Shown piece after piece: positions 1 to 39,215 of a stretch of DNA of 39,215 bases. Position 1 is the stretch's first letter. Each line of letters begins with the position of its first letter. The position numbers and the translations under genes were made by a program. Under the pieces are notes generated by a model. That model was not told the origin of the DNA. It saw only the letters and a program-made list of their open reading frames with translations, and made no database searches. The DNA lies in IMG/VR virus record IMGVR_UViG_3300006810_000124, positions 1-39,215 of that record; one strand, written 5' to 3'. The stretch is from a virus.

Positions 1-54
1 ATACACGCTGACATAGACCCTGACAAATCACAGGGTGTAATGTGGACATACTGA
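1..54 (+). CDS. 3' end of a lysis gene (possible M15-type peptidase endolysin)
   Basis: The first 17 codons of frame 1 are open and end in TGA at 52-54, which shares its last base with the ATG of the holin gene (TGATG), a typical translational coupling. The peptide begins IHADID and ends MWTY. Peptidase M15 (D-Ala-D-Ala carboxypeptidase-like) endolysins have a last zinc-ligand motif of the form (V/I)HxD close to a C-terminus rich in W and Y, and the position directly before a holin fits a peptidoglycan hydrolase. Only the tail of the protein is present, so the family call is an inference from a very short segment and the neighbour. Confidence 0.45.
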   Translation: MHADIDPDKSQGVMWTY

Positions 55-440
55 TGAAAAAGATAATACAAGCGATTACAGGCGGTTTACTGAAGGATAT
101 TGGCAAAGTAATAGACAACCTCCACACAAGTGAAGAAGAACGCTTAGAAGCCAAGCAAAAGCTTCAGGAGCTGTTAGAGCAGGCTGACAAGGAAGCGCAG
201 GACCAAGTAACGGAGCGTTGGAAGTACGATATGCAGTCGGACTCGTTCTTGTCAAAGAACATTCGTCCTCTTGTTCTTGTATTCCTAACGGTGATGTTTA
301 CGCTGTTCGCTTTTACAGATGGTAACATAGGTGAATTTAAAGTACAAAAAGAATACATTCCAATCTTCCAGACATTGCTGATTACCGTTTACGGTGCTTA
401 CTTTGTGGGAAGAACTTGGGAGAAGGGAAAGAAAAAATGA
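54..440 (+). CDS. Holin, 3TM/GTA-type
   Basis: This 128-aa protein has an N-terminal amphipathic helix, a charged helical region (about residues 25-60), then the segment DSFLSKNIRPLVLVF that opens a transmembrane helix (about 69-87) and a second hydrophobic helix (about 102-121), ending in a basic KGKKK tail. The Ser-x-x-x-x-Ile-Arg-Pro entry into the first membrane helix is typical of the GTA_holin_3TM group of phage holins, which make the inner-membrane lesions that release the endolysin. I chose the ATG at 54, which overlaps the stop of the preceding probable endolysin gene, over the in-frame GTG at 42. Both neighbours and topology support a lysis role. Confidence 0.8.
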   Translation: MKKIIQAITGGLLKDIGKVIDNLHTSEEERLEAKQKLQELLEQADKEAQDQVTERWKYDMQSDSFLSKNIRPLVLVFLTVMFTLFAFTDGNIGEFKVQKEYIPIFQTLLITVYGAYFVGRTWEKGKKK

Positions 441-441
441 T

Positions 442-449
442 TATCTTTG
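442..449 (+). promoter_or_regulatory. Bacteroidota-type -7 box upstream of the 466 gene
   Basis: The sequence TATCTTTG matches the Bacteroidota sigma-A -7 consensus TAnnTTTG. A TTG at 416-418 lies 23 bp upstream and could serve as the -33 element. The last G is 17 nt before the ATG at 466, the same spacing as at the other promoters in this window, so the predicted leader is only about 10 nt. Confidence 0.7.
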
Positions 450-465
450 TTTAAAATTTAATACA

Positions 466-702
466 ATGAAAAAAATAGAAAAATCAGAATTAGAACAAAT
501 TACAAAAACAAACTCAGAACTTGCTGAAATAAAAGAGATGATAGCTAACATTGAAATTCAAAAGCACCAGGCACTTCATAACCTATCAGCTTTGCAGGTT
601 GAGTTTAAAACCCTAGAGGATGAGCTTATAAAAAAGTACGGCGATAATATTCTTATAGACATTAGAACAGGAGAAATTACCAAGAAAGAAGACAAAGAAT
701 AA
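466..702 (+). CDS. Small coiled-coil protein
   Basis: A 78-aa, highly charged protein starting MKKIEKSELEQI. Nearly the whole length is predicted helical with heptad-like spacing of Leu, Ile and Ala (residues 5-60), followed by a short polar tail rich in Lys and Glu. The open frame extends upstream to 394 inside the holin gene, but the ATG at 466 is chosen because a -7 promoter box ends 17 nt before it and an A/T-rich leader (TTAAAATTTAATA) identical to that before the 1337 gene sits directly upstream. The gene ends in TAATG, overlapping the next start by one base. A spanin or a virion-associated role is possible given the lysis neighbours, but there is no signal peptide or lipobox; function unknown. 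Confidence 0.7.
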   Translation: MKKIEKSELEQITKTNSELAEIKEMIANIEIQKHQALHNLSALQVEFKTLEDELIKKYGDNILIDIRTGEITKKEDKE

Positions 703-1325
703 TGTCAAAGATAAGTAACCAAACAACGTATCCGTCAGTAACCCCTCAGGGTGTTGATTATGTAATAGGAACTGATGTAAGTGATTTAGACTCAACTAAA
801 ACATTTGAGTTTTCTAACATAGCATCTTATGTGAAGACTACTTTTGATTTAGCTGTAACTAATGTTCTTAGCGGATACTCAACATCTAATCAGGAACCTT
901 CTGGAACTGATTCTGCTTTGCAGGTTGAATTTGGTGCAGCTCAGAATACAGGTAGTGACCCTGTTATGCTTGCAGCTGATGGAACGATTACTTTTAATCA
1001 GACGGGTTTGTATTTGATTAACGGGTTTGCAAACTTTGAAAGACAGGGCTCCTCAGGAGGTGTTTCTGTTACAGCGTGGAGAGTTTTATTAGATAGCTCT
1101 CAGATTGGTGTAACAAAAGCTGTTGACTTATCCGGAACAGGAATTATGTTTCCTTATGAGGTAATAGTTCCCCTAACAATAGAAACAGCAGGAACTGTGC
1201 TTACATATGAAATCATGAGAGATAGCTCAGGCGTAGACGAAGGTGGTTTATATACGCACACTCTTTTGGGTGGTTGGAGCAATGTCCCGTCTGCTTCTAT
1301 TAACATATACAAAGTAGGTATTTAA
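702..1325 (+). CDS. Virion protein with C1q/TNF-like domain
   Basis: 207 aa. The N-terminal 50 residues include YPSVTPQGVDYVIGTDVSD and TKTFEFSNIASYV, a layout I associate with phage structural proteins that anchor to the particle. Residues about 75-207 read as an all-beta jelly roll: GTITFNQTGLYLINGFANF, then alternating hydrophobic strands and a C-terminal strand INIYKVGI. This pattern (GxYxxxxxxxF followed by W/R-L-rich strands) is that of C1q/TNF-like trimerising domains found on phage fibres and head decorations, where they bind receptors or sugars. The start overlaps the previous stop (TAATG), so it is co-expressed from the 442 promoter. It could be a head fibre, tail-fibre tip or decoration protein. 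Confidence 0.55.
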   Translation: MSKISNQTTYPSVTPQGVDYVIGTDVSDLDSTKTFEFSNIASYVKTTFDLAVTNVLSGYSTSNQEPSGTDSALQVEFGAAQNTGSDPVMLAADGTITFNQTGLYLINGFANFERQGSSGGVSVTAWRVLLDSSQIGVTKAVDLSGTGIMFPYEVIVPLTIETAGTVLTYEIMRDSSGVDEGGLYTHTLLGGWSNVPSASINIYKVGI

Positions 1326-1336
1326 AATTTAATAAA

Positions 1337-1564
1337 ATGGATATCAGAAAAATATCCATAGGTCCTGATTACAAGTCGGGGGCTATGCACTATATTGTTG
1401 GGCAAAGTATTCTTAATGACAGCCACACAATACATCTTATTCAGCAGGATAAAGACAAAAGCAGTATAAAGGTTTGGATTGAAAGAGATGGCGAGATTTA
1501 TCTCTGGAAAGAATTCAATGTTAATATGCCTGTATCTATAGAGTATAATATCAATTTCGAATGA
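1337..1564 (+). CDS. Hypothetical small beta-rich protein
   Basis: 75 aa, starting MDIRKISIGPDYKSGAM. It is mostly short beta strands of alternating polarity (MHYIVGQSIL, THTIHLIQQD, SIKVWIERDGEIYLWKEFN), with no membrane segment. It is preceded by the leader TTAAAATTTAATAAA, almost identical to that in front of the 466 gene, but I see no good promoter box. The stop overlaps the GroES-like gene start (ATGA, 1561-1564), so the two are probably translated together. No family recognised. Confidence 0.7.
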   Translation: MDIRKISIGPDYKSGAMHYIVGQSILNDSHTIHLIQQDKDKSSIKVWIERDGEIYLWKEFNVNMPVSIEYNINFE

Positions 1565-2127
1565 AGTCACCATTTTATTTTATCGTTGAGCCTGTTGGTG
1601 GCAGACGGTATGATAATGTGAAAAAGATAGGTGATATTGATTTTATAACAAGCACTTCACAGGAAGACCATACCGCATCAAATAGATTCGCAAAAGTTAT
1701 AGCGTGTCCTTCAGGATATGATGGGCCTATAAAACCAGGCCATAAACTTGTTGTCCATCACAATGTGTTTAAGTTTTACTATGACATGAAAGGAAGAGAA
1801 AAAAGCGGATTTAGTTTTTTAAAAGACAACACGTTTTTTTTAGAAGACAATCAGTTTTATATGTATCATGACGGAGACAAATGGAACACTATAGGTGATT
1901 TCTGTTTTGTTACACCTATTGACAATGATGATGAGCTCACTACTTACAGGTATAAACACTTAGTAGGAAAGATAAGATACAACAATACACAGCTTCAAAA
2001 GTTAGGTGTTAATCAAGGTGACTTGGTATGTTTTACTCCTTACAGCGAATATGAGTTTGATGTAGATGGAGAGAAGGTTTACAGGATGAGAGTTAAGGAT
2101 ATATCGGTACTTATAAATGGACACTAA
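1561..2127 (+). CDS. GroES-like co-chaperonin, two-lobed
   Basis: 188 aa. Residues 5-118 follow the GroES order of elements: an N-terminal FIVEPVGGRR strand, a charged flexible segment (about 30-42) where the GroEL-binding mobile loop would sit, then AKVIACPSGYDGPIKPGHK, matching the 'G-V-(V/I)-A-x-G...(V/I)KxGD' core, followed by VVHHNVF and YDMKGR. A second, shorter copy of the core seems to follow at residues about 130-186 (VGKIRYNN, LGVNQGDLVCF, EYEFDVDGEKVYRM). Phage GroES-like proteins such as T4 gp31 work with GroEL to fold the capsid protein. Placement before terminase and head genes fits that role. The family call rests on motif order; the N-terminal half is the stronger match. Confidence 0.55.
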   Translation: MKSPFYFIVEPVGGRRYDNVKKIGDIDFITSTSQEDHTASNRFAKVIACPSGYDGPIKPGHKLVVHHNVFKFYYDMKGREKSGFSFLKDNTFFLEDNQFYMYHDGDKWNTIGDFCFVTPIDNDDELTTYRYKHLVGKIRYNNTQLQKLGVNQGDLVCFTPYSEYEFDVDGEKVYRMRVKDISVLINGH

Positions 2128-2404
2128 AAAGCTAAAAGAAGACATCATAAAAGCCGGAGAGATGGCTGTTAAGGAGCTTGTTAAAGTTGCTCAGGAAGGT
2201 ATTATTAAAAAAGACTTTGATAATTTATCTCCAGAGCTTGCAGCCGATAGATTAAAAAATGCAGCTGCCACAAAGAAGCTTGCTATATTCGATGCCTTTG
2301 AAATACTTTCAAGGATTGAGAATGAAAGAAACATGCTTGAGGGCAAGAGTACAGAGAAAAAAGAAACTAAGCTAACAGGATTTGCAGAAAGACGTTCAAA
2401 ATAA
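2117..2404 (+). CDS. Probable terminase small subunit
   Basis: 95 aa, helical throughout: LKEDIIKAGEMAVKELVKVAQ, then LAADRLKNAAATKKLAIFDAF and a C-terminal helix with RIENER before a polar tail. Small, helical, DNA-binding-sized proteins immediately upstream of the large terminase are usually TerS, which recognises the packaging site and stimulates TerL. It overlaps the GroES-like gene by 11 nt and the TerL start by 23 nt, so the three are tightly linked. I do not see a classical helix-turn-helix signature. The call is mainly from position, size and composition. Confidence 0.6.
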   Translation: MDTKKLKEDIIKAGEMAVKELVKVAQEGIIKKDFDNLSPELAADRLKNAAATKKLAIFDAFEILSRIENERNMLEGKSTEKKETKLTGFAERRSK

Positions 2405-4628
2405 ACTATACGAAGAGCTGACTGACTATGTGCCTAAGACTGTTGTAACAAACAAGAATAAGGCTAAGTCATGGAAGTACGGATATGACAGTAAATATGA
2501 TATGGTTGTTATATCTAAAAACGGAACTATAGATAGCGTTGTTTCTGTAAACGGATTAAGAATAGCAATCCCTAAAAAACCAAGAAAGGTTTTATCAAGG
2601 TCGAGGGAAAATAGCAATCAGTATTGGGAGGTACAGGAATACCCTAAGGAGTTAAAAATAATATCAAGCATATTTCAGTGGCACGAGTCTTCTCAGGAGT
2701 TTAAGGATAAATGGGTAGACTATATAGAGGAGGAGTTCAACAGAAGAGACGATGGCCTATGGTTCATGAATAACGGAAAGCCAACGTACATAACGGGAAC
2801 TCACTACATGTATCTTCAGTGGACTAAGATTGATGTAGGTAATCCAGAGTTTCGTGAAGCTAACAGAATATTCTTTTTATATTGGGAAGCGTGTAAGGCA
2901 GATGACAGGTCGTTTGGGATGGTGTATTTAAAAATACGTCGTTCAGGATTTTCTTTTATGTCATCGTCTGAATGTGTAAATACAGGAACACTCGCAAAAG
3001 ATGCGCGAGTTGGCATACTATCTAAGACAGGTAGCGATGCTAAAAAAATGTTTACAGATAAGGTAGTGCCTATATCAAACAATTACCCGTTCTTTTTCAA
3101 ACCCATACAGGACGGTATGGATAAGCCAAAAACAGAACTTGCTTATCGTGTTCCTGCATCTAAGATTACAAAAAAAAATATGAATACTGTATCTGATATA
3201 GTATTTGAGGGATTAGACACCACTATTGACTGGAAGAATACAGGAGATAACTCTTATGATGGTGAGAAGTTATTGCTTCTTGTACACGATGAGAGCGGTA
3301 AATGGGATAAGCCAGATAACATTTTAAATAATTGGCGAGTAACAAAGACGTGTCTAAGACTTGGCCGAAGAATTATAGGTAAATGTATGATGGGCTCTAC
3401 ATCAAATGCTTTAGATAAGGGAGGAGATAACTTCAAGAAGTTGTATTATGATTCAGATATAACTAAGCGAAACTCCAATGGTCAAACAAAAAGCGGAATG
3501 TATAGCTTATTTATACCAATGGAGTGGAACATGGAAGGCTTTATAGATAGATACGGAATGCCTGTTCTTAGAACTCCTTCTAATGAGGTTATTGATTCTT
3601 ACGGGGATTATATAGACCAGGGGGCTATAGACTATTGGGATAATGAGGTAGAGAGTTTAAAGAATGACCCTGATGCTTTGAATGAATTTTATCGTCAGTT
3701 CCCAAGAACTGAATCGCATGCGTTTAGAGATGAAACTAAATCATCTATATTTAATCTAACAAAAATATATCAGCAAATAGATTACAATGACAGCATCATA
3801 AAAGAGAAGTATCTAACCAAGGGCTCGTTCCATTGGAAAGATGGAGTTGAGGACTCGCAGGTTATATGGACTCCAGATGCAAGGGGTAGGTTTTTAGTTT
3901 CATGGATTCCAAGTAAGGGGCTTCAGAATAGAGTTGTATTAAAAAATGGAGCTAAGTATCCTGGTAATGAGCACATAGGCTCGTTTGGCTGTGACTCGTA
4001 TGATATATCAGGAACTACAGTTGGAAGGGGTTCTAACGGAGCTTTGCATGGTCTAACTAAGTTTAATATGGATGATGCTCCAAGCAATGAGTTTTTCCTG
4101 GAGTATATCGCAAGACCTCAGACAGCAGAGATATTTTTTGAGGAAGTTCTTATGGCTTGTATTTTTTATGGAATGCCTATACTTGTAGAGAACAATAAAC
4201 CAAGGTTATTGTATCATTTAAAAAATAGAGGGTACAGGGGATTTGCAATGAATAGACCCGATAAACAATACAATAAACTTTCTAAAACAGAAAAAGAAAT
4301 AGGAGGTATACCAAACTCATCTGAAGATGTTAAGCAATCACACGCATCAGCTATTGAATCATATATAGAAAAGTATGTAGGCATAGATGTTAATGGTGAT
4401 TACAGAGATGCTGGTGATATGGGTGCTATGTATTTTACAAGAACACTTGAGGATTGGGCAAAATTTGATATAAACAACAGGACTAAGTTTGATGCGGCCA
4501 TCAGCTCTGGGTTAGCTATTATGGCAAATCAAAAGAATAGATATACTCCGCAGAAAACACAGTCAAAAATAAACATTAAATTTGCAAGATATAATAATAA
4601 GGGAACTTACAGCCAAATAATAACATGA
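2382..4628 (+). CDS. terL: Terminase large subunit (TerL)
   Basis: 748 aa packaging motor and nuclease. Residues about 180-197 read VYLKIRRSGFSFMSSSE; this sits where the Walker A loop belongs, but the usual GK(S/T) is replaced by GFS, with R186/R187 upstream. Walker B is LLLLVHDE with D303 and E304. The C-terminal RNase H-like nuclease starts at HIGSFGCDSYDIS (D538, D541). RQFPRTESHAFRD between the domains is typical of terminases of Bacteroidota phages. There is no ATG near the N-terminus: the frame opens after TAA at 2373-2375 and the first usable start is TTG at 2382, inside the TerS gene; the next Met is about 40 residues downstream. The stop overlaps the portal start (ATGA). Confidence 0.9.
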   Translation: MQKDVQNKLYEELTDYVPKTVVTNKNKAKSWKYGYDSKYDMVVISKNGTIDSVVSVNGLRIAIPKKPRKVLSRSRENSNQYWEVQEYPKELKIISSIFQWHESSQEFKDKWVDYIEEEFNRRDDGLWFMNNGKPTYITGTHYMYLQWTKIDVGNPEFREANRIFFLYWEACKADDRSFGMVYLKIRRSGFSFMSSSECVNTGTLAKDARVGILSKTGSDAKKMFTDKVVPISNNYPFFFKPIQDGMDKPKTELAYRVPASKITKKNMNTVSDIVFEGLDTTIDWKNTGDNSYDGEKLLLLVHDESGKWDKPDNILNNWRVTKTCLRLGRRIIGKCMMGSTSNALDKGGDNFKKLYYDSDITKRNSNGQTKSGMYSLFIPMEWNMEGFIDRYGMPVLRTPSNEVIDSYGDYIDQGAIDYWDNEVESLKNDPDALNEFYRQFPRTESHAFRDETKSSIFNLTKIYQQIDYNDSIIKEKYLTKGSFHWKDGVEDSQVIWTPDARGRFLVSWIPSKGLQNRVVLKNGAKYPGNEHIGSFGCDSYDISGTTVGRGSNGALHGLTKFNMDDAPSNEFFLEYIARPQTAEIFFEEVLMACIFYGMPILVENNKPRLLYHLKNRGYRGFAMNRPDKQYNKLSKTEKEIGGIPNSSEDVKQSHASAIESYIEKYVGIDVNGDYRDAGDMGAMYFTRTLEDWAKFDINNRTKFDAAISSGLAIMANQKNRYTPQKTQSKINIKFARYNNKGTYSQIIT

Positions 4629-7060
4629 AAGAAGTAACCGTATCAATAAACAGCGTGTCGTTTCCAGACCAATTTGTCAGCGATTCCCAAAAGGAAACAA
4701 TGGAATTTGGATTGCAAGTTGGGCAAGCGATACAATATGAGTGGTTCAGAAAAGGCGGAGGCGATTGTAAATTCTATAGACAGTTAGATGATTTTCATAG
4801 ATTAAGACTTTATTCTCGTGGAGAACAGTCTGTTTCAAAATATAAAAATGAATTGGCTATTGATGGGGATTTATCATATTTAAACCTCGATTGGACACCA
4901 ATACCAATTATACCAAAGTTTGTAGACATAGTTGTAAACGGGATGTCTGATAGATTATTTTCTATCAATACTTACGCACAAGACGCTATGTCTGCTGAAA
5001 AAAGAATTGCATATCAGGACATGATTGAGACTGATATGGTATCAAGGGATTTCCTTGAGCAGATGGATAGAGACTTTGGGATTAACGCTTTCGATACCCC
5101 TCAAGAGGATATACCTGAAACAACAGAAGAGCTTGCGCTTCATATGCAGCTCAAATATAAACCAGCTATTGAGATTGCGCAAGAGCAAGCAATCAATACT
5201 GTTCTTGAAGAAAATCATTATGATGAAATAAAGAAGCGAGTTAATTACGATATTACAACGATAGGTATAGGGGCTGTAAAGCATAGCTTTCTCCCTGGCG
5301 CTGGAGTTAAAGTTGATTATGTTGACCCTGCTAATTTAGTTCATAGCTATACTGAGGACACAAACTTTAGAGATTGTTTCTATTGGGGTGAGATTAAAAC
5401 TGTTCCTATTACAGAGCTAAGAAAAATAGACCCTTCATTAAGCAATGAGGATTTAGATAAAATATCGAAGTATAGTCAGAGCTGGTATGATTACTACAAT
5501 GTATCAAGGTTCTATGAAAACTCTATGTTTAATAGAGATACCGCAACACTTTTGTATTTTAGTTATAAGACTGATAAATCTTTTGTGTATAAAAAGAAGT
5601 TTCTTGACAACGGAGGTGAGCGTGTTGTAGAGAAAGATGACTCATTCAATCCTCCAGAGGAAATGATGGAAGAGGGTAGATTTGAGAGAATCGAAAAAAA
5701 GATTGAGGTATGGTATGAAGGAGTGATGGTTATGGGAACTAACATCATGCTTAAATGGGAGATGGCAAAGAATATGGTTAGACCTAAGTCTGCATCTCAG
5801 CATGTTTCTTCTCCATACGTTGTAAACGCTCCAAGAATGTATAAGGGTGTTATTGAGTCATTGGTTAGACGTATGATTACGTTTGCTGACCTTATTCAGA
5901 TTACACACCTTAAGCTTCAACAGGTCATATCTAAAGTTGTACCTGATGGTATATTCATTGATGCTGATGGGTTGAGTGAGGTAGACCTCGGTAATGGAGG
6001 TGTATACAATCCAGAGGATGCGCTGAGACTATATTTCCAGACAGGTTCTGTTATTGGTAGAAGCTATACGCAAGATGGTGATTTTAATAACGCAAGAGTT
6101 CCTATCCAGCAGCTTACAAGTAATTCAGGTCAAGCAAAAATATCGAGCCTTATTGGAAGTTATAATCATTATCTGAACATGCTTCGTGATGTAACAGGAT
6201 TAAATGAAGCTCGTGACGGAAGTAAGCCTGATGCTAACGCTCTTGTGGGACTTCAGAAACTTGCAGCCGCTAACTCTAACACAGCAACCAAGCATATACT
6301 TGACGCAAGCTTACAGATAACCAAGGCTTTAGCTGAAGGATTATCTTGTAGAATAGCTGATATACTTGAGTATTCAGAGTTTAAGGAAGAGTTTGCTATG
6401 CAGATTGGTAAGTACAATGTAGGTACTATAGAGGAAACTAAAGACCTGTATCTATACGACTTCGGAATATTCATTGAGCTTTCTCCTGATGAGGAAGAAA
6501 AAAGACAGCTTGAAGCTAATATACAAACAGCTTTATCACGAGACCAGATATATCTTGAGGATGCAATTGATATTCGAGAAGTCAAAAACCTTAAGGTTGC
6601 AAACCAGCTTCTTAAATTAAAACGTAAAAAGAAAGAAGAGCAGGACGTTCAAAAGCAAATGATGCAGCAACAGACTCAGGCTCAGATAAATCAGCAATCA
6701 CAATCAATGGCAGCGCAAAATGCACTTGCTAAGATTGAAGCTGAGAAGCGTACTAAGATAGAGCTTAAGCAAGCTGAGGTAGCTTTTGATATTGAGAAGC
6801 TAAGAAATGAGGCTGAATTAAAGTCACAGTTGATGCAGCTTGAGTTTGATATGAATATGAGGCTTAAAGGAATTGAGGTTGAATCTCTAAAAACAAGAGA
6901 GGACAATAAAGAAAAAGCTAAATCTGAAAGAATTAGCCAGCAAAATACTCAGCAATCTAAGCTTATAGACCAAAGAAAAAACAATTTACCTCCGATGAGT
7001 TTTGAGTCAAACGAGGACAGTTTAGACGGGTTCGATTTAGCAGAGTTCGAGCCACGATAA
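4625..7060 (+). CDS. Portal protein
   Basis: 811 aa; forms the dodecameric ring at the head vertex through which DNA is packaged and ejected. The position directly after TerL, the length and the architecture support it: an alpha/beta clip-wing body (residues about 60-640), including a stretch around 385-560 with VNAPRMYKGVIESLVRR, HLKLQQV and SLIGSYNHYLNMLRDVTGLNEARDG that resembles portal stem and crown segments. A long Gln/Glu/Lys-rich coiled coil follows (about 655-775) with runs such as QMMQQQTQAQ, like the barrel extension seen in P22-type portals. The ATG overlaps the TerL stop by 4 nt. A promoter follows within 50 bp of its stop, so the scaffold and capsid genes can be transcribed separately. 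Confidence 0.88.
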   Translation: MKEVTVSINSVSFPDQFVSDSQKETMEFGLQVGQAIQYEWFRKGGGDCKFYRQLDDFHRLRLYSRGEQSVSKYKNELAIDGDLSYLNLDWTPIPIIPKFVDIVVNGMSDRLFSINTYAQDAMSAEKRIAYQDMIETDMVSRDFLEQMDRDFGINAFDTPQEDIPETTEELALHMQLKYKPAIEIAQEQAINTVLEENHYDEIKKRVNYDITTIGIGAVKHSFLPGAGVKVDYVDPANLVHSYTEDTNFRDCFYWGEIKTVPITELRKIDPSLSNEDLDKISKYSQSWYDYYNVSRFYENSMFNRDTATLLYFSYKTDKSFVYKKKFLDNGGERVVEKDDSFNPPEEMMEEGRFERIEKKIEVWYEGVMVMGTNIMLKWEMAKNMVRPKSASQHVSSPYVVNAPRMYKGVIESLVRRMITFADLIQITHLKLQQVISKVVPDGIFIDADGLSEVDLGNGGVYNPEDALRLYFQTGSVIGRSYTQDGDFNNARVPIQQLTSNSGQAKISSLIGSYNHYLNMLRDVTGLNEARDGSKPDANALVGLQKLAAANSNTATKHILDASLQITKALAEGLSCRIADILEYSEFKEEFAMQIGKYNVGTIEETKDLYLYDFGIFIELSPDEEEKRQLEANIQTALSRDQIYLEDAIDIREVKNLKVANQLLKLKRKKKEEQDVQKQMMQQQTQAQINQQSQSMAAQNALAKIEAEKRTKIELKQAEVAFDIEKLRNEAELKSQLMQLEFDMNMRLKGIEVESLKTREDNKEKAKSERISQQNTQQSKLIDQRKNNLPPMSFESNEDSLDGFDLAEFEPR

Positions 7061-7077
7061 GAGTATATTTTTTTAAT

Positions 7078-7085
7078 TAACTTTG
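7078..7085 (+). promoter_or_regulatory. -7 box before scaffold and capsid genes
   Basis: TAACTTTG matches TAnnTTTG in the short gap between the portal and scaffold genes. Its last base is 18 nt before the scaffold ATG. A clear -33 element is not visible (TTCG at 7046-7049 is the closest). It would give the scaffold and major capsid genes an extra promoter, consistent with the terminator after the capsid gene. Confidence 0.65.
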
Positions 7086-7102
7086 CATAAAAATTAAATC
7101 AA

Positions 7103-8227
7103 ATGTCAGAAATGAAAGTAAAGGTGCTTGATGACACCTTAGAATCAAAATCTGTTCAAGAAGTTGAGCAAGAACTTCTTAACAAACATGAAGAAGAATT
7201 ACAGGCTGCCGAAGTCGGAAGTGAAAACACGCCAAACTCGGAAGTCGAGAACACTACAGAAGCTGCTGAAGAGCAGGCTGTAGAGCAAAGTGAGCAAGAG
7301 TTCACAGAAAAAGACGTTCTTTCATATATTAAGGATAGATACAATAGGGAGATTAATTCTGTAGAGGAATTGTTTGAGGCAAGAGCCGAAGCGGAAGAGC
7401 TTCCTGAGGATGTGTCAGCTTTCTTAAAGTACAAGAAAGAAACTGGTAGAGGTATACAAGATTTTATGAGCCTTAACAAGGATTATGATTCCATGGATGC
7501 TGACCAGATTTTGGCTGATTACTATTCTGCTACTGAGGATGACCTTGACAGAGAAGACATCAATTATTTGTTAAACGAAAAGTTTGCATACGATGAAGAT
7601 GTTGATGATGAGAAGGACATCAAGCAGAAACAGATAGCCAAAAAAAGAGAGCTTGCAAAAGCCAAGAAGTACTTCAATGAGTTGAAGGAAACATATAAGG
7701 TCCCTCTTGAGTCAAGCGGAGGCCTTGTTTCTGAAGATGAAAAGAACGACTACGAGGCTTACAAGAAATATATCCAGGAGTCCAAGAGTATCAATGAGGA
7801 AACCCTTAAGCGCTCTGAGTATTTTCAGAAGAAAACAGACGAGGTATTTTCCAATGATTTCAAAGGTTTTGATTTCAAAGTTGGAGACCAAAGTTTTGTT
7901 TACTCACCTGGCGATGCCAAAGAGATTAAGGAAACTCAGTCAGATATTAATAACTTTATTTCTAAATTTTTAGATAATAACGGTATGATATCGGATGCTA
8001 CTGGATACCACAAATCTATTGCTGTAGCAATGAACCCTGATAAGTTCGCAAAATTTTTCTATGAGCAGGGCCAGGCTAATGCTATTGACGATGTTACTAA
8101 AAAAGCAAAAAACATTGACATGGGTGTTAGACAAGCTCCTCAGGATATGAGCAAGTCAGGATTTAGCGTTAGAGCTTTGGATGATAGTAGTGGTAGAGGA
8201 CTCAAAATAAAGAGTAATAAAAAATAA
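7103..8227 (+). CDS. Capsid scaffolding protein
   Basis: 374 aa, very acidic, directly between portal and major capsid genes, the standard place for the scaffold that templates procapsid assembly and is later lost. Residues 1-75 are almost all Glu, Ala, Val and Gln with coiled-coil character (VQEVEQELLNKHEEEL). Further helical, charged segments follow (about 165-205, KQKQIAKKRELAKAKKYF). A short folded patch FKGFDFKVGDQSFVYSPGD lies near residue 255, and a basic C-terminus ends LKIKSNKK, the kind of tail that contacts the inner capsid surface. The leader before the ATG is A/T-rich without a Shine-Dalgarno sequence. I see no protease motif, so a self-cleaving scaffold is not indicated. Confidence 0.8.
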   Translation: MSEMKVKVLDDTLESKSVQEVEQELLNKHEEELQAAEVGSENTPNSEVENTTEAAEEQAVEQSEQEFTEKDVLSYIKDRYNREINSVEELFEARAEAEELPEDVSAFLKYKKETGRGIQDFMSLNKDYDSMDADQILADYYSATEDDLDREDINYLLNEKFAYDEDVDDEKDIKQKQIAKKRELAKAKKYFNELKETYKVPLESSGGLVSEDEKNDYEAYKKYIQESKSINEETLKRSEYFQKKTDEVFSNDFKGFDFKVGDQSFVYSPGDAKEIKETQSDINNFISKFLDNNGMISDATGYHKSIAVAMNPDKFAKFFYEQGQANAIDDVTKKAKNIDMGVRQAPQDMSKSGFSVRALDDSSGRGLKIKSNKK

Positions 8228-8251
8228 CATAAACACTAAAACATTTAAAAA

Positions 8252-9697
8252 ATGGCTTTTACTATTACGCCGACTAGTACGGCATTACAGCCATCAGCTG
8301 AGAGAGTTGCTTTAAGCACTAACTATCTTGGTAATGATGACTTTACATTCGCTCAACAATACCTTCCAGATTTAATGGAAAAAGAATTTGAGCGCTACGG
8401 AAACCGCTCTGTATCTTCATTCCTTAGAATGGTAGGTGCTGAGATGCCTTCTAACTCTGACCTTATTAAATGGGCTGAGCAGGGACGTTTACACATTAAG
8501 TATATCAACTGTGCTTCTGACGGAGCTGCTGGTGATGATACTGCTACTATCACTGTAAGTGATGCTGGAGCTCCTGCTGCTGGAAAGCTTCCATTGAAAG
8601 TTGGACAGACTGTTATGATTTCAGATAACGACACACAGACTAACGCTGGTTCTAATAAAGCTATCATTACAGCTGTAAGCACAAGTGCTAACACTTTTGA
8701 TGTGGCTTACTACGAAGCTGCTGGTCAATCTTTTGCTGCTACTGATACAGTTACTGTATTTGTATATGGTTCTGAGTACAACAAAGGAACTGACGCTTCT
8801 GATTTGATTTCAGTTGATGCTGAGGACAATATTTACGAGAATAAGCCTATCATCTTGAAAGAGAAATATGCTGTTTCTGGTTCTGATATGGCTCAAATCG
8901 GTTGGATTGAAGTAACTACTGAAAACGGTGCTACCGGATATCTTTGGTATATCAAGTCTGAGCATGAAACTCGTCTACGTTTCGAGGATTATCTTGAGAC
9001 TGCTATGATTGAGGCTGTTCCTGCTGAAGCTGGTTCTGCTGCTGGTGATTACCTTCAAGGTACTGGAGCAGGTTTAAGCGCTGCTAACCTTAGCGGTTCT
9101 AAAGGTTTATTCCACCAAATCGAAACCAACGGTAACGTTGCTGATGGTGGTACTTTGGATTCTCTTGACAATGTTGATTCAGTAATCAAGCGTCTTGACA
9201 AAGAAGGTGCTATCGAGGAGAATGTTCTTTTCGTTGACCGTCAGTTGAGCTTTGATATTGACGATATGTTGGCTGCTCAATCAAGCAATGCTGCTGGTGG
9301 TGTATCTTACGGATTGTTTGATAACGATACTGATATGGCATTGAACCTTGGATTTACAGGATTCCGTAGAGGATATGACTTCTATAAGTCTGACTGGAAA
9401 TACTTGAACGATGCTACTATGCGAGGTGGAGTTGTTGGTGGAGCTGTAAACGGTGTACTTGTACCCGCTGGTTCTACTACCGTTTATGACCAAGTACTTG
9501 GTAAAAACGCTAAGCGTCCATTCCTACACGTTCGTTATCGTGCTTCTGAAACTGAAGACCGTAAGTACAAAACATGGATTACAGGCTCTGCTGGAGGTGC
9601 TGCTACAAGCGACCTTGATGCAATGCAAGTTAACTACTTGTCTGAGCGTGCACTTTGTGTTCTTGGTGCTAACAACTTCTTCTTATTCGAAGACTAA
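8252..9697 (+). CDS. Major capsid protein (HK97-fold)
   Basis: 481 aa. The N-terminal arm (residues 1-70) ends in SSFLRMVGAEMPSNSD and IKWAEQGRLH, a motif combination I associate with major capsid proteins of podoviruses of Bacteroidota. Residues about 82-170 form a beta-rich, Gly/Ala/Thr-heavy insertion (KVGQTVMISDND). The body resumes at VFVYGSEYNKGTD, with KEKYAVSGSDMAQIGWIEV, RRGYDFYKSDWKYLND and a C-terminal FFLFED. Codon choice differs from the neighbours: Arg is frequently CGT/CGC and Ala mainly GCT, whereas surrounding genes prefer AGA/AGG, as expected for the most abundant virion protein. A strong intrinsic terminator lies 8 nt after the stop. Confidence 0.9.
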   Translation: MAFTITPTSTALQPSAERVALSTNYLGNDDFTFAQQYLPDLMEKEFERYGNRSVSSFLRMVGAEMPSNSDLIKWAEQGRLHIKYINCASDGAAGDDTATITVSDAGAPAAGKLPLKVGQTVMISDNDTQTNAGSNKAIITAVSTSANTFDVAYYEAAGQSFAATDTVTVFVYGSEYNKGTDASDLISVDAEDNIYENKPIILKEKYAVSGSDMAQIGWIEVTTENGATGYLWYIKSEHETRLRFEDYLETAMIEAVPAEAGSAAGDYLQGTGAGLSAANLSGSKGLFHQIETNGNVADGGTLDSLDNVDSVIKRLDKEGAIEENVLFVDRQLSFDIDDMLAAQSSNAAGGVSYGLFDNDTDMALNLGFTGFRRGYDFYKSDWKYLNDATMRGGVVGGAVNGVLVPAGSTTVYDQVLGKNAKRPFLHVRYRASETEDRKYKTWITGSAGGAATSDLDAMQVNYLSERALCVLGANNFFLFED

Positions 9698-9705
9698 TTT
9701 AAATA

Positions 9706-9735
9706 GGGGGAGGGATTTCTCTCCCCCTTTTTTTT
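9706..9735 (+). terminator. Rho-independent terminator after capsid gene
   Basis: GGGGGAG at 9706-9712 pairs with CTCCCCC at 9721-9727, extendable inward by a G-U and a G-C pair, and is followed by eight Ts (9728-9735). It starts 8 nt after the capsid stop codon and would end or attenuate transcripts of the scaffold-capsid unit. Confidence 0.9.
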
Positions 9736-9742
9736 AACTTTA
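9735..9742 (+). promoter_or_regulatory. Degenerate -7 box before the 9760 gene
   Basis: TAACTTTA differs from TAnnTTTG only in the last base and lies immediately after the capsid terminator. Its end is 18 nt from the ATG at 9760, the same distance as the canonical boxes. It is probably a weak promoter. Confidence 0.4.
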
Positions 9743-9759
9743 ATTAAAATTATATTCAA

Positions 9760-10515
9760 ATGGCAAAAAAACAAGCCGTCCTTACGGACAAAGTTTACAG
9801 ATTAAAAAGAAAAATTACTCCTCTGAGTTATATGATTCAGACAAAAAGCTCAAGGAGAAAACCGCTTCTTTATTTTGATGGGCAAATTAACAGAGAACTT
9901 CGATATGCCCGAAACCAAAAAACACCTTTTTTAGACGAGCAAGATGGCAACGCCATTCTTGAGCCTATTATTTTTGAAGACGGGCTTTTATATGTTCCAA
10001 AAACCAATCCTGTTCTTCAGGAGTTTTTAGCATACCATCCTGGATTTGGTAGTTTATTTGTTGAGATTGATAACGAAAAAGACGCTGCTGATGAGGTAGA
10101 AACTTTAGATTATCAGCTTGAGGCTCAACTGCAAGCTCGTGATTTACCTGTAGAAATGTTAGAAACATTAACTCGTGTTTTGTTAGGTCAAAATATTGAC
10201 AAGATGACAAGCGCTGAGATGAAGCGAGATGTTCGTGTGTTTGCTAAAAACAATCCTGTTGAATTTTTAGAGGCTCTTAATGACCCTATGCTTCAGCTAC
10301 ACAATCTTACTCATAAGTTGTTTGATGAAAAAGTTGTAACTCTTAAAAACAACAAGCGCGATATTTACTACAATCTTAAGTCTAACAAGAAAAAGATTAT
10401 GACAGTTCCCTTTGGAGAAGACCCAGCATATATGCTTGCTTCTTACTTCCAAACAGATGAGGGTATTGAGGTAATGAAAATCCTTAAGAGTAAAGTTGAA
10501 GATACTGACGAGTAA
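9760..10515 (+). CDS. Conserved capsid-adjacent protein, function unknown
   Basis: 251 aa. The N-terminal 110 residues contain RKPLLYFDGQINRELRYARNQKTPF, EPIIFEDGLLYVPKTNPVLQEFLAYHPGFG and an acidic end. The remainder is helical with a basic patch (KNNKRDIYYNLKSNKKK, about 205-221) and a C-terminal ASYFQTDEGIEVMKIL helix. I remember similar proteins coded directly after the capsid gene in other phages of Bacteroidota, always without known function. The gene stands alone between two terminators with its own weak promoter box, so its dose is set separately from capsid and neck genes. Possible roles are a minor head protein or packaging helper. Confidence 0.7.
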   Translation: MAKKQAVLTDKVYRLKRKITPLSYMIQTKSSRRKPLLYFDGQINRELRYARNQKTPFLDEQDGNAILEPIIFEDGLLYVPKTNPVLQEFLAYHPGFGSLFVEIDNEKDAADEVETLDYQLEAQLQARDLPVEMLETLTRVLLGQNIDKMTSAEMKRDVRVFAKNNPVEFLEALNDPMLQLHNLTHKLFDEKVVTLKNNKRDIYYNLKSNKKKIMTVPFGEDPAYMLASYFQTDEGIEVMKILKSKVEDTDE

Positions 10516-10542
10516 TACTCGTTATGCTTTCTGTTTGCGTGA

Positions 10543-10574
10543 AGGTCTCTATTTTTAGAGGCCTTTCTTTTTTT
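10543..10574 (+). terminator. Rho-independent terminator after the 9760 gene
   Basis: AGGTCTCTA (10543-10551) and TAGAGGCCT (10556-10564) form a 9-bp stem with one G-U pair and a TTTT loop, followed by a T-rich tract TTCTTTTTTT. It sits 28 nt after the stop and directly in front of the next promoter box. Confidence 0.88.
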
Positions 10575-10577
10575 GCT

Positions 10578-10585
10578 TATCTTTG
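10578..10585 (+). promoter_or_regulatory. -7 box before neck genes
   Basis: TATCTTTG matches TAnnTTTG exactly and starts 4 nt after the terminator's T tract. Its end is 15 nt from the ATG at 10600. With the preceding terminator it resets transcription for the neck and tail genes. Confidence 0.7.
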
Positions 10586-10599
10586 TGTAAATTTTCACG

Positions 10600-11298
10600 A
10601 TGATAGATTCTGTAAGAACAACAGTGTTGGCTATAGCTAACAAGAACAACTTCGGATACATATCTCCAAACGATTTCAACCTGTACGCAAAACAGGCGCA
10701 GCTTGATTTGTTTGAGGATTATTTTTATCAGTATAACGCACAAATCAGAAAAGAAAACTTAAGACAATCAGGTACAGGGTATGCTGATATTACTAAAGGT
10801 CTTGAGGAAGTTATTGATTCTTTTTCTACTGTAGCTACATTGACTCAAGCTGTAGACAACACATACAACCTTCCTGACGACTACTACTTAATGAACAGGA
10901 TTATGTATGGAACTGCTGAGGTTGAAAGAGTTAGCCAGGCTAAGATTATTATGCTTACAAACTCTATGCTTACAGCACCAAGCACAACATATCCAGCGTA
11001 TGTTTTAAACGGTAATATTATTAGCGTATACCCCGATACCATTACAGGAGCTACTGATGTTAGCGCTCAGTATATTAGATACCCTGAAGACCCTAAGTGG
11101 ACTTGGGTGGAAATAACAGGTGGTGAGCCTGTGTTTGATGGTACAGCTGTTGACTATAAGGATTTTGAATTACCTAAATCTGATGAGCCTTCTATTGTAA
11201 TGAAGATATTACAGTATGCAGGGGTATCAATTAGAGAAGGAGACCTTGTTAGCTTTGGAAGCAATGAAGAATTAAAAGAACAACAACAAGAACAATAA
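10600..11298 (+). CDS. Head-tail connector / ring protein 1
   Basis: 232 aa. The N-terminal segment MIDSVRTTVLAIANKNNFGYISPNDFNLYAKQAQ, with LFEDYFYQYN behind it, is a helical layout typical of neck or adaptor proteins of podoviruses. PDDYYLMNRI and an alternating beta region (YVLNGNIISVYP, VSAQYIRYPEDPKW) follow. The C-terminus is Gln-rich (ELKEQQQEQ). In crAss-like virions the equivalent slot holds ring proteins beneath the portal. It starts a run of closely spaced genes: 1 nt separates it from the next ATG. Assignment is by position, size and general pattern. Confidence 0.6.
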   Translation: MIDSVRTTVLAIANKNNFGYISPNDFNLYAKQAQLDLFEDYFYQYNAQIRKENLRQSGTGYADITKGLEEVIDSFSTVATLTQAVDNTYNLPDDYYLMNRIMYGTAEVERVSQAKIIMLTNSMLTAPSTTYPAYVLNGNIISVYPDTITGATDVSAQYIRYPEDPKWTWVEITGGEPVFDGTAVDYKDFELPKSDEPSIVMKILQYAGVSIREGDLVSFGSNEELKEQQQEQ

Positions 11299-11299
11299 G

Positions 11300-12217
11300 A
11301 TGGCTTATATATCTGACTACAAATATTATGAAAACGATGGCTTAGGACAAGGTGATGAGAACTGGGGTTCATATCAGTACATTACTCTTGCAGACATCGT
11401 AAATAACTTTATGCTTATGTATGTTGGTAACCATGAGCTAATCAATAATATAGATAGGTATAAGGTTTTGTTTCATGCAAAGAGGGGTATTCAGGAGCTC
11501 AACTATGATGCTATGCGTGAGGTAAAAGTTCTTCAGCAATCTCTTGATGACCAGATTAGGCTTGTGCTTCCAAGTGATTATGTAAACTATGTTAGAATAT
11601 CACTTTATGAAAACGGAGAGCTAAGACCTCTTGTGGAAAATGTTCAGACAAACTATTCAAGAAGTTATTTACAAGACCACGAGGCTAAGGTTTTGTTTGA
11701 TGAGGACGGCGGTATACTTGAGGGAATGTCTCAGGTTGATTATGATAGAATTAAGGGGCTTGAAAGAAGCATATACCTTGGTCAAAGCGTCATGAACGGA
11801 CAGGAGGGTTATCGTGATGGCGACAGATGGTACTTTGAAAGAGTAATAGGAGCTCGCTACGGCCTTAATACAGAGACGGCTAACATCAACCCTACATTCA
11901 GGATAGATAATCGCTCAGGCGTTATTAATTTCAGCTCTGAAATGTCAGGCAAAGAAGTTGTTATAGAGTATATATCTGATGGTCTTGAGAAAGGTAATGA
12001 TGCGGATGTTGTTGTGAATAAATTAGCTGAGGAGTTTATATACGCATACATAAAATACATGATACTCAGCACTAAGCTTGGCGTTCAGGAATATATTGTA
12101 AGAAGAGCGCAGAAGGAGAAGACGGCTATGTATAGAAACGCAAAGTTACGAATCAGCAACCTTCACCCTGGCAGGTTACTTATGAATCTTAGGGGTCAAA
12201 ACAAGTGGATAAAGTAA
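11300..12217 (+). CDS. Neck/tail tubular (ring) protein 2
   Basis: 305 aa. FHAKRGIQELNYDAMREVKVLQQSLDDQIRLVLPSDYVNYVRISL (residues about 60-100) is a pattern of tail-tubular/ring proteins of podoviruses, with the core 'RGIQELNYD...LPxDYVNYVRI'. A central beta region and a C-terminal helical part (EFIYAYIKYMILSTKLGVQEYIVRRAQKEKTAMYRNAKLRISN) resemble the T7 gp11/P22 gp4-like adaptor fold. It lies 1 nt after ring protein 1 and 1 nt before the large tail protein, so the three are probably translated in step. The exact position in the neck cannot be told from sequence alone. Confidence 0.65.
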   Translation: MAYISDYKYYENDGLGQGDENWGSYQYITLADIVNNFMLMYVGNHELINNIDRYKVLFHAKRGIQELNYDAMREVKVLQQSLDDQIRLVLPSDYVNYVRISLYENGELRPLVENVQTNYSRSYLQDHEAKVLFDEDGGILEGMSQVDYDRIKGLERSIYLGQSVMNGQEGYRDGDRWYFERVIGARYGLNTETANINPTFRIDNRSGVINFSSEMSGKEVVIEYISDGLEKGNDADVVVNKLAEEFIYAYIKYMILSTKLGVQEYIVRRAQKEKTAMYRNAKLRISNLHPGRLLMNLRGQNKWIK

Positions 12218-12218
12218 T

Positions 12219-15200
12219 ATGATTACAAAAACTACATTTCTAAAGGGCATCATGAACAAGTCCGTTGATGAGCGTGTATTGCCTCAGGGTGAATACATTG
12301 ACGCTCTTAACGTTAGGGCTGGCTCTACAGAGGACACAGAGATTGGAGCTGTTGAGAACACAAAAGGTAACGAGCTCTTGGTTTCTCTTGAATATAACGG
12401 AGAGCCTCTTTTAAATGCCAAGTGTATAGGAGCTTATGAGGACGGGGCTAGAGAAACTATTTATTGGTTTGTTACAAGCTCTAATGTAGACATGATAGTA
12501 TCATACAATACCAATACGCAGACCCTGATAGAGCATGTGGTTAGTGTATCTGTTTTAAACTTTAGTGAGGAACACCTAATCAACTCGATTGATATGGTTG
12601 AAGACCTTTTATTTTTTACAGACAACTACAATCCTCCAAGAAAAATAAACACAAAAAGAAGCTACTTAACACCATTATCAGGTGTTGATAGACTTGAAGA
12701 GGATGATATATCTGTAATTGTAAAGCCGCCATTATCAGCTCCAACAGTTGCAACGTCAACTATAACAAAAAAAGGAAACTATCTTGAAGATAAGTTTATA
12801 ACTTTTGCATACAGATGGAGGTATCTTGATGGAGAGTATAGCGCATTATCTCCCTTTAGTGATGCTGCTTTTATACCTCAATCATTTGGAATAGATATTA
12901 TTGAATACTCTAATTCTGGAATGTTAAACATTAACAACGTTGCAAACGTTGGATTTAATTCTGGTGACAAAAGGGTAAAAGAGATTCAACTATGTTTTAA
13001 AAGAAGTGACTCTAATACAGTATATGTTATAGATAACTTTAAAAAAGAAGACCTCGGAATATCTAATGGTACTATCTATACAACATCATTTGACAATAGT
13101 AAAATATATACTTTACTCCCTCAAGAGGAATTGTTTAGGCTATATGATAACGTTCCGAGATTTGCTCAGGCTCAGACAGTTATGGGTAACAGACTTATGT
13201 ATGGAAACTATGTTGATGGATACAACATGGAGATTACAGAAAATGGCCAGTCGTTAAGTGTTGACTATGATGTAGAGCGTGTTTCGAGTGAGGTTTTTGA
13301 TTTTGGAATTGATGATGAAAAATTTAATGCTGCATATAGCATAGACCCTGCTAATCCTTTATACTTCCCTGTTGATTCCGGGGTTAGATTTGATTTTGAA
13401 GACTTTATTTCAACTGAAGGTAAGTCTTTTTCAAAAGGCTCTATAGTTACATTAGACTTAGTTCTTTCTCATGAAAGCTACACAACTACAGGCACAGCTC
13501 CAACAGATTTTCAAAGCCCAATAACTATTGGGATTTCTTTTGAGTTATCACAGGATTACGAAAACATATCTGATTTAGTTTATTCAAGTGACTTTGCCAA
13601 TGCGATAGGTACTGACGCTACTATAAGGCCAATAGCTGATGCTGAAGACGGTGGAACTCTTACTGACTTGTTTAATTCTTCTTTATCTGTAAGCGCACTG
13701 CCAAGCGGATACTCATTAGAAGGAACGGGAGTTGATGGAGTAGATGAGGGCTTCCCATTTGGTATGTATGGAAATAATGTTTCAAGTCTCGTTATTAATG
13801 CAGCCAAATATACACACGCTACAGACCCTGATATATACGAATATTTTACTGTAAGCGATGTAAGTATGTCTTTTAGAAGCCCTGGAGGGTTTGAGACACT
13901 ACACAGTAATAGAGATTACGCTGTTGGAATTGTTTATAATGATGAATACGGAAGACAAAGCACAGTGTTTACTGATGAAAATAATAGTGTTTTTGTTGAT
14001 TCGTCTTTTATGACTAAGCAAAACAAAATAAAAACAACAATCAATAGTCCTGCTCCATATTGGGCTACTAATTATAGAATGGCTATTAAGCCAACATATG
14101 GTGGTTATGAAACCATATACAGTTTATTGGTTTTTGAAAAGCAAGGTTTTGTTTATTTTTTACTTGATGGAGAAAACTCAAGAAAGGTTGAAGAGGGGGC
14201 TACTTTAATAGTTAAATCAGATTCAGCAGGTGCTACAAATAGACTTATAGAAACCACAGTTCTTGAAATAAAAGCACAAGAAACTAATTTTTTAAATCCA
14301 ATTGATAGCGGAGCTTCGATAATACAACCAGCTGGCATATACATGAAGATTAAAGCTACTAATTTTTCTGTTGATTCAGATGAGGAGTTAGTTACTTTTA
14401 CTTCTCCAACGCTATACAATGGCAGTTATCAAATGAGTAAGCTTTGCTCAATGAGATTAAGACAAGGTAGGTATAGGGGGTATAGCAGGGCTGTTCTTTC
14501 TCAAGAAAGCGAGTCCGGTGCCTCTTTACCATTCACTCCGGTTAGCATACCCGTGGGCAGTCAGGTTAGAGTTGAGGTTCAATTTCTTACTGCAGCAGGA
14601 TGTAATGCTCGTTTAGATAAAGTATATATTGCAGAACGTGATTGGGATGATTTCCATGCGATGTATCAGGGTCAGAATTTAAACATAAATGAAGACTTTA
14701 TATATTCCGATGAAGCCGCAGGTGGAGGGTGTTTTACAATTATAGATTCAGATTCTCTTGTTACATTTGATTCCTCAACAAGCCCCTGTCGCTACCTTAA
14801 AGAAGCAAGGCCGTTAAATGCCGACCCATCAACATGTCAAGCTTCTATTGATTTTGTTAAAGACACATCAACCGGGGAATTGTTTATGAGAGCAGTTGCA
14901 CCAGATTCGTTTTGTTTTTCTGGAGATGCTTATCAAGTTACGGTGGCAAATATAGTTGTAACTATAGTTAAGTCGTCTGGATTGTATGTTTTTGAAACTA
15001 AGCCATTAGCCATAGACAATGATATATATTATTTATCAAATGAGGTTTATGATATAACAAATGGTTATCATCAAGGAGGAACTCAAAATCAAACAGCTTC
15101 TCAGCCAGCGATATCGACATTAAGCTTTTTTGATTCGTATTGTTTTGGAAACGGTGTTGAAAGTTTTAAGGTAGAGGACAAGCTTGCTGGAGATACAGTA

Positions 15201-16994
15201 CTTATTGGTCAGCAAACATCAGCGGTATCGGAGCAAGACTACAAGGAGGCCCATAGATTTGCGTCAATTACCTATTCAGGTGTATTCAATGCAGAAACAA
15301 ACCTCAATAAGCTCAATCAGTTTAACTTGGCGTTGGCCAATTACAAAGACCTTGAGCAATCTTTTGGGGAGATAGGCGTACTACACGCAAGAGAAACAGA
15401 CTTATTGACGCTTCAAGAGGATAAGATATCCTATGTGTTGCAGGGTAAAAATCTATTATCAGATTCAGTTGGAGGCGGAAGTATCGCATCTGTACCCGAA
15501 GTTCTTGGAACTCAGATAGCTCGTCCAGATGAAAATGGTATATCACTTGACCCATCAAGCTTTGCTCATTACGATAACAACGTTTTCTTTACAGACGCAA
15601 AAAGAGGTGAGGTCCTAATGCTGAAAGGTGGAAGTTATAAAAATGATAGCCTTATATCAATATCAGAACTTGGTATGCGTTCTTTCTTTAGAGATACATT
15701 CATAGATGAATTTAGTACATTAAAGCTTGGCGCTTACGACCCCTACATGGATGAGTATGTTCTTAGCTACAATTCAGAGGCATCCGTTGTTGAGCCCGTG
15801 TATGATGTTGAGTGTGACTCTTCATTGTCAAGAACAGACCTTGTTACAAGCGATGTATATGAGGTTACGTTTGAGCCTGTTATAGGAACTGTAGATATTG
15901 ATTATGAAATAGATGCAGACCAACAAGCCGTTATGACTGTGGAATGGGATGGCTCTACCGTTATCAACTCTATAGTTAGCGGAACGGGTAGCGAGTCATT
16001 TGCTAAAAGTAAAACATATCCAAATACAGCAACAGTAAGAATGTCCTGTGAAGGAGGCTCTGTTGCTCCGTGTAACACAGGTATGGATGTTGTATTCCTG
16101 GTTGACTATACAGGAAGTATGGGTGATCAAATAAACACCGTAAAAGACCAAATATCTACTATAGTAGATACCATTGTAACTGAATCTGGCGGTGATTATA
16201 GATTAGGACTTGTTATTTTTGATGAGGTAGATACTACATACGCGCCACCAGGCGATGATTTTAGATACATATCTAATCCAGCTTATACATCACTTCCAGC
16301 GGCGCAAAGATACATTCAGGAAACAAACCCTCCATTTAAACAAGGAATTACTACACTCGAGGTGATGTCAACAAGCAATGGAGATTCATTCAAAAGAAAA
16401 GTAAATGAGATGAATTCAGGACCCGCAATTGAATTCCCTCTTACGGGTACTGCAACTGGCACAATTGTCAATAAACTTGTTGATTCTGCAGCGACATTTA
16501 TTTCAGATAATATTACTACGGGAGACGTAATATACAACACAACTGATGCCACATCGGCGGCTGTTGTATCTGTAGATAGCGAAACAGAGCTTACTCTTGA
16601 TGCTGATATATTTGTGTCTGGGGAAGATTGGAGTTATGGATTGCCTCTTGGTAGCGGCGTTAGTGGCCCTGAGCCTTCTGATATAGGATTTAGCAGAATT
16701 GTTGAGCATGATATAGCCGGTATATTTAGAAATGATGTAAATAAAATGGTTATTATTTATACAGACAACTTGCCTGGTGGTGACTCCGATACATACGAAG
16801 AAGCCGATGCTGATGAAATGAGAAGAATAGCCTCTATATGTAACCTTAACGGAATAGCCGTTAGTGTAATAGGAACCGTTTCTGGCGATACATTTAATGC
16901 TTATCAGGATACTGCCGATATAACAGGTGGTGTGAGAACAAATAGCTTTGACTCTACCGCAATACAACAAGCTATAGAAGATATATGTGAATAA
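12219..16994 (+). CDS. Tail muzzle/stabilisation protein with C-terminal vWA domain
   Basis: 1591 aa. The N-terminus (FLKGIMNKSVDERVLPQGEY, then DALNVRAGSTEDTEIGAVEN) is characteristic of the long tail stabilisation ('muzzle') proteins of crAss-like podoviruses. The body has many beta strands and ends with FFTDAKRGEVLML (about 1125) and AYDPYMDEYVLSYN (about 1173-1186). Beyond that are a beta-sandwich-like stretch (about 1195-1285) and a vWA domain from about 1288: MDVVFLVDYTGSMG supplies a MIDAS-type D-x-T-x-S motif, and MVIIYTDN a later core strand. The vWA is interrupted at about 1408-1475 by a beta module (VNKLVDSAATF, VGD-type loop, ELTLDADIF). vWA domains bind protein or glycan ligands through a metal, so a host-adhesion role is plausible. 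The stop overlaps none of the next ORF; the next ATG follows by 1 nt. Confidence 0.8.
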   Translation: MITKTTFLKGIMNKSVDERVLPQGEYIDALNVRAGSTEDTEIGAVENTKGNELLVSLEYNGEPLLNAKCIGAYEDGARETIYWFVTSSNVDMIVSYNTNTQTLIEHVVSVSVLNFSEEHLINSIDMVEDLLFFTDNYNPPRKINTKRSYLTPLSGVDRLEEDDISVIVKPPLSAPTVATSTITKKGNYLEDKFITFAYRWRYLDGEYSALSPFSDAAFIPQSFGIDIIEYSNSGMLNINNVANVGFNSGDKRVKEIQLCFKRSDSNTVYVIDNFKKEDLGISNGTIYTTSFDNSKIYTLLPQEELFRLYDNVPRFAQAQTVMGNRLMYGNYVDGYNMEITENGQSLSVDYDVERVSSEVFDFGIDDEKFNAAYSIDPANPLYFPVDSGVRFDFEDFISTEGKSFSKGSIVTLDLVLSHESYTTTGTAPTDFQSPITIGISFELSQDYENISDLVYSSDFANAIGTDATIRPIADAEDGGTLTDLFNSSLSVSALPSGYSLEGTGVDGVDEGFPFGMYGNNVSSLVINAAKYTHATDPDIYEYFTVSDVSMSFRSPGGFETLHSNRDYAVGIVYNDEYGRQSTVFTDENNSVFVDSSFMTKQNKIKTTINSPAPYWATNYRMAIKPTYGGYETIYSLLVFEKQGFVYFLLDGENSRKVEEGATLIVKSDSAGATNRLIETTVLEIKAQETNFLNPIDSGASIIQPAGIYMKIKATNFSVDSDEELVTFTSPTLYNGSYQMSKLCSMRLRQGRYRGYSRAVLSQESESGASLPFTPVSIPVGSQVRVEVQFLTAAGCNARLDKVYIAERDWDDFHAMYQGQNLNINEDFIYSDEAAGGGCFTIIDSDSLVTFDSSTSPCRYLKEARPLNADPSTCQASIDFVKDTSTGELFMRAVAPDSFCFSGDAYQVTVANIVVTIVKSSGLYVFETKPLAIDNDIYYLSNEVYDITNGYHQGGTQNQTASQPAISTLSFFDSYCFGNGVESFKVEDKLAGDTVLIGQQTSAVSEQDYKEAHRFASITYSGVFNAETNLNKLNQFNLALANYKDLEQSFGEIGVLHARETDLLTLQEDKISYVLQGKNLLSDSVGGGSIASVPEVLGTQIARPDENGISLDPSSFAHYDNNVFFTDAKRGEVLMLKGGSYKNDSLISISELGMRSFFRDTFIDEFSTLKLGAYDPYMDEYVLSYNSEASVVEPVYDVECDSSLSRTDLVTSDVYEVTFEPVIGTVDIDYEIDADQQAVMTVEWDGSTVINSIVSGTGSESFAKSKTYPNTATVRMSCEGGSVAPCNTGMDVVFLVDYTGSMGDQINTVKDQISTIVDTIVTESGGDYRLGLVIFDEVDTTYAPPGDDFRYISNPAYTSLPAAQRYIQETNPPFKQGITTLEVMSTSNGDSFKRKVNEMNSGPAIEFPLTGTATGTIVNKLVDSAATFISDNITTGDVIYNTTDATSAAVVSVDSETELTLDADIFVSGEDWSYGLPLGSGVSGPEPSDIGFSRIVEHDIAGIFRNDVNKMVIIYTDNLPGGDSDTYEEADADEMRRIASICNLNGIAVSVIGTVSGDTFNAYQDTADITGGVRTNSFDSTAIQQAIEDICE

Positions 16995-16995
16995 T

Positions 16996-18021
16996 ATGGG
17001 ATGTGCTAATTATACAATAACGTTTAACTGTGTGCAGGCTGAGACCATAAACGTGGTTTATATTGTGCTTAATGCTAACGAGTACGCAAATCAAACAGTT
17101 AATATAAGACAAAGATGGTCTGACGGAACTACCGATAGCCCTGACTTTAACAGGTCTGTTTTATTGGAATCTGACACAGTTGGTGTTAGGGGTGTGTCTA
17201 TATTTGACACCGTTACAGGTCTTGAGTCTTCAGGAGCAATCCCTGTTGAGGGGTCTACTGTAACGCTTGACCTTCTTGAGGATGATAGCTTTAGTTTCGA
17301 TACATCTAAACATTCATTTAAGTATTTAGTTTCTAATACTCAGTATGATGAGGATGATTTAGATACATTGATACCACTCTTAAACACAACAGCTACTATA
17401 ACAAATCCTACTGACGGAACTTATAGGTCCACGTTTACATACACAAATCCAAGTGACGATGACTACCTTTATATAGTGTGGGATTTAAGATACTCGAATC
17501 AGCAAACATTATACTTTGACGCCTCTTCTGAAACAACCGCTTGTTGTTCAGGTGTTTCTGGAACATACTATTTAGATGCAACATCTTTTGATTTAGCGAG
17601 TATGATTTATACGGATGCTGATTTAATTACAGAGGCTGTAGATGGATATTATGCTGACAACCAATCATCAGGTGGTTCGTATAGGGAAGTAGAGACGGTT
17701 GGTTCTGATAAACAGTTAAACGGAAACACAGTGTGTGCTTCATGTGCATCAAATAGTTATGAGTTTGACATTGACCCAATTCAATATGACAGTCCTGACT
17801 CTTCGAACTGTTCTACTGCAACGTTTTCATCTTCTTTGTATAAGAGCGATTCATATCCTTTCTTACAAAGGGGTGATGTTATGTACACAGACGCAGCGCT
17901 TACAACTGCATATAACGGAAACAATAAATGGATAGCAATTAGAAAGCCAGGGTTTCCAACAATTATTTATGCTAAAATTGACGGCTCAGGAAATGTGTTA
18001 ACTTTATATTTATGCTTTTAA
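16996..18021 (+). CDS. Cysteine-containing tail-associated protein with internal repeat
   Basis: 341 aa from the ATG at 16996 (an in-frame GTG at 16987 inside the previous gene is less likely). The N-terminus MGCANYTITFNC and the first 190 residues are beta-rich with Thr, Asp and Ser. The second half holds at least two diverged copies of a Y-T-D-A-x-L-x-T unit: MIYTDADLITEAVDGYYADN (about 210) and VMYTDAALTTAYNGNNKW (about 293). Cys residues occur as CC (about 183), a CxxC (CASC, near 250), SNCS and the C-terminal LCF. No signal peptide is seen. The gene lies between two pieces of what is usually one tail protein, so it probably belongs to the tail tip or fibres. No family name can be given. 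Confidence 0.65.
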   Translation: MGCANYTITFNCVQAETINVVYIVLNANEYANQTVNIRQRWSDGTTDSPDFNRSVLLESDTVGVRGVSIFDTVTGLESSGAIPVEGSTVTLDLLEDDSFSFDTSKHSFKYLVSNTQYDEDDLDTLIPLLNTTATITNPTDGTYRSTFTYTNPSDDDYLYIVWDLRYSNQQTLYFDASSETTACCSGVSGTYYLDATSFDLASMIYTDADLITEAVDGYYADNQSSGGSYREVETVGSDKQLNGNTVCASCASNSYEFDIDPIQYDSPDSSNCSTATFSSSLYKSDSYPFLQRGDVMYTDAALTTAYNGNNKWIAIRKPGFPTIIYAKIDGSGNVLTLYLCF

Positions 18022-18023
18022 TT

Positions 18024-18779
18024 ATGGCGAGTAAAACATTAACATTTAGCGAAGGAGCAAAAGGATGGCCATCATTCTATTCTTATATACCCGACTACAT
18101 GATAGGTATGAATAATTATTTTTATTCATTTAAGAATGGTAATTTGTACAGGCACAATACTAACGAGACCAGGAACAATTTCTATGGTGTGCAATACAAT
18201 AGCACAATAAAAGGTGTGTTTAATGTTGAGCCTACAACCGTTAAGTTATTCAAGACCATAGAGATAGAAGGTGATGATGCCTGGGGGGTTACAGCCACGA
18301 CAAACCTGTCATCGGGCTCTATATCGTCATCTTACTTTGAGGAAAAAGAGGGTCGTCAGTATGCTTTTATTCGCTCAAATGAAACGACTGTAGATGCTAA
18401 TCTTAGAAATGTCAGCGGTATAGGAACTGTTACAACTGTTGATGCTACAACGCCTACGGCTACGACGCTTACATTCCCAAGCGGATTTAAGTTTAGCACC
18501 ATGATTAGTGTTGGTGATTTAGCTTATAAAAACAACTCAGGTACTCTTGTTCTTTTGGGAGAAATAAAAAGTGTATCTAATAACGTTATGACTATAGACA
18601 CATCAATTACAGGGGGAAGTGTTCCTGTTGATGGTGACTTTATATTGTACGTTAAAAACAGTGTCGCTGAGTCTTATGGGCTTAGGGGTTATTTTATGGA
18701 ATTTGAGCTCACGAATTCACTTACTACGCCAACGGAGATATTCTCTGTAGGTTCAAGCATTTTCAAGAGCTTTCCTTAA
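18024..18779 (+). CDS. Tail muzzle C-terminal-like protein
   Basis: 252 aa from the ATG at 18024; an upstream in-frame ATG (18012) lies inside the previous gene. Residues 4-60 contain LTFSEGAKGWPSFYSYIPDY, then MNNYFYSFKNGNLYRHNT and NNFYG. In crAss-like tail stabilisation proteins this block normally follows the 'YDPYxDEYVLS' block of the same polypeptide; here that block ends about 2.2 kb upstream in a separate gene. A later part (about 130-215) contains a beta module with SVGDLAYKN and MTIDTSI, then the chain ends SIFKSFP. It probably packs against the 1591-aa protein in the tail. The next gene has its own promoter. Confidence 0.65.
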   Translation: MASKTLTFSEGAKGWPSFYSYIPDYMIGMNNYFYSFKNGNLYRHNTNETRNNFYGVQYNSTIKGVFNVEPTTVKLFKTIEIEGDDAWGVTATTNLSSGSISSSYFEEKEGRQYAFIRSNETTVDANLRNVSGIGTVTTVDATTPTATTLTFPSGFKFSTMISVGDLAYKNNSGTLVLLGEIKSVSNNVMTIDTSITGGSVPVDGDFILYVKNSVAESYGLRGYFMEFELTNSLTTPTEIFSVGSSIFKSFP

Positions 18780-18786
18780 TATTTAT

Positions 18787-18794
18787 TATCTTTG
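18787..18794 (+). promoter_or_regulatory. -7 box before ejection-protein genes
   Basis: TATCTTTG matches TAnnTTTG exactly. Its end is 17 nt from the ATG at 18811. No convincing -33 TTG is seen (TTTC at 18761-18764 is closest). It would drive the three internal virion protein genes. Confidence 0.68.
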
Positions 18795-18810
18795 CAAAAA
18801 TAGTATACAT

Positions 18811-19521
18811 ATGTCAGTATCACTTATTACATCTTTTGTAGGAACTGCAGCTAACCTTTTCGGAGCAGCGAAACAAAGAAGGCTTGCAGAGCAGGCCACA
18901 AGACAAGCTCAAATTGACGCTGAAAAAGCTTTTAGGGCGATTGAAAAATCTAAAGTTTTAGACCTTGAGCTTCCGATGAGACAATATCAGATTCAACAAG
19001 AAAATATTGAAAGAGCAACAAGAGAGGCGGTAGAAGCCGCAAGAGAAGCTGGGCCACGAGGTGTTGCTGCTATTCCACGTATTCAGGCTGCAGCTGTTCA
19101 AGGGTACGAGGGGCTTACCGCCATGAAGGAAAAAGCTCTTATTGGTCTTGGTAATCTTGCTGAACAGCAGAGAGTTAGAGGTGAGCTTGCTGAAGCTGAA
19201 TTAAGAGAAAGAGCTGCTGAAGGCGCTCAGATTGCAGCTGCGGAAGCAAGGGCTACGGCAGACGCCATGACTACATCAGCGTTTACCTCTTTAACAGGAG
19301 CAATAGGAGAAGCAACTAAGTTCGACCCAGATGAGGAACTTTATCCGGACGGAGATGACGGAGCTGTTGGAGAGGGGGCTCAAGGATTTAATTTTATTCC
19401 AACAACAGCTCGCGGTTTAGCAAAAACTCAAAGGAGGGCAAATAGAAAACCTTTCGGAGAAACAAAAGTTGGTGGATTTTTGGGAAGTATACCAGACTTT
19501 TTAGGTGGTCTGTTTAAATAA
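18811..19521 (+). CDS. Internal virion protein (T7 gp14-like)
   Basis: 236 aa. An N-terminal hydrophobic helix (VSLITSFVGTAANLFGAA, residues 2-21) is followed by a long Ala/Glu/Arg/Gln-rich helix (about 22-150), interrupted by GPRGVAAIPRIQAAAVQGYEG, then a flexible, Gly-rich acidic segment (DPDEELYPDGDDG) and a basic C-terminus. This small, helical, membrane-active layout is that of T7 gp14-type ejection proteins, which leave the capsid first and form a pore in the outer membrane. It is the first of three genes ordered by increasing size, as in the T7 14-15-16 set. Family membership is inferred from architecture and order, not sequence identity. Confidence 0.65.
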   Translation: MSVSLITSFVGTAANLFGAAKQRRLAEQATRQAQIDAEKAFRAIEKSKVLDLELPMRQYQIQQENIERATREAVEAAREAGPRGVAAIPRIQAAAVQGYEGLTAMKEKALIGLGNLAEQQRVRGELAEAELRERAAEGAQIAAAEARATADAMTTSAFTSLTGAIGEATKFDPDEELYPDGDDGAVGEGAQGFNFIPTTARGLAKTQRRANRKPFGETKVGGFLGSIPDFLGGLFK

Positions 19522-19534
19522 AACATAATAAAGG

Positions 19535-21277
19535 ATGCCAAGTTACTTAGGATATAAAAGAGATAATACTTTTGTCGATTACGCTACTATAGCTAAGGAT
19601 TTAAGTGATACTCTTGCTGCTAATAAAAAGGAAAAACAAGAAAAAAGACAGGAGCTTGAGGATTCTACCAGAGAAACCATCAATAAACTCGGTCAGTATC
19701 AGGAGACCAGAAGCCAGACGGCTAATAATATTTTTTACGACTTTGCAGACAACTCAAAGAAATCTTTGTTTGAATTAAACAGACAGTTGAAGTCTGGAAA
19801 CCTGACATATAACGAGTACAAGAAAGCATACCAAAATTTGCAAGACGGGACAGCTGAGATTAAGAAAAACTTAGAAACCTGGAACACAAAGTATGAGGAG
19901 ATATTAGAAGGGCAAAAGTCTAAAGACGGTAAACCGCCTTCACAATCACAGATAGCATTGTTTATGGCCGAGCAGCATGGTGGGCTTCTTGATTTACAGA
20001 CAAGTATGTTTTATACAGACCCTGTATCATTAAGAGTATACCACGGGCAGAAGGGTGAAGACGGTCAGTTAGTTCAGGGTAGCATACGTGACGTGCTTAC
20101 TATAAACAACAAGCAAAACTCTCAGTTTGACAGAGTCGACATACAAGGGAGCTTAGACCAATACACGCCAGAGATAGCTAAGTATGAGTTTATAGGGTCT
20201 ACTACAGGATACAAAATCCAAGACCCCACCGCAAGAGAAGGATTCCAAAAGTTTAGAACAGAAACAATAGATGCTATTGCTGGAAACGATAGAGCTATGG
20301 CGAGTATTCTTGTTGATAGTTCAAGTGGTAATTATAAGCTAACCACAGATGCTTCTAAAAAAGGAGATGAAAACTTTATTGTTCTTGAATACGATGGCAA
20401 CTCAATCATTCAGGCAAGCCTTACAGAGAAACAAAGACAGGCTGCAAAGGATGTTGTAGGCAATGCTTTTGACATGAGAATTGAAAGGGGTATTGGCGAA
20501 ACAGCTGAGTCAAGAGCAAGGTTTGCTAAAGGTAGAGAAACCAAGGGTACTTTTGATTTGTTTGTTAGAGCAATGGCTGGTGATTCAGGTGCTCAGACTG
20601 ACCTTATAAACAGAAAAGACATCGGAATATCTTCTATTAAATTTGATGATATAATTGCAGGGCAGGAAGCAGATGCCAAGGTTAGAATTACTACAACTGA
20701 CGGAAGATTGCTTGCTCCTGTAGACTTATTTAGAAGAACTCCTGATGGTAATTTAGCTAGAGATAAGGATGGTAATCCTATTAGAAAGACAGCAAATGAG
20801 CTGGCTGAATCTGCAATGAACGCTTCAGGTATAGCGGATATAGCTGATATTGAAGAAATTGTAAGAGAGACACCCGCTAGGCGAGCTGCAACTTCATTTG
20901 ATGTGAAAGCTCCGGTGCCTAAGCCTAAAACAGTTACAGATGAACTGGGAATTGTGTTGGCATCAGATACAACAGGTAGTGACAGATTAAATGCCTTAGA
21001 GTCTTCTGTAAACACATTGATTGAGAATAGACTGCCCGGCTCTAACTTTAAGGTCGAGCCAACATCAAGCGGATTTATATCTAAAGATAGAAAAATAACT
21101 TTATCATCTGAAATACCGGGGGTTGAAGACATTACCTTTAACATTAAACAACCGAATATAGATATCACAAGAGCAGTGGATAATTTCATTAGAGACCTAT
21201 GGTCTAAATCGCAAGAGCTTAGTGAAGTTAAACCCAAGGGTGACAAGCCTAAAGGGAATCAAATTTTTGGAGAATAA
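19535..21277 (+). CDS. Internal virion protein (T7 gp15-like position)
   Basis: 580 aa, soluble and charged. The N-terminal 130 residues are helical and coiled-coil-like (SDTLAANKKEKQEKRQELED, LFELNRQLKSGNLTYNEYKKAYQNL). The middle is mixed alpha/beta (YTDPVSLRVYHGQKGEDG; FDLFVRAMAGDSGAQ), and the C-terminal 140 residues are polar, ending KPKGDKPKGNQIFGE. The position between a gp14-like and a giant gp16-like gene, plus the lack of membrane segments, suggest the periplasm-spanning ejection component. The ATG is preceded by AAAGG, one of the few Shine-Dalgarno-like sequences in the window. I recognise no enzyme motif. Confidence 0.6.
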   Translation: MPSYLGYKRDNTFVDYATIAKDLSDTLAANKKEKQEKRQELEDSTRETINKLGQYQETRSQTANNIFYDFADNSKKSLFELNRQLKSGNLTYNEYKKAYQNLQDGTAEIKKNLETWNTKYEEILEGQKSKDGKPPSQSQIALFMAEQHGGLLDLQTSMFYTDPVSLRVYHGQKGEDGQLVQGSIRDVLTINNKQNSQFDRVDIQGSLDQYTPEIAKYEFIGSTTGYKIQDPTAREGFQKFRTETIDAIAGNDRAMASILVDSSSGNYKLTTDASKKGDENFIVLEYDGNSIIQASLTEKQRQAAKDVVGNAFDMRIERGIGETAESRARFAKGRETKGTFDLFVRAMAGDSGAQTDLINRKDIGISSIKFDDIIAGQEADAKVRITTTDGRLLAPVDLFRRTPDGNLARDKDGNPIRKTANELAESAMNASGIADIADIEEIVRETPARRAATSFDVKAPVPKPKTVTDELGIVLASDTTGSDRLNALESSVNTLIENRLPGSNFKVEPTSSGFISKDRKITLSSEIPGVEDITFNIKQPNIDITRAVDNFIRDLWSKSQELSEVKPKGDKPKGNQIFGE

Positions 21278-21297
21278 TAAAACTTAATTAATAGTTC

Positions 21298-24200
21298 ATG
21301 GATAAACTTCAGCAGCTATATAATCTAATGCTAGAGCAAGGGTTGTTGACTAGCGACATTAGCTTAGAACAGTTCAGGGTAGCTGATGAATCTCAGCAGG
21401 ATGCGCTTTACAATTTATCCCTAAACGAGGGTATTATAACTGCAGATGCTGTTAGCAATGCTGATTTTAAGGCTGCTTGGTCTGAAAGCGCACAGAAAAT
21501 ATCTGATTTTAACGAAGAACTAAAGGACTCAAAGGAGAATGTTGTTGAGCTACAAAGACAGGAGAAAGAAAGAATTGCTGCAAGAGAGATGGCTCCTCCA
21601 GAGGTTGTGGTTGAAACTACAGCTGCGGTAGAAACAGCTCCTCCGATTGTTGAGGCAAAGCCAAAGCCAATTAGTCAGCAGATTAATGAGGACATAGCTG
21701 AGTACTCCTACATGAGTCCAGAGGAGATGGCCATTAAAGACAGGGAAAGAGAAGACGAAACACTTCAAAGAATACAGCGAAGAAACGAAGGGTTCTATGA
21801 TGACCAAGGTCTTATTGATTCCATATTCTCAAGAGAAAAACTATCACAGATTGAAGGTCTTGATATCGAGGAGTTTAAGGAGTTTATGATAGACTCAGGA
21901 AGGCTTGAAGAGATTAGAGATAAAGCGCAAAGAGGGTTGTATGAAAACAAATATGGAACAAGCCAAGACCCTGGATTAGCGTATGACTTCGACAGGTATA
22001 GCGCTATTGATGCTTTTTTAACGTCAAAGCTTTCACAGGAATACGGAGACGTTTACTATAATAAGCAAAAACAAAACGCAGGAATTGCAACGTCTTTATC
22101 AAAAGAAGAAACTCCAAGACTGAAAGTAAATCAGGAAAAATTAAAATCATACATAGGTGATGAGATGCTTCTTCTTACTGAAAAGTTAAAAGAACAGGAA
22201 GCTGAAAACCAAGAGCTTGTAAAAAGGTATCAGGATGACAATCTAAACGGTGGATACAAAATAAAACAAGGCCTTAAAAAAGGATGGGAAGGATTTGAAA
22301 AGGGAGTAGGAGCAACATCCGTTGCTTTTTATGACATGATAGGAGCTGATAACATAGCTGATGCATTAAGAGCTCAATCTATTCAGGATAAAATATTTGA
22401 CCCTTATGATGCAACCTATGGATACGCTTCCGGAAAAAGGGTATTTGTTGATGGGGTAGAATATATTGTAGATGAAAGGGGTCAGATTTATGATGCTGTA
22501 AAACTTTTAAATGCAACAAATCTTTTAGACAGTAAAAAAGCATCTGAGATATACTCAAAAGCAAGTAGGTCAAACCAAACAGGACAAACGATGAGCGGTT
22601 TTGGCATGGCCTCTAATCTTGCTAATGTTATGGGTGACATAGGATGGCAGGTAGCTTATCAGGCTGCTTTTGTAGGCGGGGGTAAAATAGTTGGAAGCGC
22701 AGCTAAGCTGACAGCTCCTACCAGAGTAGCCTCTAATGCGCTCGCTAAAATACCAATAAAGAAAAGTTTAGCATCATCTATCATAGCTCAGAGTACCTTG
22801 GGATATTCAAGAGGTCTTAGGGATATTTACGTTGAAGCAAAAAAGAACGGGCTATCCGATAAAGAGGCTGAGGAGTTATCATCTTTAGGAGCTCAGCAGA
22901 TGGGTCTTTTGTATGCTGTTACAGCTCCGATAGCTGCAAGAACAAGGATTACAGATAAGATATTAGGAGAGCCAACCAAAGAGATAACCAAAAAAGCGGT
23001 TAGAGAGTATCTAAAAACAGGTAAAAAAGGTTTCCTTGATGTTATAGGCAACGCAAGAAGAAACTTAGGGACTTATGGTCTTGAAGGATTTAAGGAATTA
23101 GTTCAAGAAAATGTTCAGCAAGCAGGTGAGAAGTTTGTTATTAATCCTGATATAAATAAAGAAGCAGGAAGAAAAATACTTGATGATACCATTACAATGG
23201 ATGATTTCATCAATACAAGTATACTTTCTTTTTTAGCAGGAGGAATGTTGCCAGCTGGTATAGATATCAGCACGGATACATACAGCTTATTTAAGGACGG
23301 CTCTATAGCTAAGATGGAGTCTTTAGCTTTTTTATCTCAGGACCAGGACAAAACAATGGAGCTTGTTAACTCACAGGTTTCTAAAGGGTTATACACACAA
23401 TCTCAGGCAGATAAATTATTGTCTGATATTAATGTGTACAGAACAACTATAGGCAGGATGCCTAAATCCACAAGCCCTCAGGCTGCATCTGTTATGATGT
23501 CTGATATGGCTGAGCTATATGATTTAGAACAGCAAAAGAAAAATACAGACCCTGTATTCCATTCAGAGATTGACTCTAAGATGTCTAACATAAAAGCCCG
23601 GATACAGTCTACTATTGAGTTTGACCAGCTAAGCTCTGAGTCTAAGCTACAGTTTACTGAGGAAGCAACTAAAAAATTACAAGCTGAGAAAGACCCTGAA
23701 ACCTCATGGGAGATAACTGCTGACGAGACATTTAACGAAGCAAGAAAGCTTTACTATCAGTATAAGACTGATTTTTCAGATTTTGATGTAACAGAAGAGC
23801 AAGCCACTCAATCACTTGTGGATGAGGGTGTTACAGAGCCAACATCTGAGCAGGTTACTGCAAGAAGAAAAGAGTTAATATTTAAAAATTTAGACGATGC
23901 CATTCAAAAGCGAGAAGCAAGAGATATACCTGATGTTGAACCAGCCGAAGCTGTACAAGAAGTGGAAGCAGAAGTACGGGTCGCTCCTGAAGAAGAGGTC
24001 GAAGAAGAGAGGTTAACAGACTCACAGATACCTAAATCAAAAACAATATATACAGCGAAAGCAGATGACGACACTACTAATACCATTGAGGTTACAACAC
24101 GTCTTGATGGTAGCAGGGATATTCTATATAAAAATGAGCAAGGTGGTGTATATCAAAGAGAAACGTTATCTCCGGATAATACACTGACCAATGAGGAATA

Positions 24201-27200
24201 CATATCAAATGTTGTTGGAGATGTAACAGGCTCTGAGGACATCGCTTTAGATGATGTGATGAATCCTAAGATGCGTGAAAGATTATCCGAAAGACAAAGA
24301 GCTGAGCTTGGTATCGAAGAAGAGGTAGCTCCAGAAGAAGAGGTAGCTCCAGAAGCTGAAGTGGATGAGCTAGAGGATTTAGAGAGAGCGCTTCGTGATG
24401 AGGAGGTTAAGTTTTTAAAAGGACAAACATCAGCTATTGAAACTCAGGAAGCTTCTGAGCAATTGGTTGAGGAGATGAACAACCTTGAGATAATCAATGA
24501 GGGCGTTGTTGTTCCTAACCCTGAAGAGCGTGTAGCCATATCCGTAGAGGGTGTCACAGAACGTGATGGTATTATTGCTGATGAGATACCTACTGTAAGG
24601 ATTGAGGATTACAACGGCATCCCTATGGTTAGCACAATATCTGACCAGCTTGTTTCTGGAAATGTAGAAAACCCATACACCGGTAATACTATTGACAACC
24701 TAAAAGGTGGTATGTTCTATAGCTTCACAGAAGGAAATGAAGGTTTAGGTTGGACATATAAAGACACAAAAAAAGGCGGTGAATTTTTAACCGCAGCAAA
24801 AAGGGCTTACGAAAAAAATCCGGAGGCATATAAAAAAGCATGGGCCGATGGTAGAATACCAAACAATCATGTTCTTGTTCAGGTGGTAAAAATGTCTCAG
24901 GATAGTATACTGTCTAATGAGGCCCTGTATAGAGTTCTTGTTGACAATGTATCAACGCTACCTAAAAAGAATCAAACAAAAGCCATGACAGTTTTAAGGC
25001 AAGACCTTAAGACTCAAGTTAATAATAAGAAAGACAAGCAGGATTCTAATACACAAAAAGAGGTTGCCGCATATACTGAGTTTTTAAATATTATTAAGGG
25101 TAAGAAAAATATTATTGAAGCTATAGAGCTTATACCTCAGCTAAACGTTGACGCAAGGCCGTATATAATAAAAAGAATAACAAACGGAAGTATTAACGAA
25201 GCGGGTAAACCTCTGCCAAGATTAATTAAGCCAAGGAAAGCAGTCCCAAAGGAATTATTAGAGGGAGTTGAAGGTAAAAATGAGCTTACAAACGTAGCTT
25301 ACATTGCTGATATTATTACAGAACCGGCTCATAAGAACGTACCCAAAAGGCATGTTATGGCTATAACTTCTGTTGATATTAGCGAGAATGGTGGAGTTGT
25401 TGAGGGCAATCACCCAAATTACAAGGGAGCTATTAAGGGTGAATTCTTAGGTGTTGTAGAGGAAAGCGCGGCTCTAAAAGACTTATACCCAAAAGCATAC
25501 GCCAATGTAGTTAAAGGCATTATAGGTAAGGAAGCTGCAGGAAAAGAGACTAAAGTAGGTATAGAAATAAGCCAAAATATTCCTGTTCAGTTAGGACTTA
25601 CTGACTTTATATTTAGAGGAATGGTTATGAACCTGAATCAGAGTGACTTATCTAAGCTCACAGGGTTCTTGTCGTTATCATTCCCATCTACAAACTTCTA
25701 CACAGACCCGGATACATGGCAGACAGTTATGGAATCTGATAGTGTTAGAAAATACATTAAGGATGGAGAGGTTGTGTATGGCCTTACAACAAACGGAGAC
25801 ATATACCTAAACCCTGACTTTGAAAGCTTCAACACTCCGATACACGAGATGGGCCACATATGGACTGATTTTATTGAGGAGAGTAACCCAGCGTTATTTA
25901 ACCGTGGTATAAAACTTGTTGAAGGTACTAAGGCTTTAGAGACAGCAAAAAAAGAATTAGGCGACACGCTTGCTGCTCGTAAAGAAGCTCTTTCGATACT
26001 CATTGGGAACAGAGGGCAGGAGATAACTGACGCAGCTCAGAGAAGCAAGTTTCAAGAATGGCTTGTTGCGCTTTGGAAATATGTTAAAGAAAAATTCAAG
26101 AGCTTGCGTGGTTTAACCCAAGAGCAGATTGAAAACCTAACGCTTGCTGAGTTTATTGACGGTGCTTTAGCTGATATACTTGGAGGACAAGAGATAAGCA
26201 AAGCCAAGATAAAGGGCAAGAATGATATCGAGGTAGCCTTTCAAAAAGCAGAGGAGAATATCTACGATATAATTAACAAGGCAAGAGACCTCAATTTTAA
26301 GGACAATGTAATAAAATCATTCCTTAAGAAGAGAGGCTTCACTGCTACTGAAATTAATGAAGCGTTAAATCTTCCTGTAGATTCGCTAAAAAATCTGCCT
26401 GCTTCATTCAGAAATGTAGAGGGGGGTATCAAAGTTGGCCTTCCTTTATATGAGAAGATTTACAAATACGCACAGAAACAGGTGGGCAAGTCAAGAACAA
26501 AAGAAAATATAGACAATGCGATTGATAAAGCCATCACATACCTACAGAAGCAAAAGGATTTCAAAGCACAGGACGATATTACAGCTGATGCACTTGTTCG
26601 TGAGTTCCAGAGAAGCTTAGGCAGAAGGCTGAAAAGGTCTCCAAAGCTTGAAGAGCTTGAGTATGAGGGTCAGCTTGTAACACAGCTGTCTAATCGTGAT
26701 GAGATTAGAGTAATCAAGCAGAGAATAAAAGACTCAAGCGCCAAAGGATTACAAAAGATTAAGTCTGACATCAGAACTTTTATAAGAAAAAATCTTCCAA
26801 GAGCTGAGTATGGAAAAGCTGAGGTTACAAAAATGGTTAGCCTTGTTACTAACGCCAAAACTCCAAACGATTTAGAGTCTGCAACAGAGCAGGTAATTGA
26901 TTTTATCTACAAGAAAAAAGCTGACTTATCCGCAGCTCGTATAGCTAACATACTTAAAGGAAAGTACGAGAGAATACAATCAGGAAGACGTGTGGGCGTT
27001 AAGATATCTCCAGAAGCTAACGAGAGAATCAAAGCAATTGCAGAAAACATGGTATCTGAGGATGTCGAAACAAAGAATCAAGCCCTTGTAGATGCAATTA
27101 ATGAGCTACAAACCAAAACAGATTTAACTCAGCAGGATATCGAGGAGATTGTAAATCTTGAAACAGCTCTTATGTATAATGAAGCAATGCAGATGGATGA

Positions 27201-29577
27201 TTCCAATCCTTCTAAGCTTCACAACCTTATGAGGGTAAACCTTAACCTTGCAAGAATCATTGAGCAGGGTAGAACTGAAAGAGCTGAGGAGCTTGCAGAA
27301 GAATCTGCCCGTAAAAAAGAAATTATCTCAAGAGGCTTTGAGGATATTACAGGTATGCCGTTTACAGATGTCGATGGTATAGAGAATGAGGCCGATAGAA
27401 AGGCTGTAATGGATGAAAAAATTAAAAACAACGCAATCCTTAGAGCTAAGAAAAGAGAGCGTGAATCATCCTTAAAATTAGTTAGAAGTATAAATACTTT
27501 TATAGCGTCAAATGAAGACCTCGATGGTCTTATAGATATTATATCCAAATCAACAGGTGATTATATGGGAGGAGCTCTTCAGGAGTTAATATCTGAAAAA
27601 GAATTTGACTCTCGTAATGAGTACAAAAAAAGAAATCTTGAGCTTAAGCAAGAGCTTGGTGATAAACTTGAGGAGATATTCGGTAAAAGATACGCTAAAA
27701 TAATTAAGCCGTTCTCAAAAGAGACAGAGGTTCTTAACATTGATGAGGATACAGAAGTACCTATCAGCCAGAACAAGATGATGTACCTATACAATCAGTA
27801 TAAAGATGAGGCAAACCATCCAGGGTTTGAGTCTGCGTTTGGCTCTAAATATGCTGAGGTTATGGAACAGTTAAACCAAAAGCTTGACCCAAGGCTTAAG
27901 GAGTTTGCTGATTATCAGGTGAATGTATTATTCCCAAGGCTATACAATGATTATAATCAGGTGTATAGAAAGATATACAAAACCAATCTTCCTTGGAACA
28001 GAAAGTACGCAGGTAGATTGTATAGGGACGGAGATACACTTGAGAACTTAGACCTTATGGCTAATCCTGCCGTGTATAAAGCATCAATAGGAGGAGCCTC
28101 AACTAAGGCTCGTGTAAAAAACAAAAGACCTATACAGGCTGTTGATGGAATGGATATGCTTGTATCTTATCTAAACGACATGGAGTTTTTTAGGGCTTAT
28201 GCTGAAAACCTAAAAGATATAAATACTCTTGTAGGAAACTCAGATGTCAAGCTTGCTATAGAGGCTACCTCTGGGCCTGATGTATACAATCTTTTACAGG
28301 ACAAGCTACAGAAGATAGCCAACAGAGGCTCAATGAAGGGCAATCAGGTTCGTATTATAAACATAATGAACGATACATTCGTATTATCTCGACTTGGAGT
28401 TAATCCTACAGTAGCAATTAAACAGCTTACATCAACAACAGCTTATGCTTCTGATATAGGGTTTAGAAATTGGACTAAATATGCAGCCAAGGCTATGCCT
28501 AATATAAAATCTGTCACAAAAGAAATACTTGACAACTCTGTTTATCTTAACGACAGGTATTCAACAAGCATCAAAAATGTTTTAGAGGCATATAATACAG
28601 GCGAAGTAGCTAAGATGTCTCCGATAAAAGGTAAGAGCTGGGCGGATATATTGATGTATCTTGTGAAGCAAGGTGATAAAGGAGCTATACTTTTAGGTGG
28701 TGCTCCAAACTACTTATATCATAAAGACCAATACAAGTCTAAGAATCCTAACGCATCTGAGGATGAGGTTGTTAAGTATGCAATAAGAAAGTTTGAAAGA
28801 GAAACAGACAAGGCTCAGCAGTCTTCTGATATAGCATCAAAGGATTTGTTCCAAACAGGAGACCCATTGTCCAGAGCCTTCAACTTATTCTTAACCACAC
28901 CTAAGCAGTATCAGCGTAAAGAAAATTCAGCAATTAGAAATCTTTACAGAAAGATGCGTGGCATGCCATCTAAGGGTACTTTTAAAGAAAACCTTAGAAC
29001 ATTGTTTGTATATCATGTATGGCTTCCTGTTGTATTCCAATACGTTACTCTTGGTTTACCGGGTATTTTGTCAGGATTTGAAAAAGAAGATAAGGAGGAT
29101 TTAATCAGAGCTGCTATTCTTGGAAACCTTAACGCTTTCTTTATAGTGGGTGGATTGATATCTACTATTGCTGATTATATTCAAGGTAAACCTTGGGCTG
29201 GTAGAGTTCAAACACTTCCAATCATAAGCGTTCCTCAGGAAATATTTTCTGACGCAAACAAAGCTGTAACATCTAAGAAGCAAGAGACAAGAGATAAGTA
29301 TACAGAAAAACTTATTCAGCAAAGCTTAATGTTAACAGGTATACCCGCATCTACATTGTCTAAGCTCGGTAAAAATTGGGCAGATGTTGTTACGGGAGAA
29401 ACTGATGGAGCACAAGAAACAATACTTAAGCTGTTAGGATATAGCGATTATATTATTGAAGGGCCAAAAGATAATAAAAAAGCTAAGTCAAAAACACCGG
29501 CAAAGAAAGACATGACTGAGCAGGAGAAAGCTATACAGAAAATGCTTGACCAAATAGAAAAGGAAAAGGGCAGCTAA
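21298..29577 (+). CDS. Giant internal virion protein with HEMGH metallopeptidase motif
   Basis: 2759 aa, the largest gene here and last of the late block. The N-terminus has two related segments (LYNLMLEQGLLT and LYNLSLNEGIIT). Hydrophobic stretches lie at about 444-470, 526-550 and 637-660. A Glu/Pro/Ala-rich linker (about 880-1045) includes a tandem EEEVAP. A central region has HEMGHIWTDF at 1516-1520, the zinc-metallopeptidase HExxH motif. A long helical, charged region (about 1600-2300) follows. Near the C-terminus are two strongly hydrophobic segments (about 2566-2592 and 2604-2627), then a Lys-rich tail. Size, order and domains fit a polyvalent ejected protein of the T7 gp16/crAss cargo kind. 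I found no RNA polymerase active-site motif (DxDGD) and no lysozyme motif I can name. Confidence 0.72.
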   Translation: MDKLQQLYNLMLEQGLLTSDISLEQFRVADESQQDALYNLSLNEGIITADAVSNADFKAAWSESAQKISDFNEELKDSKENVVELQRQEKERIAAREMAPPEVVVETTAAVETAPPIVEAKPKPISQQINEDIAEYSYMSPEEMAIKDREREDETLQRIQRRNEGFYDDQGLIDSIFSREKLSQIEGLDIEEFKEFMIDSGRLEEIRDKAQRGLYENKYGTSQDPGLAYDFDRYSAIDAFLTSKLSQEYGDVYYNKQKQNAGIATSLSKEETPRLKVNQEKLKSYIGDEMLLLTEKLKEQEAENQELVKRYQDDNLNGGYKIKQGLKKGWEGFEKGVGATSVAFYDMIGADNIADALRAQSIQDKIFDPYDATYGYASGKRVFVDGVEYIVDERGQIYDAVKLLNATNLLDSKKASEIYSKASRSNQTGQTMSGFGMASNLANVMGDIGWQVAYQAAFVGGGKIVGSAAKLTAPTRVASNALAKIPIKKSLASSIIAQSTLGYSRGLRDIYVEAKKNGLSDKEAEELSSLGAQQMGLLYAVTAPIAARTRITDKILGEPTKEITKKAVREYLKTGKKGFLDVIGNARRNLGTYGLEGFKELVQENVQQAGEKFVINPDINKEAGRKILDDTITMDDFINTSILSFLAGGMLPAGIDISTDTYSLFKDGSIAKMESLAFLSQDQDKTMELVNSQVSKGLYTQSQADKLLSDINVYRTTIGRMPKSTSPQAASVMMSDMAELYDLEQQKKNTDPVFHSEIDSKMSNIKARIQSTIEFDQLSSESKLQFTEEATKKLQAEKDPETSWEITADETFNEARKLYYQYKTDFSDFDVTEEQATQSLVDEGVTEPTSEQVTARRKELIFKNLDDAIQKREARDIPDVEPAEAVQEVEAEVRVAPEEEVEEERLTDSQIPKSKTIYTAKADDDTTNTIEVTTRLDGSRDILYKNEQGGVYQRETLSPDNTLTNEEYISNVVGDVTGSEDIALDDVMNPKMRERLSERQRAELGIEEEVAPEEEVAPEAEVDELEDLERALRDEEVKFLKGQTSAIETQEASEQLVEEMNNLEIINEGVVVPNPEERVAISVEGVTERDGIIADEIPTVRIEDYNGIPMVSTISDQLVSGNVENPYTGNTIDNLKGGMFYSFTEGNEGLGWTYKDTKKGGEFLTAAKRAYEKNPEAYKKAWADGRIPNNHVLVQVVKMSQDSILSNEALYRVLVDNVSTLPKKNQTKAMTVLRQDLKTQVNNKKDKQDSNTQKEVAAYTEFLNIIKGKKNIIEAIELIPQLNVDARPYIIKRITNGSINEAGKPLPRLIKPRKAVPKELLEGVEGKNELTNVAYIADIITEPAHKNVPKRHVMAITSVDISENGGVVEGNHPNYKGAIKGEFLGVVEESAALKDLYPKAYANVVKGIIGKEAAGKETKVGIEISQNIPVQLGLTDFIFRGMVMNLNQSDLSKLTGFLSLSFPSTNFYTDPDTWQTVMESDSVRKYIKDGEVVYGLTTNGDIYLNPDFESFNTPIHEMGHIWTDFIEESNPALFNRGIKLVEGTKALETAKKELGDTLAARKEALSILIGNRGQEITDAAQRSKFQEWLVALWKYVKEKFKSLRGLTQEQIENLTLAEFIDGALADILGGQEISKAKIKGKNDIEVAFQKAEENIYDIINKARDLNFKDNVIKSFLKKRGFTATEINEALNLPVDSLKNLPASFRNVEGGIKVGLPLYEKIYKYAQKQVGKSRTKENIDNAIDKAITYLQKQKDFKAQDDITADALVREFQRSLGRRLKRSPKLEELEYEGQLVTQLSNRDEIRVIKQRIKDSSAKGLQKIKSDIRTFIRKNLPRAEYGKAEVTKMVSLVTNAKTPNDLESATEQVIDFIYKKKADLSAARIANILKGKYERIQSGRRVGVKISPEANERIKAIAENMVSEDVETKNQALVDAINELQTKTDLTQQDIEEIVNLETALMYNEAMQMDDSNPSKLHNLMRVNLNLARIIEQGRTERAEELAEESARKKEIISRGFEDITGMPFTDVDGIENEADRKAVMDEKIKNNAILRAKKRERESSLKLVRSINTFIASNEDLDGLIDIISKSTGDYMGGALQELISEKEFDSRNEYKKRNLELKQELGDKLEEIFGKRYAKIIKPFSKETEVLNIDEDTEVPISQNKMMYLYNQYKDEANHPGFESAFGSKYAEVMEQLNQKLDPRLKEFADYQVNVLFPRLYNDYNQVYRKIYKTNLPWNRKYAGRLYRDGDTLENLDLMANPAVYKASIGGASTKARVKNKRPIQAVDGMDMLVSYLNDMEFFRAYAENLKDINTLVGNSDVKLAIEATSGPDVYNLLQDKLQKIANRGSMKGNQVRIINIMNDTFVLSRLGVNPTVAIKQLTSTTAYASDIGFRNWTKYAAKAMPNIKSVTKEILDNSVYLNDRYSTSIKNVLEAYNTGEVAKMSPIKGKSWADILMYLVKQGDKGAILLGGAPNYLYHKDQYKSKNPNASEDEVVKYAIRKFERETDKAQQSSDIASKDLFQTGDPLSRAFNLFLTTPKQYQRKENSAIRNLYRKMRGMPSKGTFKENLRTLFVYHVWLPVVFQYVTLGLPGILSGFEKEDKEDLIRAAILGNLNAFFIVGGLISTIADYIQGKPWAGRVQTLPIISVPQEIFSDANKAVTSKKQETRDKYTEKLIQQSLMLTGIPASTLSKLGKNWADVVTGETDGAQETILKLLGYSDYIIEGPKDNKKAKSKTPAKKDMTEQEKAIQKMLDQIEKEKGS
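24316..24351 (+). repeat. 18-bp tandem repeat, two copies
   Basis: GAAGAAGAGGTAGCTCCA occurs twice head to tail and encodes EEEVAP-EEEVAP in the acidic linker of the giant virion protein. A related Ala-Pro-Glu stretch occurs near 23986. It looks like linker growth by slippage, without other function. Confidence 0.85.
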
Positions 29578-29587
29578 ATAGCTACCC
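29558..29587 (-). terminator. Terminator for leftward transcripts at the convergence point
   Basis: On the minus strand GGGTAGCTA (29587-29579) pairs with TAGCTGCCC (29576-29568) through nine pairs including one G-U, followed by TTTTCCTTTTC. On the plus strand the same arms have a C-A mismatch and no immediate T run, so it should work mainly for the leftward early genes. It overlaps the stop codon of the giant gene (TAA, 29575-29577). The nominal loop is only 2 nt, so the top pair probably opens. Confidence 0.65.
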
Positions 29588-29645
29588 TAATCACGGCCTT
29601 TTATAAAAATGGAATTATGAGTTTTCAAAAGTAACACTTTACTTT

Positions 29646-29729
29646 CTATTTTACAAACCAGCTGTAAATTAAATACCAAAAACACCCCGAAAAAAATATT
29701 GCGAGCAGTAGCTCTACTCTGTTCCTCAT
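29646..29729 (-). CDS. Single-span membrane mini-protein
   Basis: 27 aa, starting MRNRVELLLAIFF, with hydrophobic residues running to about 25 (Trp, Tyr, Ile-rich) and a basic C-terminal Lys. A short basic head, one hydrophobic helix and a Lys end is a plausible membrane peptide. The ATG lies 7 nt after the preceding gene's stop in the same leftward set, which favours translation. There is no paralogue or family I can name. Candidate functions include host membrane interference or superinfection effects, but nothing in the sequence proves this. It is the last gene before the convergence terminator. Confidence 0.45.
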   Translation of the reverse strand: MRNRVELLLAIFFSGCFWYLIYSWFVK

Positions 29730-29736
29730 GGTCAAA

Positions 29737-29859
29737 TTATTTATCATTAAGCAAATCGTCCAATGATTGCTGTAACATTCTTATTGTATCAAAGTTAGGC
29801 TCTAATTTCGTCTTCTCATTATTGATTGCGTCAATCAAATCTTTTATTTTTTCTTCCAT
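29737..29859 (-). CDS. Small helical hypothetical protein
   Basis: 40 aa: MEEKIKDLIDAINNEKTKLE, then PNFDTIRMLQQSLDDLLNDK. It reads as two amphipathic helices separated by a Pro. It fits neatly between two other tiny leftward genes (4 nt after the upstream stop, 7 nt before the downstream ATG), so it is probably a real gene of the cassette. Similar small helical hairpins often dimerise. Function unknown. Confidence 0.55.
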   Translation of the reverse strand: MEEKIKDLIDAINNEKTKLEPNFDTIRMLQQSLDDLLNDK

Positions 29860-29863
29860 AATA

Positions 29864-29956
29864 TTAGTTTAAAAGGCTATATATTATACCCCAAACAAGA
29901 AGTGTAATGCTACCTATTAATAACCAAGCTATTAACTTTGTGTAATCCTTATTCAT
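29864..29956 (-). CDS. Single-span membrane mini-protein
   Basis: 30 aa: MNKDYTKLIAWLLIGSITLL followed by VWGIIYSLLN. Residues 8-28 form one continuous hydrophobic helix with Trp and Tyr near its ends, as in single-pass inner-membrane peptides. Its ATG lies inside the end of the 29949-30263 gene (8-nt overlap), which suggests coupled translation. Together with the 27-aa peptide it gives the early cassette two membrane peptides. No family recognised. Confidence 0.55.
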   Translation of the reverse strand: MNKDYTKLIAWLLIGSITLLVWGIIYSLLN

Positions 29957-30263
29957 TCTCTATTTCTTTTTGAAGATTGGCTAATGCCCTCCAGGCTACT
30001 TTAGCTGAATGGCGTATGCCATCTGTGTCTATTGTTCCCGCATCTATCAGATGTCTTGCAAGAGCATCAAGCTCGTCTCCCGATTTACTTCTATCCCAGT
30101 GAAGAGGTTTGTCAGGATTGTGTTGCTGGTTTCCCACATAAGAAACCTTGGAAAGCTCAAGTATAGCGTCAGGGAAATACTTAATAACCCCTGAATACAC
30201 AGGCATTTTTTTTCTGTCTTCTGCAGTTTTTATAATATCGCATGTACTATTCTTATTCCACAT
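29949..30263 (-). CDS. dATP/dGTP diphosphohydrolase-like protein
   Basis: 104 aa. Residues 18-102 include RKKMPVYSGVIKYFPDAI, LSKVSYVGNQQHNPDKP, LHWDRSKSGDELDALARHL and DGIRHSAKVAWRALANLQ. This Tyr-Gly/Asn-x-x-H...W...ELDAxxRHL...HxxxxAWRALA pattern is what I know from the 'dATP/dGTP diphosphohydrolase, N-terminal' family (DUF5664), all-helical enzymes related in style to MazG-type pyrophosphohydrolases that trim the dNTP pool. The size agrees with a single domain. It overlaps the upstream 50-aa gene by 11 nt. Substrate cannot be deduced from sequence. Confidence 0.6.
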   Translation of the reverse strand: MWNKNSTCDIIKTAEDRKKMPVYSGVIKYFPDAILELSKVSYVGNQQHNPDKPLHWDRSKSGDELDALARHLIDAGTIDTDGIRHSAKVAWRALANLQKEIENE

Positions 30264-30405
30264 GTTTATCAGGATAATCTTTAATAACTAACTCAATATA
30301 AAAGAACACTAAGTCGAGTACAATAGACTTATATATACCATTAAAATATGTGTAAGTTAAACCTATGCCTAATTGACTGTGGTATCTACCTGTTTTTAGT
30401 TTCAT
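30253..30405 (-). CDS. Small hypothetical protein
   Basis: 50 aa, starting MKLKTGRYHSQLGIGLTYTY. The first half looks like a beta hairpin with aromatic residues (YFNGIYKSIVLD); the second is hydrophobic (LVFFYIELVI) and ends KDYPDKHVE. The stop overlaps the ATG of the diphosphohydrolase-like gene by 11 nt, which strongly suggests a shared transcript and coupled translation. I do not recognise a family. Confidence 0.65.
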   Translation of the reverse strand: MKLKTGRYHSQLGIGLTYTYFNGIYKSIVLDLVFFYIELVIKDYPDKHVE

Positions 30406-30414
30406 AATTATGGT

Positions 30415-30474
30415 TTATATAGTATTCACATCCACCATGCATCCCTCTCCTGTACACATTGTTATATCTGCCAT
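30415..30474 (-). CDS. Candidate Cys-containing minipeptide, possibly truncated
   Basis: 19 aa: MADITMCTGEGCMVDVNTI. The ATG overlaps the stop of the upstream gene (TAATG), the usual junction in this set. The opening MADITMCxGxGC resembles small Cys-rich phage peptides that I recall being about 30-40 aa long; here the frame stops early. An overlapping frame (30386-30457) continues with a Cys- and aromatic-rich peptide ending ETKNR. It may therefore be a short functional peptide or a frameshifted remnant. Confidence 0.35.
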   Translation of the reverse strand: MADITMCTGEGCMVDVNTI

Positions 30475-30743
30475 TATTCCTGTTTGTTACAAATCTTAGC
30501 ATTTTCTATTATTGTAATTAACTTTGCAAGTTCTCTTATGTTGGTAAATCGTATCTCGTTTTGTACATCGCAAAACTCTACATACCAACCCTTATCTTCC
30601 GCCTCCTCGCTATCGATGCTTATTAAAGACAATTGTTCTGTAAAGTCATAGGTGTAATAATACCAATCGTTAGGAGAACCGCTTTCTTCCGATGTTACAT
30701 CATTCCTGTTAAAGCCTAATGCTATTAAATCTTGTTCTTTCAT
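30474..30743 (-). CDS. Hypothetical acidic protein
   Basis: 89 aa from the ATG at 30743 (MKEQDLIALGFNR); the open frame continues upstream into the phosphoesterase gene, but the TAATG junction marks this start. Pattern: short helix, then DWYYYTYDF, LSLISIDSEEAEDKGWYVEF, RFTNIRELAKLITIIE. Beta-strand pairs with acidic loops and a C-terminal helix give it the look of a small adaptor or inhibitor-like fold. It is co-transcribed with the phosphoesterase. Function unknown. Confidence 0.7.
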   Translation of the reverse strand: MKEQDLIALGFNRNDVTSEESGSPNDWYYYTYDFTEQLSLISIDSEEAEDKGWYVEFCDVQNEIRFTNIRELAKLITIIENAKICNKQE

Positions 30744-31462
30744 TACAGTTCCATTAAACAATTGATTGCTGTGTGACCACCGATAACAACTCCACACCCG
30801 ATAGCTTGCTTCTTGAAGTGCTTAGCGTATGCTGCTGCATATGAGTTGCTATCTATTCCGCATCCAACCTGCATACCGAACACCTTAAAGTTTCTTCCAA
30901 CCATCCATTCGGTATAAGCCTGAGTATGTATGTGCCCCTGTACTGTGGACATCATGTCGTTCTTAGCCCTTGTTCTTGCCGTCCCTCCTTCTCCATGAAT
31001 ATACTGAACATCATCATATATAACACGCTCTACAAAGTTCCAATTAGAAACTTCAAGAACATCTTTATACTCACGAATCCATGCTTTGGGTATAGCTGAT
31101 GTCTGTGCTTTACGCATAATCATCCTGTCGTGGTTTCCGATAATAACATCAGCTTTAGGAAACTCATCATACCAATAAGCAATCTCATCTATTGCGGACT
31201 GAAGCTCTTCACCTCCACCCAAACCATCAGGGTCGGTCTCGTGATATGATGCGTAGTGGTTGTCTATTATATCTCCAATAAATACTACCTGATTGCAATT
31301 GTATTTTGCGTATGTCTCCTTGCAAAAGTCAAGGTATCCGTCTAAGTTAAACGGTGCGTGTATATCCCCTATAACGAGGATTCTTCTTTCTTGTTTGGTT
31401 AAATTTTCGAAGGCTGCTTTTTTGTTTCCTCTAAGTCTCGGTCTATAATCTGTTGGTCTCAT
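30743..31462 (-). CDS. Calcineurin-like metallophosphoesterase
   Basis: 239 aa with all the signature motifs of the family in order: GDIHAP (32-37), GDIIDN (63-68), GNHDR (109-113), HGEGG (156-160) and GHIHT (176-180). These bind two metal ions and hydrolyse phosphomono- or diesters; phage members act on nucleotides, RNA 2',3'-cyclic phosphates or protein phosphates, and the substrate is not evident here. It starts 20 nt inside the end of the preceding small gene and overlaps the next by one base. Length is normal for a single-domain enzyme. Confidence 0.88.
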   Translation of the reverse strand: MRPTDYRPRLRGNKKAAFENLTKQERRILVIGDIHAPFNLDGYLDFCKETYAKYNCNQVVFIGDIIDNHYASYHETDPDGLGGGEELQSAIDEIAYWYDEFPKADVIIGNHDRMIMRKAQTSAIPKAWIREYKDVLEVSNWNFVERVIYDDVQYIHGEGGTARTRAKNDMMSTVQGHIHTQAYTEWMVGRNFKVFGMQVGCGIDSNSYAAAYAKHFKKQAIGCGVVIGGHTAINCLMEL

Positions 31463-31640
31463 CTTGATGAATATCTTTTGTCTCTTTTAATAAGGCTATA
31501 AGATTATCTATAGTCTCATTCATAGCATCGAAGTCTTCATCCATAAGGGATTCGTATATGTCTGTAACGTCATCATAGATAACGTCCATCAGCATGTTTA
31601 TGTAATTCAATCCGTTAAAATTAGACCTCTTAATTGACAA
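31443..31640 (-). CDS. Small acidic protein, probable TTG start
   Basis: 65 aa if started at TTG 31640 (MSIKRSNFNGLNYIN...), 50 aa if started at ATG 31595 (MLMDVIYDDV). The TTG is preferred because it lies 17 nt from the end of the -7 box (31657), exactly the box-to-start distance seen at the rightward promoters. The body is very acidic and helical (VTDIYESLMDEDFDAMNETIDNL). Its stop overlaps the phosphoesterase start by 20 nt. As first gene behind a promoter with inverted repeats it could be a regulator, but no DNA-binding motif is seen. Confidence 0.6.
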   Translation of the reverse strand: MSIKRSNFNGLNYINMLMDVIYDDVTDIYESLMDEDFDAMNETIDNLIALLKETKDIHQDETNRL

Positions 31641-31677
31641 AATATTTATTTTACACCAAAGCTATTACAAATATTTT
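31639..31677. repeat. 9-bp inverted repeat around a promoter (operator-like)
   Basis: AAAATATTT (31639-31647) and AAATATTTT (31669-31677) are exact inverted copies with a 21-bp spacer that contains the leftward -7 box. One arm lies between -33 and -7, the other over the start point and start codon. AAATATTT is itself palindromic, so two repressor half-sites or two sites are possible. In AT-rich DNA chance cannot be excluded. Confidence 0.4.
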
Positions 31678-31687
31678 AAAAAACAAA
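31657..31687 (-). promoter_or_regulatory. Leftward promoter (-33 TTTG, -7 TAGCTTTG)
   Basis: On the minus strand TTTG at 31687-31684 and TAGCTTTG at 31664-31657 are separated by 19 bp, the best complete match to the Bacteroidota promoter (TTTG/TTG, then TAnnTTTG) in the window. It lies in the only intergenic gap of the early block's left half and would drive the genes from 31640 down to 29646. Confidence 0.75.
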
Positions 31688-31691
31688 ACAT

Positions 31692-31925
31692 TTATTCATC
31701 CATGTGATAAATCAACTCCTTAGCAAGCTTAGGGTTTATCTTTGATATAGCTTTGTATATGGCTTTTGATTTCCTTTTAACCTTTTCTTTTTCTGCTTTT
31801 GTAGAGTCAGTTCCAAGGTTTGTGTACATGTAACTGTCAATTCTAAACAGCTCGTCAATCTTCTTTTTGGTTTTCCAGGTTTTAAAATCTACTATCTTAT
31901 CTATGTCTTCGTATCCGTAACTCAT
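31692..31925 (-). CDS. Lys-rich conserved hypothetical protein
   Basis: 77 aa from ATG 31925 (MSYGYEDIDKIVDFKTWKTK); the frame is open further upstream inside the DnaA-like gene, but that part lacks a sensible start. Features: KTWKTKKKIDELFRIDSYMYTNLGTDSTK, then a basic helix KAEKEKVKRKSKAIYKAIS. I recall similar small proteins in other phages of Bacteroidota next to replication genes; none has a known function. The basic helix could bind nucleic acid. It starts 1 nt after the preceding stop and is the last gene of the replication block. Confidence 0.7.
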   Translation of the reverse strand: MSYGYEDIDKIVDFKTWKTKKKIDELFRIDSYMYTNLGTDSTKAEKEKVKRKSKAIYKAISKINPKLAKELIYHMDE

Positions 31926-31926
31926 T

Positions 31927-32529
31927 TTAGTATGTTTGTTGTGATGTATTATCAGTTGAATTATAAATCTTACCGTTGTATCCGCTGCCCTTCCATTTAA
32001 GTGACTCAATATACATAGATATTCTCTGCTTTACAGCTTCAACATGTTCGTCAGGTATATCGAAATCATCTATAAATGTTTTCTTGAAGAGTAGCTTCTG
32101 GTATTTCTCTCTTATGTTATCGTTCTCTTTTTCTAACTCTTTTATTTTTTCTTCTAACTCAGATACAATCAGTGTCTTGGCTATAGAGTCAACCTTAAGG
32201 TCGTGTTCCTTTTTGGTTTGTTTTTCGCCAAGTGTATTCATCTTGCTTGCAACCCTAAGTATCTCATCATACTTCTTTTTAAACTCATCGTCCACCTCAT
32301 ACCACTCATCAGTACGCTTTATAGAATGAAGAATCGTTGCGTGGTTTTTTCTCATTGTTCTTGAGATAGAACTTGGCCTCATTTTTAAATAGTGAAAACA
32401 TATAGAGGTATATATATTCCTTCCCTCCACAGCTTCTCTCTTTCTTGTTGAACTAAATATGTCGAGTTTCAGCCTCTTGTTGATTAGGTTTTTCAAAGTG
32501 TTGCTCGATATTCTCAAAGTATTGTCCAT
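31927..32529 (-). CDS. Stand-alone DnaA domain IV-like protein
   Basis: 200 aa. Residues 26-72 (SSTRKREAVEGRNIYTSICF; RPSSISRTM; RKNHATILHSI) match DnaA domain IV, the helix-turn-helix that reads DnaA boxes; the signature 'xxHaTILHsI' is clear at 60-70. There is no AAA+ ATPase domain. A Lys/Glu coiled coil follows (about 95-150, EEKIKELEKENDNIREKYQ), then a C-terminal region with DIPDEHVEAVKQRISMYIESLKW. It may therefore bind an origin and recruit the phage helicase-primase, or compete with host DnaA. The ATG lies 77 nt inside the previous gene; no later Met would keep the domain intact, though TTG starts a few codons downstream exist. Confidence 0.72.
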   Translation of the reverse strand: MDNTLRISSNTLKNLINKRLKLDIFSSTRKREAVEGRNIYTSICFHYLKMRPSSISRTMRKNHATILHSIKRTDEWYEVDDEFKKKYDEILRVASKMNTLGEKQTKKEHDLKVDSIAKTLIVSELEEKIKELEKENDNIREKYQKLLFKKTFIDDFDIPDEHVEAVKQRISMYIESLKWKGSGYNGKIYNSTDNTSQQTY

Positions 32530-32827
32530 TGTTTATAAGTTCTAAATAATTATCTAATTCTATTTCGTTTACATCCACGAGGCCAACCTCGTTATCCTCA
32601 AAGGTAATAACATCAATTGAAAAAAACTTATCTTTACTGTTTTTTCTTGATATAACACCTCCGAATGTGTATTTAGAGTCAGCCAAAAGCCTCATCTTGT
32701 ACATGGTATCTATCTTTTTTGTGACTCTCAAGGACTCTGGTGTGCTGAATGTATCAGCCAACTTATCTATAAAGTCATGGTCGAATTGAAATGTTTCAAC
32801 CTCTATATATCTCTGTTTTAATCCCAT
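32453..32827 (-). CDS. Hypothetical replication-block protein
   Basis: 124 aa, starting MGLKQRYIEVETFQFDHDFI. The first 60 residues look helical and basic (RVTKKIDTMYKMRLLADSKYTFGGVISRK), the next 40 beta-rich (FFSIDVITFEDNEVGLVDVNEIEL), and the tail is polar with many Glu and Gln. It overlaps the nuclease gene by 32 nt and the DnaA-like gene by 77 nt, an extreme gene compaction. Its place suggests a role in replication, but no family can be named. Confidence 0.65.
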   Translation of the reverse strand: MGLKQRYIEVETFQFDHDFIDKLADTFSTPESLRVTKKIDTMYKMRLLADSKYTFGGVISRKNSKDKFFSIDVITFEDNEVGLVDVNEIELDNYLELINNGQYFENIEQHFEKPNQQEAETRHI

Positions 32828-33032
32828 ATTTTTCTAATTCCTTTAATCTATATTCCTGTAACTTAGACACAACTCCGTTAGGTTTTTTAACTTCAACAAA
32901 CAAAACGTCATCCTTCTTGATAGCAACGAGGTCAGGTATACCATTCTTGTTGGTCTTGATTAGCTTAATCACATACCATCCATCGGCCTCAAGCTGGTCT
33001 ATTCTTTTCTTTTGTATCTGCTGTTCAGTCAC
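32796..33032 (-). CDS. VRR-NUC domain nuclease
   Basis: 78 aa, a complete minimal VRR-NUC (virus-type replication-repair nuclease) domain: GWYVIKL at 18-24, GIPDLVAI (31-38, metal-binding D34), DVLFVEVKKPNG (42-53, the E47-x-K49 pair), and SKLQEYRLKELEKYG (56-70, with Q59). These are Holliday-junction-resolving or structure-specific PD-(D/E)XK nucleases; phage copies are often this small. The start is GTG at 33032 with AAGG upstream, as no ATG is available. Confidence 0.85.
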   Translation of the reverse strand: MTEQQIQKKRIDQLEADGWYVIKLIKTNKNGIPDLVAIKKDDVLFVEVKKPNGVVSKLQEYRLKELEKYGIKTEIYRG

Positions 33033-33049
33033 CTTACAAACTTAACAAA

Positions 33050-33232
33050 TCATTTTTTTGCAAAAGATATAGGGTACATAGAAAGGTATGGCTCTACCTC
33101 TTTTAGCTTTGCAAATTTAATATACTTTCCATCAGTATCTAAAACTTTTACCATTGATACCACAATCTTAGGTTCATTGTCAATTATCTCGAATGAATAC
33201 CTTGTTACTTCTAAACTTCCTACTTTTCTCAT
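33050..33232 (-). CDS. Hypothetical small beta-rich protein
   Basis: 60 aa: MRKVGSLEVTRYSFEIIDNE, then PKIVVSMVKVLDTDGKYIKF and a basic end ISFAKK. It reads as four or five beta strands with charged turns. It overlaps the helicase stop by 4 nt and lies before the nuclease gene. No family recognised; a small nucleic-acid-binding or helicase partner would fit the position but is not shown. Confidence 0.6.
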   Translation of the reverse strand: MRKVGSLEVTRYSFEIIDNEPKIVVSMVKVLDTDGKYIKFAKLKEVEPYLSMYPISFAKK

Positions 33233-34461
33233 AATGATAATAAATCTTTTTTAAAGTGTCTTACTGTATAATCTTTCTTCTTACATACGGCCCTGTATAT
33301 CTTATCCTCTATTCCGTTCTCAGAGAATATCCAATACACTTTGTTGTGCGCCCTGTCTTTTGTTGTCATCCTGTCTCTACTCTGCCAATAGCTTGTAGCT
33401 GAGAAGTCTATATTATAATAGACAATGTAATCAGCATTGCGAAGGCTGATGCCTTCACGTCCGCTAACAATCTGAAGCGCTATAGCTTTGCAGTCTGTGT
33501 TATTGAAGTCGTCAAGTTCTGTGACAACATCCTCCCCAAAGACTTCCTTGATTGCGTTTAGCTCTTCCTTAAACTTATAAAATATTCCTATTTTCTTACC
33601 TTCAAAAGTAGAGTATATAAACTCAGCCTTGCTTTTGTCAAACACCATTGAGTTTCCGCTCTCAAACTTCACAGTACCGGAGTACATCTGATGAAGCTTT
33701 TGCATAAGCTTTACCTGTGTATCCGCAAGCACAACTTCCTCATTGCCCTCAAGCACAAATGTTTTCTTCAGCCTGTTGCACATGGAGTATGTTACAGGAT
33801 TCATGCGCACTCTCATAATCTCCTCCTTTATGCTTGACTTAAAGCCTGCCTCTTTCTGTGAGTATGATATGGTGTACTTCTGCATCACCTGTATTATACT
33901 GTCACGTCCTTTTGAGTAGTCATTGGTCATGAATCCGTTTATCCTTCTTGTAGTCACACGGACATGGTCATCTGCAAATCTGTAGAAGTTTTTGTACTCA
34001 GCAAACGGATTGGTTGGTATACCATACACCTGATGATACATCTGACTGTATGATTCAGGAGTAGGAGTTCCCGATAAGAGAACTACATATGGTCTCCTAA
34101 CACTCACAATCTCCTTGACTTGCTTAGCCCTCTTGCTTGGTTTTGGAAACGCACCCATTGAGTGAGCCTCATCACAAACAATAAAGTCAACACCAACAGT
34201 ATCAATCTTGTGAAGACTCTCATAGTTTATAACTATAATCTCAAAGCCTGGTGATAGCATATCGTAATCACTTTCAATACTGCTTATGGCTTTCTTCTTG
34301 GTTATGAACAGCATCTTTTTTACGCCAAGCTTTTGTGCAATACCCATGGCTGTAAGCGTTTTGCCTGTCCTAACTTCCATGGATAGATATAGGAATTTAT
34401 ACTGACGTATAACTTCAGTTCCCTTGTCTATTATGTCCTTCTGATAATCTCTAAATGTCAT
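33229..34461 (-). CDS. SF2 DNA helicase, SNF2-like
   Basis: 410 aa with the full superfamily 2 motif set: Q-like N-terminal RDYQKDII; Walker A MEVRTGKTLTAMG (28-40); motif Ia MLFITKKKAI; motif II DEAH (97-100); motif III LLSGTPTP (129-135); motif V QIVSGREGISLRNADYIVYYN; motif VI YWQSRDRMTTKDR (about residues 356-368). The SWQSRDR-type motif VI and overall length match the phage SNF2-like helicases that work with replication or recombination. It overlaps both neighbours by 4 to 11 nt. Confidence 0.88.
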   Translation of the reverse strand: MTFRDYQKDIIDKGTEVIRQYKFLYLSMEVRTGKTLTAMGIAQKLGVKKMLFITKKKAISSIESDYDMLSPGFEIIVINYESLHKIDTVGVDFIVCDEAHSMGAFPKPSKRAKQVKEIVSVRRPYVVLLSGTPTPESYSQMYHQVYGIPTNPFAEYKNFYRFADDHVRVTTRRINGFMTNDYSKGRDSIIQVMQKYTISYSQKEAGFKSSIKEEIMRVRMNPVTYSMCNRLKKTFVLEGNEEVVLADTQVKLMQKLHQMYSGTVKFESGNSMVFDKSKAEFIYSTFEGKKIGIFYKFKEELNAIKEVFGEDVVTELDDFNNTDCKAIALQIVSGREGISLRNADYIVYYNIDFSATSYWQSRDRMTTKDRAHNKVYWIFSENGIEDKIYRAVCKKKDYTVRHFKKDLLSL

Positions 34462-34684
34462 CTATAATCTCCTTTATTCTTATGCATTTCTCGTAATCTT
34501 CCTCCTCTTCAAAGTATTCAAGCATACCCAATAGGTCTTCCTTCCTTGGCTCAGCAAATGGATTGTGAGCAATGAAAGGCATTGTGGTTGCAAGTATGTC
34601 CTCTACAGGTATCTTGTTTACTATAACATCATATGAATTTAGCATAGCAAACTGTATATTGTTTTCAAAAAACTCTTCATTCAT
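34451..34684 (-). CDS. Small acidic hypothetical protein
   Basis: 77 aa, starting MNEEFFENNIQFAMLNSYDV. The first 45 residues look like helices with IVNKIPVEDILATTMPFI; the C-terminal part (EDLLGMLEYFEEEEDYEKCIRIKEII) resembles a UVR-type helical hairpin, in which E-x-x-L...Y-E-x-C/A-x-x-I/L-R-x-x-I is the usual pattern. That motif often mediates protein contacts in repair and protease systems. It overlaps the previous gene by 8 nt and the helicase by 11 nt. The UVR comparison is by eye only. Confidence 0.65.
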   Translation of the reverse strand: MNEEFFENNIQFAMLNSYDVIVNKIPVEDILATTMPFIAHNPFAEPRKEDLLGMLEYFEEEEDYEKCIRIKEIIDDI

Positions 34685-34973
34685 ATCTCTTTCTTATCTT
34701 TTTATAAACTTCAGGTAACGCAAACTGAGCTTCAGCCTGCGTTTTATATTCAATATCACCAAGAAACTCTTGGCTTGTATGTCTTACTCCATCAATGTAC
34801 TTATAGTCCTTACCTTCTGTTGTTATTCCACCCTTACGGATAGCTATCCTACAGAACTTTGCTATTGTAGGGACTATATATACCTGCCAATCATTATCAA
34901 TACACCACTTCAGGTCAGAATAAAAACTCTTCGTTGGCTTCAACGGGCTCACTAACTTTTTCTTTCTTCCCAT
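34677..34973 (-). CDS. Hypothetical protein overlapping primase gene
   Basis: 98 aa, starting MGRKKKLVSPLKPTKSFYSD. After a basic head it contains LKWCIDNDWQVYIVPTIAKF, CRIAIRKGGITTEGKDY and a C-terminal TQAEAQFALPEVYKKIRKRY. Beta-alpha-beta content with Trp/Tyr-rich strands. It starts inside the end of the primase gene (59-nt overlap); this is the only ATG that includes the folded part. No family recognised. Confidence 0.65.
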   Translation of the reverse strand: MGRKKKLVSPLKPTKSFYSDLKWCIDNDWQVYIVPTIAKFCRIAIRKGGITTEGKDYKYIDGVRHTSQEFLGDIEYKTQAEAQFALPEVYKKIRKRYE

Positions 34974-37362
34974 TTTTGTCTATCATTTTAATCCATTTAC
35001 CTTGCATGTCTCGGCCCTGAATAGGCTCACCGCCTGTTCTAAATATAGCGTAAGATGTAATCCATTTGTAGAACCTTGTTCTTGATATGGTCATCTTGGC
35101 TTTAGGAGCATAATCAGGATTGTCTGTAATGAAGTCATTGTATAAATCATTCAGATAAATCTGAGTGTTCTTGACAAGCTTATCCGTTACAGGGTTGCCA
35201 TCAATAAGACCGCACCATTCAATGAAGTCGTGTGATGTTTCTGCCGACAGCTTTCTAATCTTGAGGTTAACAAATGAACTCTTAATCAGTCCTTGCTCAA
35301 GGTAAAGCTGTAAGTTAGACACCATGTAGTTGTCAAATCTACACCACTCTTCCTCATCCCAATCAGAAAACAATAGCCTTCCAAACTCTTGGAGAGGTGT
35401 GTGGTCTTTGCTATAGTGTTGCTTCAGTTCAAGCTCCCATTTCCTACGCTCAAACGAGTTGCCTTTACCCTTGATAGCATAGTTAGTTGTAATTATTATC
35501 TTTGGAGATTTGCTAAACGGTATCTTGATTGCGTCCTTGTTCTTCTTCTCAAGCGCAAGACCTTCTGTTACAACAGAGAACAACCTCTCAAAGTCAAAGT
35601 GTTTCTTCACGTCATCAAAGCAAAGCGTCTGCGTGTCCGCTGATACTAACTGATATGCAAAAGACCTCTCAAAGTTGAAAGACTTTCCGTCAATAGTAAC
35701 AAGCTTCTTCATTTGAGATATAGCGTTAACAAGTATCCCCTTACCTGTTCCTCCCTGTGGGTCATCACTGATAACCTCATCATTAAGTATAACGGCAGGA
35801 CAGTAAGACAAGTTCTTGTGGCCTTGTAGTAGATACCCTATAGTACTTTCCATAGACCTAACTCTTGAATCTTCTGAGCCTGATATGTTTGATATGAACT
35901 TCTTGAAATCACAATCTGTGACCTCACATCTATCGAAGTCCCTGTCAATCACCTGGTCTTTCCAAACAAATCCATCAAGGTCAACGTAATCTATAACCTC
36001 TACCTTTTTCTTGGTGACTTTTACCGCACAGTTTTTGTAATACAAATACGAAGAGTCTCTTTGGTCCTCAATAAAGTATACATCTACAGGCGCAAGCATA
36101 GACAGGAAGTCTTCCTTGAAGTATCTTGTCTTGTCTGCAAAGAAGTTGTATATCGAGAGGTCGTCAAGCTCCATTAAATACCCAAGAACAAAGTCCTTTA
36201 TCTCCTCTTCAGACGTGTGGTCGATAAGGTTGTTTGTTACACGAACAAATATAAAGTTCTTGCTACCCTCAGGAGAATACTTGTAGAATCCGTTATCCTC
36301 AAGGAACTCCTTGAACAGGATGTGAACCACATTGATTACACCCTTGTCTGATTTAGTCCAGAACTTTCGGCTCGACTCGTTCTCAATCTGATTGATTACA
36401 GAGTCAACAACAAACTCCTCTATGTTACCACTCTCAACAAGCTGGTGCTTAATCTCTTTCTTTGATACACCACGCTTAATCTTCTGCCGTATAGAAGTAA
36501 TCTTGTCCTCGTCTTCGTAATACTTAGAACCAAAGTTCTGTGTCTGTGAATATGCAGAGTCAATCGTCTGCTTAATCTCTTGCTGTGGAAAGTCACTTGA
36601 AGCAAACCTGTCCATAATGTACTGAGCCAAAGACTTATTTATTCCGTAGTCATTGAACGCAGCAGCGAGTATGTACACGTTGTTGTTTCTCTCTCCATCC
36701 ACAAGTCCGTACTTCTTAGTCCACCACTTCATAAGAATATCTACAACTTTATTCTCATCTGTGATTGGTATCGTTGGCCTTGAGGAGTACTTATCTACAG
36801 GCCTGTACTCGTGTTCCTCAATCTTATCCCATGTGATTGAGTTCTTGTTCACATAAATCAAAGGGTCGTATGATTCATAGCACACCCTGGATATATTCTT
36901 TGATGTGGTATCAAAATATTCAGAGCCGTAGTGTGTCTGAAGCGACTTGAAGTATGCCTTGTGATTGTCGTGGTCTTGTGGTATCTTGACAAGTACCTTC
37001 AATCCCAATCCTGAGGGTGAAACAAACACAGAGAATGTATATTTATTCTTTGATATCCTTTCCTTCTCCTCAATCATATCCTTCTTTGTCTTGTAACCAT
37101 CAAAGTCCAAGCATATAAGTCCGCTGTGCTCAAGTATAGATTCATCAGACCTCTTGCTAAACTTACCTGAGAAACAAATCGCAGGTAGATTCTGCTTTAG
37201 TTTGTTCCTAAACTCTTTATCTCTCTGTGAGCGTATCTCCTTTACAAGTTCTTTAGAAGAACCATTCTTTATCCTATCAAGTATGAAATCTATAGACCTG
37301 TAAAAAGGTGTAGATGTCTCTTTGATGTTGCGAAATATAGTAATCATGTTGCTTTTGTCCAT
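34915..37362 (-). CDS. Primase-helicase (BT4734/VirE-like N-terminus, SF3-type helicase C-terminus)
   Basis: 815 aa. Residues 60-170 form the primase core of the BT4734/VirE-N kind: AICFSGKF, then GLICLDFDGY with the metal-binding pair D86 and D88, and SPSGLGLKVLVKI (115-127). A PriCT-like helical part follows (about 205-275, GERNNNVYILAAAFNDYG). The C-terminal half is a superfamily 3-type helicase of the phage/plasmid primase class: Walker A DPQGGTGKG with K541, TLCFDDV as Walker B, KIIITTNY as the sensor motif and FERRKWELEL. It makes primers and unwinds DNA at the fork. The gene lies behind the AT-rich intergenic region at 37363-37548, and no other primase is visible here. Confidence 0.85.
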   Translation of the reverse strand: MDKSNMITIFRNIKETSTPFYRSIDFILDRIKNGSSKELVKEIRSQRDKEFRNKLKQNLPAICFSGKFSKRSDESILEHSGLICLDFDGYKTKKDMIEEKERISKNKYTFSVFVSPSGLGLKVLVKIPQDHDNHKAYFKSLQTHYGSEYFDTTSKNISRVCYESYDPLIYVNKNSITWDKIEEHEYRPVDKYSSRPTIPITDENKVVDILMKWWTKKYGLVDGERNNNVYILAAAFNDYGINKSLAQYIMDRFASSDFPQQEIKQTIDSAYSQTQNFGSKYYEDEDKITSIRQKIKRGVSKKEIKHQLVESGNIEEFVVDSVINQIENESSRKFWTKSDKGVINVVHILFKEFLEDNGFYKYSPEGSKNFIFVRVTNNLIDHTSEEEIKDFVLGYLMELDDLSIYNFFADKTRYFKEDFLSMLAPVDVYFIEDQRDSSYLYYKNCAVKVTKKKVEVIDYVDLDGFVWKDQVIDRDFDRCEVTDCDFKKFISNISGSEDSRVRSMESTIGYLLQGHKNLSYCPAVILNDEVISDDPQGGTGKGILVNAISQMKKLVTIDGKSFNFERSFAYQLVSADTQTLCFDDVKKHFDFERLFSVVTEGLALEKKNKDAIKIPFSKSPKIIITTNYAIKGKGNSFERRKWELELKQHYSKDHTPLQEFGRLLFSDWDEEEWCRFDNYMVSNLQLYLEQGLIKSSFVNLKIRKLSAETSHDFIEWCGLIDGNPVTDKLVKNTQIYLNDLYNDFITDNPDYAPKAKMTISRTRFYKWITSYAIFRTGGEPIQGRDMQGKWIKMIDKNGKKEKVSEPVEANEEFLF

Positions 37363-37510
37363 TCTAATGTTGATTTTATTTTGCTAACTCATTGATAATG
37401 AATAATCTATGTTAATATGTTGGTTTTTCCCCTTAGATATACAAAAAAAATAAATTAATAAACTAAAATATATATATATAAATAGGAAAGACAAAAATCA
37501 ACATAGATTA
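37363..37510. repeat. AT-rich intergenic region with inverted repeats
   Basis: Between the SSB-like terminator and the primase ATG. TAATCTATGTT (37403-37413) is an exact inverted copy of AACATAGATTA (37500-37510), and ATGTTGATTTT (37367-37377) of AAAATCAACAT (37494-37504), so one right-hand block matches two left-hand elements. Between them is an almost pure A/T stretch with (TA)n near 37470. It could be an origin with an unwinding element or the control region of the primase gene; I see no good TAnnTTTG box for the primase. Confidence 0.5.
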
Positions 37511-37541
37511 AAGAAAAAAAGGGGGCACATTACGTACCCCC
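37511..37541 (-). terminator. Rho-independent terminator after the SSB-like gene
   Basis: On the minus strand GGGGGTAC and GTGCCCCC form an 8-bp stem (one G-U pair) with loop GTAAT (37541-37521), followed by TTTTTTTCTT. On the plus strand the stem has an A-C mismatch, so it acts leftward. It lies 7 nt after the stop of the SSB-like gene and separates the recombination operon from the primase region. Confidence 0.9.
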
Positions 37542-37548
37542 ATCGAGA

Positions 37549-37827
37549 TTAGAAGGACAAAGGCAGGTCTTGTTCGACCTGATTGTTTTCTTTTGTATTG
37601 TTATTGCCTGTCTTCTTTGGCTCGAATGTATCGAGCTCGATATAAGTGTTACCTGATTGGGCTCTGTTTACATTTAGATTTACCCAGCCATTCTTAGCGT
37701 TGTTGTTAAGAAACTTTACAGCATCTTCTACTTTAACGCTGATATTACCAACCACCCACTCAGGTGCGTTGTCTCTTCGCTTAAAGACAAATCCATCAGC
37801 GAAAACCTTTTGTGTTTTATTAGACAT
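37549..37827 (-). CDS. SSB-like protein with acidic C-terminal tail
   Basis: 92 aa from ATG 37827 (MSNKTQKVFADGFVFKRRDN); an upstream in-frame ATG would lie inside the previous gene. Strands with aromatic and basic residues (FVFKRRDNAPEWVVGNISV, GWVNLNVNRAQSGNTYIEL) resemble a small OB-like fold. The tail after residue 75 is disordered, Asn/Lys-rich and ends EQDLPLSF, very like the DxPF tips by which single-strand binding proteins recruit partners. It stands with a recombinase and an exonuclease, the usual company of an SSB. Size is smaller than typical SSBs. Confidence 0.6.
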   Translation of the reverse strand: MSNKTQKVFADGFVFKRRDNAPEWVVGNISVKVEDAVKFLNNNAKNGWVNLNVNRAQSGNTYIELDTFEPKKTGNNNTKENNQVEQDLPLSF

Positions 37828-37990
37828 AATGATTATATTTAGAATTAATGTTAACATTTTGATGAATAAAGTCTATGGTGTTAATCATAAACTCATCATA
37901 TTCATCAGGCGAATTTACGTATTTCGGTATAGAAATCCAAAAACGCTCCTCTTTTTGTTTCTTCTGAAACAAGTTTTTAAAGTACTTCAT
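37820..37990 (-). CDS. Small hypothetical protein
   Basis: 56 aa from ATG 37990 (MKYFKNLFQKKQKEERFWIS). A basic helical head, then IPKYVNSPDEYDEFMINTIDFIHQNVNI. It overlaps the exonuclease stop by 14 nt and the SSB-like start by 8 nt, so its translation is coupled to both. No family recognised. Confidence 0.6.
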   Translation of the reverse strand: MKYFKNLFQKKQKEERFWISIPKYVNSPDEYDEFMINTIDFIHQNVNINSKYNHYV

Positions 37991-38696
37991 ATTTAAAATA
38001 ATTAGTAATGTCCTCCTGACTCCCAGGTGCAAAGAACGTGTTGTATACTTTAAGGGCTCTTGTTACTTTATCCTTTCCACTTTGGACAAAGTCTTCAGAT
38101 GATTCAAATATACCCATGTTCAGTGTGGTCTTATCAATAACCAAGAACATCATTGGCTTGCCAAAGATACACTTATATATATAAGCCTGAGAATCATAGT
38201 TGTACTTGTAACATGACCTACGAAAATCAGATAGCGAGCTCGTTGTTTTAAGGTCTACGATATACTCACTCGTGAGCACGTCTGCCTTTCCTTTCCACAT
38301 AACACCCCCAATCTCTGCGAGTCCAGGGATTTCATATTGGTTACCCTCATTGTATATGAGGTCGTAAAAGTGAAGGTTTGATTTCATGGTATCAACAAGC
38401 TGGTCAAGCCACTCCTTCTCTTTCTGAAGAAGCACAAGCTTATCAAGCCCCTTGTATGCCTTTGTGTTTCTGCTTGATGTGTCTATGAATTCAAAGTTAT
38501 CAAGCTTCTCGGGTTCAAGCATAGCCGTATGGAAATACCTACCCTCAATCATTGCCTTCGTTTCCTCTCCTGATTGTTGAAACTTCTTAGGGTTATGGAG
38601 AAGAGCACCCACGTCAGAGTTAGATAGATACTTTCTACCCAACTCTCCGTAGTAATGCTTATCGTCCTTAAGAAGTTCTATATCCTTTGCACTCAA
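37977..38696 (-). CDS. RecE-like PD-(D/E)XK exonuclease
   Basis: 239 aa. The motif order fits the RecE/YqaJ-like group (DUF3799-type): YLSNSDVGALLHNPKKF (23-39), EGRYFHTAML (51-60, catalytic-helix H55), EIPGLAEIGGVMWKGKADV (122-140, D139), IVDLKTT (146-152, D148-x-K150) and YDSQAYIYK (167-175, Q170). It degrades one strand of dsDNA ends to give 3' overhangs for annealing. Its ATG overlaps the upstream recombinase stop by 4 nt, so the two are expressed together as an annealing recombination pair. Confidence 0.85.
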   Translation of the reverse strand: MSAKDIELLKDDKHYYGELGRKYLSNSDVGALLHNPKKFQQSGEETKAMIEGRYFHTAMLEPEKLDNFEFIDTSSRNTKAYKGLDKLVLLQKEKEWLDQLVDTMKSNLHFYDLIYNEGNQYEIPGLAEIGGVMWKGKADVLTSEYIVDLKTTSSLSDFRRSCYKYNYDSQAYIYKCIFGKPMMFLVIDKTTLNMGIFESSEDFVQSGKDKVTRALKVYNTFFAPGSQEDITNYFKYEVL

Positions 38697-39205
38697 GATA
38701 TTGCGCTATTGATTTCCTTCTCAACATCTCTTGGTATCACATACTTTGTGCGCAATGCCTTCATTAGCTTTGTAGTACCCTGAGATTTATTGGATTGAAC
38801 ATAGGTGATTACCTTGTTCCAATTACCATCTCCAATAGCTAAGGATATCTTCTCAGGAAGCTCCTGTTTTTTGATTGCCATATCAACCTCATCAGCTGAC
38901 GCGATTGAGGCATCAACTCCAATACCTAAATACCCAAGAGCACGACCAAGAGCAGACGTGAATCCGTTCTCAAGGAAGCTTGTCTTGTTAATGTAGCTTG
39001 AGTTTCTGTCCTCCTGAGCATGAGCCTGGGCTCTAACAACTCCGTTATGGTCACAGATTGTTACCTTGAAGATACCACCCTCTGAGTCAACAGAGATTAC
39101 ATCCTCGTGGATTTGCCAATCCTCATACTTCTTGTTGGTTCTGAAATAAATCAGCCTCTCATTCACAGTTACATACTCTTTACCCTTAATGTTTATTGTC
39201 TTCAT
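38693..39205 (-). CDS. Rad52/ERF-like single-strand annealing protein
   Basis: 170 aa, complete. A beta-rich N-terminus (INIKGKEYVTVNERLIYFR; DVISVDSEGGIFKVTICD) is followed by the diagnostic helix-turn FLENGFTSALGRALGYLGIG (77-96) and ASIASADEV (99-107), which I associate with ERF/Rad52-superfamily phage recombinases. It binds ssDNA and pairs complementary strands; the RecE-like nuclease next door prepares the substrate. Only 10 bp of upstream sequence is present, so its promoter lies outside the window. Confidence 0.7.
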   Translation of the reverse strand: MKTINIKGKEYVTVNERLIYFRTNKKYEDWQIHEDVISVDSEGGIFKVTICDHNGVVRAQAHAQEDRNSSYINKTSFLENGFTSALGRALGYLGIGVDASIASADEVDMAIKKQELPEKISLAIGDGNWNKVITYVQSNKSQGTTKLMKALRTKYVIPRDVEKEINSAIS

Positions 39206-39215
39206 CTTCTATTAA

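Follow-up and report, generated by a model that had tools for sequence, protein, structure and literature searches.

A crAss-type tail muzzle encoded on separate genes, with adhesion-type domains at the break

The muzzle is regarded as a highly conserved element of crass-type phage tails, and its solved structure consists of one unbroken chain (PMC10172136, PMC10136315). We analyzed a stretch of 39,215 nucleotides, positions 1 to 39,215 of the IMG/VR virus record IMGVR_UViG_3300006810_000124 (hereafter the window), in which the C-terminal block of such a protein lies on a gene of its own. An initial annotation proposed that receptor-interaction modules, among them a vWA domain, had been inserted into the chain and had displaced its C-terminus, yielding a new tail-tip architecture. 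The locus thus raises the question of whether the muzzle is indeed divided here and, if so, whether the inserted modules divided it.

Muzzle genes in the window

The locus contains three ORFs, 12219-16994 (1591 aa), 16987-18021 and 18012-18779. The likely start of the second gene is ATG 16996, which gives 341 aa, and the preceding stop is TAA 16992-16994, so that the junction reads TAAtATG; the likely start of the third is ATG 18024, which shortens a 255-aa ORF to 251 aa, with the junction TAAttATG (Table 1). These ORFs bear out what the initial annotation had described, namely AYDPYMDEYVLSYN in the 1591-aa protein, which we place at residues 1172-1185, a C-terminal block beginning a separate gene at 18024, and roughly 2.2 kb between the two, which we measured as 2253 nt. 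Its length for the second protein was right, while the 252 aa given for the third should read 251. Since these three genes recur, with an identical TAAtATG junction, in an independent contig (L011, 3300034380_000017), the three-gene arrangement is not an assembly error.

Table 1. Features of the muzzle locus in the window.
Feature	Position	Strand	Basis or remark
Muzzle body, residues 1-1186, from the N-terminal part to the final conserved strand of the propeller ahead of split site A	12219..15776	+	phrog_14478, E 1e-225
AYDPYMDEYVLSYN, residues 1172-1185 of the 1591-aa protein, last body strand before site A	15732..15773	+	Position; strand E318-325 in the model of a fused relative
Cassette domain 1, predicted beta-sandwich (bsand)	15777..16073	+	After the body in 50/55 nonredundant split loci; strands in a low-confidence model
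vWA-like domain, C-terminal end of the 1591-aa chain	16074..16991	+	PF00092, E 3e-4, just under cut-off; MIDAS DYTGS / IT / TD intact
Mini-domain of about 75 aa inside the vWA, limits approximate	16422..16643	+	Missing from the L018 vWA
341-aa protein	16996..18021	+	Cassette domain 2 (p344N) in the N-half, about 17005-17547; the C-half, about 17548-18018, is similar to variable downstream genes
MUZ_C gene for 251 aa, the C-terminal portion of the propeller and the closure of the muzzle	18024..18779	+	PF25729, E 4.4e-15; gp44 1200-1291, E 2e-11

The assignment of these genes to the muzzle rests on profile matches. The 255-aa ORF scored 56.3 bits against PF25729 (crAss_MUZ_C), above the curated cut-off of 27, and a profile built from 14 sequences of this protein matched residues 1200-1291 of PhicrAss001 gp44, in agreement with the earlier claim that the old C-terminus had become its own gene. 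A PDB sequence search with single proteins gave no match, and gp44 was reached by profile only. The 1591-aa protein matched structural proteins of Cellulophaga, Flavobacterium (Elemovirus) and Manatee Spring podoviruses, the Manatee Spring phage homologue at 38% over body residues 7-1279. The strong match of the body to phrog_14478 was not used as proof of adjacency, because the same profile columns match the cassette (described below) and MUZ_C alike, probably because both fused and split proteins belong to phrog_14478. Only 2-19 residues of one chain separate the body end from MUZ_C in Elemovirus, phi40:1, Gundelvirus and gut cr10_1, and the two blocks adjoin in a single chain also in Pervagoviridae, other gut crassviruses and gp44, so the initial annotation was correct in taking them as normally consecutive. 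By these matches the 1591-aa protein is a crAss-type muzzle body and the 251-aa product the muzzle C-terminus. The single continuous chain, a trait of crAss-type muzzles, is absent in the window, where separate genes represent the split form of the family.

The break and its occupants

To locate the break, split site A, on a structure, we modelled residues 786-1354 of a naturally fused relative (L098) from aligned homologues of both forms, fused and split. The model matched gp44 1024-1371 with Z 11.8, and its first part matched the propellers of other podovirus nozzles. Site A falls on a two-residue beta-turn between strands 318-325 and 328-335, modelled with pLDDT of about 80 or more. Across 52 split loci the MUZ_C gene starts at a median of 2 residues ahead of the first MUZ_C-profile residue, just before the second of these strands, and the break therefore respects the blade, leaving one strand on each side. 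MUZ_C retains a conserved strand-forming motif, and its divergence correlates with that of the body at r 0.86 in split loci and 0.88 in fused chains, which we regard as supportive only, because core genes correlate too (0.78), in part through shared descent. The divergence of the cassette domains follows that of the core genes less closely.

The initial annotation had counted the 341-aa protein among the inserted modules, but it is not an unrelated insert: its N-half matches the C-terminus of the muzzle ORF of relatives with 26-43% identity. A beta-sandwich follows the body within the muzzle ORF in 50 of 55 nonredundant split loci and in none of 18 fused ones. The second cassette domain, p344N, is likewise on the muzzle ORF, as the chain's own C-terminal domain, in 50 of the 55; it was found in all 52 plain split-A loci and in none of the 18 fused or 9 split-B loci. 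The C-half of the 341-aa protein (p344C) matches the N-termini of separate small variable genes in relatives. The cassette is complete in the window, and is divided there by the vWA domain and a second gene break; p344N on its own gene, with vWA between, was seen only in the window and its close relative L011 among the loci found.

The vWA domain itself scored just below the cut-offs, with 21.3 bits against a gathering threshold of 23.8 for PF00092 and similarly for PF25106, and its homologue in locus L018 passed the PF00092 cut-off with 24.1 bits. The MIDAS motif DYTGS / IT / TD, in which T replaces the first S of DxSxS, is conserved in the window, L011 and L018, and suggests metal binding. 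A model of window residues 1171-1591 was poor (pLDDT 47.5), and the Foldseek matches of its vWA part to integrin beta I-like domains (E 2e-5) are for this reason taken as weak support only. A scan of IMG/VR for the vWA recovered L011 alone, and tblastn with the vWA against phage records gave no match. The placement of the domain differs between loci: unlike in the window and L011, where it directly follows the sandwich, in L018 it sits after p344N and a thrombospondin-1 (TSP1) repeat. The vWA is therefore mobile, and the third chain of the window a secondary event. Stretches similar to the mini-domain within the vWA (LVDSAATF..GDVIYN..) occur in relatives, both in separate genes upstream (as in L022) and in the muzzle bodies of L050 and L058.

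Other loci hold other material at the break, where the insert measures 568-7226 nt, as against 154 aa or less in fused chains. TSP1 repeats occur in the muzzle tails of L026 (5497-9444), L027 (6228-9443), L013 and L018, with up to 11 repeats in L026 (E 1.5e-140). L018 carries TSP1 and vWA together, a pairing familiar from animal and apicomplexan adhesins. Further domains at the break are Big_9/cadherin-like (phi13:2), Ig-like, He_PIG and BACON, and in L134, L180 and L182 genes for a GDP-mannose dehydratase-like protein, a GlcNAc glycosyltransferase and a 2OG-oxygenase lie between the muzzle and MUZ_C. A small group (L060, L069, L078 and L082) has a separate MUZ_C gene with an N-terminal extension, in which a second strand-like motif, GQFDLIENDYFLSF, resembles the last body strand. 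The body of this group ends in a tail of about 95 aa; BACON was matched in two tails, and the tail may be BACON-like.

Age and number of the splits

We found 384 relatives of the 255-aa protein in IMG/VR, and in the best 80 of the 384 it is always separate from the muzzle body. The search was then widened to fused and Baltivirus-like forms, and the 193 loci classified in all, in proportions that reflect the collection, comprise 136 plain split-A loci, 10 split-A loci with an extended N-terminus, 14 split-B and 33 fused, the last being the kind of relative that the initial annotation had proposed looking for. In Maribacter phage Panino (L006, PP540027) and L138 the apparent split seems to come from a single frameshift in the record, so that both were counted as fused; in Panino the frameshift breaks the muzzle gene at about 7650-7780 and is probably a record error.

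In the body tree the window belongs to a clade of 48 rows with full support, all of them split, and an independent tree of capsid (MCP), adaptor and ring proteins, in which only neighbouring non-Crassvirales families were placed, gave a comparable clade, again of 48 rows. Apart from this clade, near the fused L098, stand the likewise split Baltivirus and L179. When all split-A rows were held together, the AU test rejected the arrangement with p 1e-74 for core genes, with p 0.015 for MUZ_C and, more weakly, with p 0.038 for the body. Split-A thus likely arose at least twice, in the window clade and separately in Baltivirus, although the presence of long branches keeps this from being certain; module transfer is the alternative to a repeated origin. 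The split form was also found in the genome of a cultured isolate, Flavobacterium caseinilyticum, and in a Cytophagales MAG, and the fused form in Tenacibaculum sp. MAR_2009_124.

A division at another loop characterizes the split-B clade (L157, L163-L168, L185, L186, L189, L190, L192 and L193), where the last 110 or so residues of MUZ_C form a separate gene of 113-144 aa, located 1.3-4.6 kb downstream.

Known muzzles, a possible mechanism and its alternatives

The gp44 muzzle of PhicrAss001 (PDB 7QOK, 7QOL, 8CKB; PMC10172136) has a homologous body end and MUZ_C, forming a propeller with C-terminal closure at a gated tail tip, but unlike the window's muzzle it is one 1371-aa chain, unbroken at the MUZ_C start (about residue 1200). 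For gp44, variation in length and surface has been reported in the crass and IG2 domains, which are different places from the site A turn, a point against the explanation offered below; Bayfield et al. proposed that the distal muzzle contacts the cell, triggering gate opening (PMC10172136). The muzzles of Elemovirus, Pervagoviridae (phi40:1) and Gundelvirus also have a homologous body and MUZ_C, but on one chain and without the cassette. Separate muzzle and MUZ_C genes are already present in public records (MW202828 and the Cellulophaga phages phi13:2 and phi18:3), and our literature search found no published description of a split muzzle or of TSP1 in phage tails. The Manatee Spring podovirus MW202828 and the IMG/VR split-muzzle clade share with the window the same split, the cassette and a variable gene before MUZ_C, but have p344N on the muzzle chain and lack the vWA. 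In Baltivirus (phi18:3 gp114/gp115, phi13:2 gp120/gp121) the body and bsand-p344N cassette are likewise accompanied by MUZ_C on a separate gene; the differences are a probably separate origin of the split, p344N on the body gene, no gene between and, in phi13:2, a cadherin/Big_9-like domain where the window has the vWA. Both the body and the MUZ_C product of phi18:3 are annotated from virion MS/MS, which speaks for their presence in virions and not for their membership in the same subunit. L011, with the same bsand-vWA / p344 / MUZ_C layout, differs from the window by sequence divergence only (body 74% by blastp, MUZ_C 82%). Because the break is old and common to many related viruses, the window's muzzle is a variant of a known machine, and what remains of the novelty initially claimed for it is where the vWA sits and that the genes break a second time, both shared only by L011 among the contigs found. 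The vWA arrangement is a rare variant; of greater interest is the wider pattern, a propeller split at loops and hosting adhesion domains that can be exchanged.

We consider it likely that a crAss-type muzzle chain was broken at a beta-turn of its propeller, that the free end grew exchangeable adhesion domains and that MUZ_C completes the propeller in trans. The muzzle would be a gated hexamer at the tail tip, with its chain interrupted at a surface turn, and the MUZ_C chain would supply in trans the closing strands, the last blade and, for one blade, its outer strand. Each subunit would then be rebuilt from two chains, three in the window, whose genes abut closely as they are translated. With the turn opened, the body C-terminus would no longer need to return to the propeller, and adhesion domains, in the window a vWA with a metal site, could then be added or swapped without disturbing the gate; they would probably contact the host surface and help to trigger gate opening. 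To our knowledge, there is no structure of any split muzzle. A broader reading, to which we give about even chances, is that the propeller gate was split at surface loops repeatedly (at site A at least twice, at site B in another clade), with its blades completed by a separate chain, and that it became a docking port for the exchange of animal-like adhesion domains (vWA, thrombospondin-1, cadherin) in Bacteroidota phages.

The explanation initially offered, that the muzzle of this phage was split when insertion of the vWA and the Cys-containing module pushed its C-terminus aside, has in its favor that these modules are indeed found between the two blocks, and adhesion-type domains are present there. 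Yet the whole 48-row clade is split and nearly all of it lacks the vWA, so the vWA was not the cause; the split predates it on two trees, and the split-muzzle chain has the N-half of the 341-aa protein as a domain of its own. We therefore regard this course of events as very improbable. Hardly credible is that a single chain is made after all, the break being due to a sequencing or assembly error, a programmed frameshift, an intron or an intein. Single frameshifts do break the gene in the Panino and L138 records, but stops and ATG starts are conserved in L011, separate genes occur in more than 100 loci and in an isolate genome, many loci have whole genes between the parts, and MUZ_C starts at a strand; an Rfam search of the window, which bears on introns, gave no match.

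What the separate chains do allows more room. MUZ_C and the 341-aa protein might be free tail-tip or fibre proteins, the propeller being incomplete or closed differently, and the second strand-like copy ahead of MUZ_C in the L060 group hints at varied closure; we find this unlikely, as MUZ_C keeps its strand-forming motif and diverges together with the body. The appended domains might also have a part in assembly or in stabilizing the tail, or their partners might be phage proteins instead of host receptors, and the vWA MIDAS could conceivably bind a virion partner. Against this stands the rapid exchange of adhesion-type modules, the usual pattern for receptor contact, and we hold such a role to be possible, although it is not what we would expect.

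A muzzle repeatedly broken at loops, with adhesion domains at the break, suggests that host specificity in these phages may sit in the gate and not in fibres. The cultured Baltivirus phi18:3 (split) and Elemovirus or Pervagoviridae (fused) offer a directly testable system. The separate MUZ_C gene, now labelled in records as a generic structural or hypothetical protein, can also be annotated as such.

Two minor observations concern single sequences. One IMG/VR contig of 99577 bases carries two Elemovirus-like muzzle genes (L172 and L173) and is possibly a chimeric assembly. In the window, positions 21298-29577, downstream of the tail genes, encode a 2759-aa protein with no Pfam match.
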